Positions 1-64,000 of a DNA stretch of 64,000 nucleotides are shown piece by piece (position 1 is the first letter of the stretch; each line of letters opens with the position of its first letter). Both the position numbers and the translations under genes were made by a program. Location: NCBI RefSeq assembly GCF_900109885.1, contig NZ_FOBS01000012.1, positions 1 to 64,000 of the forward strand, given 5' to 3'. Source of the stretch: Syntrophus gentianae (GTDB lineage: Bacteria; Desulfobacterota; Syntrophia; Syntrophales; Syntrophaceae). The notes beneath the pieces are model-generated. The model made no database searches. It was not told the DNA's origin and saw only the letters and a list, made by a program, of their open reading frames with translations.

Positions 1-164
1 ATCAAATCGTCTGTGAAAGTCCCAAATACCTTGATGTCATATTGATCGGTTCCATCTTTGTCCACATAAATAACGCAGGCCGATATGCTCTCCTTATGGA
101 CATCCAGGCCGCAACAAATGGGGTGCACTGTTCCAATAATTTTGCTATCTTCACGCTGAGTCAT
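1..164 (-). CDS. IS110-family transposase, N-terminal part (cut by window edge)
   Basis: The reading frame starts at ATG 164 behind a good ribosome site (AGGAGG at 171-176) and runs off the left edge, so only about 54 residues are visible. They contain the GLDVHKESI segment that begins the DEDD (RuvC-like) catalytic domain of IS110-family transposases, with the first catalytic Asp in it. The rest of the domain and the Tnp20 serine region lie outside the window. A diverged copy of this same 5' end occurs at 8545-8658 and a C-terminal remnant at 10896-11063, so the family has been active here more than once. The upstream DNA (165-329) is the element's noncoding end. Confidence 0.85.
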   Translation of the reverse strand, partial: MTQREDSKIIGTVHPICCGLDVHKESISACVIYVDKDGTDQYDIKVFGTFTDDL

Positions 165-329
165 GGTTTTCCTCCTGATTAAAAGTTTTTTGGGAAATTC
201 TTTTGTCAGTGGATTACCGTGACTCACTCCTGTATCGCAACAGCAATATTTTCATCCTTCGTTGTGCCCGTGCCGGGCATGGTGGTTAGTTGCAAATGTC
301 TTTATACTTCGTTCCTGAGATACTTGGCA
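165..329 (-). other. Noncoding DNA upstream of the IS110 transposase; candidate bridge RNA region
   Basis: This 165-base gap lies between the transposase start and the end of the next gene. It contains a strong hairpin at 265-279 (TGCCCG, loop TGC, CGGGCA). IS110-group elements are known to encode a structured bridge RNA in the noncoding end upstream of the transposase, so one could lie here. The element boundary was not identified and the RNA itself cannot be confirmed by eye. Confidence 0.25.
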
Positions 330-1016
330 TCAGCCTTCGCTCCATACTAGTGGGTGCCGAACCGGAATTCGTCCCAGCATCGGTTTGTCTCCAGCTAGGC
401 CAGCCTTAACTGGCGCAATCTCCTCAGCGAGAAACATCACCCGCATCCGCTCAGGAAATGTTTGGTTGATCTCATAAAACCCTTTCTGTCCTGCGCCTAT
501 GGTTGTATTTACTCCAAGCGCTGTAGAAAGAGACATCTCACCTCCAATCGCTCCCAGTTGGGCCTGTGTTAGACGATAGGTCATAGCAGTTGCTGAGCGA
601 GTTTCACGGATGACGTAGTAACGATTGTCAATGCGGTAGTTAAGACTGGCCAGCACAGGTGCCATTGCTCGATCCATCGCTGTATCAAAAGAGAACTGAC
701 GCACCGAATTAATGATCTCAAACTCAAGTGTTTCTATATCCTCCACGTTTAACTTGCCACTGAATCTGTCAAGTCCTAGAAAATTTGCAAAGAATCCTAT
801 GTTTGCTTGTATCTTCTGCTGTACCTTAGCTACTGCCTCAGCCCCCTCGTTTGTATCGACAGTTACTTGATCGACCATGAAACGGCGTCTAGCTTCATCA
901 ATGCGAAACAGTGTGCCCACTGGTTCTTGTGTGGTTGGATTTTTGTAAAGTTGCCAGCCTTCTTCGAGCATCTTGGCATATTCGCGTTTTCTTCCTCCGA
1001 ATAATGAAATCGGCAT
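330..1016 (-). CDS. Conserved-looking protein of unknown function, third gene of metalloprotease operon
   Basis: This is a 228-residue soluble protein with no signal peptide or membrane segment; the family is not recognised. The start is well supported by AAAGGAGG just upstream. It follows the metalloprotease gene after only 12 bases, so the two are almost certainly co-transcribed and probably co-functional. The N-terminal half alternates short charged and hydrophobic stretches as beta-rich proteins do. The middle has a motif NRYYVIRE followed by Ser/Ala/Thr-rich sequence, and the C-terminal third has a Gly/Ala/Ser-rich stretch. Possible roles are a substrate, effector or partner of the protease; the sequence alone does not choose between them. 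Confidence 0.75.
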   Translation of the reverse strand: MPISLFGGRKREYAKMLEEGWQLYKNPTTQEPVGTLFRIDEARRRFMVDQVTVDTNEGAEAVAKVQQKIQANIGFFANFLGLDRFSGKLNVEDIETLEFEIINSVRQFSFDTAMDRAMAPVLASLNYRIDNRYYVIRETRSATAMTYRLTQAQLGAIGGEMSLSTALGVNTTIGAGQKGFYEINQTFPERMRVMFLAEEIAPVKAGLAGDKPMLGRIPVRHPLVWSEG

Positions 1017-1028
1017 AAATACCTCCTT

Positions 1029-2348
1029 TCACATCAGCTCTTTCAACCTGCCGACAGACTGCTGTATTGACTCGAATACCATGTAATGAATCTGTTCTCT
1101 TGCCTTTCCCGATTCCAGCATCCACCCACTGGCGAGGCAAGAATAAGCAATCTTGACAGCGGTGTCGACATGAATACAAAGTAGTTGTTCGCGCAGCAAG
1201 CATTCTCTTGCGATATTTCTATCTAGTTCAGGAAGTTCATTCACTGGCTCAATTCGTCTTACTGGCTTATCGATGGGCTCAGAATAAGCCCCACGGGCGT
1301 GCAGCAATGCGTCCATGGTTAAGATCGCACGCAGCAGTGTGAAGCGGTGTACCTCGCCAAACAAATCAGCGGCATGTATGTAGTTCTCGTGTTGCCGAGC
1401 CATAATCAGCGCTAGATCCATCACATTCGTTAGTTTGTTACAACCGAGCTTGCACAGGAATATCATCAAGTCACGCTGCCAATAGTAAAGTGCTGTCGCG
1501 AAAAGTGCATTAACAATACAGGCTAGGAGGTGGTCAGCACGAAAGGGATTAGTCGCTACCATACGATCAAGCACTTGTTGCAATAAGACCGCTGCATGGT
1601 CATCCGCATTTGATTCATCCAAATACCAATGCTGGTAATTGAGCTGACTGTCGGATAGTTTCTCGCACCAGTTCTTAACATTCAATCCTATTTCGCTAGA
1701 TTCATCGATCACCTCACGGAATACAGGTAGGGTACACCCAAGTCGGTTAAGTTCACGAACATGCCTTGCCAGCTTCACCAAGGAACTTCCCACATGAGTC
1801 TCAAGCGGTGCTTCTGGATCGATAAAAGCACCAAAAGCACGCTGATCTTGGTTTTGGTTCAGGTGCCCGAGTTCATGTCCTATTAAAAACATCAGCAAAA
1901 TTGCTAAGCTGTCTACAGCCTCACTATCCGCTTCTTCACGACCGGGAAGATGATCAAGCAAGCGGAGTCGGTTCACGTATCGACGCGGATCGGGTTGTAT
2001 GCGATCAACCAAACCAAATAGGTCTTCGTCACTTCGAAGGTAAGGGATTGCGTATAGTTTACCGGCCAGTCCGAAGGAACGCATGGCGGCTTCTGTTTCA
2101 AGCAAATATGCTTCATTGACGAGAATCGCTTGTTCCTCAAGCAAGGCGGCGCAATTGTCAGTGTAGAAACGACCTTTAAGTATATCGGGCGGGGCATCAC
2201 GATAGTCAACAACATACAGCTGTGAGTTAGCTAACCGTTCCGATGCTTCTGTTCCTTCTAAGAGCGGAACCATCGCCTGTAATGCGCGCTGAATGAAAGG
2301 ATCAGTCGATTCAAACTGTGCTAATGCTACATCGATTGCGCAAGTCAT
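1029..2348 (-). CDS. Zinc metalloprotease-like protein (HELGH, M48-like ligand pattern)
   Basis: The gene encodes about 439 residues. HELGH at residues 158-162 matches the HExxH zinc site. A second motif, E-S-N-A-D at 245-249, sits about 85 residues later and fits the ExxxD pattern that supplies the third zinc ligand in M48-type gluzincins. There is no signal peptide; a weakly hydrophobic stretch precedes HELGH, and a helical region lies around residues 260-300. The start is placed at ATG 2348, with GGAGGAAAT just upstream; this ATG overlaps the stop of the TPR gene by four bases, which suggests translational coupling. An upstream in-frame start at 2396 exists but lies inside the TPR gene and lacks that site. 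Fold and ligands are inferred from motifs; the substrate is unknown. Confidence 0.75.
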   Translation of the reverse strand: MTCAIDVALAQFESTDPFIQRALQAMVPLLEGTEASERLANSQLYVVDYRDAPPDILKGRFYTDNCAALLEEQAILVNEAYLLETEAAMRSFGLAGKLYAIPYLRSDEDLFGLVDRIQPDPRRYVNRLRLLDHLPGREEADSEAVDSLAILLMFLIGHELGHLNQNQDQRAFGAFIDPEAPLETHVGSSLVKLARHVRELNRLGCTLPVFREVIDESSEIGLNVKNWCEKLSDSQLNYQHWYLDESNADDHAAVLLQQVLDRMVATNPFRADHLLACIVNALFATALYYWQRDLMIFLCKLGCNKLTNVMDLALIMARQHENYIHAADLFGEVHRFTLLRAILTMDALLHARGAYSEPIDKPVRRIEPVNELPELDRNIARECLLREQLLCIHVDTAVKIAYSCLASGWMLESGKAREQIHYMVFESIQQSVGRLKELM

Positions 2349-3100
2349 TTCGATATTTCCTCCCCGAATATATAAGGAAATGTTTTCTGCTTCCACGTTT
2401 GTGCATCTAGTTCGGGATGTGCCACTAAATACCGATCAACTAAGCGGTGAAATGCAGGAGCAACGGGCTCCCAGCGTTCTGGTCCAATATTACCTTTAAG
2501 ACGAATGAACAGATCAGTAGAGGCCTCCAACGCGAATGATGGATCTGTATCATGCAAGGCGTCCACTACTTGTATCAATGCTAGCCGAGTATTCACATCG
2601 GTGTCACAATTCGAGGAGTCCATCGCAAGAAGTTCGAGGCTCTTTTTGAGTCGCTTTAGGGCTTCAGTGAGATGACCATTATTGGCTTCAAGCATTGCAA
2701 GGTTGGTCGAGGCAGATGCTGCATTAGAAAAATCATTATGCAGGAGTGCATAAGTCATTACCTCCTTATTGACAGCGTAAGAAGCTGCCAGACGACCAAG
2801 TCGATTCCAGCTGTTGGCGAGTGTGATAAGGTTAGTGCAGTAATTTTTTGGGTTGTTGGAGCATTCCTTAGATTCCAATAATTTCTGCATTGCTATCAGT
2901 GCTAAGTCAGGATGGCCGCTCCTAGAGCATATGAAGCCAATAAATTGAAGATACTGCAATCGATCTGGGCCATCTCTCCATGTCTCGATGTCCTCAATTG
3001 CTTTTAAATACTGCTGTCCGGCTTTGCCGTATTGACCCACACGCGTGCTTTCAATGCCTTGGTCGAGCAGCGCTTTTACAGTCGTGTCAAAAGACTCCAT
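2345..3100 (-). CDS. TPR-repeat protein, first gene of metalloprotease operon
   Basis: The protein has about 251 residues made of helical pairs typical of tetratricopeptide repeats (for example AGQQYLKAIEDIE and the NLAMLEANNGHLTEALKRL region). It would act as a protein-binding scaffold. It has no signal peptide. It ends in a four-base overlap with the metalloprotease gene. The start is uncertain: ATG 3100 is preceded by a run of nine G, ATG 3115 lies just before that run, and an in-frame TTG lies at 3124. If translation begins upstream of the G run, changes in its length would switch the frame. TPR proteins paired with proteases often recognise a ligand or regulate the enzyme; that is inference here. 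Confidence 0.75.
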   Translation of the reverse strand: MESFDTTVKALLDQGIESTRVGQYGKAGQQYLKAIEDIETWRDGPDRLQYLQFIGFICSRSGHPDLALIAMQKLLESKECSNNPKNYCTNLITLANSWNRLGRLAASYAVNKEVMTYALLHNDFSNAASASTNLAMLEANNGHLTEALKRLKKSLELLAMDSSNCDTDVNTRLALIQVVDALHDTDPSFALEASTDLFIRLKGNIGPERWEPVAPAFHRLVDRYLVAHPELDAQTWKQKTFPYIFGEEISK

Positions 3101-3132
3101 CGCCCCCCCCCACATTAGGACCAAATAAAAAT

Positions 3133-3160
3133 ATTATAAAAAATTTTAAGTAACTGTTCA
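3133..3160 (-). promoter_or_regulatory. Putative promoter of the TPR/metalloprotease operon
   Basis: On the minus strand TATAAT is at 3138-3133 and TGAACA at 3160-3155, separated by 16 bases. It lies 30-60 bases upstream of the operon's first gene. The -10 box is perfect; the -35 match is moderate. Confidence 0.45.
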
Positions 3161-3169
3161 GCATAATTT

Positions 3170-3220
3170 ATTGATCCTTGAAAAACCCCGTCCTTTGGGC
3201 GGGGTTTTTCAAGGATCAAT
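3170..3220. repeat. Perfect 21-bp inverted repeat (long hairpin)
   Basis: Arms 3170-3190 and 3200-3220 are exactly complementary around a 9-base loop. The arms contain a C4/G4 block flanked by A5/T5, so an RNA from either strand would fold into a terminator-like hairpin. The repeat sits at the 3' side of the RAYT gene, just outside its 17-bp inverted repeat, and may be a REP-type hairpin of that element. Part of the arm (ATTGATCCT) occurs again near 3925. Confidence 0.85.
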
Positions 3221-3223
3221 AAA

Positions 3224-3969
3224 GGGACACTTCCCGTATTAAATTACTTTCTACTTTTTGGGGCGACCCGCCTTGCCTGGCAATATCTTTCGGCAAAGTT
3301 TATTTTCCAATTCCGAAAGGAAGTCTTCACTTCCCAAAGGACGCCCGGTTGAAGTATTCACCCTGATCTTTTGATCCATCAGCTTATCGGTATGCATCAG
3401 GAATGTCCGGTAGGCTTCCCGATCTTTTTCATCAAGCCACCCTTTCCCTGTAACCAATCCGTCTTCTTGTCCCCTGATATTGGCTCGGCAACTCGACCAA
3501 AGATAGTCCTCCGGACGTGTCACCAGCGCCGATTTTACAGGATTTTGCTCAATGTATCTTGCCACTGCCCATAAATAGGATTCCGTATCAACAATAGTCG
3601 AAAAGAATCGGTTCTGCCACAAACGACCGCTACGTTTGTATTTCCGGTTGACGTGCTGTGTGTACAGAAGATTTGTCCTGCCGATGCAGCGGGACAATGA
3701 CACATCACCGGCTGGAACGGCCAGGATATGGACATGGTTGGTCATCAGGCAATAGGCCCAGACTCAACGGCCAATCTTTCGCAGTAGTCTTTCAGCAGTG
3801 ATAAGTACCTGGCTTTGTCTTCATCATCCAAAAAGACATCGACGCGGTTATTACCCCGCTGGGTGATATGATGTGGATAATGGGGTGCTATGATACGGGC
3901 GATTCTCGGCATGAAAAATATCTACATTGATCCTCACCAGTTGTCAAACATAAATACGGGAAGTGTCCC
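3224..3969 (-). mobile_element. RAYT (REP-associated tyrosine transposase) element with 17-bp inverted ends
   Basis: Seventeen bases at 3224-3240 and 3953-3969 are perfect inverted copies of each other (core GGGACACTTCCC) and flank the transposase gene on both sides. The right copy forms the abnormal last codons of the truncated TPR gene at 3944-4726, so insertion of the element most simply explains the loss of that gene's 3' part. A short direct repeat (CCCCATATTT twice, 3967-3986) lies at the junction. Confidence 0.75.
3251..3912 (-). pseudogene. REP-associated tyrosine transposase (Y1/IS200-like), frameshifted
   Basis: The gene should start at ATG 3912, where the N-terminal segment ending ITQRGNNR is read, typical of RAYT proteins of the Y1_Tnp family. 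That frame stops near 3748. The other frame continues from about 3757 with the AYCLM then TNHVHIL segment, which carries the HUH metal-binding histidines, and the ARYIEQNPVK segment typical of these proteins. One missing base around 3755-3760 explains the break. The C-terminal part is intact for about 164 residues. The product is probably inactive unless frameshifting occurs. The gene lies inside its 17-bp inverted ends. Confidence 0.85.
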
Positions 3970-4726
3970 CATATTTCCCCATATTTCCCTTTTGCTTGTC
4001 AGCTTTGGCCAAGTCGAGTGCTTGATAAAAACGCTCATAGGATGGCTCGTTAACGGTACATCTTGCTGCAAATGCGTAGTAAACATTAGAACGGTTATCA
4101 TAAGCATAGAATACAGCGATTGGGTTCTTGGCCCCTTGGGCGGCTTCAATCTCAAGGTTGAAGTTGTATAACGCACCATCAAGGTTTCCCTGCTTGAGTT
4201 GAATGTTCCCCAGTTCGTCAAGGGCCTGTTCAAGCAAGTCTTTGTCACCGGTCGTTTTAGCGAGTCGCACAGCCTCCGTTGCGTCGGTAAGCGCCTGGCC
4301 TAAGTTTCGTGAGTTTCTTTCCGCCTTTGCGCGCAAGAAAAGCGCTTTAGCCTGGAGCGCTATATCATTTCCGCGTTTTGCCATCTTTTCCGCTTGCCGA
4401 TAGAGGTCGATGGCATTGGGCCATTGAGACTGCCACCGATAGATGTCACCCCGCTTTATCAGGCCCAGTGCCAGGGCAGACCAGTTCTCCCGAGCCTCGA
4501 ACATACGGTTGCTTTCGGTGAGCTCAGCATCCGCTTGTGCCAGATCAGGCATTCGGGAATCAAAGTCACCGGTCTTTCTCACATGATCGCTAAAAGCATC
4601 GATACGCTGGATCGCCTGCTTCTGCAAAGACACCGGGTCACCCTGCGCAAAGGCCGATGAGAAAAAAAGGATTGTACACAATAATCCTACATGGAAAGTG
4701 GTCAGGAAAAGCTTTCGACGATTCAT
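3944..4726 (-). pseudogene. Secreted TPR protein truncated at its 3' end by the RAYT element
   Basis: The frame has 260 codons. It starts with a clear signal peptide (MNRRK, hydrophobic core, cleavage after AFA), so the product would be exported. TPR-like helical repeats fill residues 70-200. The last 17 or so codons are encoded by the inverted repeat of the RAYT element rather than by the original gene. Proteins with this N-terminal layout often continue into a CHAT protease domain or more TPRs, but nothing of that kind remains here. Whether the shortened protein is made is unknown. Confidence 0.7.
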
Positions 4727-5273
4727 GGTTACCTCACAATTGGTGAAAATGTCTTACATGACAGAAGGGAATGACGATTCTGGGTCCATGATTTATAAAA
4801 CTACGCACATTACGATGCTTTATGAAACCGGCTTTTTGTGGGATCCTCTACAGCCGATAGTTGTACACCCAACTGAAGGGACATTTTGAGGGCAGTTTTC
4901 TATGTGGCAGCATCAAAGGTGAAGGGCCAGGGTGGTGCAGAGTTTTTAATAAGCACAGGAAGATGCTACCAAGCTTCATAGAATTTGAAACAAGATAGGG
5001 GAAGAGAAAGCCTAGAGATCTCATCCCGTTAAATGACTGAACTTCAAACAAAACCTGCACTTTTTATCTCATAATAAGAAAATAAGATCAACTTTTTTGC
5101 ACACCAGGTCTGGATATTGTCATAGCAAGCAAATATAGCCTTAATTGGTTATGACTTTGACGATTGCGGTCAGACCCCTTTGAGGGGCCAGCCATTGTAA
5201 TGCCTACGGCTATGCCGGAGGAAAGTTATTATGTAGCCGGTTACGACCCTGCCTTGAAAATAACCGTTACTTT
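4727..5273. other. Intergenic region without recognisable gene
   Basis: About 550 bases lie between the start of the truncated TPR gene and the end of the RTX protease gene. No supported coding frame was found on either strand. An imperfect dyad at 5202-5220 (CCTACGGC, TAT, GCCGGAGG) could form a hairpin downstream of the RTX gene, but it lacks a T-run. Confidence 0.5.
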
Positions 5274-8200
5274 CTAAGCAGCATAGGCAAAGTCCGTATT
5301 GTCCAGCGAAGTCGCTGTTGTGGAGCCGACCGTACAGATCAGGACGGAATCCCCTGCAGTACTGCTCGTGGGGTTGTACCAGATATCACCGGTCGTCGTG
5401 TCGTTGTAAATTCCACTGGACTCTGTGCCGTTCCCTGTGGATCCGGTTCCTTCGACATACGATCCGGCGTTGAGCACCTTGCTTGTAAAAGAAAGGCCCT
5501 TGATTTTGGAATTGATTAAGCCGTCAAGGAAGTCCCTCAATACGATGGTGTCATCCGCATGTGAAAAGCTCTTGATGGTATCGCGGTTGGCTGCACCGGA
5601 TTCTGAGAAAACAAAGAGGTCCAGACCGGTTCCGCCGTTCAGGGTATCGTTGCCGGCGCCGCCGTTCAGTGTGTCATTCCCCCCGTATCCATCAAGGGAA
5701 TCATTGCCGTCGCCTCCGGACAGGAGGTTGGCGTTCGCGTTGCCGCCAATCGAGTTGTTCAGGGAATTGCCGATTCCGGTGGTCGCCGTGCTGCGGAGAT
5801 AAAGGTTCTCCACGTTGGCATCGAGCGTGAAGCTGGCATAGGCGTAAACTCTGTCGGTGCCGCCACCTGCATCCTCCAAAAGGGTGTCGCTTGCGCTGTT
5901 GACGTAATAGGTGTCGTTTCCCGTGCCGCCGCTCAGAGTGTCATTGCCCGTACCGCCGTTGAGATAGTCGTCCCCGCCGTATCCGTAAAGGGAGTCGTTT
6001 CCCGCGTAGCCGTAAAGGTCGTTGACGCTGCCGGTGCCGTAGAGCGTGTTGCCAAGGCCGTTTCCGAAACCATTGGCCGCTGTGCTGTAAAGGCGCAGAA
6101 TCTCGACGTTGTCCGTCAGCGTGTAGCTGGTGATATAGGAACGGACCGTATCGGTCCCTTCGCCTGCTGACTCGACAACAGAATCGGCCGTGCTGTCGAC
6201 GTAATAGGTGTCGCTGCTCGCGCCGCCGTACATCGTGTCGTTGCCTGTGCCGCCGTTCAAGGTATCGCTTCCCTTATACCCGTAAAGGGTGTCGTTTCCC
6301 TCGTATCCGCGCAGCGAGTTGCTGAGGTCGCTGCCGAAGATCCGGTTGGCAAGGGCATTGCCATAGCCGTTCGGGGCCGTGCCGAACAAGTAGAGTTTCT
6401 CGATGGAATCAGGCAGGGTGTAGCTGATATAGGCGTTGACGGTGTCGGTGCCGGATCCGAAAGACTCGGAAACCACGTCTCCGGTGCTGTCCACGACATA
6501 GGTGTCGTTTCCCGCGAATCCGTACATGGTGTCGTCCCCGGTCATGCCGTTGAGGAAGTCGGCGCCTTCATACCCGTACAAGTTATCGTTTCCGGCATAC
6601 CCGTAAAGGGTGTTGTCGCCTTCGGTTCCGGAGACGATGTTATTCAGCGCGTTTCCGTACCCGGTGACTGCCGCGCCGTACATGTAGAGGTTTTCGACGT
6701 TTCCAGGCAGGGCGTAATTGTTGATATAGGCATTGACCCGGTCGGTACCGGAGTCAGCAGCCTCGTTAATGGAGTCGTCGGAACTGTCGACGTAATACAG
6801 ATCGTCTCCCGTGCCTCCCGACAGAGAGTCGCTTCCCTCGCCGCCGTCCAAGGTGTCGTTCCCCCATTTGCCATTCAGCGTATCATTTCCGGCATTGCCG
6901 TTGATCGTATCGTCTCCCGTGCCTCCATTAAAGGAATCATTTCCGTCACCGCCGGACAAAGTATCGTTTCCGGCATCGCCATAGAACACATCGTCGCCGG
7001 ATGATCCACTGAGAGTATCGTTTCCGTCGCCGCCGTAAAGTTTGTCGGTTCCACTTCCTCCGCTCAGGGTATCGTTTTCGTCTCCACCGTACAGGGTATC
7101 GTTTCCGGAGCTGCCGATCAGCGTGTCCTCACCGTCACCGCCGGACAGGATGTCGTTCCCGGAATAGCCGTACAGGTTGTCGCTACCCGCGCCGCCCGTC
7201 AGGACATTAACGGCGCTGTTGCCTATAATGGTGTCGTCACCGGAACCGCCGACCGCTTGTTCGATCACCGTTCCGACGGCAATCGTCATGTTGCCTTCCT
7301 GACCGCCAATGTCCGAGATCGATCCGACGGTTGACGTGCCTGACGCCACGGCGAGATTGATCCTCTGGTCGGCCGAATAGCCGGAGAAGTCCACCGCGTC
7401 GACGCCGCCGTCATCAATAATACAGAAGGCATTCTTGTCGGCATAGAGCTGAAGGTCTGCCATCACCTCGCTTTTGGATGAGGAAATAGTGGTGTTGAAC
7501 CCGTAGATCGTATCGCCGGTAAAGGCCGATGACCCGTAATAGTCGCGCAGGGTCTCGATGTCCGCGGCCATGACGGTGATGAGGTAATTATGATCGGCGT
7601 CAATCATCGTGTTCCCGGTCTGGCTGAAATACGACATGATGGTCTGCTGCCAGCTGTCGTTCAAAAAAATGTTGTTGTTTGAGGTCGCCTGTGAAGAATC
7701 GGTGATGTAGGTGGCGGTTAAGTTGTAGGGACCGGGATGCCCCAGTCCAAGAGCATGCAGGGTTTCATGGATGATGGTCTGGTAGGTATAGTCATTTGCA
7801 TTCGACGTACCTCCCTCCCAGTTCGCGTTCACGTTTACCCATGAATAGTTGATATAGTGATGATTGTCGGTGCCGTTACCCAGGGTGTTGAATAGCTTTG
7901 AGTTGCTCTTGGCGCCGCTGGCGTTGTCCTTGTAGAAAATGTCGACATCGGAGCCGGTGTCTGTAGTCTTCACGAAATTGATGCCCAGAATCTCGCCCAG
8001 GTAGTCGAGCGCATCATCAACCAGCGCTCGGCGCGGGGCAGTCAGGCCGTCCGCGTCCGTGCCCGCGCCCGAGATGTCGTCGAATCCCGAGGTGTTGTAG
8101 TAAAGCGTGCCGTTGTTTCCCGAGATGGCCGAGTCTCCCATGTTGAAAGAGCGGTAATGCGTATCTGTCGAGTCCCAGTACCCCTGCTTGAGATAACCGG

Positions 8201-8438
8201 CGATCCCGTTGATGGTGTAGTACGGCAGGGGGGAAAACTCTTCGACGGCCGCCTCGCCTGCCTCAGCATTGCCGATCCCGGGATTGAGTCCATAAAGGGT
8301 GTTGCCGTCAGTGCCGTAAAGGATATTGTTGACAAAATATCCATTTGGGTAATCATCATCTTCGTAACCGTGGATAGAGTCGGCTTCATCCGTTCCGGTT
8401 AGCGTATTTGTAAAAGTCTCTCCCTTGATAAGTGCCAT
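5274..8438 (-). CDS. RTX protein with serralysin-like M10 metalloprotease domain
   Basis: The protein has 1054 residues. [11 protein letters not shown] at 224-234 is the HExxHxxGxxH zinc site of metzincins, and IMSYF at 267-271 supplies the Met-turn, as in peptidase M10 serralysins. Residues of about 390-1000 are Gly-Asp-rich calcium-binding RTX nonapeptides (GGxGxDxLx), interrupted by repeated modules with YYVDS and VENLYL blocks. There is no N-terminal signal peptide. As in other RTX proteins, export by a type I system using the C-terminus is expected, but no such transporter is in the window. The start has GGAGGGA upstream. The C-terminal 120 residues closely match those of the next RTX gene. 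Confidence 0.9.
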
Positions 8439-8474
8439 GACCTTATCCCTCCAATTCTTTTACATTACTCGATC

Positions 8475-8518
8475 ATCTGAAATACTTGAAGTTATTGGCC
8501 TGCTCCCCTGGGATATTA
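8475..8518 (-). repeat. Upstream block shared by both RTX genes (copy 1)
   Basis: About 44 bases upstream of this RTX gene match 10197-10240, the same position upstream of the second RTX gene; the best-preserved stretch is AAATACTTGAAGTTAT. A shared promoter or regulator site left by duplication is the simplest reading. Confidence 0.6.
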
Positions 8519-8544
8519 CGGAGTCCACATTCTTCAGTCGAAAA

Positions 8545-8658
8545 GTGACTCATAGTGAAGATAGCAAACTTATCGGCATGGTGCACCCCATTTCTTGCGG
8601 ATTGGATGTTCGAAAGGAGAGCATATCGACCTGTGGTTGTGATCGGGAAAAACTGTGA
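8545..8658 (+). pseudogene. Remnant of the 5' end of an IS110-family transposase
   Basis: The frame from GTG 8545 reads SEDSKLIG, then HPISCGLDVRKESIS. This is a diverged copy of the transposase start at 1-164, and the two are also clearly similar at DNA level. It ends in a stop at 8658 after about 37 codons, with no further transposase sequence. It lies between the two RTX genes on the opposite strand and is not functional. Confidence 0.8.
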
Positions 8659-8685
8659 GGAAGATATGGACAACGGATAGACTTT

Positions 8686-8712
8686 GACTCCCCCAACTTT
8701 TACGGGGGAGTC
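8686..8712 (-). terminator. Hairpin downstream of the second RTX gene
   Basis: GACTCCCCC (8686-8694) and GGGGGAGTC (8704-8712) form a perfect 9-bp stem 18 bases after the stop of the RTX gene. No long T-run follows on the minus strand, so it may act as an mRNA 3' end stabiliser rather than a classical terminator. Confidence 0.5.
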
Positions 8713-8729
8713 AGTAAAAAATCCATGAA

Positions 8730-10160
8730 TCAACTGTGATAGATGAAATCCGTATTATCCAGTGAAGTAACCGTTGCGGTTCCAACTGTACATATTAATG
8801 CGGAATCTCCAGCCGTATCGCTTGTAGGATTGTAATAGATTTTCCCTGTTGCTGTGTCGTTGTAAATGCCGCTGATATCGGTGATTCCATTGCCTGTTTT
8901 TCCGGAACCTTCGATATAACTATCTGTGTTCAGGACGTTATTGGCGTCGAAAGAAAGACCCCTAATGGAGTTACTGACCAAACCATCCAGAATGTCCTTA
9001 AGCACGATTGTGTCGTCCGTGTGTGAAAAGTCGGTGAGCTTGTCACTATTGGTTGCCCCGGATTGTGCGAAAACGAAATAGTCTTGATCGGTGCCACCGA
9101 TCAGAGTATCATTGCCCGCGCCGCCAATTAGGATGTCATTTCCATTACTGCCCCTCAGAGTGTCATTTCCGGCAAGCCCATATTCGGTGTTGTCCAGTGT
9201 GTTTCCTCGAATTATGTTGTTAAGCGAATTTCCGGTTCCCGATAACGCAAAAATTGAAAGATTTTCCACATTGGTAGGTAGGGAATAGTTGTCAACCATC
9301 GCATAAACCGTGTCTGTTCCGGCACTTACAGCCTCAGAAACAACATCATCCAAACTATCGACAAAATAGGTATCATTACCCGCACCACCCTTCATAGTGT
9401 CGTCTCCGGCACCTCCCACTAGGGTATCATTTCCAGTGTTACCCAGCATGATGTCATCGCCGGCAAGTCCATGAAAGATGTTTGCGTTGCTGTTTCCAAC
9501 GAGGATGTTATTGAACGCATTTCCAGTCCCGCTCGTTGCGGTACCTTTCAAGTAGAGGTATTCGATCTCGAAACCGTCGAGGAGAGTATAGCTGACATTG
9601 GACATAATTTTATCTGTGCCACCACCCGAACTCTCTACGACAATATCCGCTTCACTATCAACGACGTAGGTGTCGTCTCCTGACATGCCGATCATGGTGT
9701 CATTACCGGCGCCACCGTCCAGGGTATCGTTGCCGGCGAAACCAGCAAGCCAGTTGTCGTTATCATTGCCGATAAGCTTATTGTTAAGTTCGTTGCCCCT
9801 TCCAAGGAGTGCCGAGCCGTCAAGGGTCAAGTCCTCTACATTAGCCCCCAGAGAATATTCGATAGATGCGTACACATGATCCGTACCGGCAGACAGAGCC
9901 TCGGAAACAACGTCGTCCGTACTATCGACGTAATAGGTATCATCGCCTGTTCCACCATACATCTTATCGTTACCGGTACCGCCATCCAAGGTATCGTTGC
10001 CTGTTCCACCATACATCTTATCGTTGCCGGTACCGCCGTAAAGATCATCATTGCCACCATAACCGTAAAGGATGTCATTGCTGCCATATCCGTAAATGGT
10101 GTCATCATCAGCAGTTCCACGAAGCGTATTTGGTGATTTGTCCCCTTTGATGAGGCTCAT
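8730..10160 (-). CDS. RTX calcium-binding protein without protease domain
   Basis: The protein has 476 residues, nearly all RTX nonapeptide repeats (GGTGND and GGAGND types) with three intervening modules containing YYVDS or YVVDS and VENL or VEDL blocks. The last 120 residues (an FVF...SGA start, DDTIVL, then ICTVG near the end) are a close copy of the C-terminus of the M10-type RTX protein next door. That end probably holds the type I secretion signal. No catalytic domain is visible; calcium-dependent surface or matrix roles are plausible. The ribosome site GGGAGGAAT precedes the start. Confidence 0.85.
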   Translation of the reverse strand: MSLIKGDKSPNTLRGTADDDTIYGYGSNDILYGYGGNDDLYGGTGNDKMYGGTGNDTLDGGTGNDKMYGGTGDDTYYVDSTDDVVSEALSAGTDHVYASIEYSLGANVEDLTLDGSALLGRGNELNNKLIGNDNDNWLAGFAGNDTLDGGAGNDTMIGMSGDDTYVVDSEADIVVESSGGGTDKIMSNVSYTLLDGFEIEYLYLKGTATSGTGNAFNNILVGNSNANIFHGLAGDDIMLGNTGNDTLVGGAGDDTMKGGAGNDTYFVDSLDDVVSEAVSAGTDTVYAMVDNYSLPTNVENLSIFALSGTGNSLNNIIRGNTLDNTEYGLAGNDTLRGSNGNDILIGGAGNDTLIGGTDQDYFVFAQSGATNSDKLTDFSHTDDTIVLKDILDGLVSNSIRGLSFDANNVLNTDSYIEGSGKTGNGITDISGIYNDTATGKIYYNPTSDTAGDSALICTVGTATVTSLDNTDFIYHS

Positions 10161-10196
10161 GATTTAATTCCTCCCAATATTTTATCGTACTTGTTA

Positions 10197-10240
10197 ATCT
10201 AAAATACTTGAAGTTATAGACCTTTCCTGCTGGGGCTTTA
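10197..10240 (-). repeat. Upstream block shared by both RTX genes (copy 2)
   Basis: Partner of the block at 8475-8518, including AAATACTTGAAGTTAT. The block lies about 40 bases before the start codon in both genes, which supports a duplicated promoter region. Confidence 0.6.
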
Positions 10241-10717
10241 CTTAGCAAATAATTTCCGCCGGAAAAGTATCGATCTGAGATTGATTAGACTGTTATAGTT
10301 TATAGATCGTTTTATTGCGCTACCAGATTGATGATTGTTTTATTCGTTAACTGCCTGCTCTCATTAAAAGTGAAGTTTTACAATACTAGTTGAATACACA
10401 ATCAATTCCAGTAAATAACTGGTAAGCACGCTTTCTTCGATAATCAGGAGATCCGGATCGATTGTATTTCTAGCTAGTTCTGAATATATGGATTAATCCG
10501 ATTCCTTAGAAACTAATCAATCATTTATCCCGGAATAAGAAAATTGATAGCAACAAATTACAAATTAACCCGATTGCATGCTAAAATGTAAATTTATATA
10601 GAGGCTCAATGAAACTTTTTTATCCCGACCATCTCTGTTTTGCAAAGGAGGATGAGTATTCTTAGGGGATATGAGATGGTAAAATTTTATCAATTATAGC
10701 GAAGGAAGGGCATTAGT
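10241..10717. other. AT-rich intergenic region
   Basis: About 480 AT-rich bases between the second RTX gene and a small secreted-protein fragment. No coding frame, RNA motif or repeat was recognised. It must hold at least part of the RTX gene's promoter. Confidence 0.5.
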
Positions 10718-10900
10718 ATGAAACGTCTTAATATTGTGTGTATTGTCTTTCTCCTCATCAGTATTTTGTCTCCTAACGCAGTCATTGCTGGCCAATGGGC
10801 AAAGGCCTATGGCGGCACTGGAAACGAAAATGGTAACATTTGGCCGACAAGTGAAGTTTATTATCTTGAAGGGGAACATGGACTGGGCATGTTTTATTGA
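10718..10900 (+). pseudogene. 5' fragment of a secreted protein gene
   Basis: The frame has 60 codons: a clear signal peptide (MKRLN, hydrophobic core, cleavage after VIA) and then WAKAYGGTGNENG. That start resembles large secreted repeat proteins that begin W-A-K-x-Y-G-G, but here the frame stops where IS110 remnant sequence begins. It is best read as a gene cut by the insertion; a genuine small secreted peptide is possible. Confidence 0.45.
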
Positions 10901-11063
10901 AGAGATTGCTGCTCATGGTCGAAATTTATAACCGCCTGAAAGATAAAGGCAAGAATGGAAAAGTTATTGTCTGCGCAATTATGCGCAGACTTGTTCATGT
11001 TATTTTCGGTGTTCTGAGATCCGGGAAAAGTATGATCCAAACTTTAAGCCAAGTTTGGCTTGA
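10896..11063 (+). pseudogene. Remnant of the 3' end of an IS110-family transposase
   Basis: One frame reads EIYNRLKDKGKNGKVI followed by AIMRRLVHVIFGVL, the usual C-terminal helix of IS110-family transposases. After codons for SGK the reading shifts by one base to YDPNFKPSLA and the stop at 11061-11063, so there is also a frameshift. Only the last 55 or so codons remain. It has the same orientation as the 5' remnant at 8545. Confidence 0.7.
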
Positions 11064-11092
11064 AAAGAACGGTATCTACGGGCCAAGAATTC

Positions 11093-11902
11093 CTATTCTT
11101 TTTTGAAGGGTTTTTTTACAATAACCTTAATGCCACCGATTGTCTCCGTAACTGCCTTCTCGATCGCTGAGCCCGCCTCACCACCAATTACCTCAGCTGC
11201 CTCAATGGCGCCCATTGCAGCAGCAGAAGCAGCTTTCTCCGCAGATATTCCGATTTCCTTCGCCACTTCTATCGTCCCCAATACGGCGCTTTTAGCAATG
11301 GTAACGACGTCTCCGCCAACTTCCGCTGCCCCAAGAACCAGTCCCTTTGAGGTGTCTTTTATCACCGTTGTCAGTTGGCCACTGGCCTCGGCTACGCCAC
11401 CGACAGCGCCCTTAACAGCATTTTTGGCCGCCAGGCTCGTATCTCCCCCCACTTCGGAAATAGCGCGGATTATACCCCGTGCCGCTTCTGATGCAGCGTC
11501 TTCCGCCGTTACAGTAATATCTCTTGTACCGGTTATGGCACCAATTATTGTACTTTTGGCCACGGATTCAATGTCCCCACCAATCTCTGCAGTTCCTTTG
11601 AGCGCTCCATGAGCCGTGTCGCGAATAACATCGAGGGTCACGGAACCGATCTCATGAACTCCTTTGAGGACACCGACGATTGAATTCTTGGCGACAGTTG
11701 TCAAATCCGCACCAATCTCTCCTGCTGCTTTAATTGCCCCGACAATAATGGGGCCGACAGCAGCTTCAATGTCTTTAGCACCCTCTAAGGCCTTTACTGT
11801 TGTGGTGCTCACAATGTCCACAATTCCCACGGCTATATCCCGTGTACCTTTTAAAACCCCAATGACACCATTTCTAATTGTCTCGCCGACATTCTTTTCC
11901 AT
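11093..11902 (-). CDS. Protein made of eleven 22-residue Ala/Gly/Val-rich repeats
   Basis: The protein has 269 residues starting at ATG 11902, with AGGAGG eight bases upstream; an in-frame GTG at 11911 is less likely. Residues 15-252 are eleven consecutive repeats of 22 residues, one of which (37-54) has lost four. The pattern is G-h-h-x-G-x-x-E-I-G-x-D-h-x-x-V-A-K-x-x-h-x, where h is hydrophobic. The repeats have no proline and few aromatics; the tail is basic (KKPFKKE). A 22-residue period equals two 11-residue turns of an amphipathic helix, as in lipid-associated proteins. There is no signal peptide. The family is not recognised; a lipid, granule or membrane coat is a hypothesis. Confidence 0.85.
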   Translation of the reverse strand: MEKNVGETIRNGVIGVLKGTRDIAVGIVDIVSTTTVKALEGAKDIEAAVGPIIVGAIKAAGEIGADLTTVAKNSIVGVLKGVHEIGSVTLDVIRDTAHGALKGTAEIGGDIESVAKSTIIGAITGTRDITVTAEDAASEAARGIIRAISEVGGDTSLAAKNAVKGAVGGVAEASGQLTTVIKDTSKGLVLGAAEVGGDVVTIAKSAVLGTIEVAKEIGISAEKAASAAAMGAIEAAEVIGGEAGSAIEKAVTETIGGIKVIVKKPFKKE

Positions 11903-12010
11903 TGATGCCACCTCCTGATTTTTGTCTGTTAATGCGTTGTTGTTATTCTTTCACACTATCGGCTAACCATCCGTATCCTTTCTTCTTTCTACATTAAATA
12001 ATCTAGCTTG

Positions 12011-12400
12011 CTAGTATATTATTGTCAACAAATTCTTGATCCTTGTCAAATTTCTCGGGGGGGGGGTGTTTTCAAGTTCTGCAATGACTTGAGCACCCAA
12101 CAGCAGGATTACGGCAACCACCTCTATGCAGAGCAAGGCTATCACAGTAGTAGTAATGGAACCATAAATAACATTTACCATAGAAACGGCCTTGTAATAC
12201 CACACCAGCACCCGGCGGCTGATCTCCCATAACACCGCTGCGGTTAACCCACCGATGAGTGCATGACGGAATATGACGTGCCTAACGGGCATGACCAGGT
12301 AGGAGGAAATAGATGTCAGAAATTTGCATATTTTATCTACAAGGCAACAATAATGGTGGATGATATAATTTGAGGATTTGCGAAATTCTGAACATAACAT
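12011..12400 (-). pseudogene. C-terminal fragment of a YihY/BrkB-family membrane protein
   Basis: The segment from RHALIGGLTAAVLWE to LLGAQVIAELE matches the last two or three membrane helices of YihY/BrkB-type (formerly RNase BN) inner-membrane proteins, including the W-Y-x-x-x-V-x-x-x-N-x-I-Y-G-S pattern. The N-terminal two thirds are absent; upstream codons do not look like the family, and the next gene begins 27 bases further on. A run of ten G on the plus strand (12057-12066) lies at the end of the matching part and may mark a frameshift. It is probably not functional. Confidence 0.6.
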
Positions 12401-12426
12401 CTTGCGGATGTGCTGCAGGGGAGTTT

Positions 12427-13272
12427 TTACACAGAAATCGGGATTACCTCACCTGCCAGGATGACCGTATCGCCTTCCAGGGTGACGGCATAGGCACTAT
12501 GCTCGACAAGTTCATAAAGATGGAGATATTTGGCTACTTCCACAGGCGTGCTGGTTTTTCTGCCGAAGTATTTTCCCGGCTTGCTGAAGACGTCAGTAAT
12601 CACTCGGTCATCGTAGATGGCAAAGTCAAAGGAACTATCGGTATTCCTGCTGGTGGTATCCGTTGCTGAGGGGAGTTCCTCGTGGAAGGCAACGCGTACA
12701 TCGATGCCGCCGCTGCACTGGGTTATGAGTACCTTCTGAAAATCTGGTTCAGCCAGGTTCTCGCGATTGATGACAAAAATACGGGTAATCTTCACACCAC
12801 GTTCAATGGCACGAAGATTGGCCTGGTAGAAATTGTGAAGGACGCCGCGCGAATCCCATTCAGTGGTGATACGGTCCGTCGTCTTGACATGATTGACGGC
12901 ATGTTCCATCTGTTTTGCCCCTTCCATGTAGAATTCCACCTCGTCCATGGGGATATATCCCTGTTGTAAAAGCGAAATGGTTCCCATTGTAGACGCCAGC
13001 AACTCATGGGCTTTGTTCTGGCATTCAGGGTCGCTGATCCGGATGATGGCAAACGTGAGCTCATGGGCCTGGTGATATAGTTCAAGCAGTTCCTCCCTGG
13101 TCTTTTCAATATCTCCCCGCACCAAGTAAGTGACCAGGGACAGGAGGATTCCGATACCGAAGATGGTATAGGCGGCTTCCGGATAATGGAGTACCTGATG
13201 AAAAAAGATGGCAAGGCCTGATCCAACCAGAAATTCGATCAGAACTGCAATATGCTTAATCTTTTTATTCAT
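12427..13272 (-). CDS. Membrane-anchored protein of unknown function
   Basis: The protein has 281 residues. Two hydrophobic segments (about 8-25 and 32-50) form a membrane hairpin, followed by a charged helical linker (about 54-130) and a soluble C-terminal domain. The C-terminal part has an alternating core (ITRIFVINREN, then GIDVRVAFHEE, FDFAIYDDRVI) like sensor or PLD-like domains, but no catalytic motif is recognised. The layout, anchor plus coiled linker plus soluble domain, suggests signalling at the membrane. The gene is the intact neighbour of the broken YihY fragment; they need not be related. Confidence 0.7.
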   Translation of the reverse strand: MNKKIKHIAVLIEFLVGSGLAIFFHQVLHYPEAAYTIFGIGILLSLVTYLVRGDIEKTREELLELYHQAHELTFAIIRISDPECQNKAHELLASTMGTISLLQQGYIPMDEVEFYMEGAKQMEHAVNHVKTTDRITTEWDSRGVLHNFYQANLRAIERGVKITRIFVINRENLAEPDFQKVLITQCSGGIDVRVAFHEELPSATDTTSRNTDSSFDFAIYDDRVITDVFSKPGKYFGRKTSTPVEVAKYLHLYELVEHSAYAVTLEGDTVILAGEVIPISV

Positions 13273-13482
13273 GATGGACTAACTTTCTTATTGGATACAC
13301 ATAAAGAAGCATCACTTACGACACTTGACCTTCAAGATCTTAATAACCGCTTAATAAGAGGAGGAATTGTATTTCCCCCGTTCCTCATATCCAATTGTGA
13401 CGAGGAATGTCCATGAATAGAGACTTAGGATCAAACAAAGGTCGGTAAAAATCTTCATTAAAAAAACTTCGCTGGAGGCAAT

Positions 13483-13510
13483 AAAAAAAGCCCCCCTGTG
13501 ATGGGAGGCT
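13483..13510 (-). terminator. Rho-independent terminator of the cold-shock gene
   Basis: On the minus strand AGCCTCCC, a six-base loop and GGGGGGCT form a stem (13510-13489) with one G-T pair, followed by seven T. It lies 27 bases after the cold-shock stop codon. Confidence 0.85.
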
Positions 13511-13536
13511 TTTAATCGCAAAATGAAGATCAGGTC

Positions 13537-13737
13537 TTACAGCTTGCGAACATTCTCCGCTGATGGACCTTTGGGACCGGCGACAACACCAAAACTCACC
13601 CGATCACCCTCGGACAGGGATTTGTAACCCTCTGCTTGAATTGCTGAATGATGTACAAAGACATCCTTCCCACCGTCCTGTTCAATAAAGCCAAAACCCT
13701 TTGAATCATTAAACCATTTTACTGTTCCTTCTGACAT
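13537..13737 (-). CDS. Cold-shock protein, CspA family
   Basis: The 66-residue protein is full length for a single cold-shock domain. It has the RNA-binding motifs KGFGFI (RNP1) and VFVHHS (RNP2), and starts [10 protein letters not shown] as usual. It binds single-stranded RNA and DNA and melts mRNA structure in the cytoplasm. The start is supported by AAAGGAG upstream. It is monocistronic: a terminator follows and another dyad lies upstream. The 5' leader is long enough for structure-based control as in other csp genes, but no specific element was recognised. Confidence 0.95.
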
Positions 13738-14110
13738 CTTTTACTACTCCTTTATTGGGTTCCTACAAGGAACCATTTATAATATTACCGAACTATTCGG
13801 CTTGCAGTCTGTTTGTGTAAACAAAAAACCGCACATCCATTTTTGGCTTGTGCGGTTTACTTTTTTTCGTAATTTGTTCACTACAATTATTTACTGCACT
13901 TGTTGCGTAGGACACTAACTGATATTTTCTGGGAATGCAAGGTTTATTATTCCCTGGATCTAAATATTTTAAGCTAAAAAGGAATAAATGGATTGTGATG
14001 CATTTTTATGAGAAAATTAACAACAAAGCATGATTCATAGAAAGTATCGTCTCAAGCTCAGAACTTTGTAGTGCCGAGTAATAAGGGAGATGAGTATGCC
14101 ATATGAATGA
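13738..14110. other. Intergenic region with a bidirectional terminator
   Basis: About 370 bases upstream of the cold-shock gene. Apart from the dyad at 13826-13858 and the cold-shock leader, nothing coding or structured was recognised. Confidence 0.5.
13826..13867 (+). terminator. Bidirectional rho-independent terminator
   Basis: AAACCGCACA (13826-13835) and TGTGCGGTTT (13849-13858) form a perfect 10-bp stem. It is followed by a T-run on the plus strand (13861-13867), and an A-run precedes it, so it can end transcripts from either side. Confidence 0.75.
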
Positions 14111-14317
14111 GGGAAAAACTCTACTGGATGTTTTAAAGGAGAGGGTGCGCAGGAGTTTCTTAATGCCGCCAAGGTGACCGCGGTTACTGTCGGCGCCGAT
14201 GAATCCTTAGACACGACAAAATTCAAGCAACCGGTTGTCGGGTTTGTATTTGCCCAGAAAGGGCTTATGGCCGCCGCCACGATAGAAGGTTCGGAATTTA
14301 CCAAACTGAAAAAGTAA
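14111..14317 (+). pseudogene. 3' remnant of a small gene, possibly SYLF/YSC84-like
   Basis: An open stretch without a start codon reads EFLNAAKVTAVTVGADES and then VVGFVFAQKGLMAAATIEG before ending KLKK and TAA. This looks like the C-terminal strand region of SYLF/YSC84-type lipid-binding proteins, but the assignment is tentative. The 5' part is missing, with a stop directly upstream. It is a decayed fragment next to another broken small gene. Confidence 0.35.
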
Positions 14318-14430
14318 ACAAACAGCTATGAAAAAAGACATCTGAGGCAGGCTCCCCACCTTCACACCCACTGACTGATGAATTTATTGCCGGCGGTGGG
14401 TGGAAATGAGCACCCAGGAAGGAGGCTCAC

Positions 14431-14580
14431 ATGTTGTGAACGATTGCTGTAATACTCATCGTTCTATGGCTGCTGGGGCTGGTGACCGGCAATACGATGG
14501 GTTCTTTCATTCATATCCTGCTGGTCGTTGCCATCATCGTCATACTGATCAGAGTTATTCAGGGACGGAGAACCATTTAG
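14431..14580 (+). pseudogene. Lmo0937/DUF5670-like small membrane protein with UGA at codon 3
   Basis: ATG 14431 has an ideal ribosome site (AAGGAGG). The frame reads M-L-stop-T-I-A-V-I-L-I-V-L-W-L-L-G-L-V-T-G and continues through a second hydrophobic helix to RVIQGRRTI and TAG. This is the two-helix layout of the roughly 50-residue lmo0937 membrane family, in which, as I recall it, codon 3 is Trp (MLW...). Here it is TGA instead of TGG. The rest of the frame is undisturbed. A recent nonsense mutation is the simplest reading; recoding is an alternative. Confidence 0.65.
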
Positions 14581-14604
14581 AATTGAAGTTAACCCATTTT
14601 TATT

Positions 14605-14635
14605 GGATTTCCGGAGGATCGACCTTCGGAAATCC
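14605..14635 (+). terminator. Hairpin after the small membrane gene
   Basis: GGATTTCCG (14605-14613) and CGGAAATCC (14627-14635) form a perfect 9-bp stem 25 bases after the small gene's stop. No T-run follows on the plus strand, so its terminator role is uncertain. Confidence 0.4.
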
Positions 14636-14881
14636 GGTGGTTAAAAAAAGATAAGCCAAAAATTGTGAAATGCCGCAGGTCAGTTAACTAAAATTTTCTG
14701 TATCTGCTGCTCTTTGAAAATCAGGATAAGTTTTTGATTCTCTTTATGTATCAACAGTTTGGAGTTTTCCATTTCATATAAATCCTCAAGAAAAGGCTTG
14801 AAAGTGAAATTAAACAGCAAGAGCATTCCCGGGTTTCTGTCCCACTTGTGGGCGAGTCTCAGTGTAAACCGTTTGACACAA

Positions 14882-17800
14882 ATGTACGCCTCTTTCGAGC
14901 CGCCCCTTAGATCTGAGTTGCTCAGCGCCTCCCAGATGGAGCAACACGGCAAGACCCTTGCTGCAGCACACACATTGAGCACAGACCATCCTCCCGAACA
15001 ACTTCTGGCGCGGCTGGGTGAGAATGAAAGCATGCTCCTTGGCGTTCGTGAACTCCTGTCAAAGGCCGTTAAAGAAAACCGGAGGATTACACCGGCCGGG
15101 GAATGGCTTCTCGACAACTTCTACCTTATCGAAGAACAGATTCGAACAGCTAAAAGTCACCTGCCGAAGGGATACAGCAAGGGACTGCCCCGCCTGAACA
15201 AGGGTCCGTCAAGAGGTCTCCCCCGTGTGTACGACATTGCCCTGGAGACGATCTCCCACGGCGACGGCAGGGTGGATACTGAGAGTCTCAGCAGTTTCGT
15301 AACCGCCTATCAGACCGTCACCGTGCTCATGCTGGGTGAATTATGGGCCATCCCCATCATGCTGCGCCTGGCTCTGATCGAGAATCTCCGGCGCGTTGCA
15401 ACGCGGATTGCCGCCGACAGAATCGGGCGGAATCGTGCCGATTACTGGGCGGACAAGCTTACGGAGACCGCCGAGCGGAACCCGAAGGATTTAATCCTGG
15501 TCATTGCCGACATGGCGCGCTCGAAGCCGCCCATGGTCAGTTCCTTTGTTGCAGAGCTTACACGCCGTCTGCAGGGTCAGGGGCCCGCTCTCGCATTGCC
15601 CCTGACCTGGATTGAGCAGCAGCTCTCCGAGTCGAGTCTGACGATTGAACAGTTGGTACAGTCAGAGAACCAGCAACAGGCGGCGGATCAGCTTTCCATC
15701 AGCAACAGCATCGGCAGCCTCCGTTTCCTGGGGGCCATGGATTGGCGCAAGTTCGTCGAGACCATGAGCATTGTCGAACAGACCCTCCGCGAGGATCCTG
15801 CCGACGTGTATGACAGGATGGATTTCGCCACCCGCGATTCGTACCGTCATGTGGTGGAGAACATTGCGAAGGGCAGCCGATTATCCGAACCCGAGGTGGC
15901 ACGCGCTGCGATCCGCCTTGCCGGGGAAGGCAAAAACAGGGTAGACGGCGACGATCGGACGAATCATGTCGGCTTCTACCTCATCGACGAAGGGTTGACT
16001 CAGCTCGAAGGGCATGCCGGGGTGCGCCTATCTTTTCCTGAGTCCCTTCAGAAGGTCATTCACCGCTCTCCTTTGTTCTTCTATCTAGGCACGATCGGTG
16101 TGCTTACGGCGATCTTCACCGGGTGTCTGCTTGCCGAGGCCCATTCCACCGGGTTACGCGGCCCCTGGATGTGGATCATCGGCGCAATCTCGCTTCTCTG
16201 TGTAAGCCAGTTGGCGATAGCCCTGGTAAACTGGCTTACGACGCGCCTTGTGGCGCCCCAGCCCCTGCCCCGCATGGACTTCTCCAAAGGAATCCCTCCG
16301 GAATCGACTGCCCTGGTCGTGGTTCCGACGATGATTACAGGTACAGAAAGCATCGAGCATCTAATGGAGGCGCTGGAGGTCAGGTTCCTCGCCAATAGAG
16401 ACGAAAACCTCCGCTTTGTCCTGCTCACCGATTTTCGGGACGCCGGCGAGGAAATCCTGCCCGATGATGGGCCGCTCCTGTTGCTGGCCCGGCAGAGAAT
16501 CGAAGAGCTGAACGAAAAATACAGAACTTCAAAAAACGATACCTTTTTCCTTTTCCACCGTCCACGCCGCTTCAATCCCCAGGATCAGATCTGGATGGGT
16601 TACGAACGTAAGCGAGGAAAGCTGGCGGAACTGAATTCTTTTCTCCGGGGCGGTTCAAGAGCCTGCTTTTCGCTCATCGTCGGCAATACGGAAGGATTGG
16701 AGAAGGTTAGATACATCATTACTCTGGACACGGATACGCAACTCCCGCGTGACGCGGCATGGCAGCTTGTGGGAGCCATGGCCCACCCGCTGAACCGTCC
16801 GCAATACGATGAAAAAAGACAACGCATCTGTGCCGGGTACGGGATCCTTCAGCCACGGGTGGCAGTGAGTCTGCCCGGCACGAACCGGTCACGGTATGCC
16901 CGCATGTGGGCAAGCGATGCAGGTATCGATCCCTACACCCGTGTTGTCTCTGATGTGTACCAGGACCTCTTCGGGGAAGGTTCCTTTATCGGTAAGGGCA
17001 TCTATGAGGTGGATGCCTTCGAGCGGGCCCTCAGGGGACGTTTTCCTGAGAACCGGATTTTAAGCCACGATCTCATCGAAGGGTGTTATGCGCGGGCAGG
17101 TCTTCTGAGCGATGTGCAGCTCTACGAGGAATACCCCTCTCGCTACAGCGCAGACGTGAACCGCAGGCATCGCTGGATTCGTGGGGACTGGCAGCTTTTT
17201 CGCTGGATGCTGCCCGGCGTCCCCGGCCCGGATGCACGTTTTCAGAAGAATCCCCTCTCGATGCTCGCCCGCTGGAAGATGTTCGACAACCTCCGGCGCA
17301 GTCTCCTGCCTTTGGCGTTGACCCTTCTGCTTCTCCTGGGCTGGACGGTTTTACCTTCTCCCTGGTTCTGGACCCTGTCGGTGATGGGTATTCTCCTGAT
17401 CCCGTCCTTGATTGTCTCTCTGCTGGATCTTTTTCAGAAGCCGGGCGATGTCCTTCCCAGTCAGCACATGCTCGCCACTTTGCGGGGGAGCGGCATGAGC
17501 CTTGGCCAGACGACATTTACGCTCCTCTGTCTGCCCTATGAGGCATTTTTCAGTATGGACGCTGTGTTGCGCACTCTCTGGCGCCTGCTGGTTGCAAAAA
17601 AGCGTCTTCTCGAATGGAACCCTTCAGGAGACGCCGACCGCACAAGCCGGAAAGGCCTGACCGGCGCCTGCCGGACCATGTGGATCGCCCCGGTTGTTGC
17701 TGTCATCACGACGCTCTGTCTTGCGCTTTTGAGGCCGGGGGCGTTGATTTACGCCCTGCCTGTGCTGCTCCTCTGGTTTATCTCCCCCGGAGTAGCCTGG

Positions 17801-20800
17801 TGGATCAGTGAGCCCCTTGGCCGCCGGGAAGCAAGTCTCAGTTCCGACCAGATCAACTTTCTGAGAAAGATTTCCCGAAAGACGTGGGGGTTCTTCGAAA
17901 CCTTCGTCGGTCCGGAGGATCATTGGCTTCCTCCCGATAACTACCAGGAACATCACCTTGCCAAGGTTGCCCATCGTACGTCGCCGACCAACATGGGGCT
18001 TGCGCTTCTTGCCAATTTATCCGCCTGGGATTTCGGTTACATCTCTGCAGGGCAACTTATCGAGCGCACAGCCAAGGCACTCCGGACGATGGCAACCATG
18101 GAGCGCCACAAAGGACACTTTTACAACTGGTATGACACAGAGTCACTGAAACCTCTGCTGCCGAGATATATTTCAACGGTGGACAGCGGAAATCTTGCCG
18201 CCCATCTGTTGACCTTGCGGGCAGGCCTCACGGCACTCCCTGATGAGAAAATATTACAATCCAAGGTATTTGCCGGTCTTCTCGATACGGCTCGAATTCT
18301 TCTGGACGTCGCCGGGGATACCGTTCCACCCCGGTTCTCTCAAGTGCGGGAGACGTTGGAGTCTCTTTGCGCCGCCGGGCCGGATACGCTTGCGGCAGCA
18401 CGAGAGGCTCTTATCGGGATTGCCTCGTCGGCCCGGGAAGGAGTTCATGGCCTTGACGCCGCCCCTGAGAGCCAGGCTGCGGAGTGGGCGCGGACCTTTG
18501 CAGGTGAATGCCGGGCCGCCCTCGCTGAGCTGGAATTTCTGGCGCCGTGGATCGTAGGGCCTCTCCCCGCCGAGGTGCTCGGTACTTTCCCTGATCTCGG
18601 CGAGATTCCGACGCTGCGCAAATTGTCCCATCTTGACGAAGAGTTACTGCCGGCAATGGAGGAACGACACACCGGGACGCCGGAGGAGCGGAAGCAGCTT
18701 GACGAGCTTCGTGGGGCGGTCACGGAAGCAAGCATCCGGGCCAGGGCGAGAATCGCGGTTATCGAAGACCTTGCCTCGCAATCCGGCGAACTTGCCCGGA
18801 TCGATTATGACTTCCTCTATGACGAGACTCGCCATCTGTTGGCTATTGGCTATAACATCAGCGAAAACCGGCAGGACGCAAGTTACTATGATTTACTGGC
18901 TTCGGAAGCGAGGCTCTCCAGCTTTGTCGCCATTGCCCAGGGGAAATTACCGCAGGAGAGCTGGTTTGCCCTGGGGCGGCTCCTTACGACCGCCGCCGGA
19001 GAACCGATTCTCCTTTCCTGGAGCGGCTCCATGTTCGAATACCTTATGCCTCTCCTCATCATGCCCACCTATGAGCAGACGCTGCTCGACGAGACCTATA
19101 AAGCGGTTGTGGCCAGGCAGATCGAGTATGGGAAAAAGCGGGGCGTACCCTGGGGGATTTCGGAATCGGGGCATAACACGATCGACGGTCACCTCAATTA
19201 TCAGTATGGTCCCTTCGGCGTGCCCGGCCTGGGGCTTAAACGCGGGTTGGCCGGAGATCTGGTTGTTGCCCCCTATGCCTCGGCGCTGGCGCTCATGGTG
19301 GCGCCTGAAGAGGCCTGCCTCAATCTCGTAGAACTTGCCGCTTCGGGACTTGAGGGGAAGTATGGCTTTTATGAAGCCATTGACTACACCCCAACGCATT
19401 TGCCCCGTGGACAAACGAGTGCAGTGGTTCGGTCCTTCATGGCTCATCATCAGGGCATGAGTCTCCTCTCTCTGGCCTCTCTGCTCCTCAACCGCCCCAT
19501 GCAGAAGCGATTCGAGTCAGAGCCATCGTTTCAGGCCATTATGCTTTTACTTCAGGAGCGGGTGCCAAAGGCCACAGCCTTCTACTCCCACACGACCGAG
19601 CTTGCCGAGGTGCAGACAGCCTTGCAGGACGCAACAGAGATGCCGATCCGCGTCTACAAGAGCCCCGACACCCCCATACCGGAAGTGCAGTTGTTGTCCA
19701 ACGGCAGATATCACGTGATGATCACAAACGCGGGCGGCGGTTACAGCCGCTGGAAAGACCTGGACGTGACACGGTGGCGGGAAGACAGCACCTGCGATAA
19801 TTGGGGGGCATTCTGTTATATCCGTGACCTCGCAACGGGCGCTTTCTGGTCAACGGCATACCAACCCACCCTCAAGGCCTATCAGCAGTACGAAGCGATC
19901 TTCTCGGAAGGACGGGCGGAGTTCCGCCGCCGGGATCAGGACTTCGAAACCCATACGGAAATTGCGGTTTCCCCTGAGGATGACATCGAGCTGCGCCGGA
20001 TTACCATCACGAACCGGGCACGGGCACCTAGAACGATCGAGTTAACGAGTTATGCGGAAGTTGTTCTTGCACCGCCTGCTCAGGACGCACTGCACCCGGC
20101 CTTCAGCAATCTCTTTGTCCAGACCGAGATCATCCGCGGGCAGAAGGCAATACTCTGCACGCGCCGGCCCCGCTCCCTGGAGGAACAGTCCCCGTGGATG
20201 TTTCATCTCATGGCCGTACACGGGGCCGAGACAGGGGAAGTTTCCTATGAGACCGACCGGATGCGGTTTATCGGCCGCGGGAACACCGTTGCCGATCCGG
20301 AAGCGATGAGAGGCTCTTCGGGACTATCGGGCAGTGAGGGCTCCGTGCTCGATCCGATTGTCGCGATCCGGCATTCCATCACCCTGGATCCGGAAAAAGC
20401 GGCAACCATCATTATCGTCACCGGTATTGCCGAAACAAGGAATGCCTGCCTGGCCCTTGTCGGAAAATACCAGGACCGGCATCTCGCCGATCGTGTCTTC
20501 GATCTGGCGTGGACCCACAGCCAGGTCTTGCTGCGGCAGATCAATGCCACGGAAGCCGATGCACAGCTTTATGGACGTCTTGCTGCTTCCGTCCTGTACG
20601 CGAATCCCTCGCTCAGGGCCGGTCCGGAGGACCTCCTCAAAAACCGCCGTGGCCAATCCGGCCTCTGGGGCTACTCGGTTTCCGGTGATCTTCCCATCGT
20701 GTTGCTGCAGATCGAAGATCAGGCCAACATCAACCTGGTGCGACAACTCGTTCAGGCCCACGCATACTGGCGTCTCAAGGGACTGGCGGTGGACCTGGTG

Positions 20801-23560
20801 ATCTGGAACGAAGATCACGCCGGTTACCGGCAACTTCTTCACGAACAGATCATGGGGCTCATCGCCGCAGGGACGGAAGTCAACGTGACCGATCGACCCG
20901 GTGGCATTTTCTTAAGACCTTCCGACCAGATATCGAAAGACGACCGCGTTCTTTTCCAGGCGGTTGCCCGCGTCATCATCACTGACCGCAGGGGAAAGCT
21001 TACGGACCAGTTCCGGAACCGGCGCTTTACGGAAGGAATGTTGCCGGCCCCTCTGAAAATACGAACCTCACGGGGCGATTACCCGGCAATCGCGGCAAAG
21101 CCTCGTCAGGACCTCATGTTTGGGAACGGACTCGGAGGGTTCACTCCTGATGGTCGGGAGTATGTTATCTCGACGGCCCGCGGGCAGGTGACACCGGCGC
21201 CGTGGGTGAATGTCCTGGCTAATCCGCTTTTCGGAACCGTTGTCTCAGAGAACGGTCTTGCCTACACCTGGAGCGAAAACGCCCACGAGTTTCGCCTCAC
21301 CCCCTGGCACAACGATCCTGTCAGCGATTCGAGCGGAGAAGCCTTTTATATTCGGGATGAAGAGCGCGGCCACTTCTGGTCCCCCATGCCGCTGCCCAGC
21401 CGCGGAGCCACGCCCTATGTCACCCGCCATGGATTCGGCTACAGCGTCTTTGAGCACACGGAGCGTGGTATCAGCACAGAGGTGTGGGTATACGTGGCCC
21501 TGGACGCTGCCGTCAAGTTTACGGTGCTGAAGGTGCGCAACCTCTCAGACCGGTCACGGCGACTTTCAGCCACCGGATACGTGGAGTGGGTGCTGGGTGA
21601 TTTGAGATCCAAATCAGCTATGCACGTCATTACGGAGATCAACCCGACCAGCGGCGCCCTCTTTGCGCGGAACCCTTACAGCACTGAATTCGGCAATCGA
21701 ACGGCGTTTTTCAACGTGGATGATGTAACCCGGACGATGAGCGGCGACCGGATGGAATTTCTCGGGCGTAACGGAACGCTCGCTAATCCCGCCGCCATGA
21801 AGCGGTCACTGCTCTCCGGCAGGGTCGGCAGCGCCCTGGATCCATGCGGCGCCATCCAGGTGGCCTTTGAGCTGGCAGCAGGGGAAGAGCGCGAGATCGT
21901 CTTCACCCTGGGCGCCGGACAGGAGGCCGATGACGCCTGCAACCTGGCACGACGCTTCCAGGGATCGGTCGCGGCCCGTGAGGCCCTTGAAGCCATTTGG
22001 CAGTACTGGAACCACGCCCTCGGCGCCGTTCAGGTGGAGACACCTGATCCGTCCGTCAACATCCTGGCCAACGGCTGGCTCTTATACCAGACCCTGGCCT
22101 GCCGCCTCTGGGGACGGAGCGGTTACTACCAGTCCGGAGGCGCCTTTGGCTTCCGCGACCAGTTGCAGGACGTAATGGCCCTCATTCATGCCGAGCCACG
22201 CCTGGTGCGGGAGCACCTTCTCCTCAGTGCGAGCCGTCAGTTTGTAGAGGGTGATGTTCAGCACTGGTGGCACCCACCCTCAGGCCGGGGCGTACGCACC
22301 CACTGCTCGGACGATTTCCTCTGGCTTCCCTGGGCGACGTGCCACTACGTTCTGACCACGGGGGATTCGGGGATCCTGGATGAACCCGTCCACTTTCTCA
22401 AGGGACGCCCGGTCAACGTCGATGAGGACTCCTATTACGATCTACCCGGCAGATCCGAAGAAAAGACGAGTCTCTACAATCACTGTGTACGAGCGATCAC
22501 GAGGAACCTCAAGTTTGGCGAGCATGGCCTGCCGCTTATCGGTTCCGGCGACTGGAACGACGGCATGAACATGGTGGGTAAAGACGGCAAGGGTGAAAGT
22601 GTCTGGCTTGCATTCTTCATGTACGAGGTACTTATGCGGTTCACCGGGATTGCACGCCTGCATGGGGATCTGCCCTTCGCCGAACGTTGTGAGAGAGAAG
22701 CAGGCAAGCTGAGCAGAAACATCGAGGAAAATGCCTGGGATGGTGAGTGGTACCTCCGGGCTTTCTTCGACGACGGAACGCCCCTCGGTTCAGCGGGCAA
22801 TCCCGAATGCAGGATCGATTCCATTGCACAAAGCTGGTCGGTCCTGTCCGGGGCAGGGAGCACCACACGCTCACACATGGCCATGGATGCAGTGGATAAG
22901 CACCTCGTGCGCAGGGACTCCTCGTTGATTCAGCTTCTCGAACCGCCCTTCGACAAGTCTTCTCTAAATCCCGGTTATATCAAGGGGTATGTTCCCGGCG
23001 TCCGGGAAAACGGCGGGCAATACACGCATGGGGCCATCTGGGCCGCCATGGCCTTCGCTGCCCTGGGTGACGACAGACGGGCGTGGGAGCTCCTTGCCAT
23101 GATCAACCCGATAAATCATGGGAAATCCACCGAAGGGATTGAAACTTACAAAGTGGAGCCCTACGTTGTCGCGGCTGACGTATATGCCGTCCCGCCCCAC
23201 ACAGGTCGCGGTGGATGGACGTGGTACACGGGGGCAGCCGGCTGGATGTACCGGCTGATCATGGAATACCTCCTGGGTCTGAGACTTGACATAGACAGAC
23301 TTCAAGTCGTCCCCTGTCTCCCGGCCCATTGGGAGGGCTTCACGGTGCACTACCGGTACAGGGAGACCATTTACCATATCAAGGTCGTGCAGAGACACAC
23401 GGGCGAAGATGAGGGGAGCGTCACCGTTGACGGGGTCGTACAACGGGAGCTGACGATTCCCCTTGAAGACGATCACCGGGAACACTTCGCAGAAGTGATC
23501 ATGGCGTCAATTGGGCCGTCTTCCAATTCCTCCTTGGTGAATTCCCGTTTTACCAGGTGA
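14882..23560 (+). CDS. ndvB: Cyclic beta-1,2-glucan synthase, NdvB-type (GT84 and GH94)
   Basis: The inner-membrane enzyme of about 2892 residues would build periplasmic or exported cyclic beta-1,2-glucan from UDP-glucose. Family marks in order: an N-terminal soluble region; two membrane helices (about 395-455); a family 84 glycosyltransferase domain with DTD at 616-618 and RRHRW at 761-765; further membrane helices at about 805-850 and 930-975; a glycoamylase-like domain around 1400-1560; carbohydrate-binding domains; and a GH94 phosphorylase domain with GDWNDG at 2556-2561 carrying the catalytic Asp. Length fits the family. The start is uncertain: ATG 14882 begins the conserved part, but in-frame TTG 14759 and GTG codons lie upstream and none has a strong ribosome site. 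It stands alone, without an adjacent exporter gene. Confidence 0.93.
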   Translation: MYASFEPPLRSELLSASQMEQHGKTLAAAHTLSTDHPPEQLLARLGENESMLLGVRELLSKAVKENRRITPAGEWLLDNFYLIEEQIRTAKSHLPKGYSKGLPRLNKGPSRGLPRVYDIALETISHGDGRVDTESLSSFVTAYQTVTVLMLGELWAIPIMLRLALIENLRRVATRIAADRIGRNRADYWADKLTETAERNPKDLILVIADMARSKPPMVSSFVAELTRRLQGQGPALALPLTWIEQQLSESSLTIEQLVQSENQQQAADQLSISNSIGSLRFLGAMDWRKFVETMSIVEQTLREDPADVYDRMDFATRDSYRHVVENIAKGSRLSEPEVARAAIRLAGEGKNRVDGDDRTNHVGFYLIDEGLTQLEGHAGVRLSFPESLQKVIHRSPLFFYLGTIGVLTAIFTGCLLAEAHSTGLRGPWMWIIGAISLLCVSQLAIALVNWLTTRLVAPQPLPRMDFSKGIPPESTALVVVPTMITGTESIEHLMEALEVRFLANRDENLRFVLLTDFRDAGEEILPDDGPLLLLARQRIEELNEKYRTSKNDTFFLFHRPRRFNPQDQIWMGYERKRGKLAELNSFLRGGSRACFSLIVGNTEGLEKVRYIITLDTDTQLPRDAAWQLVGAMAHPLNRPQYDEKRQRICAGYGILQPRVAVSLPGTNRSRYARMWASDAGIDPYTRVVSDVYQDLFGEGSFIGKGIYEVDAFERALRGRFPENRILSHDLIEGCYARAGLLSDVQLYEEYPSRYSADVNRRHRWIRGDWQLFRWMLPGVPGPDARFQKNPLSMLARWKMFDNLRRSLLPLALTLLLLLGWTVLPSPWFWTLSVMGILLIPSLIVSLLDLFQKPGDVLPSQHMLATLRGSGMSLGQTTFTLLCLPYEAFFSMDAVLRTLWRLLVAKKRLLEWNPSGDADRTSRKGLTGACRTMWIAPVVAVITTLCLALLRPGALIYALPVLLLWFISPGVAWWISEPLGRREASLSSDQINFLRKISRKTWGFFETFVGPEDHWLPPDNYQEHHLAKVAHRTSPTNMGLALLANLSAWDFGYISAGQLIERTAKALRTMATMERHKGHFYNWYDTESLKPLLPRYISTVDSGNLAAHLLTLRAGLTALPDEKILQSKVFAGLLDTARILLDVAGDTVPPRFSQVRETLESLCAAGPDTLAAAREALIGIASSAREGVHGLDAAPESQAAEWARTFAGECRAALAELEFLAPWIVGPLPAEVLGTFPDLGEIPTLRKLSHLDEELLPAMEERHTGTPEERKQLDELRGAVTEASIRARARIAVIEDLASQSGELARIDYDFLYDETRHLLAIGYNISENRQDASYYDLLASEARLSSFVAIAQGKLPQESWFALGRLLTTAAGEPILLSWSGSMFEYLMPLLIMPTYEQTLLDETYKAVVARQIEYGKKRGVPWGISESGHNTIDGHLNYQYGPFGVPGLGLKRGLAGDLVVAPYASALALMVAPEEACLNLVELAASGLEGKYGFYEAIDYTPTHLPRGQTSAVVRSFMAHHQGMSLLSLASLLLNRPMQKRFESEPSFQAIMLLLQERVPKATAFYSHTTELAEVQTALQDATEMPIRVYKSPDTPIPEVQLLSNGRYHVMITNAGGGYSRWKDLDVTRWREDSTCDNWGAFCYIRDLATGAFWSTAYQPTLKAYQQYEAIFSEGRAEFRRRDQDFETHTEIAVSPEDDIELRRITITNRARAPRTIELTSYAEVVLAPPAQDALHPAFSNLFVQTEIIRGQKAILCTRRPRSLEEQSPWMFHLMAVHGAETGEVSYETDRMRFIGRGNTVADPEAMRGSSGLSGSEGSVLDPIVAIRHSITLDPEKAATIIIVTGIAETRNACLALVGKYQDRHLADRVFDLAWTHSQVLLRQINATEADAQLYGRLAASVLYANPSLRAGPEDLLKNRRGQSGLWGYSVSGDLPIVLLQIEDQANINLVRQLVQAHAYWRLKGLAVDLVIWNEDHAGYRQLLHEQIMGLIAAGTEVNVTDRPGGIFLRPSDQISKDDRVLFQAVARVIITDRRGKLTDQFRNRRFTEGMLPAPLKIRTSRGDYPAIAAKPRQDLMFGNGLGGFTPDGREYVISTARGQVTPAPWVNVLANPLFGTVVSENGLAYTWSENAHEFRLTPWHNDPVSDSSGEAFYIRDEERGHFWSPMPLPSRGATPYVTRHGFGYSVFEHTERGISTEVWVYVALDAAVKFTVLKVRNLSDRSRRLSATGYVEWVLGDLRSKSAMHVITEINPTSGALFARNPYSTEFGNRTAFFNVDDVTRTMSGDRMEFLGRNGTLANPAAMKRSLLSGRVGSALDPCGAIQVAFELAAGEEREIVFTLGAGQEADDACNLARRFQGSVAAREALEAIWQYWNHALGAVQVETPDPSVNILANGWLLYQTLACRLWGRSGYYQSGGAFGFRDQLQDVMALIHAEPRLVREHLLLSASRQFVEGDVQHWWHPPSGRGVRTHCSDDFLWLPWATCHYVLTTGDSGILDEPVHFLKGRPVNVDEDSYYDLPGRSEEKTSLYNHCVRAITRNLKFGEHGLPLIGSGDWNDGMNMVGKDGKGESVWLAFFMYEVLMRFTGIARLHGDLPFAERCEREAGKLSRNIEENAWDGEWYLRAFFDDGTPLGSAGNPECRIDSIAQSWSVLSGAGSTTRSHMAMDAVDKHLVRRDSSLIQLLEPPFDKSSLNPGYIKGYVPGVRENGGQYTHGAIWAAMAFAALGDDRRAWELLAMINPINHGKSTEGIETYKVEPYVVAADVYAVPPHTGRGGWTWYTGAAGWMYRLIMEYLLGLRLDIDRLQVVPCLPAHWEGFTVHYRYRETIYHIKVVQRHTGEDEGSVTVDGVVQRELTIPLEDDHREHFAEVIMASIGPSSNSSLVNSRFTR

Positions 23561-23747
23561 TAAGATCCGGAGAGACAATTTATCCGCTGAACTCTTTTTC
23601 TCAATTGTAATGTGAGATCATTGATTATAGATTAAATATAAACAATTTCTGAACTTTCTGAAACTGAATGTCACAGACAGGAAGGGGTTCTGAATGCTAT
23701 CCCTTTAAATACAGGCAACCAAGAGAAGCCGAAGGGGGAAATAAAAA

Positions 23748-25220
23748 ATGACTGAGCAAAAGAAGGACTTTGAAGAGAAAATGGGCGCCGCGCATGAAGC
23801 GGAAGTCGATCCTGACCGCCGTCAGATGGAAGAAGCGATCCTGGCGACGATCGCAAAGGTCGGTCCTGACGATCCTTTCTCCATAACCTTTGATAAAACC
23901 TATGGCGAAGAAATGCTGGCCTTCAGTCGGCCCGATCTGGAAGCCATCGCCCGGGCGCTGTGGTCTCTGGTCTGTTTAAACTTAACCGCTGCCGATCCGG
24001 CACTTATGAGAGGCAAGCTGCAAGCCTCCGGGGAAGGGGAAAAGGTCCATGACGCTGTCCTGGCTGGCATCCTGGACGGGTCAAAGGCCGTGGATACTTC
24101 CATCGCACGTGGATACATTGAAAAGCTGCACATCCTGAGTAAATACGACGCCGCTAAGGCTACCGGGCATGAATATCTGAATGCAATCGAAAAGGCAAAG
24201 AAGGAAGGAAAGGGCGTGGAAGGCGTTGTTGCTGATCTGTCGAAAAAGGTCTTCAATCTGGCAAAAGAGAAGAAACTGCTGCGGGAATATGATCCCGAAG
24301 TCATTGCCGCTTATGGCTTCCTGGATACGCTGAAGGAACGCCGAACGGAGGGACGGGACTGGCTGGGCCTGGACTGTGGCTTCCGGTACATGAACGAAGT
24401 ATTGAACGGTCTGCCCGAAGGGGTCATCATCCTGGCGGGTGCCCCTTCCTGTGGAAAGACCACGCTGGCGAAACAAATTGCGGACCACGTCGCACAAGTC
24501 GAGAAAGTCCCAGTTTTGTTCTATTCCTTTGAACAATCCGCCGAAGAATTAAGGATCAAGTCGCTGGCGCGTCTGTCTCACGTGGACTCAAGGGTCATCG
24601 GGAAGGGGCGCACGAATGACGAAACATGGAAAGAAGTCGAAAAGGCTGCCGCTCATTATATCCAAGGGCCTGGGGAATATTTGACCATCGTCGAAGCTGA
24701 CCGGAATGATACCATCGAAGCGATCTGGGCCGCCGCACTCATGGCAAAGCGGAAGGCCGGGGGCAAGCCGATTCTTCTGATTCTGGATTATCTTCAAATC
24801 ATCCCAGCCGGGAAGGATGCGCCGGATGCGATCCGGGAAAAGATAAACTGGAATCTGTCAGAACTTCGCCGTCTGTCGCGTGATCTGAAGTCGCCTGTTC
24901 TGGTCATATCATCCCAGAACCGGGAAACATACAAGGGGAACAAACAGCCCACGCTGGCAAGCCTGAAGGAATCCGGAGGAATGGAGTATTCTGCCGATGT
25001 CGTCATCTGTCTATGGCGAAAGAAGGGAAAATCGGAAAGCATGGAAACCGACCGCGTCCGTCATGACGTTACGTGCCCGAAGACAATCCGAGTCGAAGCG
25101 TACGTCCTGAAGAACCGCAACGGGCACCTTACAAAAGTGAAGCTGGACTTCACCCCCGCCTGGGCGGACTTTGGCGAAGACGGTAAAGGTGATCTGAGCT
25201 ATAACGAAGCCCTTGGTTAG
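23748..25220 (+). CDS. DnaB-like replicative helicase / RecA-fold ATPase
   Basis: The protein has 490 residues. The C-terminal half is a RecA-like core of the DnaB type: Walker A GAPSCGKTT (231-239), a Walker B strand ending in LDYLQI with Asp 347, and a Q-x-R-like ISSQNRE segment. Residues of about 95-190 are helical and resemble the DnaB N-terminal and linker region. DnaB proteins unwind DNA at the fork as hexamers. No chromosomal replication gene is nearby and the N-terminal region is unusual, so a phage or plasmid origin is likely. GGGGGAAAT precedes the start. A 93-residue gene follows after 42 bases. Confidence 0.8.
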   Translation: MTEQKKDFEEKMGAAHEAEVDPDRRQMEEAILATIAKVGPDDPFSITFDKTYGEEMLAFSRPDLEAIARALWSLVCLNLTAADPALMRGKLQASGEGEKVHDAVLAGILDGSKAVDTSIARGYIEKLHILSKYDAAKATGHEYLNAIEKAKKEGKGVEGVVADLSKKVFNLAKEKKLLREYDPEVIAAYGFLDTLKERRTEGRDWLGLDCGFRYMNEVLNGLPEGVIILAGAPSCGKTTLAKQIADHVAQVEKVPVLFYSFEQSAEELRIKSLARLSHVDSRVIGKGRTNDETWKEVEKAAAHYIQGPGEYLTIVEADRNDTIEAIWAAALMAKRKAGGKPILLILDYLQIIPAGKDAPDAIREKINWNLSELRRLSRDLKSPVLVISSQNRETYKGNKQPTLASLKESGGMEYSADVVICLWRKKGKSESMETDRVRHDVTCPKTIRVEAYVLKNRNGHLTKVKLDFTPAWADFGEDGKGDLSYNEALG

Positions 25221-25262
25221 AGGGTGCTTCGAAAATTCAGGATAAATATATTGGAGGAAATC

Positions 25263-25544
25263 ATGAAAAGCAAAGGAACAAAAGCAGTTATCGACAGAGT
25301 TTTAGAAATGGAAAAAGGAAGCGAGCTTTATCTGACATTCGAAACTGAACACGAAAGAGATGTCCTTTTCTCAGACTTGGAACAACGAAGGTCGCGCCTG
25401 ATTGAAGAATATCTGCAGTATGAACAGATAATCATTGACAAAAGGGTTATAAACACATGTCCCGCCATCATGCTGAAGAAAATAAATCCAACATCGGCCT
25501 ATATTAAGAAAACGGACGGTCGCATAGAAAACGTGGAACTATGA
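25263..25544 (+). CDS. Small unknown protein downstream of the DnaB-like gene
   Basis: The protein has 93 residues, is charged and mostly helical, with no signal or membrane segment and no recognised family. ATG 25263 has TTGGAGG upstream; an in-frame codon at 25224 lacks this. Being 42 bases downstream of the helicase-like gene, it is probably co-transcribed and may be a partner from the same mobile source. Codon use is AT-richer than in the preceding gene. Confidence 0.6.
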   Translation: MKSKGTKAVIDRVLEMEKGSELYLTFETEHERDVLFSDLEQRRSRLIEEYLQYEQIIIDKRVINTCPAIMLKKINPTSAYIKKTDGRIENVEL

Positions 25545-25619
25545 GGCAGAAAAATCGATTTCAGCGGACAGATAAAGGTGTTGAAGTTATGTTACTTATC
25601 AAACGGACCATTAAAGGAA

Positions 25620-25655
25620 CCGAGGGTTACTTTTATCCAAAAAGTACCCCCTCGG
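25620..25655. other. Imperfect hairpin downstream of the DnaB-like operon
   Basis: CCGAGGGTTACTTTT (25620-25634) pairs with the complementary stretch ending CCCCCTCGG at 25655, with a small bulge. There is no T-run, so its role is unclear; it could mark the end of the helicase operon. Confidence 0.35.
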
Positions 25656-25713
25656 ATGCTTCAGAAGGAAAAGCGGTTACACGGTTATACTGATCTCCTC
25701 GCCGTGATTTCTA

Positions 25714-25827
25714 TCAGGGCTTTCTCTGGGGTTGCTTATCAAACTTGTTTTTTACCTTTTGTTTCTGTTTTTCAGTGTTCTGTTTCTGGGACTTTTCTTT
25801 ATCTTTTTTACCGCCCTTGTCTCCCAT
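25714..25827 (-). CDS. Very small lysine-rich protein
   Basis: The 37-residue protein begins MGDKGGKKDKEKSQ and is about one third lysine, with Gln and Asp/Glu, ending QPQRKP. It starts at ATG 25827 with AGGAGAGG in the right place. The composition and start look like a small basic protein I have seen annotated as hypothetical in other bacteria, but no family name is known to me. It is likely disordered and nucleic-acid or ribosome binding; that is inference. It is well separated from both neighbours, with no partner gene. Confidence 0.55.
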   Translation of the reverse strand: MGDKGGKKDKEKSQKQNTEKQKQKVKNKFDKQPQRKP

Positions 25828-26043
25828 TACACCTCTCCTTTTCATGCTGTCAAAACATCTTCACGTCGCATGGCTTCTGTTGAAACCACAATTGTCCCAT
25901 CCTTATTAATATTAATCTTGCACGCTTTTCAAAAAAGTCAATGACCGTTTCAGGAAGAAATCCTCGTTCTCGTCCATCTCCTTTCATTCATTCCCTTGCT
26001 GCCGTACGATCTCTCGGAAAAGAGACGTTCCCATTTTTCCATC

Positions 26044-27807
26044 CTATAACGCGGATCGATTAATCGCATTATCGAGATCATTAAGCGTATAGGGCTTGTT
26101 TAAGAATACCTGAGGCTGTTCGGGATGGTCGCCTGCCATCACCTGGACTTCGTTGTAGCCACTGGTCAAGATCACAGGGATGCCTGGTGCAAGTTTGCGC
26201 AATGCCGTCAATGTCTCCCAGCCGTCCATGCGAGGCATAGTCAGGTCGCAAAGTACAAAGCTGATTTCGTTCCGGTGCTGTCCGAATACCGCCAAGGCTT
26301 CAACGCCGTCACTCGCTTTTACCACCGTATAACCGAGACGAGTGAGCATGGCTGCGGTCGTGATGCGCACAGCCTCCTCGTCTTCGACGAGCAGTACTTT
26401 ACCTCCTCTGTCCCTTTTAAGGCTCTTGTCCGCGGTTTCCGCTCGTTCCACCTTAAGCTGTTGAAGATGGATTTCTTCATAAGGTACCGGGAAAAAGATA
26501 CGAAAGGTACTCCCTAATCCAAGCTTGCTCTCCACTGTGACGGCACCGCCGTACGCCCGGACAATCCCCAGAATCACAGCCGCCCCCAGTCCCCGGCCGG
26601 TAAATTTACTGGAAAAAAACGGGTCGAAGATTTTCTCGATATCCATGTCCGCAATCCCGCTTCCCTTATCCGCAACTTCCAGACAGGCATAGTTATGATT
26701 CTGCGGTTGCCAGTCTACGGGGAAACGATGCACTATGGGAATTTCCGCCGGGGAAACAATTCCGAGGGTCAGGTGAATGGCGCCCTGACCCTCTCCGATA
26801 GCCTCCCAGGCATTGGTCAGCAGGTTTGTCAGGATTTGTTTCATCTCGATTGCGTTCGCTTTGATAACCAGGCCGGGAATGGGCAGATCCATCGTCACGC
26901 TCACGTTTCTGGGTATGGCAGTTCGAAGCGTACGCAGAGTTTGGCGACAGGACTCGGAAAGATCCAGCGTTTCCCGTTTTACGAATGTTTGACCAAGGTA
27001 GGTAAGCATCAGACTACTCACCTCCGCTGCCAGGCGAGAAGCTTTCATGGCGGCACGAACGTTTTCATGAGGCAACATACCTTGAGACAGCGTGATCATG
27101 GCCAGTTCCAGGTTTCCCAAAACCGCAGTAAGCTGGTTATTGAAGTGGTGGGCAATGGCTCCGGCCATGCATCCCAGGCTTTCGGCCTTCTGGAGCTGCC
27201 GGTTTTTAGCTTCGAGAATTTCCTTTTCCGCCTCAAGATGCTTTTGCTCGGTGATTTCAGTCATCACGGTGCGGTCCATGCGATTGCCGTCAAAGTCCCG
27301 TGTTATGGTTGTCACAAATCGTACCCAGAATTGGGTGCTGTCGCTTCTCACCATTCTCAATTCGCATGTTTTTGGTTTGCCCGTTTCCTGAAATTGTCTG
27401 CGATGCCGGTAGTAAATATCCTGGTCCTCTGGAAGGATAAAACGGGATAATGGCTGCTTGACCAGTGAGTCTCTTGTAACGCCTAAGAGGGTGGCGGCGG
27501 TGAGATTGGCTTCCAAGATCATTCCCTTTTCACTTAGGGAAAAATAACCTACCGGTGCCAGATCGTAGAGGTCGAAGTAACGTGCCCGGGAGTTTTCCAG
27601 TTCTGCCTGCGTCCGGTGCAGCTCCTCGTTCTGCATCTCCAACTCGATCTGGTGAATCCGTAATTCGTGGAGTACCTGCAGCGCTTCTTCATGCGACAGT
27701 GTCTCCGGGACTTCCGGCAGCCGGGCCACTTGCTCCCGGGTGGCGATATCTTCGGCCTGCCGGCGCCGTGCAGCGGTGTCATCGGGTCGATCATCCATAC
27801 TGCTCAT
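26044..27807 (-). CDS. PAS-domain hybrid histidine kinase with C-terminal receiver
   Basis: The protein has 587 residues and no membrane segments, so it is cytoplasmic. Order: a short helical N-terminus (HELRIHQIELEMQNEEL), a PAS domain at about 75-190, a phosphoacceptor helix with His 220 in AIAHHFNN, an ATPase domain with the N-box around 330 and a G-box-like region at about 405, and a receiver domain with phosphoacceptor Asp 521 in LCDLTMPRMDG. The start is ATG 27807, with GCAGGAGG upstream; longer in-frame starts lie in the end of the previous gene. It begins 29 bases after the CheB/CheR fusion and is probably in the same operon and pathway. Confidence 0.9.
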   Translation of the reverse strand: MSSMDDRPDDTAARRRQAEDIATREQVARLPEVPETLSHEEALQVLHELRIHQIELEMQNEELHRTQAELENSRARYFDLYDLAPVGYFSLSEKGMILEANLTAATLLGVTRDSLVKQPLSRFILPEDQDIYYRHRRQFQETGKPKTCELRMVRSDSTQFWVRFVTTITRDFDGNRMDRTVMTEITEQKHLEAEKEILEAKNRQLQKAESLGCMAGAIAHHFNNQLTAVLGNLELAMITLSQGMLPHENVRAAMKASRLAAEVSSLMLTYLGQTFVKRETLDLSESCRQTLRTLRTAIPRNVSVTMDLPIPGLVIKANAIEMKQILTNLLTNAWEAIGEGQGAIHLTLGIVSPAEIPIVHRFPVDWQPQNHNYACLEVADKGSGIADMDIEKIFDPFFSSKFTGRGLGAAVILGIVRAYGGAVTVESKLGLGSTFRIFFPVPYEEIHLQQLKVERAETADKSLKRDRGGKVLLVEDEEAVRITTAAMLTRLGYTVVKASDGVEALAVFGQHRNEISFVLCDLTMPRMDGWETLTALRKLAPGIPVILTSGYNEVQVMAGDHPEQPQVFLNKPYTLNDLDNAINRSAL

Positions 27808-27836
27808 TGCGGACCTCCTGCATTTTCGGACGGTTT

Positions 27837-30800
27837 TTATTCCCAATAGTTGCCCGGCCGGTCTTTAGATTTCCGTTCGGTGATGTCCATGCTCATGCCG
27901 AACAACTTAACGATGCGGCCGGCTGTGTCGCGTAAAGCCGTTGCGCGTGAGTCGAACCAATGGAAGTCGCCACTGTGGTGGCGGATACGGAATTCCGCTT
28001 TAAAAGGCTTCCCCGTAGATGCCGAAGTTTTCCAAGCGGCCGTAAGCGTACTTCGGTCATCCGCGTGTACCTGGTCGAGCCACCCGTAACCGAGCTGCTG
28101 GACCTCCGGGATGCCGGTATATTCGACCCACTGCGGGCTCAGGTAATCACAGAAGCCGTCAGGCTGACACGTCCACACAAGCTGCGGCAGGGTCTCCGCA
28201 ATTTGCCGGAAGCGGGATTCGCTTTCCAAAAGCGCCTCCTGCACTTTTTTCACCCCGGTAATGTCAACAAAGGTGATTACCGCACCCTCGATCACATTGT
28301 CGAGGGTGCGGTATGGCTGAATACGCATCGTGTACCATGAACCTGTACGGGCCTGCACTTCCAGCTCTTGGGGAATCAGGCTGTCCAGCACTTCCTGCAC
28401 GTCCGACACCAGGCGGTCATAGCCCAACATGTTGGAGACGATGTGGCCCACGGGCCGTCCCACATCTGTCGGGATCAGGTTGATTATCTTGGTGGCGGTG
28501 GGGGTGAAACGCATGATGCACAGTTGATGATCCACAAAGACGGTACCGATGCCGGTGCCGGCAAGCAGGTTGTTCATGTCGTTGTTGGCTTGAGACAGGT
28601 CCGCCACTTTAGCTTGAAGTTCGACGTTAACCGTGGCCAATTCCTCGTTAACGGATTGCAGCTCCTCTTTGGATGTTTCCAACTCCTCATTGGTGGATTG
28701 CAATTCCTCGTTGACCGATTGCATCTCCTCGTTCGATGATTTGAGCTCCTCGTTGGAGGTCTCCAGTTCCTCCTTGATGGTCTGTAGGTATTCCTCCTTT
28801 GCACGCAATTCCTGCTTCAGCGAGGCGATGCTCGCGTCGACATCCGTATCGGAGCCATCAGCAGCTCTGATGGCATGAAGGGCGGCCTGTTCAACCTGTT
28901 CCGGTTCGCTGGGCGGCGCTTCCTCCAGGAGGACCAGGTGCAGAGGCGATTCAGGCGTCACGGCGGGGTCTGTCGCTACCGGAAGGATCGTCAGGTTGAC
29001 CGTGGTGAAATTTCCATTGGTTTTGACGCGTAGGCCCGGATAGCGTACAATGTCATTTTTCCCCACGGCTTTGTGCAGGGCTGTAGTCAGGTCGCGCCGT
29101 AACCCTTCGCGGGCCATCTTCAGGATATTGTTTACGCCGGCTTCGCCGGGGGCCGGTTCCAGGTACATTCCGGTACGGCCGTGGAGGTAGAGAATGTCGC
29201 CGTAGCGGTTGATGAGCGCTCCGACCGGGCCCACATGTTGAAGAAGAGTCTGCTCGGTCAATTCGCGTAACGGCAGTTTCCTGAGACCAGGCGTCTTTTC
29301 GGGGACATGCGGAAGCGTCACATCCATTGCCGTCATGGGCGGCAGAAACTGGCCCCTGGCCTTGCGCTGCGGGCTGTAGATATCCTCTTTACGCTGATAT
29401 AACTTCATCTTGCGGTCTAATAAAGCAAAAAGGTCAAAAAACTCGCCTATGGTTTCGGAATTGCCAAGAAAGAGAAAACCACCCGGGTTCAGCGTATAGT
29501 GGAAGAGTGGGATGAGCTTCTTCTGCAAGTCGCCGTTCATATAGATGAGTAGGTTGCGGCAACTGACGAGGTCGAGTTTGGAGAAGGGCGGATCCTTGAT
29601 GACATCCTGCTCGGAAAAAATCATCATGTCGCGGATCCCTTTGTGAATACGGTATGCACTGCCATCGGCCTCAGCTAAGAAAAAGCGCGACAATCTCTGA
29701 GGAGGGATGTCGGCAGCGATACTGGACGGATAGAGACCGGCACGTGCCGTGACAATGGCTTGGCTATCAATATCGGTGGCGAATACCTGCACCTTGTAGC
29801 CCTGCTTCAGCGACTCCAGACGCTCCTGGAGCAGGATGGCGATGGAATAGGCTTCCTCGCCGGTGGAACAGCCCGGCACCCAGATACGTATCGATGCGCC
29901 TGCAGGCCTGCCGGTAAAGAGCTTCGGAATGATCTTTTCCTCCAAGACCTTGAAGGCTTCCGGATCGCGGAAAAAATTGGTTACGCCGATTAACATGTCG
30001 CGAAAGAGTGCTTCCACCTCTGCCGGTGTCTGCTGTAGATACCTGACATACCCTCCAATCGCTTCAATCTGGTGGACAGCCATACGCCGCTTTATACGGC
30101 GTTTGATGGTGCTCGGCTTGTACTGGGAAAAGTCGTGGCCGGTCTGGGCGCGCAGCAGGATGAAAATCTTTTTCAGGGCATTCTCGGCCTTGGGCGCTGA
30201 GATCGTGGCAGTACGATGGGCTTTGCCGAAGGCATGGGCCACGTAGGCAATGAGTTGGGCTGGCATCTCAGCCGGTGGAAGCTCGTAGTCCACCAAGCCG
30301 GTAGCAATGGCGCTACGCGGCATGCTGTCGTACTCGGTGGATTGGGGAGTCTGGACCATGACCATCCCACCCTCGCCTTTGATGGCTCGGATACCTAAAG
30401 TGCCGTCACTGCCGGTGCCGGAGAGGACGATACATATGGCCCGTTCGTGCTGATCCTGAGCCAGGGAGCGAAAGAAGAAGTCGATGGGCAGGCGCTGACC
30501 TCGAGGTGCGGTTGGTTCCATCAATTGGAGTGCGCCATTCAGAAAGGCCATGTCACGGTTAGGCGGGATGATATAAGTGCAGTTGGGCTTGACTGCCATT
30601 CCGTCCTCAACCTCGAAGACCTTCATACGGGTGTAACGCCGGATAAGATCGGTGAGGATGCTCTTGTGGTCCGGGGCCAGGTGCTGCACCAACACAAAAG
30701 CCATGCCCGGATCACTCCCGGTTGGCATGCCGGAAAAAAAGGCTTCAAAGGCCGCCAAACCACCTGCAGATGCACCGATGCCCACGATTGGAAAATTGCT

Positions 30801-30914
30801 TTCCGTGGGTCTTTCATCTTCTGTGACTGTTGTGGGTGGTGAATTTATTGAGCGTTCATCCTGCTCTTTTGGCTCTGTTTCCAATAGGAATAGATTCTTT
30901 TCTTTTTCAGTCAT
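27837..30914 (-). CDS. CheB/CheR fusion protein with coiled coil and PAS domains
   Basis: The protein has about 1025 residues. The N-terminal CheB methylesterase domain has Ser 49 (GIGASAGG), His 78 (VQHLAP) and Asp 170 (GTGSDGT). It is followed by a CheR methyltransferase domain (about 240-470, with VPGCSTGEEAYS for SAM binding), then a long coiled coil of NEEL-type heptads (about 690-770) and two PAS domains. The receiver domain of classic CheB is absent. Such fusions act with hybrid kinases in chemotaxis-like or stress signalling rather than classic chemotaxis. The start is uncertain: ATG 30914 is used; GTG 30959 is in frame but nearly abuts its upstream purines. No chemoreceptor gene is adjacent. 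Confidence 0.9.
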   Translation of the reverse strand: MTEKEKNLFLLETEPKEQDERSINSPPTTVTEDERPTESNFPIVGIGASAGGLAAFEAFFSGMPTGSDPGMAFVLVQHLAPDHKSILTDLIRRYTRMKVFEVEDGMAVKPNCTYIIPPNRDMAFLNGALQLMEPTAPRGQRLPIDFFFRSLAQDQHERAICIVLSGTGSDGTLGIRAIKGEGGMVMVQTPQSTEYDSMPRSAIATGLVDYELPPAEMPAQLIAYVAHAFGKAHRTATISAPKAENALKKIFILLRAQTGHDFSQYKPSTIKRRIKRRMAVHQIEAIGGYVRYLQQTPAEVEALFRDMLIGVTNFFRDPEAFKVLEEKIIPKLFTGRPAGASIRIWVPGCSTGEEAYSIAILLQERLESLKQGYKVQVFATDIDSQAIVTARAGLYPSSIAADIPPQRLSRFFLAEADGSAYRIHKGIRDMMIFSEQDVIKDPPFSKLDLVSCRNLLIYMNGDLQKKLIPLFHYTLNPGGFLFLGNSETIGEFFDLFALLDRKMKLYQRKEDIYSPQRKARGQFLPPMTAMDVTLPHVPEKTPGLRKLPLRELTEQTLLQHVGPVGALINRYGDILYLHGRTGMYLEPAPGEAGVNNILKMAREGLRRDLTTALHKAVGKNDIVRYPGLRVKTNGNFTTVNLTILPVATDPAVTPESPLHLVLLEEAPPSEPEQVEQAALHAIRAADGSDTDVDASIASLKQELRAKEEYLQTIKEELETSNEELKSSNEEMQSVNEELQSTNEELETSKEELQSVNEELATVNVELQAKVADLSQANNDMNNLLAGTGIGTVFVDHQLCIMRFTPTATKIINLIPTDVGRPVGHIVSNMLGYDRLVSDVQEVLDSLIPQELEVQARTGSWYTMRIQPYRTLDNVIEGAVITFVDITGVKKVQEALLESESRFRQIAETLPQLVWTCQPDGFCDYLSPQWVEYTGIPEVQQLGYGWLDQVHADDRSTLTAAWKTSASTGKPFKAEFRIRHHSGDFHWFDSRATALRDTAGRIVKLFGMSMDITERKSKDRPGNYWE

Positions 30915-31166
30915 TTCAGATTTTTCCGAATTAATAATTCCTACTTTTATACTATACACCTTTTTTTAATTTGATATATCCTCAATTTCAGAGAGGGTTG
31001 TTTGGGAAAGGGTTCAGGACGAAGTTGATTGAACTGCATAAAAAAGGTAGTTGATAATTCAAAGGCTTATTAGGGTATTTTTTTCTTCTGGAGAACCGGA
31101 CGCCTTGCTAATTTTTCTTTCCTGAAGTATATGACAAGTCATTCGTGAGCAGAAGGAAGAGAGGTC

Positions 31167-32273
31167 ATGGAAGAAAATAGACCTAAATTTAAAATGAAAA
31201 CAGTTTTTTATTCATTTGCTGTTCTTCTAATATTTTTCGCCTTTGGCATGCCGGTTTCCGGTTATGAATGGACGTCTCTGCCTGATATGACGTATTCTCA
31301 TAAAGCCGGAACCATGACGGTCATGAGAAATGGTCGGGTCCTTTTGATCGGGGGCGCCGCGGGCGATACGGACAATACCCATGCCTTGGCGGAAATATTT
31401 GACCCGGTTTCAAAAACGTTCCGAGCCACGGGTTCGATGCATCAAAAAAGGAACGGGCACTGCAGTGTTGCCCTGGAAAACGGCAATGTCCTCGTGGCGG
31501 GAGGTTCAGGCGGGCGGATGATCCCGGAACTGAAGAGCGTCGAGTTGTACAATGCACGGACAGGCCGGTTCTCCGTGATCGGGAACATGTCGGTCAACAG
31601 AATGGCCTCTCCCGCCTGTACTCTGTTGCTCGATGGCAATGTGGTCCTTACGGGAGGCGTCTACGAGGGAACGATGGGCAGCGGCAACACCATCGTTGAC
31701 CGTTTCGACTCAAAACGTTCAACCCTCGCCTTGCGTGTCGGAGAGCTCAATGCGCCGCGATCCGGATCCGGACATGCGGCAATTCTATTGAATACCGGGA
31801 ATATTTTGAATACCGGTGGGATGAGCGACTACCAGTCCTTTGCATCGCCGGCTGCCGAACTGTATGATCCGGTACAAAATCGGTCTTCTGCCCTGAGCAT
31901 TCAGCCCACAGGCGGGCCGGGTCATTATGCCGCTGCCGCCCTGCCGGACGGAAAAGTGATCCTCATGAAGAAAGGCGATGTAACCTACCCTGAATATTAT
32001 GATCCTGCCTGCTGGCAATTTGAAACGGTTCTGGGGGCAGGGGCATTCAAAATGAATCCGGCAAAATCAGCCATTGTTCCTCTGAGGAGTGGAAAAATCC
32101 TGTTTTTCACCGGACAACAGTTGAGACTCTTCGATCCGGCCGGAAATTCGACGGAACTGATTGATCTCCCTCAACAGATTAGAGATGGCCGGTGTATCGA
32201 ACTGAATAACGGTCAGCTCTTCTGTGCAGACCTGGAGAAAAAAAGCGCGGCGCTTCTGACGCTCGGTGAATGA
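31167..32273 (+). CDS. Secreted kelch-repeat beta-propeller protein
   Basis: The protein has 368 residues with an N-terminal signal peptide or signal anchor (hydrophobic 14-30). The rest is made of kelch-type blades, each with an L-L-I-G-G or L-V-A-G-G strand followed by E-x-x-x-P-x-x-x-x-F or similar (for example GRVLLIGGAAG, GNVLVAGGSGG, NVVLTGG). Kelch propellers bind proteins or sugars; no catalytic Cys-Tyr site of galactose oxidase can be recognised. The ribosome site GAGAGG precedes ATG 31167. It stands alone between the CheB/CheR gene and the cytochrome maturation genes. Confidence 0.85.
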   Translation: MEENRPKFKMKTVFYSFAVLLIFFAFGMPVSGYEWTSLPDMTYSHKAGTMTVMRNGRVLLIGGAAGDTDNTHALAEIFDPVSKTFRATGSMHQKRNGHCSVALENGNVLVAGGSGGRMIPELKSVELYNARTGRFSVIGNMSVNRMASPACTLLLDGNVVLTGGVYEGTMGSGNTIVDRFDSKRSTLALRVGELNAPRSGSGHAAILLNTGNILNTGGMSDYQSFASPAAELYDPVQNRSSALSIQPTGGPGHYAAAALPDGKVILMKKGDVTYPEYYDPACWQFETVLGAGAFKMNPAKSAIVPLRSGKILFFTGQQLRLFDPAGNSTELIDLPQQIRDGRCIELNNGQLFCADLEKKSAALLTLGE

Positions 32274-32309
32274 ACAGCCGCTCCACCCCTTTTATCCAGC
32301 CGCTTTCTC

Positions 32310-33158
32310 TTATCCATTCAGATAACTATGCAGGCCCGGCAGGTAGTTGACGCCGAGGTAAGTGAACAGGACGGAGGCAAATCCGATCACCGTCATGAAG
32401 GCCATGCGCTTTCCCCGCCAGCCCCGGATGTACTGGACATGGAGGGTGACGGCATAGATAATCCAGGTGACGAGCGACCACGTTTCCTTGGGATCCCAGC
32501 TCCAGTAAGAGCCCCAGGCATAATGGGCCCAGATGGAGCCGGTCATGATGCCGATGGTCAGAAAGACAAAGCCCAGGGCGATGCTCTGGTAGATCATGAG
32601 ATCGAGGGTTGCCAATGACGGAAGCCGTTTAAGAAACCCCTCCGATTTTCCCGCCTTGTTTTCATCCGATATTTTCAGGAAGTACATCAATCCGCAGCCG
32701 AAGGCGAAGGCGAAGCCTGCATAACCCAGAAAGCAGGTCATCACGTGGCTTGTCAGCCAGTTGCTCTGCAGGGCGGGTATAAGGGGCTGAATGCTGTTGT
32801 TGACGCCGGGGGCGATCGAGGCATAGGCCATTGCCAGAAATGCCAGGGGAACGACAAAGACGCCGAATCCTCTGCTGGCGGTTCGCCATTCGATGACGAG
32901 ATGCAGCAGCATGATCGTCCAGGCGAAGAAGATCATCGATTCATAGAGATTGGAAAGCGGCGCATGGCCAATTCCCAGATCGTAGGATGCCTTCCATCTC
33001 CAGAGGATGGCGGCCGTCTGGGCGGCAAAACCCGTCCAAGCAGCGAAGGATGCCAGCCTGCCCCAGAACTTTCTGCTGAGAATCATGCGGAAGAGGTACA
33101 GGACGAAGGCGCCGAAATAAATAAAGGTGACCCAACTCAGGATGAGTGTGTGACTCAT
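32310..33158 (-). CDS. ccsA: Cytochrome c maturation protein CcsA/CcsB (ResC-like)
   Basis: The integral membrane protein has 282 residues and about eight helices. The tryptophan-rich heme-handling segment reads AHYAWGSYWSWDPKETWSL, and conserved histidines lie in helices on either side. With ResB it forms the system II heme transporter and cytochrome c synthetase at the outer face of the inner membrane. Its start overlaps the resB stop by four bases (ATGA), so translation is coupled. The length is normal for the family. The pair points to c-type cytochromes in the host. Confidence 0.92.
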   Translation of the reverse strand: MSHTLILSWVTFIYFGAFVLYLFRMILSRKFWGRLASFAAWTGFAAQTAAILWRWKASYDLGIGHAPLSNLYESMIFFAWTIMLLHLVIEWRTASRGFGVFVVPLAFLAMAYASIAPGVNNSIQPLIPALQSNWLTSHVMTCFLGYAGFAFAFGCGLMYFLKISDENKAGKSEGFLKRLPSLATLDLMIYQSIALGFVFLTIGIMTGSIWAHYAWGSYWSWDPKETWSLVTWIIYAVTLHVQYIRGWRGKRMAFMTVIGFASVLFTYLGVNYLPGLHSYLNG

Positions 33159-34537
33159 ACGATTCCTTTCTCCCGAATTCGCCGGATCAGCAGATCGAGT
33201 TCCCGATCCAGCCCTCCCTGGTGACGGCTCCTGCCGGCAAGGGAAATCCGCGTTTGTTTCCCGGCCTTGTCGACGCGGATCCAGATACGCCGATGAGGGA
33301 TGAAATATCGCAGAATGAGGCCGGCAACCATGAGAAAGGCTCCCAGACCGATCATTGGAATGCCCGGATCACGGACGACCTGCAACCCCGTGTAATAGCG
33401 TTGTTCGATTCCCTGGAGGAAAAAGCGGTAAGGCTTGAAAAGGGCAGGGTTGAAGAGCGGCACCTGGGTTAGCAGTTCCGGATACATCCGCGAAATCTCG
33501 TCGATATGCTGCAGGACCCAGAACTGGACCCGGCGACCCTGCGGCGACGTAATATCCAGTTTCACTCCGGGTCCAAACTGCATCAGATTTTCTGCGACGC
33601 GCAGAACCTTCACGTCGGCGTCGCTTCCAGGCAGGGAAAAACTGTCCCCGGCAGCCACCGCCATTTTCTTCTCCTGTCCCTTTCCCGTTGAATAGCTCAG
33701 AAAGGCGCGGCTGTCCGGAGAGCTGCCGTAGGAAGACTGGTAAAATCGAAACCCATTGATCTGGACCGGATGGTTGACCAGAAGGGAGGCTTGACGGATG
33801 ACCCGTCCGTCTCTAATAAAGCTCAAATCGGACCGGTAGGTTTTTGGCATGCCGTTCTCGTAAGTTTCCAGGAGAAATTTGTCGCAGCGCACCGAAAAAT
33901 CAAGCCGCTGAATATCCCTTCCTCCCCGGGAGAAGACGGCGTTTGTGGTTTCTCCCTCGCTGATGTTGACATATCCCTCAAAACCGAAGACCGAACCGAT
34001 GATTGCGCCTGCGATCAGGAAAAGAATGCTCATGTGAATCGCGTAAACGCTGAACAACGAAACGCCACCCTTCTGCAGGGCAAAGAAGGTATGGTGGTCT
34101 TTGACGTTTTTCTCGATTTTCCCGAACTTCTCTTTTAACAGGGATTCCAGGGATGAAAGGCAACTCTCCGAATTTTTGTCCGATAACAAAATCCGATCCG
34201 GCGATACCTTTCCGAAAAGGCCATCCGGCACAGGAAAATTCGGGGCTCGATACAACTTCCATGATCCGGAGAGGCGATTCAGGGAGCAGACAATCAGATT
34301 TACGGCCAGTAATCCCAGAAGGGCGTAATAGAGGGGGGAATGATAGACGTCGAAGAACCCGAGAATCTGGAAAAGACCGGATAGCGCTGGAGAAAGCCGC
34401 TGGGCGAATTCCATGGCGCCCTCTCGCTGAGGAAGAAACGTTCCCAGAACAAAGAGCAGGGCAATCAGGACCAAGAGGAAAACGGTGAGTTTAAGGGAAG
34501 AAAAAAAAGATTTTAGGGATGTTTTTGTCTCGGTCAC
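33155..34537 (-). CDS. resB: Cytochrome c maturation protein ResB (Ccs1)
   Basis: The protein has 460 residues. Membrane helices lie at about 13-32, 67-85 and 165-185, followed by a large periplasmic domain (about 200-380) and a last helix near 400. This is the ResB/Ccs1 layout, the partner of CcsA in system II cytochrome c assembly. Translation starts at GTG 34537 with AGAAGGAG upstream. It is divergent from the Rrf2 regulator gene, with about 225 bases between them that carry the regulator's promoter. Confidence 0.92.
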   Translation of the reverse strand: MTETKTSLKSFFSSLKLTVFLLVLIALLFVLGTFLPQREGAMEFAQRLSPALSGLFQILGFFDVYHSPLYYALLGLLAVNLIVCSLNRLSGSWKLYRAPNFPVPDGLFGKVSPDRILLSDKNSESCLSSLESLLKEKFGKIEKNVKDHHTFFALQKGGVSLFSVYAIHMSILFLIAGAIIGSVFGFEGYVNISEGETTNAVFSRGGRDIQRLDFSVRCDKFLLETYENGMPKTYRSDLSFIRDGRVIRQASLLVNHPVQINGFRFYQSSYGSSPDSRAFLSYSTGKGQEKKMAVAAGDSFSLPGSDADVKVLRVAENLMQFGPGVKLDITSPQGRRVQFWVLQHIDEISRMYPELLTQVPLFNPALFKPYRFFLQGIEQRYYTGLQVVRDPGIPMIGLGAFLMVAGLILRYFIPHRRIWIRVDKAGKQTRISLAGRSRHQGGLDRELDLLIRRIREKGIV

Positions 34538-34690
34538 TCGTTGAACTCCTTCTAACGCCCGTCTGTCTAGGTGCCGCCATGTAACGAATTAATGAGCCGC
34601 CACTTCTTGCTGAATTTAACATTTGACGATTTCTGCAGCAAGAAGAATATCTACGGAGTAAAGAATCTGACGTCATGGCGGAAATTTTTC

Positions 34691-34718
34691 TTGACAGAGT
34701 CCGTTTTATCCCTATAAT
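34691..34718 (+). promoter_or_regulatory. Near-consensus sigma-70 promoter of the Rrf2 gene
   Basis: TTGACA (34691-34696) and TATAAT (34713-34718) are both perfect, with a 16-base spacer. AT-rich sequence with ATCCCTATTAAATCGG follows at and after the -10 box; an autoregulatory operator of the Rrf2 type could overlap here. Translation starts 45 bases downstream. Confidence 0.8.
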
Positions 34719-34763
34719 CCCTATTAAATCGGTAGAAATAAATCGCAGGTGAAACAGAAAAAT

Positions 34764-35192
34764 ATGAAATTGTCCACGAGGGGTCGTTATGGGTTGCGTT
34801 TCATGCTGGATCTGGCGCAACATTATAGCGAAGGTCCCATTTTTTTGAAAGACATCGCCCAGCGTCAGGGGATTTCCGAAAAGTATCTCTGGCAGCTTAT
34901 TCATCCTTTGAAAGCCACCGGGTTGATCAATTCCACCCGGGGGGCGCACGGAGGCTACCTGCTGGCAAAGGCTCCAGGTCAAATTACGCTGAAGGAAATC
35001 ATGCAGGTTGTGGAAGGTTCGCTGGCCCTCGTAGACTGTGTTGACAACGCTTCAATCTGTTCAAGGGCGGATACCTGTATCACGCGAGACGTATGGCAGG
35101 AGGCTACCCAGGGAATGCTGCAGGCCCTGGAAGCACTCACCCTGGAGAGCATGGTCAAAAGACAGACGGAAAAAGAAGGAAAGACGAAGTGA
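34764..35192 (+). CDS. Rrf2-family transcription regulator (IscR/CymR-like)
   Basis: The protein has 142 residues. The winged helix-turn-helix begins MKLSTRGRYGLR and contains ISEKYLWQLIHPLKATGLI as recognition region, then the usual RGAHGGYLL wing. Three cysteines (in DCVDNASICSRADTC) sit where IscR binds a [2Fe-2S] cluster, so Fe-S or sulfur status is a likely signal. The AGGTGA site fits ATG 34764; an in-frame GTG at 34749 is less likely. It lies directly before the methionine and cysteine genes on the same strand but is separated from them by a terminator. Control of those genes by this regulator is inferred. Confidence 0.92.
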   Translation: MKLSTRGRYGLRFMLDLAQHYSEGPIFLKDIAQRQGISEKYLWQLIHPLKATGLINSTRGAHGGYLLAKAPGQITLKEIMQVVEGSLALVDCVDNASICSRADTCITRDVWQEATQGMLQALEALTLESMVKRQTEKEGKTK

Positions 35193-35309
35193 AGGGAAAG
35201 ATTCAATCTGGATTGATGTGCTGCTGTCAAATCATGTGTCCTTCTGCAGACAGGGGAGATCTGGACAGAGTGCGTCTTTAAAAAGAAACTTCATGACTGA
35301 AACGATTGA

Positions 35310-35347
35310 CCCGCTGCCCGCCATAAAAAAGTGACAGCGGGTTTTTT
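35310..35347 (+). terminator. Rho-independent terminator after the Rrf2 gene
   Basis: CCCGCTG (35310-35316) and CAGCGGG (35335-35341) form a 7-bp stem followed directly by six T. It separates the regulator gene from metX, unless read-through is regulated. Confidence 0.8.
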
Positions 35348-35397
35348 ATTCGATGCTTCTGGAACTTCATAAAAAATAAGAAATTAAGAACGGCAAA

Positions 35398-35422
35398 TCC
35401 CTTTCCCGGAAAAGGGAAGGGA
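35398..35422 (+). other. Hairpin in the metX leader
   Basis: TCCCTTTCCC and GGGAAGGGA pair with one bulge, about 28 bases upstream of the metX start. No known riboswitch consensus (SAM or T-box) was recognised around it. Confidence 0.35.
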
Positions 35423-35449
35423 GATGCATGAAATAGGAGATGAGGAAAA

Positions 35450-36625
35450 ATGAGGGAATGTCCTTTAGATTCGGCGCATACCACGGGGATCTCCTCCGGA
35501 GATGCCGTCGCGCTGACAGAAGCCGTTGAGACACAGTTTTTTTCCTTTGGAGAACAGCCGAATGAACTGATTCTGGAAAGCGGGGAAAAACTGGGACCGG
35601 TGACCGTGGCTTACGAGACCTATGGGCGGCTGAATGCGCAGAAATCCAACGCCATCCTGATCTGCCATGCCCTCTCCGGGGATGCCCATGCGGCAGGATA
35701 CTCCGCCGACGCGCAGAAGCCCGGCTGGTGGGATAATTCGATCGGTCCGGGCAAAGCCTTTGACACGGATCGCTACTTTGTCATCTGCTCCAACGTGATC
35801 GGGGGATGCAAGGGGTCGACGGGGCCGGCTTCCCTTGATCCGGAAGCGGGGAAACCCTATGGGCTGAGTTTCCCGGTCATCACCATCCGGGATATGGTTG
35901 AGGCGCAGCGCCACCTGATTGATTTTCTCGGCATCGATCAGTTGCTCTGCGTCGCTGGTGGGTCCATGGGCGGGATGCAGACCCTGCAGTGGGCCGCTTC
36001 CTATCCGGAACGGGTGCGTTCCGCGATTCCCATCGCCACAACGGCACGGCATTCGCCGCTGCAGATCGCCTTCAATGAAGTCATCCGGCAGAGCATCATG
36101 GCCGATCCTGCCTGGAAGGATGGGAACTACTACGAAGACGAACCGCCGGACAGGGGGCTTTCGATCGCCCGGATGATCGGGCATATCACCTTCATGAGCG
36201 AAGAATCCATGGAAGAGAAATTTTCCCGTCACCGGACGAAGATTTTAAAGGGTGTTCCCTTTGCCCCGGAATTCGCCGTGGGCGGTTACCTGCATTATCA
36301 GGGAAGTCAGTTCGTGAAACGGTTTGACGCCAATGCCTATCTTTACATCACCCGGGCGCTGGACTATTTCGATTTGTCGGGAGATCGGCTGCTTTCCAAC
36401 GAAAAGGTGCGTGACATCCGGTTTCTTATCCTCTCTTTTTCATCGGATTGGCTCTATCCCCCCAGCCAGTCCCAGGACATTGTAAGGCAGTTGAAGAAAG
36501 GCCAGGCGGAAGTGACCTACTGCGAACTGAACTCCACCTATGGCCATGACGCCTTTCTTGTGGAAACACAAGGGCAGACCCAATTGATCCGGAATTTTTT
36601 GAGCAGCAACGATGAACACTCGTGA
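35450..36625 (+). CDS. metX: Homoserine O-acetyltransferase
   Basis: The alpha/beta-hydrolase-fold enzyme of 391 residues transfers acetyl from acetyl-CoA to homoserine, the first step of methionine synthesis by direct sulfhydrylation. The catalytic triad is visible: Ser 172 in GGSMGGMQ, Asp 333 in SSDWLYP and His 366 in YGHDAF. The conserved CHALSGDAH segment near residue 72 forms the oxyanion region. The start ATG 35450 has AGGAGATGAGG upstream. The gene overlaps metW by 14 bases, and MetY, which uses its product, is encoded downstream. The first 20 residues are longer than in many homologues. Confidence 0.95.
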
Positions 36626-37241
36626 ACAGACGAAGAATATTTCTCCGGATTACCGGATCATCGGCAATTTGATCGATTCCGGCGCCCGCATCCTGGATCT
36701 GGGGTGCGGCGGTGGCGATCTGATGGCCTTCCTGGCCCGGAGCCGTTCTACTCGGGGGCAGGGGATCGAACTGAACGAAAGCGCCGTTTACGAGTGCGTC
36801 AGGAAAGGGCTGAATGTGTGCCACGGCGATATTGAGAGCGGACTGCTGGAATATCCCGATAAGTCCTTTGATTACGTCATTCTCAACCAGAGCCTCCAGG
36901 AGGTCCGCCAGGCGGACGCCCTGCTGGATGACGCCCTGCGGGTCGGCAGGCGGGTCATCGTCGGCTTTCCCAATTTCGCCTGGATCGGCTCACGCTGCCG
37001 CCTCTTCTTCCAGGGGAGGTCTCCGATAACCGCGGCCCTTCCTTATCGCTGGTACGATTCACCCAACGTGCGGTTTCTCAGTATAAACGACTTCCGGGAT
37101 TTCTGTAACCGGAAGGAGATCGAAGTGCTCAAGGCCTGCTATCTCCGCGGAGATAAAACAGTATCCTGCCTGCCGAATCTGCTGGCCGAAGTGGCGGTCT
37201 TTCTTTTAACAGCTAAAAATGCATCCCAAGGGGGAGGTTAA
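36612..37241 (+). CDS. metW: MetW, SAM-dependent methyltransferase-fold partner of MetX
   Basis: The protein has 209 residues. [10 protein letters not shown] near residue 30 is the SAM-binding glycine loop, and the MetW signatures GIELNE, NQSLQE and VGFPNFA are all present. MetW occurs next to metX in many proteobacteria and is thought to help homoserine acetylation. The start lies inside the metX 3' end (14-base overlap in another frame), so the two are translationally coupled. nadA begins two bases after it. Confidence 0.92.
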
Positions 37242-37243
37242 TC

Positions 37244-38155
37244 ATGGAAAATATTCTTGAGAAAATTCAGGAACTGAAGCGGGAGCGTCAGGCCGTGATC
37301 CTGGCGCACAATTATCAGCGTCCGGAAGTGCAGGATATCGCCGATTACGTCGGCGATTCCCTGGGGCTGTCCATCCAGGCCGCCTCGACGGATGCCAAGG
37401 TCATTATCTTCTGCGGTGTTCACTTCATGGCCGAAACGGCCAAGATCTTTTCGCCGGAAAAGACGGTCTTGATCCCCGATCCCGATGCGGGATGTCCCAT
37501 GGCGGACATGATCACCGGAGAGCAGTTGCGGGGACTGAAAGCCCAGCATCCCGACGCACAGGTGCTCTGCTATGTGAATACCTCGGCGGAAGTCAAGGCG
37601 GAGTGTGATCTCTGCTGCACGTCGGCCAATGCCGTTACGATGGTCCAGGAAGTCCTGAAAGACGCCAAGGAAATCATCTTTGCGCCGGACCAGTATCTCG
37701 CGGCTTATGTGGCGGAGAAGACCGGGCGGACCTTTATTCCCTGGCACGGCTTCTGCCCGACCCACGCCAAGATCCTGCCGGAAGATGTCGAGCGCGAAAA
37801 GGCGCGGCATCCCAACGCAGTGGTCCTGGCCCATCCGGAATGCCGGCCGGCAGTGACCCATCTGGCCGATATTGTGGCCTCAACGGAAGGGATGTGCCGC
37901 TATGTGCAGGAAACGGCGGCCACGGAAATCATCGTCGGGACGGAGGTCGGGATCATCCACCGGATGCGGAAGGAGAACCCCGGAAAGGTCTTCTATCCGG
38001 TCTCCGAACAGGCCGTCTGTCCGAACATGAAGCGCATCACCCTGGAGAAGGTTCTGTGGAGCCTGCAGGATATGGTGCATGAAGTGAATCCACCGCTGGA
38101 GATTGCCCGGCGGGCTTATGCCAGCATCGAGAAGATGCTGAACTACCGTTCATGA
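37244..38155 (+). CDS. nadA: Quinolinate synthase A
   Basis: The protein has 303 residues, the short form of the family. It condenses iminoaspartate with dihydroxyacetone phosphate to quinolinate in NAD synthesis. The three [4Fe-4S] cysteines are at 84 (DAGCPMA), 171 (GFCPTH) and 259 (AVCPNM), spaced as in characterised NadA. LAHNYQRPE near the N-terminus is the usual start of the first domain. It follows metW by two bases with GGGGGAGG upstream, so it is in the met operon. nadB and nadC are not in the window. Confidence 0.95.
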   Translation: MENILEKIQELKRERQAVILAHNYQRPEVQDIADYVGDSLGLSIQAASTDAKVIIFCGVHFMAETAKIFSPEKTVLIPDPDAGCPMADMITGEQLRGLKAQHPDAQVLCYVNTSAEVKAECDLCCTSANAVTMVQEVLKDAKEIIFAPDQYLAAYVAEKTGRTFIPWHGFCPTHAKILPEDVEREKARHPNAVVLAHPECRPAVTHLADIVASTEGMCRYVQETAATEIIVGTEVGIIHRMRKENPGKVFYPVSEQAVCPNMKRITLEKVLWSLQDMVHEVNPPLEIARRAYASIEKMLNYRS

Positions 38156-38222
38156 GAAGGCCTCCCCTGAGGGATGCCTGAGGATAAAGGACACAAAGAA
38201 GACTCAGAAAAAGGGTACCAAG

Positions 38223-39179
38223 ATGATCAACGCGGAACTTTTATGGAAGAACAAACCAGAGGCCCTTCCGAATCAGGAGATGGCATCGCTTGTCGACGCC
38301 CTCTGCTCCATCAACCATGGTCTCGACGGCGGCTATCGGAAGGGTCAGCAGCACCAGTCCCTGCCTTCACAGAAAGTCATCGGGGAAGTTCTGGAGACGC
38401 TGCGGGCCATCATCTTTCCCGGCTATTTCGGATTCTCACATCTGAAAAAGGACAGCATCCATTTCCATATCGGGTCTGCACTGGATCGCGTTCAGCCTAT
38501 CCTTGTCGATCAGATCGAAAAGGGGCTCTGCTTTGCCTGCCGGGACAGCGAGACCTGCCTCTCCGATTGCACCGATCAGGCCCAGGCCATCGTGACCCGG
38601 TTTCTTCATCAGCTTCCGGCCATCCAGGAAATACTCATGAAAGACGCCTGTGCGGCCTACGAAGGGGACCCGGCGGCTTACAGCCTGGATGAAGTCATCT
38701 TCTGCTATCCGGGACTGCAGGCACTCACGAATTTCCGCCTGGCACACGAACTTTACAAACAGGAGGTTCCTTTCATCCCCCGCATGATCGCGGAGCAGGC
38801 CCACAGTCTCACCGGCATCGACATTCATCCCGGTGCGGAGATCGGGGATTCCTTCTTCATCGATCACGGGGCCGGTGTGGTGATCGGCGAAACCAGCATC
38901 ATCGGCAACCGGGTGCGTATCTATCAGGGCGTCACCCTGGGGGCGAAGAGTTTCCAGAAGGATGAAGCGGGCATGCTGGTCAAAGGGACACCCCGTCATC
39001 CCATTCTTGAAGATGACGTCATCGTCTATTCCGGGGCCACCATCCTGGGCCGGGTTACCATTGGCCGAGGATCGGTCATCGGGGGCAATGTCTGGCTCGT
39101 CAACAGCGTGCCCCCCAACAGCCGGATCACCCAGGCCCAGGTCTGCCAGAGTGATTTCAGCGACGGTGCGGGAATCTGA
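38223..39179 (+). CDS. Serine O-acetyltransferase, EpsC type (copy 1)
   Basis: The 318-residue cytoplasmic enzyme makes O-acetylserine from serine and acetyl-CoA. An extended helical N-terminal region (1-190) precedes the left-handed beta-helix domain with GIDIHPGA, IDHGAGVVIGET, then GNRVRIYQGVTLGA, the catalytic and acyl-CoA core of CysE enzymes. Cys residues cluster at about 105-120 (CFACRDSETC). A second 318-residue paralogue is encoded at 57077-58033. Here it sits between nadA and mnmA, upstream of the sulfhydrylases, and supplies substrate to CysK. Confidence 0.93.
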   Translation: MINAELLWKNKPEALPNQEMASLVDALCSINHGLDGGYRKGQQHQSLPSQKVIGEVLETLRAIIFPGYFGFSHLKKDSIHFHIGSALDRVQPILVDQIEKGLCFACRDSETCLSDCTDQAQAIVTRFLHQLPAIQEILMKDACAAYEGDPAAYSLDEVIFCYPGLQALTNFRLAHELYKQEVPFIPRMIAEQAHSLTGIDIHPGAEIGDSFFIDHGAGVVIGETSIIGNRVRIYQGVTLGAKSFQKDEAGMLVKGTPRHPILEDDVIVYSGATILGRVTIGRGSVIGGNVWLVNSVPPNSRITQAQVCQSDFSDGAGI

Positions 39180-39226
39180 AGAAATAATTACGAACAGAGG
39201 AAACAATCGGGAAGGGTGACACAAAC

Positions 39227-40291
39227 TTGAAGAAAAAGGTTCTACTGGCCATCAGCGGTGGCGTGGATTCTTCCGTGGCCGGATGGCTCCTGAGGGAAGA
39301 GGGATATGAGGTCGCCGGGGTCACCATGTGTCTCGGCGTGCGCGAGGAGGGAAACAAAACCCGCTGCTGCGGCAGGGACGCCATCGAGGATGCCCGGGAA
39401 GTCTGCGGGATGCTGGGGATTCCCCATTATGTTCTGGACTATGCGCCGCTCCTGGAAAGCTGCGTAATCGACAAATTCGTGCGGGAATACCGCCTCGGCC
39501 GGACGCCCAATCCCTGCATCGACTGCAACCGGTATCTGAAATTTGGCCGCCTGCTGCAACAGGCCCGCGCCATGGGATTCGATTGCCTGGCCACCGGTCA
39601 TTACGCCAGGATCGAGCGGAAAGAGGACCGCTGGGTTCTAAAGAAACCGAAAGATTCGGGGAAGGATCAGACCTATTTTCTCTACCCCATACCCTTCGAG
39701 GCCCTGGGGCATATCCTCTTCCCCCTTGCCGACCATACGAAGGAAGAGGTGCGGGAAATCGCCCGGCAGGCCCACCTCCCGATCTCAGAAAAGCCGGAGA
39801 GCCAGGATCTCTGCTTCGTGACCCAGGACAGTTACGGGGAATTCCTCCGGGAACTGGGGTGTCCGGTCCAGCCGGGGCCCATTGTCGATCGTTCCGGGCG
39901 GATCCTGGGAGAGCATTCGGGGACGGTCTTCTACACCATCGGTCAGCGCCACGGCCTGAGGATCAGTTCACCCTATCCCCTCTACGTGGTGGCCATCGAT
40001 GCGGTTCACAATTCGGTGATCGTGGGCGAAAAGCAGGATGTCTATGCCTCGGCACTCATCGCCGGCGAGATGAACTGGTTGACTCCGGAACGGCCCCGGC
40101 AAGCGGAAGCCAAAATCCGGTATAGGAAGAGAACCTCGCCCTGCAGAATTGTTCCCGAGGGGGATCGAATCCGGATCACTTTTGCAGAAGAGCAGGACGC
40201 CATCACCCCCGGACAGGCCGTTGTCCTTTACTCTGGGGATGAAGTTCTGGGAGGGGGCGTTATCGAGGAAGTCATCCGCAATAATCCTTAA
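39227..40291 (+). CDS. mnmA: tRNA 2-thiouridylase MnmA
   Basis: The protein has 354 residues. The PP-loop SGGVDSS at 10-16 binds ATP. Cys 100 (in PNPCIDCN) and Cys 196 (in ESQDLCF) correspond to the two catalytic cysteines that carry persulfide and activate U34 of tRNA for Lys, Glu and Gln. GHYAR and the KPESQDLCF block are typical. Translation probably starts at TTG 39227 with GGGAAGGGTGA upstream; a later ATG would cut the PP-loop. It needs sulfur from a cysteine desulfurase, and two such enzymes are encoded further downstream. Confidence 0.95.
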   Translation: MKKKVLLAISGGVDSSVAGWLLREEGYEVAGVTMCLGVREEGNKTRCCGRDAIEDAREVCGMLGIPHYVLDYAPLLESCVIDKFVREYRLGRTPNPCIDCNRYLKFGRLLQQARAMGFDCLATGHYARIERKEDRWVLKKPKDSGKDQTYFLYPIPFEALGHILFPLADHTKEEVREIARQAHLPISEKPESQDLCFVTQDSYGEFLRELGCPVQPGPIVDRSGRILGEHSGTVFYTIGQRHGLRISSPYPLYVVAIDAVHNSVIVGEKQDVYASALIAGEMNWLTPERPRQAEAKIRYRKRTSPCRIVPEGDRIRITFAEEQDAITPGQAVVLYSGDEVLGGGVIEEVIRNNP

Positions 40292-40306
40292 AATTGAGAG
40301 GTCCGA

Positions 40307-41602
40307 ATGAGTACGATATCGAAATCCTTAAAGAGAGAAACCCTTCTTCTCCATGGCGGACAGGAACCCGATCCGACGACGGGAGCCCGCGCCGTCCCCA
40401 TTTACCAGACCACTTCCTATTCCTTCCGGGATACGGAACATGCCGCCAACCTCTTTGCCCTTAAAGAGCCGGGAAACATCTATACCCGGCTGATGAATCC
40501 GACCACGGACGTCCTGGAGAAACGCATTGCCCTCCTGGACGGCGGGGTAGGGGCGCTGGCCACGGCAAGCGGGCAGGCTGCCATTACGCTGGCCCTGCTC
40601 AACATCGCCCAGGCGGGCGATGAGATTGTTTCCGCCGACAATCTCTACGGCGGCACGTACAACCTCTTTCACTATACCTTTCCCCGCCTGGGGATCAAGG
40701 TGCGCTTCGTGAAATCAAACGACCTGAAGGCCCTGGAACAGGCCATCACGCCGAAGACCAAGGCATTCTATGCGGAGTCCCTGGGCAATCCCAAACTCGA
40801 CGTGACCGATCTGGAGGGTGTCGCCGCCCTTACTCGGGCCTATGGCATTCCCTTTGTCCTGGACAACACCGTTTCACCCTACCTCCTGAAACCCTTCGAT
40901 TTCGGCGTGGACGTGATTGTTTACTCGGCAACCAAGTTCATCGGGGGACACGGTACCTCCCTGGGCGGCATCATCGTCGATTCGGGAAGATTTGACTGGA
41001 CGAACGGCAGATTCCCCCTCATCGCCGATCCCGACCCCAGTTACCACGGCATCAACTTTGTGGAAGCCCTGAAACCGGCGGGAAACATCGCCTATATCAT
41101 CAAGGCGCGAGTGACGCTGCTCCGGGATATGGGGCCCGCCCTATCTCCCTTCAACGCCTTTCTCTTTCTCCAGGGTTTGGAAACGCTCCATCTGCGGATG
41201 ATCCGTCATGCGGAAAATGCCTTGGCTGTGGCGCGCTATCTGGAAAGGCATCCCAAGGTCTCCTGGGTCAATTACCCGGGGCTGCCCAACAGTCCGGAAA
41301 AGGCCAAGGCCGACAAATATCTTCCTCTGGGGGCAGGGGCCATTCTCGGCTTCGGGATTAAAGGTGGGCTGGAGTCCGGGAGAAAGTTCATCGACTCCCT
41401 TTCCCTGGTTTCCCACCTGGCCAATGTCGGCGATGCCAAGACCCTGGCCATTCATCCGGCAACGACGACGCATCAGCAGTTGTCAGCCCAGGAGCAGCAG
41501 GCGACAGGCGTAACGCCGGATTTCATCCGGCTGTCCATAGGCATCGAACACATCGATGACATCCTGAACGATCTGGAGCAGGCCTTTGAAAAGGTCGCAT
41601 AA
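40307..41602 (+). CDS. metY: O-acetylhomoserine sulfhydrylase
   Basis: The protein has 431 residues. It is a PLP enzyme of the Cys/Met metabolism family; Lys 210 in [10 protein letters not shown] is the Schiff-base lysine. The TLLLHGG start, the IYQTTSY segment and the [11 protein letters not shown] block are typical of the O-acetylhomoserine branch. It converts O-acetylhomoserine and sulfide to homocysteine, using the MetX product, so methionine is made by direct sulfhydrylation. GAGAGG lies upstream. A terminator-like hairpin follows the gene. Confidence 0.94.
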
Positions 41603-41633
41603 AGTAACAGAGTATTCTTAACTTGGAACAGAA

Positions 41634-41683
41634 AACCCGGCAGGAAGAATCAAGCCGCAGGAAAGCTGCACTGCCGGGTTTCC
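41634..41683 (+). terminator. Hairpin between metY and cysK
   Basis: AACCCGGCAG (41634-41643) and CTGCCGGGTT (41671-41680) form a 10-bp stem enclosing a second small hairpin; only three to four T follow. It probably ends or attenuates the met operon before cysK. Confidence 0.6.
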
Positions 41684-41708
41684 ATTAATCAAGCAGGAGG
41701 ATGGGCAC

Positions 41709-42665
41709 ATGAAAATCTATGAAGACAATTCCCGTTCCATCGGCAACACGCCGCTGGTGAAACTGAATTCTCTCACGAAGGGGATGCCGGCCACGGTCCT
41801 CGCCAAGGTGGAAGGCCGGAATCCCGCTTATTCGGTGAAATGCCGGATCGGTGCGGCCATGATCTGGGATGCCGAAGAGCGCGGTGTCCTTCGCCCCGGG
41901 GTGGAAATTGTCGAGCCGACGAGCGGCAACACGGGAATCGCCCTTGCCTATGTGGCGGCTGCCCGGGGGTATAAACTGACCCTCACGATGCCTGAGACGA
42001 TGAGTCTGGAACGCCGCCGGGTTCTTGCCGCTTTTGGCGCGAATCTGGTTCTGACACCTGGGGCGGAAGGAATGAAAGGGGCTATCGGCCGGGCGGAGGC
42101 GATGGCCGCCTCGGCTCCGGAACGTTATTATCTCCCTCAGCAGTTCAAAAATCCGGCAAATCCCGCCATCCATGAGAAGACCACCGGTCCGGAGATCTGG
42201 ACGGATACGGACGGAACCGTGGATGTCCTCGTGTCCGGCGTCGGGACGGGAGGAACCATCTCCGGGGTATCGCGCTATATCAAGAAAACCATGGGCAAAC
42301 AGATTTTGTCCGTGGCGGTGGAACCCAAGGAAAGCCCGGTGATTTCCCAGAAACTGGCCGGAGAGGAACTCAAGCCGGGACCGCACAAGATTCAAGGCAT
42401 CGGCGCCGGATTTATTCCCGACACCCTGGATCTTTCGCTGGTGGACCGGGTGGAGCAGGTGGAAAGTTCGGAGGCCGTGGAAATGGCCCGGAGATTGGCC
42501 CGGGAGGAGGGAATCCTTGTCGGCATCTCCTGTGGGGCGGCCACAGCTGCCGCGTTGCGCTTGGCCGGTCGGGAAGAGTTTGCCGGCAAGACCTTTGTCG
42601 TCATCCTTCCGGATGCCGGGGAACGGTACCTGTCCACCGTCCTGTTCGAGGGGATCGGGGAGTGA
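41709..42665 (+). CDS. cysK: Cysteine synthase A (O-acetylserine sulfhydrylase)
   Basis: The protein has 318 residues. Lys 44 in YSVKCRIG binds [22 protein letters not shown] is the substrate loop and [10 protein letters not shown] binds the phosphate. It makes cysteine from O-acetylserine and sulfide. The segments resemble enterobacterial CysK as I remember it, including the SVKCRIG variant rather than SVKDRI, so horizontal transfer is possible. The ribosome site GCAGGAGG is good. Its substrate comes from the serine acetyltransferases in this window. Confidence 0.95.
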
Positions 42666-42683
42666 TCTTCCTTTTTGCTCGGG

Positions 42684-42739
42684 GAAAAAATGGATCAGGA
42701 GAAGCATTCGGAAGAATCTGCAAATGCTTCTCCTGATCC
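42684..42739 (-). terminator. Strong terminator of the alanine-zipper lipoprotein gene
   Basis: The arms 42692-42708 and 42723-42739 are perfectly complementary over 17 bp. On the minus strand the stem is followed by ATTTTTT. It also shields cysK from antisense transcription. Confidence 0.85.
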
Positions 42740-42752
42740 GGACAGATTGGAA

Positions 42753-43040
42753 TTACTTCTTCATTGATTTCTCGAAAACGGCGTCCGCCTTCTTTGATTT
42801 TTCCTCAGCGGCTTTTGCCCTTTCCTCAGCGATCTTCGCCCGTTCTTCGGCGCGCGCTGCGGCCTCGGCTGCCTTCACCGCAGCCGCCTTGGCATCCTGC
42901 GATTCCTTTATCGCCTGATCGGCTTTCATATTGATCTGCTGTCCGTCGGCCTGTACTTTCTCAAGGTCGCCTTTCGTTGCGCAACCCACCATAGTAGCGA
43001 GAACAAACAGAATGGAAATCACCCAGAGACTCTTCTTCAT
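42753..43040 (-). CDS. Alanine-zipper lipoprotein, Lpp-like
   Basis: The precursor has 95 residues. A signal peptide with lipobox ATMVGC directs lipidation at Cys 20. The mature part is a continuous coiled coil with Ala at the a and d positions (KAAEAAARAEERAK) and ends SMKK. Such proteins trimerise in the outer membrane as Lpp does. C-terminal lysine is the residue by which Lpp is joined to peptidoglycan by L,D-transpeptidases, and two of these enzymes are encoded next to it. The start fits GGAGGTGA; GTG 43052 is an in-frame alternative. Covalent linkage is inferred, not shown. Confidence 0.85.
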   Translation of the reverse strand: MKKSLWVISILFVLATMVGCATKGDLEKVQADGQQINMKADQAIKESQDAKAAAVKAAEAAARAEERAKIAEERAKAAEEKSKKADAVFEKSMKK

Positions 43041-43185
43041 CCTTGATATCACCTCCTTTCTATCTAGATTCTTTATATTGTGGCAGGAAAATACGGCTCT
43101 ATAAGCACTTTGTTTATGCGCTTATTAAAGTTGAGGGGAGTCTAAAATATTTCGACCGTAATTACAAACATAAAAAGGGGACTGA

Positions 43186-44514
43186 CTAGCCCCCTGCGGG
43201 CGGTTCGATCAATAAACCTTCAATTTCCAAGTCGATTTTTAAACGTTTGACGACATTATCAGCTTCGTTTACATCTTTGAAAGGTCCGGTGATCACCCGG
43301 TAGCGCTTGCCCCTGGGCAGCACCCTTGCCGGGATTGGCGGTCCCTGGTGGTTGATCATGGCGGCAATCCTCTCCGCATCCATCCTGTCGCTCAGGTCAG
43401 CAGCCAGAACATACCACGCATCCATTTTCAGCGCCGGTATTTCCGGTTTGCCATATAATCTGTCCGGGTGCCGGACTTCTATGGCCTCTGCGGCTCCTTT
43501 CCCTCTTCCTTTCCCTTGACTGGCCACGGATATGGGGATGGGAATCCCTTTGGACTCGTCCAGAACTTCCTCGACTTTTCTCCAGTCAAACTTGCGGGAC
43601 GATTGCTTTTCCAGATTTCTCAATTTTGCATAGATCGTCTTTAACTCCGCAGCGTCAGAGCCATCCGCGGGACGATGAACTTCCAGGTAAATGGCGCCGT
43701 TGCGTTGACCGATGAGATAGGGCTGGTAAAGGATGCTAACAGGGGTATTGACCGGAGTGTCCTCGTAGAGCTTCTTAACGGCTTCCGGATAGAGTCGAAT
43801 GCAGCCATTGGTTGCATTGAGGCCGATGCTGGCCGGTTTGTTCGTTCCATGGATCAGGTAAGTCGGCTCATTCAGGTAGAGAGCGTATTCTCCCAGGGGA
43901 TTATCAGGCCCCGGCGGAACTATGGCGGGCAGAGGGTCCCCTTTTTTCCGGTGAGCCTCTGCAATGGAGGCGGGTACATGCCAGGTCGGCCGGAACATCT
44001 TGCGACTGATATACATTTGCCCTCTGGGCGTTGGTTTCTCCGCAGAACCGATACCGACAGGGTAGGTTGAAACGGACAGCGACTTGTTGTTTTCTTTAAA
44101 TTGAAAGAGCCTCATGGCGGCCAGGTTGATCACGATGCCTCTTCTGGGGCCGTCGGGCAGGATAAAGCTCAGAGGCAGGACAATCCGCTCTCCGGCCTCA
44201 GGCACCCACAAATCTACTCCTGGATTGGCGGCACTGATTTCATTGATCCCCAGGCCGAAGTGTCTTGCAATATCGGGCAGGGTATCCCCCTTTTTGAGCC
44301 TGACGAAGGCCAACCGGCCAATGATGTCCTCTCCCTTTGCAACTGAAAACTCAGTGCGTTCGATCTTTTCCGCCGGACGGCTCGTCGGCAAGGGCGGAGG
44401 TTTCACATCCAGAGTTCTTCTTGCGGCGCATCCCTGGAAAAATATGACAAGTATCAAGAGAACGATTAGGCGAAGAAAATTATGTAAAAGAGACAGGTCA
44501 ATAATTCGGTACAT
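43186..44514 (-). CDS. L,D-transpeptidase with LysM-like and SPOR domains
   Basis: The protein has 442 residues. It starts with a lipoprotein signal (Cys 29 in FFQGCA). A LysM-like segment (about 70-115, KKGDTLPDIARHFGL) binds peptidoglycan. The YkuD catalytic domain spans about 124-260, with His 222 (HGTNKP) and Cys 238 (NGCIR). A C-terminal SPOR-like domain (about 365-440, with YRVITGPFKD) may target septal glycan. The enzyme makes 3-3 crosslinks or attaches lipoproteins. It is monocistronic between the lipoprotein gene and the second L,D-transpeptidase. Confidence 0.92.
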   Translation of the reverse strand: MYRIIDLSLLHNFLRLIVLLILVIFFQGCAARRTLDVKPPPLPTSRPAEKIERTEFSVAKGEDIIGRLAFVRLKKGDTLPDIARHFGLGINEISAANPGVDLWVPEAGERIVLPLSFILPDGPRRGIVINLAAMRLFQFKENNKSLSVSTYPVGIGSAEKPTPRGQMYISRKMFRPTWHVPASIAEAHRKKGDPLPAIVPPGPDNPLGEYALYLNEPTYLIHGTNKPASIGLNATNGCIRLYPEAVKKLYEDTPVNTPVSILYQPYLIGQRNGAIYLEVHRPADGSDAAELKTIYAKLRNLEKQSSRKFDWRKVEEVLDESKGIPIPISVASQGKGRGKGAAEAIEVRHPDRLYGKPEIPALKMDAWYVLAADLSDRMDAERIAAMINHQGPPIPARVLPRGKRYRVITGPFKDVNEADNVVKRLKIDLEIEGLLIEPPAGG

Positions 44515-44626
44515 GGATCACATAATGGTCAATAATGAAAAAATGAGTCGAAACAATATTTCTAATAAAAAACCGGGTCGCAATAATGCACAGGGATTGA
44601 CGAAATCGCAGGAGCAAACCGACCTT

Positions 44627-45589
44627 TTATGGCCTTATTTCAACGGCAGTGCCATTGGGTGCCAACCTGGCTATTTCCTCTATCTCATCGTCTGTAACGG
44701 CGATACACCCTTTCGTCCAGTCAAACCCTGTGTGGAACTCACCAATCCAGGAGAAACCATTCTTGATACCGTGGATCATGATGTTTCCGCCCGGGGCGAC
44801 CCCCAGTTTCCTTGCCCGCATTTTGTCTTTTTCATTGGGATAGGAAATATGAAGAGCGAGATGATAAGCGCTGTCTCGATTTCTTGAATCGATGGTGTAG
44901 GTTCCCTCAGGGGTTTTGTTGTCGCCCTCCTGTTCCTTCGGACCGGTCGGGTTTTTTCCCAGTGCAATCGTGTAGGCCCTGAACACCTTGCCCTTCGACA
45001 TCAACATCAACAGGCGTTCCTTCTTCAAGATCAGAATCTTTTCCGCCGGTCCATTCTGCATTGCCAGGACCCTCTGTTCAAGAGCTTCAACCTTCTTTTT
45101 CAGGGCAAGAATCTCATTGCCCTTGCTTTTCGTTTCTCTGTCGAGTGCCTCAATCTGCCTTTGCTGCGTAGTGATCTTCTTATCCGTGATCATGACATCC
45201 TTGATCAAGGGGATCATCAACTTACTGTCCTGGCGGTAGCCACTCTCCGGGTAATCATTCAAGATTTTCTGGAAACATTCCAGAGATTTCTGATAATCCC
45301 TCTGCTCGTTTTCAGGATAGGCGTAAATCACCCCCATCTTGAAGAGAACCCCGTCTCCCGCTTCGGGATATTCGTTCATAATCTGTTCGTATTTGCTCAG
45401 AGAGGCCCTGTAGCTTCCCCGGCTGAACAAATCATCGGCCTCCTGATAGTGTGACCGGAGCAGAAAGCCCTCGTGGAAGGGTCCACATCCACCGATCATC
45501 ATCAGGATGATCATAATGAAGGCAATGAAAAAGGAATACTTCAGACCTGAGCTGCTTCGTTTGATAACCGGAAAAATCAAAGGGAACAT
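44627..45589 (-). CDS. L,D-transpeptidase with N-terminal TPR-like and coiled-coil region
   Basis: The protein has 320 residues. It begins with a signal peptide and lipobox (MIGGC, Cys 35). Residues of about 45-125 contain TPR-like helices, as in outer-membrane assembly lipoproteins (FSRGSYRASLSKYEQIM), followed by a short coiled coil (about 138-175). The YkuD domain has His 273 (HGIKNG) and Cys 295 (KGCIAV). The start at ATG 45589 has AAGGAG upstream; a longer in-frame start at 45652 has no such site. The TPR plus YkuD arrangement is less common and may direct the enzyme to a partner protein. Confidence 0.88.
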   Translation of the reverse strand: MFPLIFPVIKRSSSGLKYSFFIAFIMIILMMIGGCGPFHEGFLLRSHYQEADDLFSRGSYRASLSKYEQIMNEYPEAGDGVLFKMGVIYAYPENEQRDYQKSLECFQKILNDYPESGYRQDSKLMIPLIKDVMITDKKITTQQRQIEALDRETKSKGNEILALKKKVEALEQRVLAMQNGPAEKILILKKERLLMLMSKGKVFRAYTIALGKNPTGPKEQEGDNKTPEGTYTIDSRNRDSAYHLALHISYPNEKDKMRARKLGVAPGGNIMIHGIKNGFSWIGEFHTGFDWTKGCIAVTDDEIEEIARLAPNGTAVEIRP

Positions 45590-45652
45590 CGTCCTATTCT
45601 CCTTAACATGACAGTTGATCACCGAAACTCTTCCATCCAATTGTCTGTTCAC

Positions 45653-45894
45653 TCGTGTGGGTTTTTGTGAATCGCCCGCTGGGACTCACATGCCGGACGA
45701 TGTGAGCGAGAAGGAAGACCAAGGCAGGCTGTTCATAGCATAATTGTGACAGAATGACACCAGTGAAGATGCGTTGAGAATGAAAAGAGGCCCTTCATCC
45801 TTAAATGAAGTGTGCTGTACACTTTAGGAATCATCCTCAACAGGAATCATTTTCAATTATTGACTGATACCTATATTCAGGCATAATAATTTTT
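45653..45894. other. Intergenic DNA upstream of the L,D-transpeptidase gene
   Basis: The first half of the roughly 480-base gap before the DMT transporter gene. It must hold the minus-strand promoter of the L,D-transpeptidase. A short GTGTGCTGTACAC-like dyad lies near 45810-45822; no gene was recognised. Confidence 0.4.
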
Positions 45895-46044
45895 ATGTGG
45901 GATATTATTCTATTGGGCATTGAGAATCCTGATGAACGAACTTTCCATAAGTTTACTCTCGAACACGGACTCAAGTTGATCCAGAAACCGTTCAAAAGTT
46001 TGGATTTAGTGAGAATGCTGCGTCAGGAACTGGATCGTTTCTAA
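45895..46044 (+). pseudogene. C-terminal remnant of a response-regulator receiver domain
   Basis: The 49-codon frame ends with HGLKLIQKPFKSLDLVRML and RQELDRF before TAA. This is the last strand (the K-P-F motif) and helix 5 of a receiver domain, as at the end of hybrid kinases. The first 20 codons do not fit the family, and no phosphoacceptor region precedes. It is best read as the tail of a lost signalling gene. Confidence 0.45.
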
Positions 46045-46131
46045 CGGGGAAAAACCTTTTGAATATGTCGGTCCACATCAACATTATATCTCAGTCAGTT
46101 CGATAAGCTGAATCGAGGTCTTTTTCATAAG

Positions 46132-47175
46132 ATGGGGAAAAAAGGGCAGCACCTGGCAATTCTCTCGGCAATTCTTTTTGGAATGTCTCCTGTCGCTTGC
46201 AAGGCGATCGTTGGGCAGATGCCATCAGCGCTCCTTGCCGGGCTTCTTTACCTGGGATCAGGATTAGGGCTTACAGGAGCGGTGCTCCGTCAAAAAATAC
46301 AGGCCTACGAAATCCTGAGAGGGCTTTCCTGGAGGCAGCGGGCTGACCTTGCTGGCGCAATTGTATCCGGCGGCGTAGCAGCTCCACTCTTTCTGGCATA
46401 TGGCATTCGCTTCGGGACGGCTTCCGAGGTATCTCTACTTCTCAACTTCGAGGCCGTCGCTACGACGCTGATTGCATGGATGGCCTTCCGTGAGTATATA
46501 GGCTACAGAGTCTGGATTGGAAAGGTATTCATAATCGGTGCTTCGATTCTTATCGTTTTTACCGGCAGTAAGAGTGTCCAGTTGTCGATCCCCGGAATCT
46601 CCGTGCTTGCTGCCTGCATCCTCTGGGGAATTGATAATAATCTGACACGGGAACTGGAATCCATTCCTGCGGCTCTTCTGGCATGCATAAAAGGTTGGAG
46701 TGCCGGGATATTCAACGTTCTCCTCTCCCTGTTCCTGTTCGAAAGCCATGCCACCGCATTTCAGGTATCAGGAGTGCTCGTCATTGGCGCACTCAGCTAC
46801 GGGGCGAGTCTGGTCTTCTTTATTCATGCTCTGAGGGAAATCGGATCGGCGAGAACGAGCACATGGTTTGCCTCGGGTCCCTTCATTGGCGCCATCCTTT
46901 CCGTTATCGCTCTTGGAGAACGACCACCGGTGGAATACTGGGTAGCGGCGCTGATTATGCTTTCCGGGATGTTCTTTCTCTATTTTGAGGTGCACCTGCA
47001 TCTTCACCGGCATCAACCGCTTGCTCATGCCCACCCTCATGAACATGACGAACATCATCGCCATGAGCATGATTACGCGGAACGTAAAGGTAAGCATGAC
47101 CATTACCATGTGCATGAGCCAATAACCCATGCGCACCTGCATTGGCCTGACATCCATCATCGACACGATCATTAA
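46132..47175 (+). CDS. DMT-family (EamA) transporter with histidine-rich C-terminal tail
   Basis: The protein has 347 residues. Ten hydrophobic helices in two EamA halves cover residues 1-285. The tail (about 286-347) is extremely rich in His with Asp and Glu (HLHLHRH, HEHDEHHRHEHD), a pattern that binds Ni, Zn or Co. Such tails act as metal sensors or stores on permeases. DMT proteins export metabolites or drugs, so the metal-binding tail is unusual. Metal as the substrate is a guess. It is followed by a MOSC protein and LarE, which belongs to nickel-cofactor synthesis. A GAGG lies ahead of the ATG. Confidence 0.85.
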   Translation: MGKKGQHLAILSAILFGMSPVACKAIVGQMPSALLAGLLYLGSGLGLTGAVLRQKIQAYEILRGLSWRQRADLAGAIVSGGVAAPLFLAYGIRFGTASEVSLLLNFEAVATTLIAWMAFREYIGYRVWIGKVFIIGASILIVFTGSKSVQLSIPGISVLAACILWGIDNNLTRELESIPAALLACIKGWSAGIFNVLLSLFLFESHATAFQVSGVLVIGALSYGASLVFFIHALREIGSARTSTWFASGPFIGAILSVIALGERPPVEYWVAALIMLSGMFFLYFEVHLHLHRHQPLAHAHPHEHDEHHRHEHDYAERKGKHDHYHVHEPITHAHLHWPDIHHRHDH

Positions 47176-47374
47176 ATTTAGCTGGAAAAAACCTTTTTTT
47201 TGAGATAATAGAATTCCTATAATTATACTAGAGAATAAGGCATCCAGTGAATCCGATGTTTTCCCCAAGTATCCGCAACGAGTATTCTTCGGTGACATCT
47301 GCGATTGTAATCCAGGACCTCGTTGAATTCATGAGAACACCGTTGGGTGCAGAGAAGAAAAGGAGAAACGAAAA

Positions 47375-47827
47375 GTGGAAGCAGCATCAGCAGGTAAAAT
47401 TTTATCGGTAAATATCGGGAAAAAGGTCGGTTGCAAAAAGGACCCCGTGGAAGAATGTCGAATGATTGCAGACTCTGGCATTCAAGGCGATGCCCATGCA
47501 GGCATTCTGCCGAATCGCCAGGTCAGTTTGCTGGCTACGGAAAGCATCGAAAAAATCAGAAATAAGGGATTGGATATCCATTTCGGCGATTTTGCGGAAA
47601 ATCTTACCACAGAGGGGGTCATTCTGCATCTCCTTCCGCTGGGGACGAGGCTGAAGATCGGTCCGGATGTCCTCACGGAGGTGACTCAGATCGGAAAGGT
47701 CTGCCATGACCGTTGCGCAATTTTCAACACCATCGGGGACTGCGTTATGCCCCGGGAGGGGATTTTTGTCAAAGTCCTTACCGAAGGGGTCGTCCGGGTG
47801 GGGGATGAGATTACCCTGATTTCTTAA
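47375..47827 (+). CDS. MOSC-domain protein
   Basis: The protein has 150 residues, a single MOSC domain as found at the end of molybdenum cofactor sulfurases and alone in bacteria near moa/mog genes. GIQGDAHAG and FAENLTTEG are present, and Cys 110 in the KVCHDRCAIF segment is the likely sulfur carrier or cofactor ligand. GTG 47375 is used as start with AAAGGAG upstream. Role: sulfur or molybdopterin transfer. It lies next to LarE and near FdhD, which also works on molybdenum enzymes. Confidence 0.9.
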   Translation: MEAASAGKILSVNIGKKVGCKKDPVEECRMIADSGIQGDAHAGILPNRQVSLLATESIEKIRNKGLDIHFGDFAENLTTEGVILHLLPLGTRLKIGPDVLTEVTQIGKVCHDRCAIFNTIGDCVMPREGIFVKVLTEGVVRVGDEITLIS

Positions 47828-47924
47828 TGGGATTTAGCTTCAAAAGATTAATGGCGGGAATACTTCATAAAAATGACGATCCTGGCAGGCTGGAACCCGG
47901 ATGCGACAAGTCCGGTTTCAGCCG

Positions 47925-48734
47925 CTAGGCCGTCAACTCTTTCGGCAAAACGGCGTTCATACTTCCAGATCGAAATCCATCCAAATCAATGGTTACGTAA
48001 GGAAATCCAAGTTCATGCAGCTTTGCGGAGATCTGAGCCCGGAGCTTCCATGCCTGTTCCAGATCGGTCTGGCCGATTTCCAGCCGTGCGACGGGAAAGT
48101 GATCCCGGACTCGAATTTCCTGAAAACCCAGCGAGATTAAGAAACTTTCCGCCTGATCGATTCTGGCCAGGGCTTCGACGGTAATGATCCGGCCGTAGGG
48201 GATCCGTGAAGCCAGGCAGGCATAGGCCGGTTTATTCCAGGTGGGAAGCCCCATCTGTCTTGACAGCTCCCGAATCTCCGCTTTGGTCAGTTCCACTTCC
48301 TGCAAGGGCTTACGTACCTTCATCTCGGAAGCGGCGCGATGGCCCGGCCGGAAATCCGAAAGGTCATCGACATTTGCACCGTCAAGAAGAATGGCAAATT
48401 GCTTTTCGCCCGCGATCCGCTTCAATTCCCGAAATAGAGACCGTTTGCAGAAATAGCATCGTTCCGGCGGGTTATTGATATAGTCGGGATCGTCAAATTC
48501 ATCGGTAAAGATGACCTGATGAGGAAAGCCGAACCGGACTGCCAGTTCTTCGGCCTCTTTCAGTTGAGACTCGGGATAGGTGGGTGAAACGGCGGTCACT
48601 GCCAGAAATCTTTCTCCAAGAATGCGGTGGGTCACCACGGCCAGAAAAGTGCTGTCCACCCCTCCCGAAAACGCCGCGATCGCACTGGGATACATAGAAA
48701 TCAGCTTTCGGAGGGCATCCATTTTTTCCATCAT
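47925..48734 (-). CDS. larE: LarE-type ATP-dependent sulfur transferase
   Basis: The protein has 269 residues of the adenine nucleotide alpha hydrolase fold: a PP-loop SGGVDS at 23-28 activates the substrate with ATP. LarE adds sulfur to make the nickel-pincer cofactor of lactate racemase. Three cysteines, Cys 93 and 96 (ERCYFCK) and Cys 173 (ACLASR), match the variant that holds a [4Fe-4S] cluster for catalytic sulfur transfer rather than sacrificing a single cysteine. larA, larB and larC are not in the window, so the actual target is open. The start has GGAGACGACG upstream. Confidence 0.92.
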   Translation of the reverse strand: MMEKMDALRKLISMYPSAIAAFSGGVDSTFLAVVTHRILGERFLAVTAVSPTYPESQLKEAEELAVRFGFPHQVIFTDEFDDPDYINNPPERCYFCKRSLFRELKRIAGEKQFAILLDGANVDDLSDFRPGHRAASEMKVRKPLQEVELTKAEIRELSRQMGLPTWNKPAYACLASRIPYGRIITVEALARIDQAESFLISLGFQEIRVRDHFPVARLEIGQTDLEQAWKLRAQISAKLHELGFPYVTIDLDGFRSGSMNAVLPKELTA

Positions 48735-48939
48735 CGTCGTCTCCAGTTGTCTTTTACCTTAAAGGAAGCGGGCCTGAACTCCCGGATCTTTCATCGGACA
48801 AAGAGGCTGCTATCGTATCTTGGCTCATATCGTCAAGGAAAAAGAATACAGTCTGCACTTGTTCGATTGTGCTGTGTATTTTGAAGAATAATCGTTGTTT
48901 CTGACAGGGCATTTCAAACGAAAGAATTATACACAACAC

Positions 48940-48976
48940 TTGACAAAAAAACGGTTTTAAAATATTCACTAGTGAA
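48940..48976 (+). promoter_or_regulatory. Promoter with overlapping palindrome before the cysteine desulfurase gene
   Basis: TTGACA (48940-48945) and TATTCA (48963-48968) are 17 bases apart. The perfect palindrome TTCACTAGTGAA (48965-48976) overlaps the -10 box, a position typical of a repressor operator. Confidence 0.55.
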
Positions 48977-49017
48977 ACGATAGAGAATATAGTTAAGATA
49001 GTCAATAGGAACAAGCC

Positions 49018-50190
49018 ATGGACCGGATCTATTTGGACAACGCAGCAACGACGCAGCCGGCGCCTGAAGTAATCGAGGCCATGCTCTCCTGCCTTCGAAA
49101 AACTTACGGCAATCCCTCCAGTCTGCATTCCGTCGGGCTGGAAGCAAGGGGGCTGATCGAGTCTGCGCGGCGGAAGATGGCGGCTTTCATCAATGCGTCG
49201 CCTGATGAAGTGATCTTTACGGGATCGGGAACGGAAAGCAACAATACGGTCATCAAGGGAATCGCCCTGTCCCTTCAGGATAAGGGCAATCACATCATTT
49301 CGACGGCGATTGAACATCATGCCGTCCACGCACCCCTTTCTTTCCTTGAAGAGCAGGGATTCAAAGTGACTTATCTGCCGAACGACGATGAAGGACTGGT
49401 CGATCCCGATGACCTGAAAAAAGCCATTTCAGAGAAAACCATCCTGGTCAGTGTCATGCACGCCAACAATGAAATCGGCACGATAGAACCCATTCGAGAG
49501 CTTGGCGCCATCTGCCGGGAAAGGGGTATATATTTTCATACCGATGCCGTCCAGACCTTTGGCCATCTCCCGATTGATGTCCAGGAGATGAACATCGATC
49601 TGTTGAGCGCTTCGGCCCACAAGCTGTACGGGCCAAAGGGTATAGGGCTTCTTTATGCGAGAAAAGGCGTGAAAATCAAGCCGTTGCTCCACGGCGGCGA
49701 TCAGGAAAAGCGACGCCGGGCATCAACGGAGAATACTCCCGGAATAGCCGGTTTTGCAAAGGCAGTCGAACTGGCAGCCACGGAAATGGAAAGGGAAGCT
49801 TTACGTCAGACTCGATTAAGGGACCGGCTCATATCCGCTCTACTCGAGCTTGTTCCGGAAAGCAGACTCAACGGACATCCGAAGCTGCGGCTCCCCAATA
49901 ACATCAATATGTCCTTTGCCTATGTGGAGGGCGAGGCCATGCTGCTCAATCTGGATATGCAGGGGATTTCCGTCTCCACCGGGAGTGCCTGCACTTCCGC
50001 AAGTCTTGAACCATCCCATGTTTTAGCCGCCCTGGGTCTGACGCAGGAACTCTCTCACGGTTCCCTTCGGTTTTCCCTCAGCCGCAGCACGACGGAGGAG
50101 GAGATTGAGCAGGTCATCTCCACCCTGACGCCGATCATTGCGCAACTCAGGGCCATGTCTCCCTTATACAGGAAGCAGGCGGTAAAATGA
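49018..50190 (+). CDS. Cysteine desulfurase, NifS/IscS family
   Basis: The PLP enzyme of 390 residues releases sulfur from cysteine as persulfide. It starts YLDNAATTQP; Lys 202 in SASAHKLYGPKG binds PLP, and Cys 325 in TGSACTSAS is the active cysteine on the flexible loop of class I enzymes. It can supply MnmA, LarE, FdhD and Fe-S assembly. No iscU/iscA follows; fdhD does, 35 bases away, so delivery of sulfur to FdhD, as known for IscS in E. coli, is likely. AGGAA precedes the start. Confidence 0.95.
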   Translation: MDRIYLDNAATTQPAPEVIEAMLSCLRKTYGNPSSLHSVGLEARGLIESARRKMAAFINASPDEVIFTGSGTESNNTVIKGIALSLQDKGNHIISTAIEHHAVHAPLSFLEEQGFKVTYLPNDDEGLVDPDDLKKAISEKTILVSVMHANNEIGTIEPIRELGAICRERGIYFHTDAVQTFGHLPIDVQEMNIDLLSASAHKLYGPKGIGLLYARKGVKIKPLLHGGDQEKRRRASTENTPGIAGFAKAVELAATEMEREALRQTRLRDRLISALLELVPESRLNGHPKLRLPNNINMSFAYVEGEAMLLNLDMQGISVSTGSACTSASLEPSHVLAALGLTQELSHGSLRFSLSRSTTEEEIEQVISTLTPIIAQLRAMSPLYRKQAVK

Positions 50191-50225
50191 TGGACGTAGA
50201 GATTGAAATTAAGTGAGGGTTTGAA

Positions 50226-50987
50226 ATGGAACTATTTGTCATCAAAAAGATCACACCCGAAGGAATCATCACGGAGGATAAGGCTTTAAGCGAAGAGATC
50301 CCCCTGACCATCGAAGTAAACGGGAGCGAATTGGCAACCATTCTGGCAAGTCCAGTGCATATCGATGATCTGGCAAAGGGCTTTCTTTTTACCGCTGGAA
50401 TGATTACGGAGGTATCGGAAATAAAAAGCCTTTATGTCGATATGGACCGCTACCGGGCCGTCGTCGAAGTGGAGGGCAACCCACAGGATTTCATTTTCAA
50501 GCGCATCTACACCTCAGGATGCGGAAAGGGAGTCATTTTCCACAACCCTCTGGATGTGATGGGAAAAACGGCCCTTGAAGACGGTTTTCAAATATCAGCC
50601 ACGAAACTGATTTCCCTGATGAAGGAATTCATAACCAACCAGCCGGTGTACTCTGACGCCCGTGGTGTTCATGAGGCCGCAATGGCTTCGGCGGAAGAAA
50701 TCTATGTGACCCGGGTGGACATCGGCAGGCACAATGCGATCGACAAGGTGATCGGCGCCTCGCTGGCCGCCGGGATTGATATGTCCGACAAGATTCTGCT
50801 GACAACCGGAAGGGTCTCTTCGGAGATCTTCTCCAAGATCCTCCGGTCAAGAATCCCCGTGATTGCGGCACTCGGTTCAGCGACCAATCAGGCCGCAAAG
50901 CTCGCCAGGGTCACCAACATCACCCTGGTCGCAAGAGCAAGAGGGGGGCGTGGGGAGATCCTCAGCGGGGAGCAGAGAATCATCTGA
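50226..50987 (+). CDS. fdhD: Formate dehydrogenase accessory sulfurtransferase FdhD
   Basis: The protein has 253 residues. FdhD takes persulfide from a cysteine desulfurase and sulfurates the molybdenum or tungsten cofactor of formate dehydrogenase. The DIGRHNAIDKVIG and TTGRVSSE segments are typical. The loop has a single cysteine, Cys 99 in TSGCGKG, instead of the CxxC of E. coli FdhD. It is directly downstream of the desulfurase gene and probably co-transcribed. No formate dehydrogenase gene is in the window. Confidence 0.94.
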   Translation: MELFVIKKITPEGIITEDKALSEEIPLTIEVNGSELATILASPVHIDDLAKGFLFTAGMITEVSEIKSLYVDMDRYRAVVEVEGNPQDFIFKRIYTSGCGKGVIFHNPLDVMGKTALEDGFQISATKLISLMKEFITNQPVYSDARGVHEAAMASAEEIYVTRVDIGRHNAIDKVIGASLAAGIDMSDKILLTTGRVSSEIFSKILRSRIPVIAALGSATNQAAKLARVTNITLVARARGGRGEILSGEQRII

Positions 50988-50993
50988 TCATAT

Positions 50994-51065
50994 TCATATG
51001 CCGAAAATGACATAAATCGTGCCGACTGCCATCCATCCGGCTGTGAATGTTCTGGTAATCTTCAC
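50994..51065 (-). CDS. Possible tiny protein overlapping the lgt stop codon
   Basis: A 23-codon frame starts at GTG overlapping the lgt TGA and codes for MKITRTFTAGWMAVGTIYV and a short end. It would form one hydrophobic segment. The overlap fits coupled translation, but nothing else supports it as a gene. Confidence 0.2.
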   Translation of the reverse strand: MKITRTFTAGWMAVGTIYVIFGI

Positions 51066-51832
51066 GGCATGGCTCGTTTTTTGTTCATCCTGAAATAGAA
51101 ATATGCCGCTATTGCAATGATCAAGATTGAAATAAACTGAGAAGTCGAAATGATGTTGCCAAAGAGGAATCCCCGTTGGTCATCACCCCGGAAAAATTCA
51201 ATGACACCCCGTCCTGCACCATAGGCCATCAGATATATCAAAAAGATCTGACCATCAAAGGTCTTCCTTGACTTTAAAAAAATCAGAAATGCCATAATGC
51301 CGGCAATCCATGCCACTTCATAGAGTTGTGTGGGGTGGAGAGGGGTATTGAGGGGCTCCGCCTGACAAAGCCGATCGGTGAATGTTACGCCAAATATACT
51401 GTCGGTGGGTTTGCCGTGGCAGCAGCCTGCCAGGAAACAGCCGGTTCTGCCGAAGATATGCATGATGCACCCGACGACAGCCATGATATCGAGCATCCCC
51501 GGAATCGGAATTTTTATCTTTTTGAAATACCAAAGCATGGTGGGTATGGTTAACAGGAGTGTTCCATAAAAAACGAAGCCGGTTCCGGAGAGTAATTTTT
51601 GTGGGTTTTGGAGAAAGTACAATGGATCTTCGAAGAGGACAAATGCCTTGCCGCCGATCCCGCCAACGAGAACAAGCAGAAAAAAAAGGGCGTAGGTCTG
51701 GTCGAAGGTCATTCCGAATTGCCTCTTCCCTTGCCAATAGGTATAGAGAAACCCGGACATCACCCCCATGGCGATGAAAAAACCATAGGAGTAGACAGGA
51801 TAGGATACTATTTTAAAAAGAATGGGATGCAT
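51062..51832 (-). CDS. lgt: Prolipoprotein diacylglyceryl transferase
   Basis: The integral inner-membrane enzyme has 256 residues and about seven helices. It transfers diacylglycerol from phosphatidylglycerol to the lipobox cysteine of prelipoproteins, the first step for the several lipoproteins encoded here. GRTGCFLAGCCHGKP carries the Lgt signature region, followed by HPTQLYE and YGAGRGVIEFFRGD, which contain catalytic Arg residues. The start has no obvious ribosome site. It is encoded opposite to and convergent with fdhD. Confidence 0.93.
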   Translation of the reverse strand: MHPILFKIVSYPVYSYGFFIAMGVMSGFLYTYWQGKRQFGMTFDQTYALFFLLVLVGGIGGKAFVLFEDPLYFLQNPQKLLSGTGFVFYGTLLLTIPTMLWYFKKIKIPIPGMLDIMAVVGCIMHIFGRTGCFLAGCCHGKPTDSIFGVTFTDRLCQAEPLNTPLHPTQLYEVAWIAGIMAFLIFLKSRKTFDGQIFLIYLMAYGAGRGVIEFFRGDDQRGFLFGNIISTSQFISILIIAIAAYFYFRMNKKRAMP

Positions 51833-51874
51833 GTTGAACCGTCATTGAAAATGTCAAAAGGAGTATTGATCACC

Positions 51875-51931
51875 ATGGATCATCCGAAAATCGTTTCTTG
51901 TAAATCCCTGATCGGCAAACTTGTCAACTAA
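51875..51931 (+). CDS. Possible 18-residue peptide
   Basis: ATG 51875 follows AAAAGGAG and gives MDHPKIVSCKSLIGKLVN and a stop. It resembles the first residues of PRC-barrel-type proteins and could be a remnant or a leader peptide. Evidence is weak. Confidence 0.2.
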   Translation: MDHPKIVSCKSLIGKLVN

Positions 51932-52242
51932 ATTGTTTCCTGCCTAACCTCATCCCTGGCGAAGCCATAGGAAAGATTTAAAATAAGAAAATAATTGAAA
52001 ATCTTGGAACATATACTTTGCGATGAAACGCCAGGATAAGTTCTTTGTGGTGCAATAATTGCTAAATTAAAAGGTTTTGTGAATGTAGCCGACTAAGGAA
52101 TACGCCGATGGCGTATCAAATTCTAAAGAACAGTCGCTGAGCTGAAATTCAAGAAACAGATAAGAAGCGGTTGGGCTGATTTCTCTGCCGGAAGACAGAT
52201 CTCGCAGGACAATTTTCTGATTCGATTTATATGGAGGTTACG
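51932..52242. other. Intergenic region with a short dyad
   Basis: About 310 bases ahead of the second desulfurase-family gene. The dyad ATACGCC-GAT-GGCGTAT at 52100-52116 may be an operator or a small hairpin; no gene or known RNA was recognised. Confidence 0.4.
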
Positions 52243-53457
52243 ATGGTTTATTTTGATAACGCGTCAACATCATATCCCAAACCTGAATGTGTCTATACTG
52301 AAATGGATCGTTGTCTGCGGGAGTATTGTGCCAATCCCGGCCGGGGCGCCCATGCCATGTCACGGACCGCTGCTCAGGGCGTTGCAGAGACAAGGGCCAT
52401 TATCGCCCGCTTTTTCAATTTTGGTGATCCCGAACGGATCATCTTTACAAAAAATGCTACGGAAGCACTTAACATCGCCATCAAGGGAAGTTTGCGGCGG
52501 GGGGATCATGTCATCGCAACGATGATGGAGCACAATTCGGTCGTCCGGCCATTGATCGAGCTTGAAAAAGAGAACGGTGTCGAGGTTACTTTTCTGGCTG
52601 GCGATATGTATGGTGAAGTGACGCCCAGCGATGTTGCCGCCAATATCCGCAGAAATACCCGCTTGATTGTCTGCACCATTTCCGCCAATACCAACGGCAT
52701 CTTCATGCCGGTCGCTGAGATAGGAAACATTGCGAATCGCTATGGAATTCCCTTTCTTGTTGACGGATCGCAGGGTGCAGGGTCGGTCGATATTGACTTC
52801 AAAGCGATGAAAATCAATCTTCTGGCATTTCCGGGGCACAAGGGCCTTTTCGGTCCCCAGGGAACGGGAGGGCTGTGCATTTCGCCGGGTATCGAACTCA
52901 AACCCCTTCTCCAGGGAGGGACAGGCAGCGATTCAGAAAACCCGTCACAGCCGCAAGTACTCCCGGAGGCTTTGGAAAGTGGCACCCTCAACACACCGGG
53001 GATTATCGGCCTCGGAGCAGGTGTTTTCTTTATCAACCAGGTAGGGCGGCAGAATATCGAAGATCACAAACAGCGCTTAATAACTCGTATGCATGAGGAG
53101 CTGTCGATACATCCGAAGATACACATTTACAGCAGCAAAGAACCCGGAAAGAATTCGGGTGTTGTGGCGATCAATATCGACGGAATTGTATCAACGCATG
53201 TCAGCAAGATTCTCGATGAACAATACTCGATTGCGACACGAGCGGGGCTGCACTGCGCGCCATTTGCCCATAAGGCGCTGGGATATACCGCCAAGGGCGG
53301 TGTTCTGCGGTTGAGCGTAGGCTACTTTAACACACAGGACGAAGTGGAATTTACCTTACATGCCCTCCAGGAAATTGCCGACCGATCGGTTGACGTTCCC
53401 TATGAGTTAAAGACGCATCAATGCATACAATGTGGAGCCTGCAGTCGATCCTTTTAA
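52243..53457 (+). CDS. Cysteine desulfurase-family PLP enzyme with CxxCxxC tail
   Basis: The protein has 404 residues of the SufS/CsdA-like class II type: it starts VYFDNASTSYPKP, Lys 200 in FPGHKGLFG binds PLP and Cys 338 in RAGLHCAP is the catalytic cysteine. It may release sulfur or selenium from cysteine or selenocysteine. It carries an extra tail with Cys 394, 397 and 400 (C-I-Q-C-G-A-C), which could bind metal or Fe-S or receive persulfide. GGAGG precedes ATG 52243; an ATG four codons earlier is also in frame. It is not related closely to the NifS-type copy at 49018. Confidence 0.9.
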   Translation: MVYFDNASTSYPKPECVYTEMDRCLREYCANPGRGAHAMSRTAAQGVAETRAIIARFFNFGDPERIIFTKNATEALNIAIKGSLRRGDHVIATMMEHNSVVRPLIELEKENGVEVTFLAGDMYGEVTPSDVAANIRRNTRLIVCTISANTNGIFMPVAEIGNIANRYGIPFLVDGSQGAGSVDIDFKAMKINLLAFPGHKGLFGPQGTGGLCISPGIELKPLLQGGTGSDSENPSQPQVLPEALESGTLNTPGIIGLGAGVFFINQVGRQNIEDHKQRLITRMHEELSIHPKIHIYSSKEPGKNSGVVAINIDGIVSTHVSKILDEQYSIATRAGLHCAPFAHKALGYTAKGGVLRLSVGYFNTQDEVEFTLHALQEIADRSVDVPYELKTHQCIQCGACSRSF

Positions 53458-53930
53458 TGAGGAATTGAAATAGGGAAGAACCCGGGTTGAATCGAGAACG
53501 GTTATGAATGGGTTTCTTATTCAGGGATTTATGATTTTTGACGTGGGCGGAATGTCCAGCGTCATTGGTTCCGAATGGCTTGAAAATGGAATCAGGGATA
53601 TCCCGGGATAACGCACCTGAGTTTTATCAGGATGACATTCAGAATACCGGCGCCCGATTCTTTTAGAATATAAATCCGCATCAAATCGTGTCAGCTGTCA
53701 TAGATGCATTCCTTCCACGCCAAGCACGCCCGTCTAAGTTAAATTCCAGATTTTTGAATCATATTAATTGTCTTTCGGCACCCTGTTTAGTACTCTTATT
53801 ACAAGGTTCGCCTGCAGAAAGGCGAAGAGTTGAATCGGGCGGCCAAAATGTTTGTAATAACCCGGTCGTAGCAGGTAGAGATCCTATCCATTGAGAACTT
53901 CTCTTGTTTTGACAAAAAAGGGAATTGGCC
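53458..53930. other. Intergenic region upstream of ftsH
   Basis: About 470 bases. Only an isolated TTGACA near 53907 was seen, too close to the ftsH start to be its -35 box. No coding frame, RNA or repeat was recognised. Confidence 0.4.
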
Positions 53931-55799
53931 ATGAAGGTTAAAAGTAAGCAGTTCCTTCTCAGTCTTATTTATTTGCTGGTTGCCATCCTCATTCTTGTCA
54001 CCCTTAACCGCTTCGTACCCTACCGTGAACCTGTCTCGATCAGTTACAGTGAATTCAAAATCCTCCTGAGGGAAGGGTTAGTCAATGAGGTCGAGATTTC
54101 GAATGATAAAATAGATGGCAACCTGTTGCCGGGAGCCTATAACCGGATTTTGGCCCTCCGGAATGAAAAAGACGATGCTAAGGCACGGAAACTCAGGGAA
54201 ACCAAGGCGTTTTCCACCGCCAGGATACAGGATCCGGATCTCGTGAAAGAACTCGATCAAAAGGGGACCCGCTACACGGCGATGCGCGAATCGCCGTGGA
54301 TCGGCACACTCGTTTCCTGGGGCGCCACCATGTTTCTTTTCCTGCTCTTCTGGGCATTTATCCTGCGCAGAATGGGGGGAGCCGGGCAAGGTCTCATGGC
54401 CGTTGGGAAAAGCAAGGCGAAAATCTATGTGGAAGGGGAAACCAAAGTCACTTTCGTGGATGTGGCCGGCGTCGATGAAGCGGAGGGAGAACTGCAGGAG
54501 GTCATCGAGTTTCTCCGGGACCCCAAAAGATTTCAGAGTCTCGGCGGCAAGATCCCCAAGGGCATCCTGCTGGTGGGACCGCCGGGGACGGGGAAAACCT
54601 TGCTTGCCAAAGCTGTGGCCGGGGAAGCCAAGGTTGCCTTTTTAAGTCTGAGCGGATCAGCCTTCGTCGAGATGTTTGTCGGCGTTGGGGCGGCGCGTGT
54701 CCGGGACCTGTTCGATGAGGCGGAAAAGCATGCTCCCGCGATTATTTTCATCGATGAGATCGATGCCCTGGGAAAGGCGCGGGGTGTGAGTCCGATGTCG
54801 GGAATTGACGAAAGAGAGCAGACTCTGACGCAACTCCTTTCCGAGATGGACGGCTTCGATACCCGAAAAGGAGTCATCATCATGGCCGCGACGAACCGTC
54901 CCGAGATCCTCGATGCCGCCTTGTTGCGTGCCGGCCGATTTGACCGGCACATCCTTGTCGATCGGCCGGATCTTAAGGGACGGGAGGATATTTTTCGCGT
55001 TCACACAAAAAAAGTGATATTAGCGCCCGAGATTGACCTCAAGGTTCTCGCCTCAATGACGCCCGGGATGGTAGGGGCGGACATTGCGAACATCGTGAAT
55101 GAGGCCGCCCTCCTTGCCGCCAGAAAGGACAAGAAGGCCATCGACATGGGCGATTTTGAAGAGGCGGTCGAACGGACCGTGGCCGGCCTGGAAAAGAAGA
55201 GCAGGGTCATCAATAAAAAAGAAAAGGAGATTGTATCCTATCATGAAAGTGGCCATGCCATCGTTGCCAGCAGGCTGCCACATGCCGATCCTGTGAGAAG
55301 AGTCTCGATCATTCCGCGTGGAATCGCCGCTCTTGGCTACACCATCCAGCTTCCCACCGAGGACCGGTACCTGCTGACAAAGGGGGAACTCCTGGACAAG
55401 ATCACGGTCATGCTTGGGGGCAGGGCGGCCGAGGAAGTCATCTTCGGTGAGCCTTCGACGGGCGCGAGAGACGACCTGGCGAAGGCGACGGAAATCGCGA
55501 TCAACATGGTCAAGACCTACGGAATGAGCGATGAACTGGGGCTGCTGGCCCTGGAAAGGAACAGAGCCCTTTTCCTCGGGGTTCCCGGTTATGAAAAGGA
55601 CTACAGTGAGGAAACGGCTGGGAAAATTGATGCCGAAGTCAAGAGGATCCTGACGGAGGCTTATGAAAAGGCAAAATACATTCTTATGGAAGACACGGAA
55701 AAGCTTAGGAATATTTCCTCGATCCTTCGTGAAAAGGAAATGATCGAAGGGGATGAACTGCGGAATCTTCTGCAGGGGACAAAAAGATCAGGAACCTGA
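53931..55799 (+). CDS. ftsH: ATP-dependent zinc metalloprotease FtsH
   Basis: The protein has 622 residues. Two membrane helices (about 8-25 and 124-143) flank a periplasmic domain. The AAA module has Walker A GPPGTGKT at 216-223, Walker B IIFIDEID, and the second region of homology ending RAGRFDR. The protease zinc site HESGH is at 438-442. It degrades membrane and short-lived cytoplasmic proteins as a hexamer. The start is ATG 53931 with AAGGGA upstream; TTG 53925 is in frame. It lacks the long disordered C-terminus of some homologues. No folate or tRNA-modification neighbour of the usual kind is present. Confidence 0.96.
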   Translation: MKVKSKQFLLSLIYLLVAILILVTLNRFVPYREPVSISYSEFKILLREGLVNEVEISNDKIDGNLLPGAYNRILALRNEKDDAKARKLRETKAFSTARIQDPDLVKELDQKGTRYTAMRESPWIGTLVSWGATMFLFLLFWAFILRRMGGAGQGLMAVGKSKAKIYVEGETKVTFVDVAGVDEAEGELQEVIEFLRDPKRFQSLGGKIPKGILLVGPPGTGKTLLAKAVAGEAKVAFLSLSGSAFVEMFVGVGAARVRDLFDEAEKHAPAIIFIDEIDALGKARGVSPMSGIDEREQTLTQLLSEMDGFDTRKGVIIMAATNRPEILDAALLRAGRFDRHILVDRPDLKGREDIFRVHTKKVILAPEIDLKVLASMTPGMVGADIANIVNEAALLAARKDKKAIDMGDFEEAVERTVAGLEKKSRVINKKEKEIVSYHESGHAIVASRLPHADPVRRVSIIPRGIAALGYTIQLPTEDRYLLTKGELLDKITVMLGGRAAEEVIFGEPSTGARDDLAKATEIAINMVKTYGMSDELGLLALERNRALFLGVPGYEKDYSEETAGKIDAEVKRILTEAYEKAKYILMEDTEKLRNISSILREKEMIEGDELRNLLQGTKRSGT

Positions 55800-55922
55800 A
55801 TAGGTCAGGACTCTGAAAATCATTGACAATAAGCTTTAAGTCTGTTCAGGATCTCTCCCGTCTCATTATCGCTGAACCGGCAATACTGCTGATTTGAATA
55901 TTTCCTGGGTACTGGATGACTG

Positions 55923-57059
55923 ATGGAACAGTTTAAAGAAAAGCCGATGTATACCTACCTCATGGTTCTGGTGATCTGCGCCAGTGCTGGATTGCAGGGA
56001 TGGATGGCCCTGTTTACGAATTTCGCCAAGGAAGTGGTGGGGGTAAACGGTTTTCAGATCGGCGTGGCTCAGGCGGTCCGAGAAATTCCCGGCTTCCTGA
56101 CCTTCCTGGTCATGTATGTCCTGCTGGTCATGAAGGAGCATCGCTTGTCGGCCTGGTCCGTGGTCCTGCTGGGGATCGGGATCGGGGCGACCGGTTTTTT
56201 CCCGACTTTTCCCGGATTGCTGATGGTCACGGTGATCATGTCGATCGGGTTTCATTATTTTGAAACGACGAACAAATCCCTGACGGTTCAGTATTTCGAT
56301 CTGAAAGATGCGCCTGTTGTCTTTGCCCGGCTGAGAGGGTACGGGGCTCTGGCAAACATTACGGTAGGATCGATTGTCTGGTTTCTTTCCTATTTTATAC
56401 CGTATCAGCTGAATTTTCTGCTTCTGGGGATCTTTATTTCCTTGGCGGGAATTTACATGCTCTCGAAAAATCCCGTTCAGGAGCATGGGCTTCCACCGCA
56501 GAACAAACTCGTCCTCCGCCGGAAATACTGGCTTTACTATGTCCTGAATTTTCTCAGCGGCGCCCGGAGACAGATTTTTATTGTTTTTGCCGTCTTCCTC
56601 CTCGTTGAAAAATACCGGCTGAGTGTCAGCACCATCGCCGGCATTTATGTCCTGAACTATATCCTGACGTACCTGACCAACCGTTATATCTCCAGGGCGA
56701 TCAACGTTTATGGCGAGCGGGTGGTCCTCTCCCTCGAAAGCGCCAGCCTCTTTGTCCTATTTCTCGGTTATGCCTTTATCGAAAATGCCTGGGTAGCGGT
56801 CATTCTCTACGTTCTGGACAGCATCTTCTTCAATTTTGCCATCGGGTTGAATACCTATCTCCAGAAAACGGCCGATCCAGGAGACCTGGCACAGAGCACC
56901 GCCATCGGGTTCACGATCAACCATATCTCCGCCGTGGTTATTCCCCTGGTGGGGGGCAGCCTGTGGCTGCTGAACTGGAAACTGCCCTTTCTCATCGGCG
57001 CCTGCTTGACGGTGATTTCGCTGTACTTCACGCAGAAGATTCGAACCCAGACGCGCTGA
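55923..57059 (+). CDS. Major facilitator superfamily permease
   Basis: The inner-membrane protein has 378 residues and about eleven to twelve predicted helices, without signal peptide. The first helices (TYLMVLVICASAGLQG) and the paired halves fit the MFS fold. No substrate-specific motif is recognised, and the classical loop 2-3 motif is not evident. It converges with the serine acetyltransferase gene with only 17 bases between the stop codons, and is preceded by ftsH after 123 bases. Its substrate is unknown. Confidence 0.85.
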   Translation: MEQFKEKPMYTYLMVLVICASAGLQGWMALFTNFAKEVVGVNGFQIGVAQAVREIPGFLTFLVMYVLLVMKEHRLSAWSVVLLGIGIGATGFFPTFPGLLMVTVIMSIGFHYFETTNKSLTVQYFDLKDAPVVFARLRGYGALANITVGSIVWFLSYFIPYQLNFLLLGIFISLAGIYMLSKNPVQEHGLPPQNKLVLRRKYWLYYVLNFLSGARRQIFIVFAVFLLVEKYRLSVSTIAGIYVLNYILTYLTNRYISRAINVYGERVVLSLESASLFVLFLGYAFIENAWVAVILYVLDSIFFNFAIGLNTYLQKTADPGDLAQSTAIGFTINHISAVVIPLVGGSLWLLNWKLPFLIGACLTVISLYFTQKIRTQTR

Positions 57060-57076
57060 ATGGTGCTTTTTCACCC

Positions 57077-58033
57077 TCATTTGAAATGCAGACGGGGTTC
57101 TTCCATGATGACCCGGGTATCCGCTGGGACTGATTCCGTTATCCAGACATTGCCACCAATCGTGGAACGGGCGCCGATGGTGGTGTCCCCGCCGAGAATC
57201 GTGGCCCCAGCATAGATGATGACATCGTCTTCGATGGTGGGATGGCGCTTCTTTCCCCGCAGGAGTGTCCCGGCATCCTTGGGAAGAGACAGGGCGCCCA
57301 GCGTAACCCCCTGGTAGATGCGCACCCGGTTGCCGATTTCCGTGGTCTCCCCGATGACGACCCCCGTGCCGTGATCGATAAAGAAACTTTCGCCGATGGC
57401 GGCGCCGGGGTGAATGTCGATGCCGGTGACGCTGTGGGAGTATTCCGTCATCATCCGGGGGAGCAGGGGGATTTTCTGCCCGTAGAGCTGGTGGGCAATG
57501 CGGTAGACGCTGATGGCTAACGTGGCGGGGTAACTGAAGATGATCTCATCGGTACTGCCGGCGGCGGGATCGCCCTCCAAGGCGGCGAGCACATCGGTAG
57601 CCAGTATTCTCTGCAGACCCGGGACACTGCCCAGCAGGGTTAGCGCTTCCTGATAGCCCTTTTCCTCGCATCCCACACAGGGCAGGTTATAACGGAAACA
57701 TTGATGCCGGAAGCTGTGGGATATCTGTCTGGCCAGCAATTCAAAAAGAACCGTGACCATGGAGCCGATTTCATATTTCAGATTAACCGGATCGATGTTC
57801 TCCCGGGAAAAATATCCGGGAAAGAGCAGCTGCCTCATGCGGCTCAGGATTTCCCTGACGGCCTGCCTGGAGGGGATGAGTTCCGGGCTGATGTGGGACA
57901 AGCAGGTCTCCTTCTGGCAGGTGGCAACGATCGAATCAATGATTTCCGGAAGGGCCTCGCGGTGACGGGAATGTGAGGTTGCCTCGGTCCTGCATATTCT
58001 TGTTTCCTGTTCCAGATTTCCGGGTTCTTCCAT
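57077..58033 (-). CDS. Serine O-acetyltransferase, EpsC type (copy 2)
   Basis: The protein has 318 residues and is paralogous to the gene at 38223. The long helical N-terminus has its own cysteine pair (PCVGCEEKG). The beta-helix core shows GIDIHPGAAIG, then FFIDHGTGVVIGETTEIGN and RVRIYQGVTLGA as in copy 1. It makes O-acetylserine for cysteine synthesis. The start is ATG 58033, with AGAGGAGG upstream; a longer frame start at 58138 lies within the ABC-F gene. It lies 25 bases downstream of the ABC-F gene, probably co-transcribed, and outside the sulfur block. Confidence 0.92.
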   Translation of the reverse strand: MEEPGNLEQETRICRTEATSHSRHREALPEIIDSIVATCQKETCLSHISPELIPSRQAVREILSRMRQLLFPGYFSRENIDPVNLKYEIGSMVTVLFELLARQISHSFRHQCFRYNLPCVGCEEKGYQEALTLLGSVPGLQRILATDVLAALEGDPAAGSTDEIIFSYPATLAISVYRIAHQLYGQKIPLLPRMMTEYSHSVTGIDIHPGAAIGESFFIDHGTGVVIGETTEIGNRVRIYQGVTLGALSLPKDAGTLLRGKKRHPTIEDDVIIYAGATILGGDTTIGARSTIGGNVWITESVPADTRVIMEEPRLHFK

Positions 58034-58058
58034 CTTTCTTTCCTCCTCTCGGATCTTT

Positions 58059-59948
58059 TCAAGTTGCAAAATCTTCCAGCTGCTCCCACCGTAAATAGGC
58101 TTGATCGAGTTCCCCGTCCAGCGCTTCGAGCCGCTCATTGGCTGCGGTTATCGCTGCCGGGTCGCTTTCGGCGTAGAATTCCGGTGAACTCAAGATTGCG
58201 AGAATTTCTTCTTTCTCTTTTTCCAGGGCCTCGATTCTCTGAGGCAGCCCTTCAAGCTCCCGTGCCTCCTTGTACGAGAGCCGGCGTTTCTCCCGGGGCG
58301 TTTTCTCCCTCCGGGGTTTGTCCGCTTTCGTCTCTGTTTCCAGCTTTACAGGAAGAGGGCGCTGGCGGAGCCAGTCGTCGTATCCGCCCACATATTCCTT
58401 CAGGCATCCCTCGCATTCGAAGACGAGTGTGGATGTGACGACATTGTTCAGAAAGGCGCGGTCATGGCTGACGATCAGAAGCGTGCCGCTGTAATCCAGG
58501 AGCCGCTCTTCGAGAAGTTCGAGTGTTTCCGTATCAAGGTCGTTGGTTGGTTCGTCGAGGACCAGGACGTTTGACGGAAGGCTGAAGAGCTTGGCCAGGA
58601 GAAGGCGGTTGCGTTCACCCCCGGAGAGCGACCGGACAGGCGCAAGAATCTGATCGGGTGGGAAAAGGAAATCCTGCAGATACCCGACAATATGCCGCGG
58701 GACGCCTCCCGCAAAGACCGTATCGCTGCCGTCGGTGATGTTGTCCTTGAGCGTCCGGTTCTCATCCAGTTGCGCACGGAGCTGATCGAAGTAGGCGATC
58801 TTCAGCCCGGCGCCCAGGCGGAGCCGGCCTCGCTGGGGTGACAGCTCTCCGAGGAGGATCTTGAGCAGGGTCGTCTTGCCCGACCCGTTTGGGCCGAGAA
58901 TGCCCACCTTATCGCCGCGGAGAAGAGTCGTGGAAAAGTTCTGAAGAATCTTTTTTTCGCCGAAGGAAAAATCAATCCCCTCGGCATCGACAACGAGCTT
59001 GCCACTGCGTTCCGCCTCCGCAATGGCAATCCGGGCATTGCCAATCCGTTCCCGGCGAAGGGCGCGTTCGTGGCGAAGCTGCTCCAGCGCCCGCACCCTG
59101 CCTTCGTTCCGGGTGCGGCGGGCTTTGATCCCCTGGCGGACCCAGATCTCCTCCTTTGCCAGCTTCCGGTCGAAATCCTGCCAGGCCTTCTCTTCCGAGT
59201 CCAGCATGGCCTGACGGCGTTCGAGATAGGTGTCGTAAGGGCAGTCGAAGGACAGAAGACGGCCCCGGTCAATCTCCACGATGCGGGTTGCCATCTTCTG
59301 TAGAAAGGCGCGGTCATGGGTCACAAACACAATCGTCCCGTTGAATTTGAGAAGAAATTCCTCCAGCCAGTCAATGGTGTTGATGTCCAGGTGGTTGGTA
59401 GGTTCGTCCAGCAGGAGAAGATCGGGATTCTTCGCGAGGGCGCGGGTTAGAAAGACCCGGCGTTTCAATCCCGCGGAAAGCAGTTGAAATTCGGCCTTTT
59501 CATCGAGACCGGTCTGGGAGATCAGTTTTTCGACCCGCTGGTGAAAGGACCAGGCGCCGGATGTCTCCATGGAATGCTGGACCCCTTCGAGTCTCCTCAA
59601 AAGGTTCTGACTGCCGTTCTGGGCAAGCTGGCCCGTCAGTTCATGGTATTGCCGCACCAGCTCCAGGTGTTCCTCTCCGCCGGAGGCGACGGTATCGTAG
59701 ACTGTTCCGGGGAGATCGTCGGGGACCTCCTGCGGCAGCAGGGAAACCCGGATATCTGCCCTTTTGACGATCTCACCCCGATCCGGGGGGATGTCTCCGT
59801 TGAGCATCCTCAGGAGCGTTGACTTGCCGGTCCCGTTCCGGCCGAGCAGGCCGATGCGTTCTCCCTTTTCGATCCGCAGCTCCGCGCCGTCCAGGAGAAG
59901 AGGCCCGCCAAAGCTTACGGAAACGTCATGAACCCACATTAATGCCAT
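58059..59948 (-). CDS. uup: ABC-F ATPase, Uup-like
   Basis: The soluble protein has 629 residues, with two ABC domains and no membrane helices. Walker A sites are GRNGTGKS (36-43) and GPNGSGKT (about 354-361); Walker B with LLLLDEPTNHLD and VLVLDEPTNDLD. The signature of domain 1 is LSAGLKRR rather than LSGG, and of domain 2 LSGGERNR. A helical linker lies at about 240-310 and a C-terminal coiled coil at about 540-629, the region that binds DNA or the ribosome in Uup. ABC-F proteins act on ribosomes or, for Uup, in genome stability. AGGAA precedes the start. Confidence 0.9.
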   Translation of the reverse strand: MALMWVHDVSVSFGGPLLLDGAELRIEKGERIGLLGRNGTGKSTLLRMLNGDIPPDRGEIVKRADIRVSLLPQEVPDDLPGTVYDTVASGGEEHLELVRQYHELTGQLAQNGSQNLLRRLEGVQHSMETSGAWSFHQRVEKLISQTGLDEKAEFQLLSAGLKRRVFLTRALAKNPDLLLLDEPTNHLDINTIDWLEEFLLKFNGTIVFVTHDRAFLQKMATRIVEIDRGRLLSFDCPYDTYLERRQAMLDSEEKAWQDFDRKLAKEEIWVRQGIKARRTRNEGRVRALEQLRHERALRRERIGNARIAIAEAERSGKLVVDAEGIDFSFGEKKILQNFSTTLLRGDKVGILGPNGSGKTTLLKILLGELSPQRGRLRLGAGLKIAYFDQLRAQLDENRTLKDNITDGSDTVFAGGVPRHIVGYLQDFLFPPDQILAPVRSLSGGERNRLLLAKLFSLPSNVLVLDEPTNDLDTETLELLEERLLDYSGTLLIVSHDRAFLNNVVTSTLVFECEGCLKEYVGGYDDWLRQRPLPVKLETETKADKPRREKTPREKRRLSYKEARELEGLPQRIEALEKEKEEILAILSSPEFYAESDPAAITAANERLEALDGELDQAYLRWEQLEDFAT

Positions 59949-60138
59949 TTTAAATTCCTGTATTCCTTCATAACGGGAGTTTCCTTTCTATTCTAATAGA
60001 GTCTTGACAAGGGCGAACTATTCTGTCGGTATCTATGTGAACAGGGGAAACGTTTCCCATGATCCTTAAATATTGAAATTGCTTTTATCCGGTTTCAACG
60101 GTATTTACCATCCTATATTTGGAAGTTATCGAGGGATT

Positions 60139-61380
60139 ATGAAATTTGAGAAATACGCCATCTCCGAAGCCATCAAAAAGAACCTGGTCCAACTGGGATT
60201 CAAGAGACCCACGGACATTCAGTTCAAATCCATCCCGTCCATTCTGAAAGGGGAGGATGTCCTGGCCATTGCCCAGACGGGGACGGGGAAGACGGCCGCT
60301 TTTGCCATACCGATCATCGACAGGGTCCACCGGGAAAAAAGCAGCAAGCGGGTCTTCGGCATCAAATGCATCGTTCTGGTTCCCACCCGGGAACTGGCCC
60401 TGCAGATTGGGGAGGTCTTTGCGTCCCTGGCAAAACACACCAAGGTGAAGACATTTTCCTTGATCGGCGGCGTCGAGCAGGATGCCCAGATCCGGAAGCT
60501 CCAGGACGGCATCGATGTCCTGATTGCCACCCCGGGGCGGATGTTTGATCTCATCCACCAGGGCTATCTCCGTCTGGATGCCATCGAGACCCTGGTCCTG
60601 GATGAAGCCGACCATATGCTGGACCTGGGTTTCATCAAGGACATTCAGTCTATCAAAAGAATGCTCCATAGAAAACATCAGACGCTGTTTTTTTCGGCGA
60701 CCATCAACCCGGGAATAAAGAAACTGGCCTTCTCCCAGGTTAAGAGCACGGCCATCCGAATTCAGGTATCACCCGAAGACCCCGTCTCCGCGAATGTCTC
60801 CCATGCAGTTATGTTCGTGGAGATGGACGACAAGCGATTCTTCCTGGAGCGGTTCATCAAGGAGAATCTGGACAGCAAGATCCTCGTCTTTGTCCGGACC
60901 AGGGTGCGCGCGGAGCGGGTCGCCAGGGCCATGGAACGGGTCGGCATTACCGCAATCACTCTCCATGGCGAGAAGGACCAGGAGGAACGATCAAGGGTGA
61001 TGAACCGCTTCAAGGCGGGGGAGACCAATCTTCTGATCGCAACGGATGTCAGCGCTCGCGGCATCGACATCCCGGAAATAAACTATGTGATCAATTATGA
61101 CCTGCCAGATAAGGCGGAAAACTACGTTCACCGGGTGGGAAGAACGGGGCGGGGGACCCGCAAAGGGGTTGCCCTTTCTTTCTGCAGTACGGAAGAAGAA
61201 GAGCGCCTGAAGGAAATACAACTATTTTTAAATAAGGAGATTGAGGTTGTAAAGATTGGTAAAAAAGATTACGATTCGACGCTGGATCTATCCAGTGGCA
61301 AAACCGGCGCGGAGGCGCTGGTCGAAGAACATGAGGCCTGGCTGAGGTCAAGAAAGAAGAGAAAATCGCATAAAAATTGA
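60139..61380 (+). CDS. DEAD-box RNA helicase
   Basis: The protein has 413 residues. Motif Q precedes Walker A (AQTGTGKT, 45-52), DEAD is at 155-158, then SAT, and HRVGRTGRG in the second RecA domain. There is only a short basic tail (KKRKSHKN), so it is a compact RhlE-like helicase for RNA remodelling, such as ribosome assembly. Start ATG 60139 with GAGGG just upstream; an in-frame start 22 codons earlier would add residues unlike the family. It is followed after 55 bases by an Rnk-like gene. Confidence 0.93.
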   Translation: MKFEKYAISEAIKKNLVQLGFKRPTDIQFKSIPSILKGEDVLAIAQTGTGKTAAFAIPIIDRVHREKSSKRVFGIKCIVLVPTRELALQIGEVFASLAKHTKVKTFSLIGGVEQDAQIRKLQDGIDVLIATPGRMFDLIHQGYLRLDAIETLVLDEADHMLDLGFIKDIQSIKRMLHRKHQTLFFSATINPGIKKLAFSQVKSTAIRIQVSPEDPVSANVSHAVMFVEMDDKRFFLERFIKENLDSKILVFVRTRVRAERVARAMERVGITAITLHGEKDQEERSRVMNRFKAGETNLLIATDVSARGIDIPEINYVINYDLPDKAENYVHRVGRTGRGTRKGVALSFCSTEEEERLKEIQLFLNKEIEVVKIGKKDYDSTLDLSSGKTGAEALVEEHEAWLRSRKKRKSHKN

Positions 61381-61435
61381 GAAGGCAGATTTGTTGAGCC
61401 CATCGCTATACGAATAGGTCCGGGAGGAGTGCATC

Positions 61436-61852
61436 ATGTCCGAGAGAGAAATCTATATTACGAAGTTTGATCTGGAACGGTTGTCGAGCCTGATTGAGGA
61501 AATCCGGCAGCATGATGATAAAAGGAAGATGGATCTCGCGAGTCTTGAAAAGGAATTGGATCGGGGACATATCGTCGAACCGGAAGATGTCCCGAAGGAT
61601 GTGATCACAATGAATTCCAGAATCATTTTTACCGATACGGATTCAAAGGAGACCATGACCGTCTCGCTCGTCTTTCCCTCTGACGCGGATTTTGAAAAGA
61701 AAAAAATCTCCATCCTCTCCCCGATTGGAACGGCCCTGTTGGGATATCGTGTCGGGGACATCATAGAATGGAATGTTCCATCGGGGAAGAAAAGTCTGAG
61801 GATCGACGAAGTCGTTTATCAACCCGAGGCCGCCGGTGACTATCACCTGTAA
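61436..61852 (+). CDS. rnk: Rnk/GreA-C-terminal-domain protein
   Basis: The protein has 138 residues. A short helical N-terminus (about 1-50) is followed by the FKBP-like C-terminal domain of GreA/GreB (about 53-130, with SPIGTALLGYRVGDIIEW). This is the layout of Rnk, which binds RNA polymerase in competition with Gre factors. The N-terminal coil is too short for transcript cleavage activity. The ribosome site GGGAGGAG is optimal. It forms a likely unit with the RNA helicase gene before it and overlaps none of its neighbours' real starts. Confidence 0.9.
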   Translation: MSEREIYITKFDLERLSSLIEEIRQHDDKRKMDLASLEKELDRGHIVEPEDVPKDVITMNSRIIFTDTDSKETMTVSLVFPSDADFEKKKISILSPIGTALLGYRVGDIIEWNVPSGKKSLRIDEVVYQPEAAGDYHL

Positions 61853-61958
61853 GACGACAGAGGAAGCAGGCTCTGAAATTCCAATTCCAATTCCAACATT
61901 TCCGTTTCTGCTGCAGCCCCTGCGATCAAGTTTTGATATTTCCGGAGGATCTCAGCCC

Positions 61959-62495
61959 ATGAGGATGATGGTCAGAGTTTTGCTGATTATACTGGGACTG
62001 GTCTTCTTCATCTCCTGCTCCGGGAGCGAAGCACCCCGCGAAGAAAAGAAGACGGACCGTTCCTTCAGTCCCGCCGGCCTCAGTGTCAAGGAGTCCGACG
62101 GTCTAAAAAAAGTCAGGGGGCAGGTTTGGTATGTCCCGATTTATTCGAATATCCCCTGTGATGGTGATCGACTGTCCGATCTCAGTGCGTTTATAGCAAT
62201 CCATAACACGGATCTGTCTTACCCCATCCAGGTGACAAAAGTTCTTTATTTCGATAACGATGGAAAGCTGGTAAAGGATTTTGCGGTTCAGCAGTTAAAG
62301 TTGGCGCCGTTGGCGGCAACCAATTTTCATATTCCGAGGAAAGATCAGAGCGGCACGGGAGCAAATTTTTTAATCGAATGGACGTCCGATTCGCCCGTTT
62401 CAGAACCTTTGATCGAGTCCATCATGGTCGATTGTCAGACCCACAAGGGTCTGTCCTTTTCCAGCAAGGGTAAAGTCATCCGAGAGGTCAAATAG
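61959..62495 (+). CDS. DUF3124-family lipoprotein
   Basis: The precursor has 178 residues with a lipobox FFISC (Cys 20). The mature part begins with a short charged linker, then a beta-sandwich-like domain with GQVWYVPIYSNI, IAIHNTDLS and FLIEWTSD, features I associate with DUF3124 proteins. The function is unknown. ATG 61959 has CCGGAGGAT upstream; a longer frame overlaps the Rnk gene and is not supported. It precedes another envelope gene (rlpA-like). Confidence 0.85.
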   Translation: MRMMVRVLLIILGLVFFISCSGSEAPREEKKTDRSFSPAGLSVKESDGLKKVRGQVWYVPIYSNIPCDGDRLSDLSAFIAIHNTDLSYPIQVTKVLYFDNDGKLVKDFAVQQLKLAPLAATNFHIPRKDQSGTGANFLIEWTSDSPVSEPLIESIMVDCQTHKGLSFSSKGKVIREVK

Positions 62496-62574
62496 CAAGA
62501 AGATCAAAACGTGTGCAAGGCGGTCTGATTTCAAGAAGAAACGTCCGAACCCATCAGCTGAGGAGGAGTTTGTC

Positions 62575-63033
62575 ATGCAACTCAGGAATCGCAAGAAGAA
62601 AATCACCTGCTGGGCGCTTGCCTGCAAACTGAGCCTTTTTGTCTTTGTGCATCCCCTTGCCGCAGAAATAACGGTACAGCCGGAAATGATACCCAACGAG
62701 CAAAGGGAAAAATCCGATGTCGAGAAGCCGAAAGGAATGGTGGGCAAGGCGCATTACTACAGGAAAAGCCTCAATAAGAGAAGAACCAGCTCGGGTGCGG
62801 TCTATAACCCGAATAAGCTGACGGCGGCCCATCCGACCCTTCCCCTTGGTTCGCGGGTCAAAGTCGTCAACCTTGACAACAGGAAATCGGTGGTCGTGAC
62901 CGTCAATGACCGCTGCCGCAAACATGGGTTTGAATTCATAGATTTATCCCATGCTGCGGCGCGTGAACTGGGTTTCCTCAGCAGGGGGACGGCGCAGGTT
63001 CAGATCATGCCGCTTGAAGAGTTTGTCCCGTAA
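62575..63033 (+). CDS. RlpA-like double-psi beta-barrel protein
   Basis: The protein has 152 residues. An N-terminal signal sequence (to about residue 30, LAAE) is followed by a single RlpA/DPBB domain: GKAHYYRKSLNKRRTSSG, then LTAAHPTLPLGSRVKVVNL and VNDRCRKHG. RlpA proteins are periplasmic or outer-membrane lytic transglycosylases at the septum that act on denuded glycan. No SPOR domain and no lipobox cysteine are seen. GAGGAGG precedes the start. The catalytic Glu and Asp were not assigned with certainty, so enzymatic activity is presumed from the family. Confidence 0.9.
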   Translation: MQLRNRKKKITCWALACKLSLFVFVHPLAAEITVQPEMIPNEQREKSDVEKPKGMVGKAHYYRKSLNKRRTSSGAVYNPNKLTAAHPTLPLGSRVKVVNLDNRKSVVVTVNDRCRKHGFEFIDLSHAAARELGFLSRGTAQVQIMPLEEFVP

Positions 63034-63116
63034 GGATTTTTGCCTCGTTGTTCCTTCAGCCAAAGGGGCTGGGATTTCAGGAGAAAATCTCTTTTCGCCT
63101 TTCTGAAAAATAGAAC

Positions 63117-63941
63117 CTACTTTTTCAACCTTTTCCTTATCCCTATCAATGTGATCAGACCGGTGCCGAAAAGCAGGGCTGCAGCGTTGATGGGCACGGG
63201 CTTAGGTGGCTTAGGCGGTTCCTTCGGCTCATCAGGTTTATCCTGGGGATCATCGTGAGAAGGCGTCCGTGGCTCATCCGGAGAAGAATGGGGAATAATG
63301 ATCCCGGGGGGGACAACGTGATTGGTGCTTGACAGTGTCCTCTCAACGATTTCTTCAGGGATGGCGCTCTCAACGGATTCGGGAGGCGCCGAATAATTAT
63401 TGACATTTATCGGCTGTGGCCCTGCGGCAGGCTCTGCCTCCAACTCCGGCTCTGCATAGACAGGGGGGGCTGCAGCGTAACTGTTACAGCACATCGTTCT
63501 CACCGTTGTAACTCCGTCTGTAATAAATCCGTCACCAGCGGGCAGTTTAATCGGTGTCTTCTTACGAAAGATCTTATCGTCTTTTCTGTAATGCACATAG
63601 GCGTGCATCGCTTTATCCAGTTTACCCATTTTGGCATTTTCCCATTTGAAACCTGAGAAATGTTTGTTCAGTACTGGATCGCTGTTCACCGTTTTACGGA
63701 AATCCTCAATAGAATGAATGGAGTTTTTAGCACATAACCCGTACCATTTTCCGTTTCCTTCGAAGCTTGCATCCTCAAAATCCTGTTTAACAGGTTCTTT
63801 CTGAGTCGTATTGATTTTCTGAACGGTGGGTTGAACCGTTGTCGTGCTTGCTTCTTTCGCGATGAAGTAAAGTGCGATGGTAAGAGCAGCCAAAATTATG
63901 ACGATTGTGATACTCCGTCGACGACGATTGAGCTGATTCAC
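63117..63941 (-). CDS. Envelope protein with N-terminal anchor and PEP-CTERM-like tail
   Basis: The protein has 274 residues. A basic start (MNQLNRRRR) and hydrophobic helix (11-30) form a signal anchor or signal peptide. The middle (about 60-160) is a compact domain with Cys and Trp (GKWYGLC; RTMCCNSY) that is not recognised. A Pro-rich disordered stretch (about 165-245) leads to the C-terminal PVPINAAALLFGTG helix and the basic IRKRLKK end. This tripartite tail resembles the PEP-CTERM exosortase sorting signal, with a variant first motif. No exosortase gene is in the window. Confidence 0.75.
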   Translation of the reverse strand: MNQLNRRRRSITIVIILAALTIALYFIAKEASTTTVQPTVQKINTTQKEPVKQDFEDASFEGNGKWYGLCAKNSIHSIEDFRKTVNSDPVLNKHFSGFKWENAKMGKLDKAMHAYVHYRKDDKIFRKKTPIKLPAGDGFITDGVTTVRTMCCNSYAAAPPVYAEPELEAEPAAGPQPINVNNYSAPPESVESAIPEEIVERTLSSTNHVVPPGIIIPHSSPDEPRTPSHDDPQDKPDEPKEPPKPPKPVPINAAALLFGTGLITLIGIRKRLKK

Positions 63942-64000
63942 AAATATAACTCCCTTCTCAAGATATCAGCTTGTTGTTGTCTTTATATGAATTCATCGGC

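Follow-up and report, generated by a model that had tools for sequence, protein, structure and literature searches.

A 22-residue helical-repeat protein of Syntrophus gentianae as a candidate membrane-surface scaffold from an undescribed bacterial family

What might a bacterium do with a protein in which an amphipathic 22-residue unit recurs eleven times? The gene that raises this question lies in a 64,000-nucleotide stretch of the Syntrophus gentianae genome (contig NZ_FOBS01000012.1, positions 1 to 64,000), referred to here as the window. Its features are as follows.

11093–11902, minus strand: repeat-protein gene, one open frame with ATG at 11902 and a stop codon ending at 11093, 269 aa
11120–11845, minus strand: repeat array of eleven 22-residue units, residues 20–261 (motif scan plus register extension)
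11910–11916, minus strand: ribosome-binding site AGGAGGT, ending 7 nt before the ATG (read from the sequence)
12000–12049, minus strand: two overlapping sigma-70-like promoter matches, TTGACA-17-GACAAT and TTGACA-17-TAGATT (consensus match only)
10969–10990, minus strand, fitting the plus strand too: terminator-like hairpin of 9 pairs, 6 of them G-C (consensus match only)

The gene appears to be transcribed on its own, because the closest upstream frame on the same strand (window 12011–12400) encodes just the C-terminal part of a BrkB/YihY membrane protein (PF03631 positions 174–257) and is apparently a remnant. Both promoter-like sites fall 100–150 bp before the start codon, although such matches are weak evidence here, the region having four where chance alone would give 2.6; the hairpin lies about 100 bp past the stop codon. 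An Rfam search of 10–15 kb of the window returned nothing. A run of about ten G on the plus strand (12058–12068) also lies upstream of the gene. Directly 3′ of it, at 10718–11106 on the plus strand, are an early-stopping short ORF of signal-peptide-like character and a second ORF that by eye resembles the C-terminus of an IS110-type transposase; both are likely remnants, since a Pfam search of the two found no match. Further away are two adjoining RTX calcium-binding-repeat proteins on the minus strand (5274–8438 and 8730–10160), the first of which is serralysin-like, with a Peptidase_M10_C domain and a weak matrixin match, and a 2933-aa cyclic-glucan-synthase-like protein with GH94 domains on the plus strand (14759–23560).

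That the window protein is genuine and subject to purifying selection follows from its 77% amino acid identity to an orthologue from another family of the same order (genome G006) and a dN/dS of about 0.10 (NG86) or 0.23 (YN00). The first-pass annotation, which was made from the letters alone, had assigned it to no known family, and this stands: no Pfam or NCBIfam model exceeded its cut-off, a PDB sequence search gave nothing beyond a match to YrbA (E 0.25) attributable to chance, and a search of a viral fold library gave nothing below E 0.001.

The register of eleven units proposed in that annotation was recovered over residues 20–261, with units 2–11 (starts at 42, 64 ... 240) at exact 22-residue spacing by motif scan and unit 1 placed by register extension. 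Identity at lag 22 is 0.275, against 0.100 ± 0.018 in 2000 shuffles with a maximum of 0.162. The repeats had been called exact and free of proline; they are in fact degenerate, adjacent units sharing about 27% identity, and the protein contains two prolines (P50 and P265). An N-terminal signal sequence is indeed absent on inspection. The supposed 2 × 11 substructure survives in part, disappearing as residue identity (0.124 at lag 11 against 0.100 ± 0.019) but persisting weakly as hydrophobicity, with a half-repeat correlation of 0.68 (permutation p = 0.012). Across the family the consensus unit is approximately GGDVVxVAKxVVKGAIEAAxEV, Gly-x-Asp-like helix caps mark most unit boundaries, and spacing is 22 residues in 486 of 512 gaps (82 proteins). 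The repeat positions are strongly conserved, unlike the drift of low-complexity sequence. Window-type and operon-type proteins, two branches that we describe below, differ by a whole unit within the array and, judging from these sequences, the whole 22-residue unit is what is gained and lost.

A single-sequence search of 60 relatives returned only the G006 orthologue and a paralogue in the window's own genome (G000), whereas a three-row profile detected the family in 31 of 395 genomes of the phylum. When named genomes were scanned, 96 relatives emerged, of which 80 were kept. These come mostly from Thermodesulfobacteriota (Desulfobacterota) and Nitrospirota, with others in Methylomirabilota and Gammaproteobacteria; the ammonia oxidisers Nitrosospira and Nitrosovibrio are among the carriers, and Myxococcota were added by the tree. 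Searches of viral contigs and of plasmids found no relatives. The two branches appear to share ancestry: the window protein matches its paralogue at E 3.6e-13 in a single-sequence comparison, and a profile built from operon-type proteins only finds it at E 7e-19, both scores being inflated by the shared repeats. By these comparisons, the window protein is a member of an undescribed and unnamed bacterial helix-repeat family.

The main branch offers a clue to function. The paralogue (G000:C8:28197-29072) sits in a full operon encoding, in order, a DUF5132 protein, an HMA_2 protein, the repeat protein and a 1029-aa P-type ATPase with an N-terminal HMA_2 domain. This complete order was found for 57 of 87 non-redundant members with flanks on both sides (17 partial, 13 none); counted separately, DUF5132 lies upstream of the repeat gene in 78 of 93 cases and the ATPase downstream in 70 of 97. 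Across the 395 genomes, 31 carry the repeat family, 30 carry DUF5132 and 23 carry both (hypergeometric p = 1.3e-24, uncorrected for phylogeny). At least seven sampled genomes (DUF5132 loci L067–L073) have the operon but no repeat gene, and the repeat protein is therefore an optional part and not essential to the pump. As for the ATPase, 82 of 83 sequences carry the residues of the P2A (Ca2+/Mn2+-type) signature, namely the glutamate of PEGLP in M4, N/E of M5 and N/D of M6, and the best NCBIfam models are calcium-pump types, which score below cut-off; on its sequence the enzyme is P2A-like and of calcium type, and calcium or manganese may be the ion that it transports. The CxxC motif was found in none of the 83 ATPases (first 110 aa) and in none of 67 stand-alone HMA_2 proteins, which makes conventional metal binding by the operon's HMA_2 domains unlikely. 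The HMA_2 protein has transmembrane segments by eye, as does the small DUF5132 protein, in which a transmembrane segment is followed by a Glu/Ala-rich stretch, so that all partners in the operon are membrane proteins. The operon of the main branch thus points to the membrane and to an ion-pumping P-type ATPase. In two further loci (L128 6342-8627; L147 around 6998-8633) the repeat gene and DUF5132 are accompanied by a conserved membrane protein of 183–185 aa, to which no known family could be assigned, in place of HMA_2 and the ATPase.

The window protein itself belongs to a separate branch. Window-type members were found in G000, G006, G392, G068 and G140, the frame in G140 being broken, and the four of these five that entered the tree form one clade with support of 100/97. 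Neither the window gene nor any of its four orthologues lies in the operon context of the main branch. A DUF5132 match and an operon-type paralogue are both absent from four of the five genomes, and the function of this branch therefore cannot depend on the ATPase operon. In G000 and G006 the very large cyclic-glucan-synthase-like gene lies near the repeat gene; elsewhere the neighbours are a B12-type radical SAM gene, an ABM-like gene and often FtsH (names assigned partly by eye).

Could the repeats bind lipid? Their amphipathic character was confirmed by a family-profile moment of 0.373 at 98.2 degrees, which is 6 turns per 22 residues (column-permutation p = 0.0004). Global coherence of the hydrophobic moment does not speak for a single long helix, since a 22-residue repeat that was exact would always be coherent at that angle. 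The hydrophobic residues of the helix span about 165 degrees, with Lys along one edge and Asp/Glu along the other. The mean hydrophobic moment (0.288), hydrophobic fraction (0.46), charged fraction (0.22) and absence of aromatics come close to what has been published for the helix of alpha-synuclein (0.30, 0.47, 0.24 and 0.02, respectively; PMC5889406 Table 1); for perilipin-4 the moment is 0.257 (PMC5889406). Perilipin-4 displays similarly one-sided charges, which have been proposed to permit helix–helix contacts on the droplet (PMC8064757). Family profiles give a lead in the same direction and nothing firmer: the commonest weak Pfam matches among 74 members are Senescence (25, best E 2.4e-6) and Phasin_2 (12, best E 0.001), mostly under the Pfam cut-offs, with a single Synuclein match (E 0.013). 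The Senescence (PF06911) matches inspected singly lie below the curated cut-off of 24.6 bits, one of 13 reversed controls also matches (E 0.015), and the window protein gives no match up to E 10.

In the AlphaFold2 model of the window protein each unit forms one helix, 12 in all (pLDDT 84.4, pTM 0.85), from an alignment of only three sequences; the same kind of fold is predicted for an operon-type protein from 74 sequences (pLDDT 84.0, pTM 0.76). The predicted fold is a globular alpha-solenoid of short helices, one per repeat. The closest solved structures to both models are designed helical-repeat proteins, 8cws (Z 22.8, 3.0 Å over 265 residues) and DHR4 (5cwb; Z 16.7 and 18.1 to the repeat-protein models). 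For helical repeats a Z below about 13 means little, and the values obtained exceed this, yet they speak to arrangement only; 8cws and DHR4 are artificial and imply neither kinship nor shared function. The two outcomes that the first-pass annotation had named as telling against its view did not occur, in that no characterised globular family was matched and the predicted fold is helical. The long, continuous helices of the apolipoprotein type that it had envisaged are nonetheless replaced in the models by one packed helix per repeat. The lipid-surface role that it had suggested remains plausible on physico-chemical grounds; lipid binding is still compatible with that fold, because AlphaFold models no membrane.

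Taking these observations together, we favour, at a probability of roughly 0.45, a reading in which the repeat protein is a cytosolic scaffold on the membrane surface, acting for the P-type ATPase in the main branch. Each 22-residue unit would form one amphipathic helix of about 17 residues closed by a Gly-Gly-Asp-like cap, and the proteins would be cytosolic and peripheral, packed in solution as an alpha-solenoid. The weak hydrophobic face of V/A/T/G, flanked by its Lys and Asp/Glu edges, could then bind the inner face of the membrane, where the proteins might line up side by side. In the main branch such a scaffold would serve the DUF5132 protein, the HMA_2 membrane protein and the HMA-fused P2A-type ATPase; the same broad role would fall to the window protein in the absence of the operon. 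Against this reading stand the structure prediction, in which the helices pack against one another at fair confidence, as would suit a soluble protein, the operons that lack a repeat gene, the position of the window-type genes outside that operon, and the sub-threshold scores of most Senescence and Phasin matches. The main rival, which we hold to be somewhat unlikely, is a soluble alpha-solenoid that binds other proteins, perhaps helping a membrane partner as its adaptor or chaperone, and makes no contact with lipid, the hydrophobic stripe being the solenoid core. It draws on the models of both branches, on their resemblance to designed helical repeats and on the caps at most unit boundaries. 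However, a core so weak (Ala/Val/Thr/Gly), the lack of aromatics and the asymmetry of the Lys and acidic edges would be unusual in a soluble solenoid and are typical of lipid-surface helices, which AlphaFold, working without a membrane, may fold on each other.

The remaining alternatives fare less well than a membrane scaffold. A stress or desiccation protectant of the LEA type, a helix-forming shield for membranes or proteins without specific partners, would suit the composition (rich in Ala, Gly, Thr, Lys and Glu), the Senescence-like matches and the presence by eye of FtsH, slipin and a DUF883-like protein near window-type genes in some genomes; it is improbable in view of the lack of any LEA family match for the window protein even at E 10, the strong conservation of positions and the tight link of the main branch to its operon. 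A coat for storage granules (phasin-like, on polyhydroxyalkanoate) or for neutral-lipid droplets, of which the granule version had been floated in the first-pass annotation, is highly improbable. The Phasin_2 matches favour it, as does a remote solo relative (L046) that adjoins a Phasin-family gene, but no Phasin model scored over cut-off, neither the window genome nor three of its four window-type relatives yielded a PHA synthase (PhaC_N), which disfavours the PHA version, and the neighbouring genes are unrelated to granules. A wax-ester/DGAT (WS/DGAT) search, which gave no match even in the control genomes, bears on neither side. The operon branch might instead build a ferrosome-like, metal-storing vesicle coated by the repeat protein. 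The fez operon of ferrosomes reportedly combines small membrane proteins with a P-type ATPase, a logic that the present operon resembles. This, too, is very unlikely: the ATPase of the paralogue operon combines PEGLP with Cation_ATPase N and C domains and is P2A-like, unlike a P1B6-type FezB, no DUF4405-like (FezC) protein is present among the four genes, and the window-type gene occurs without the four-gene set.

How does a membrane scaffold of this kind compare with known systems? Among the closest are the PacL1/CtpC metal-efflux platforms, or effluxosomes, of Mycobacterium tuberculosis, in which a P-type ATPase operon likewise includes a small protein with one transmembrane segment bearing a Gly motif and then a Glu/Ala-rich part (PMC9374683, PMC13043812). 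DUF5132, in the operon branch, shares this architecture by eye. The small operon proteins match only DUF5132 over cut-off, however, and not DUF1490 or DUF6110, the ATPase is P2A-like and not P1B, and the described PacL operons lack a 22-residue-repeat protein. The likeness to effluxosomes and ferrosomes concerns a possible mode of action, and membership fails on features such as DUF1490 and a P1B ATPase. Perilipin-4 and alpha-synuclein resemble the family in a repeat length that is a multiple of 11, a nearly identical moment, composition and charge asymmetry; they differ in that the units here are 22 residues long with a Gly-Gly-Asp break, lag-11 identity is near chance, a folded solenoid is predicted and the window protein matches neither family in Pfam, so that the resemblance is one of properties and not of demonstrated homology. 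The exchangeable apolipoproteins (A-I/A-IV/E, PF01442) share the 22-residue amphipathic unit, but their helices are punctuated by Pro, whereas the units here end in Gly-x-Asp and almost lack aromatics, and the window protein gives no PF01442 match up to E 10. The Senescence domain, found in spartin and plant ERD7, belongs to a family that binds lipid droplets, and the likeness to it is confined to the weakly matching members noted above.

The repeat proteins have no curated family, although in several phyla their genes usually stand third in an operon around a calcium-type P-type ATPase; cultured ammonia oxidisers are among the carriers. If they are membrane scaffolds, bacteria would have evolved an analogue of synuclein and perilipin coats, and the clustering of ion pumps in bacterial membranes would become directly testable. 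A wider proposal, which we regard as rather doubtful, is that they form a widespread membrane-coat family with synuclein/perilipin-like 22-residue repeats that, in Desulfobacterota, Nitrospirota and nitrifying Pseudomonadota, organises P2A-type ATPases into platforms in the membrane or vesicles inside the cell, free-standing members such as the window protein coating other membranes.

Several relatives depart from the usual arrangements. In a Syntrophobacteraceae genome (L137 7944-9032, plus strand) the reading frame of a family member extends into a regulator domain of the ROS/MUCR zinc-finger type (E 2.7e-24), so that a DNA-binding domain may have been fused to the repeat protein. Two loci (L056 and L057) hold two tandem repeat-protein genes per operon, the first strongly diverged. 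Finally, short solo members at L042 2988-4056, L043 8470-10052 and L044 8560-10127 adjoin a small gene whose product is, by eye, a lipoprotein-like coiled coil, which constitutes a separate conserved pairing.
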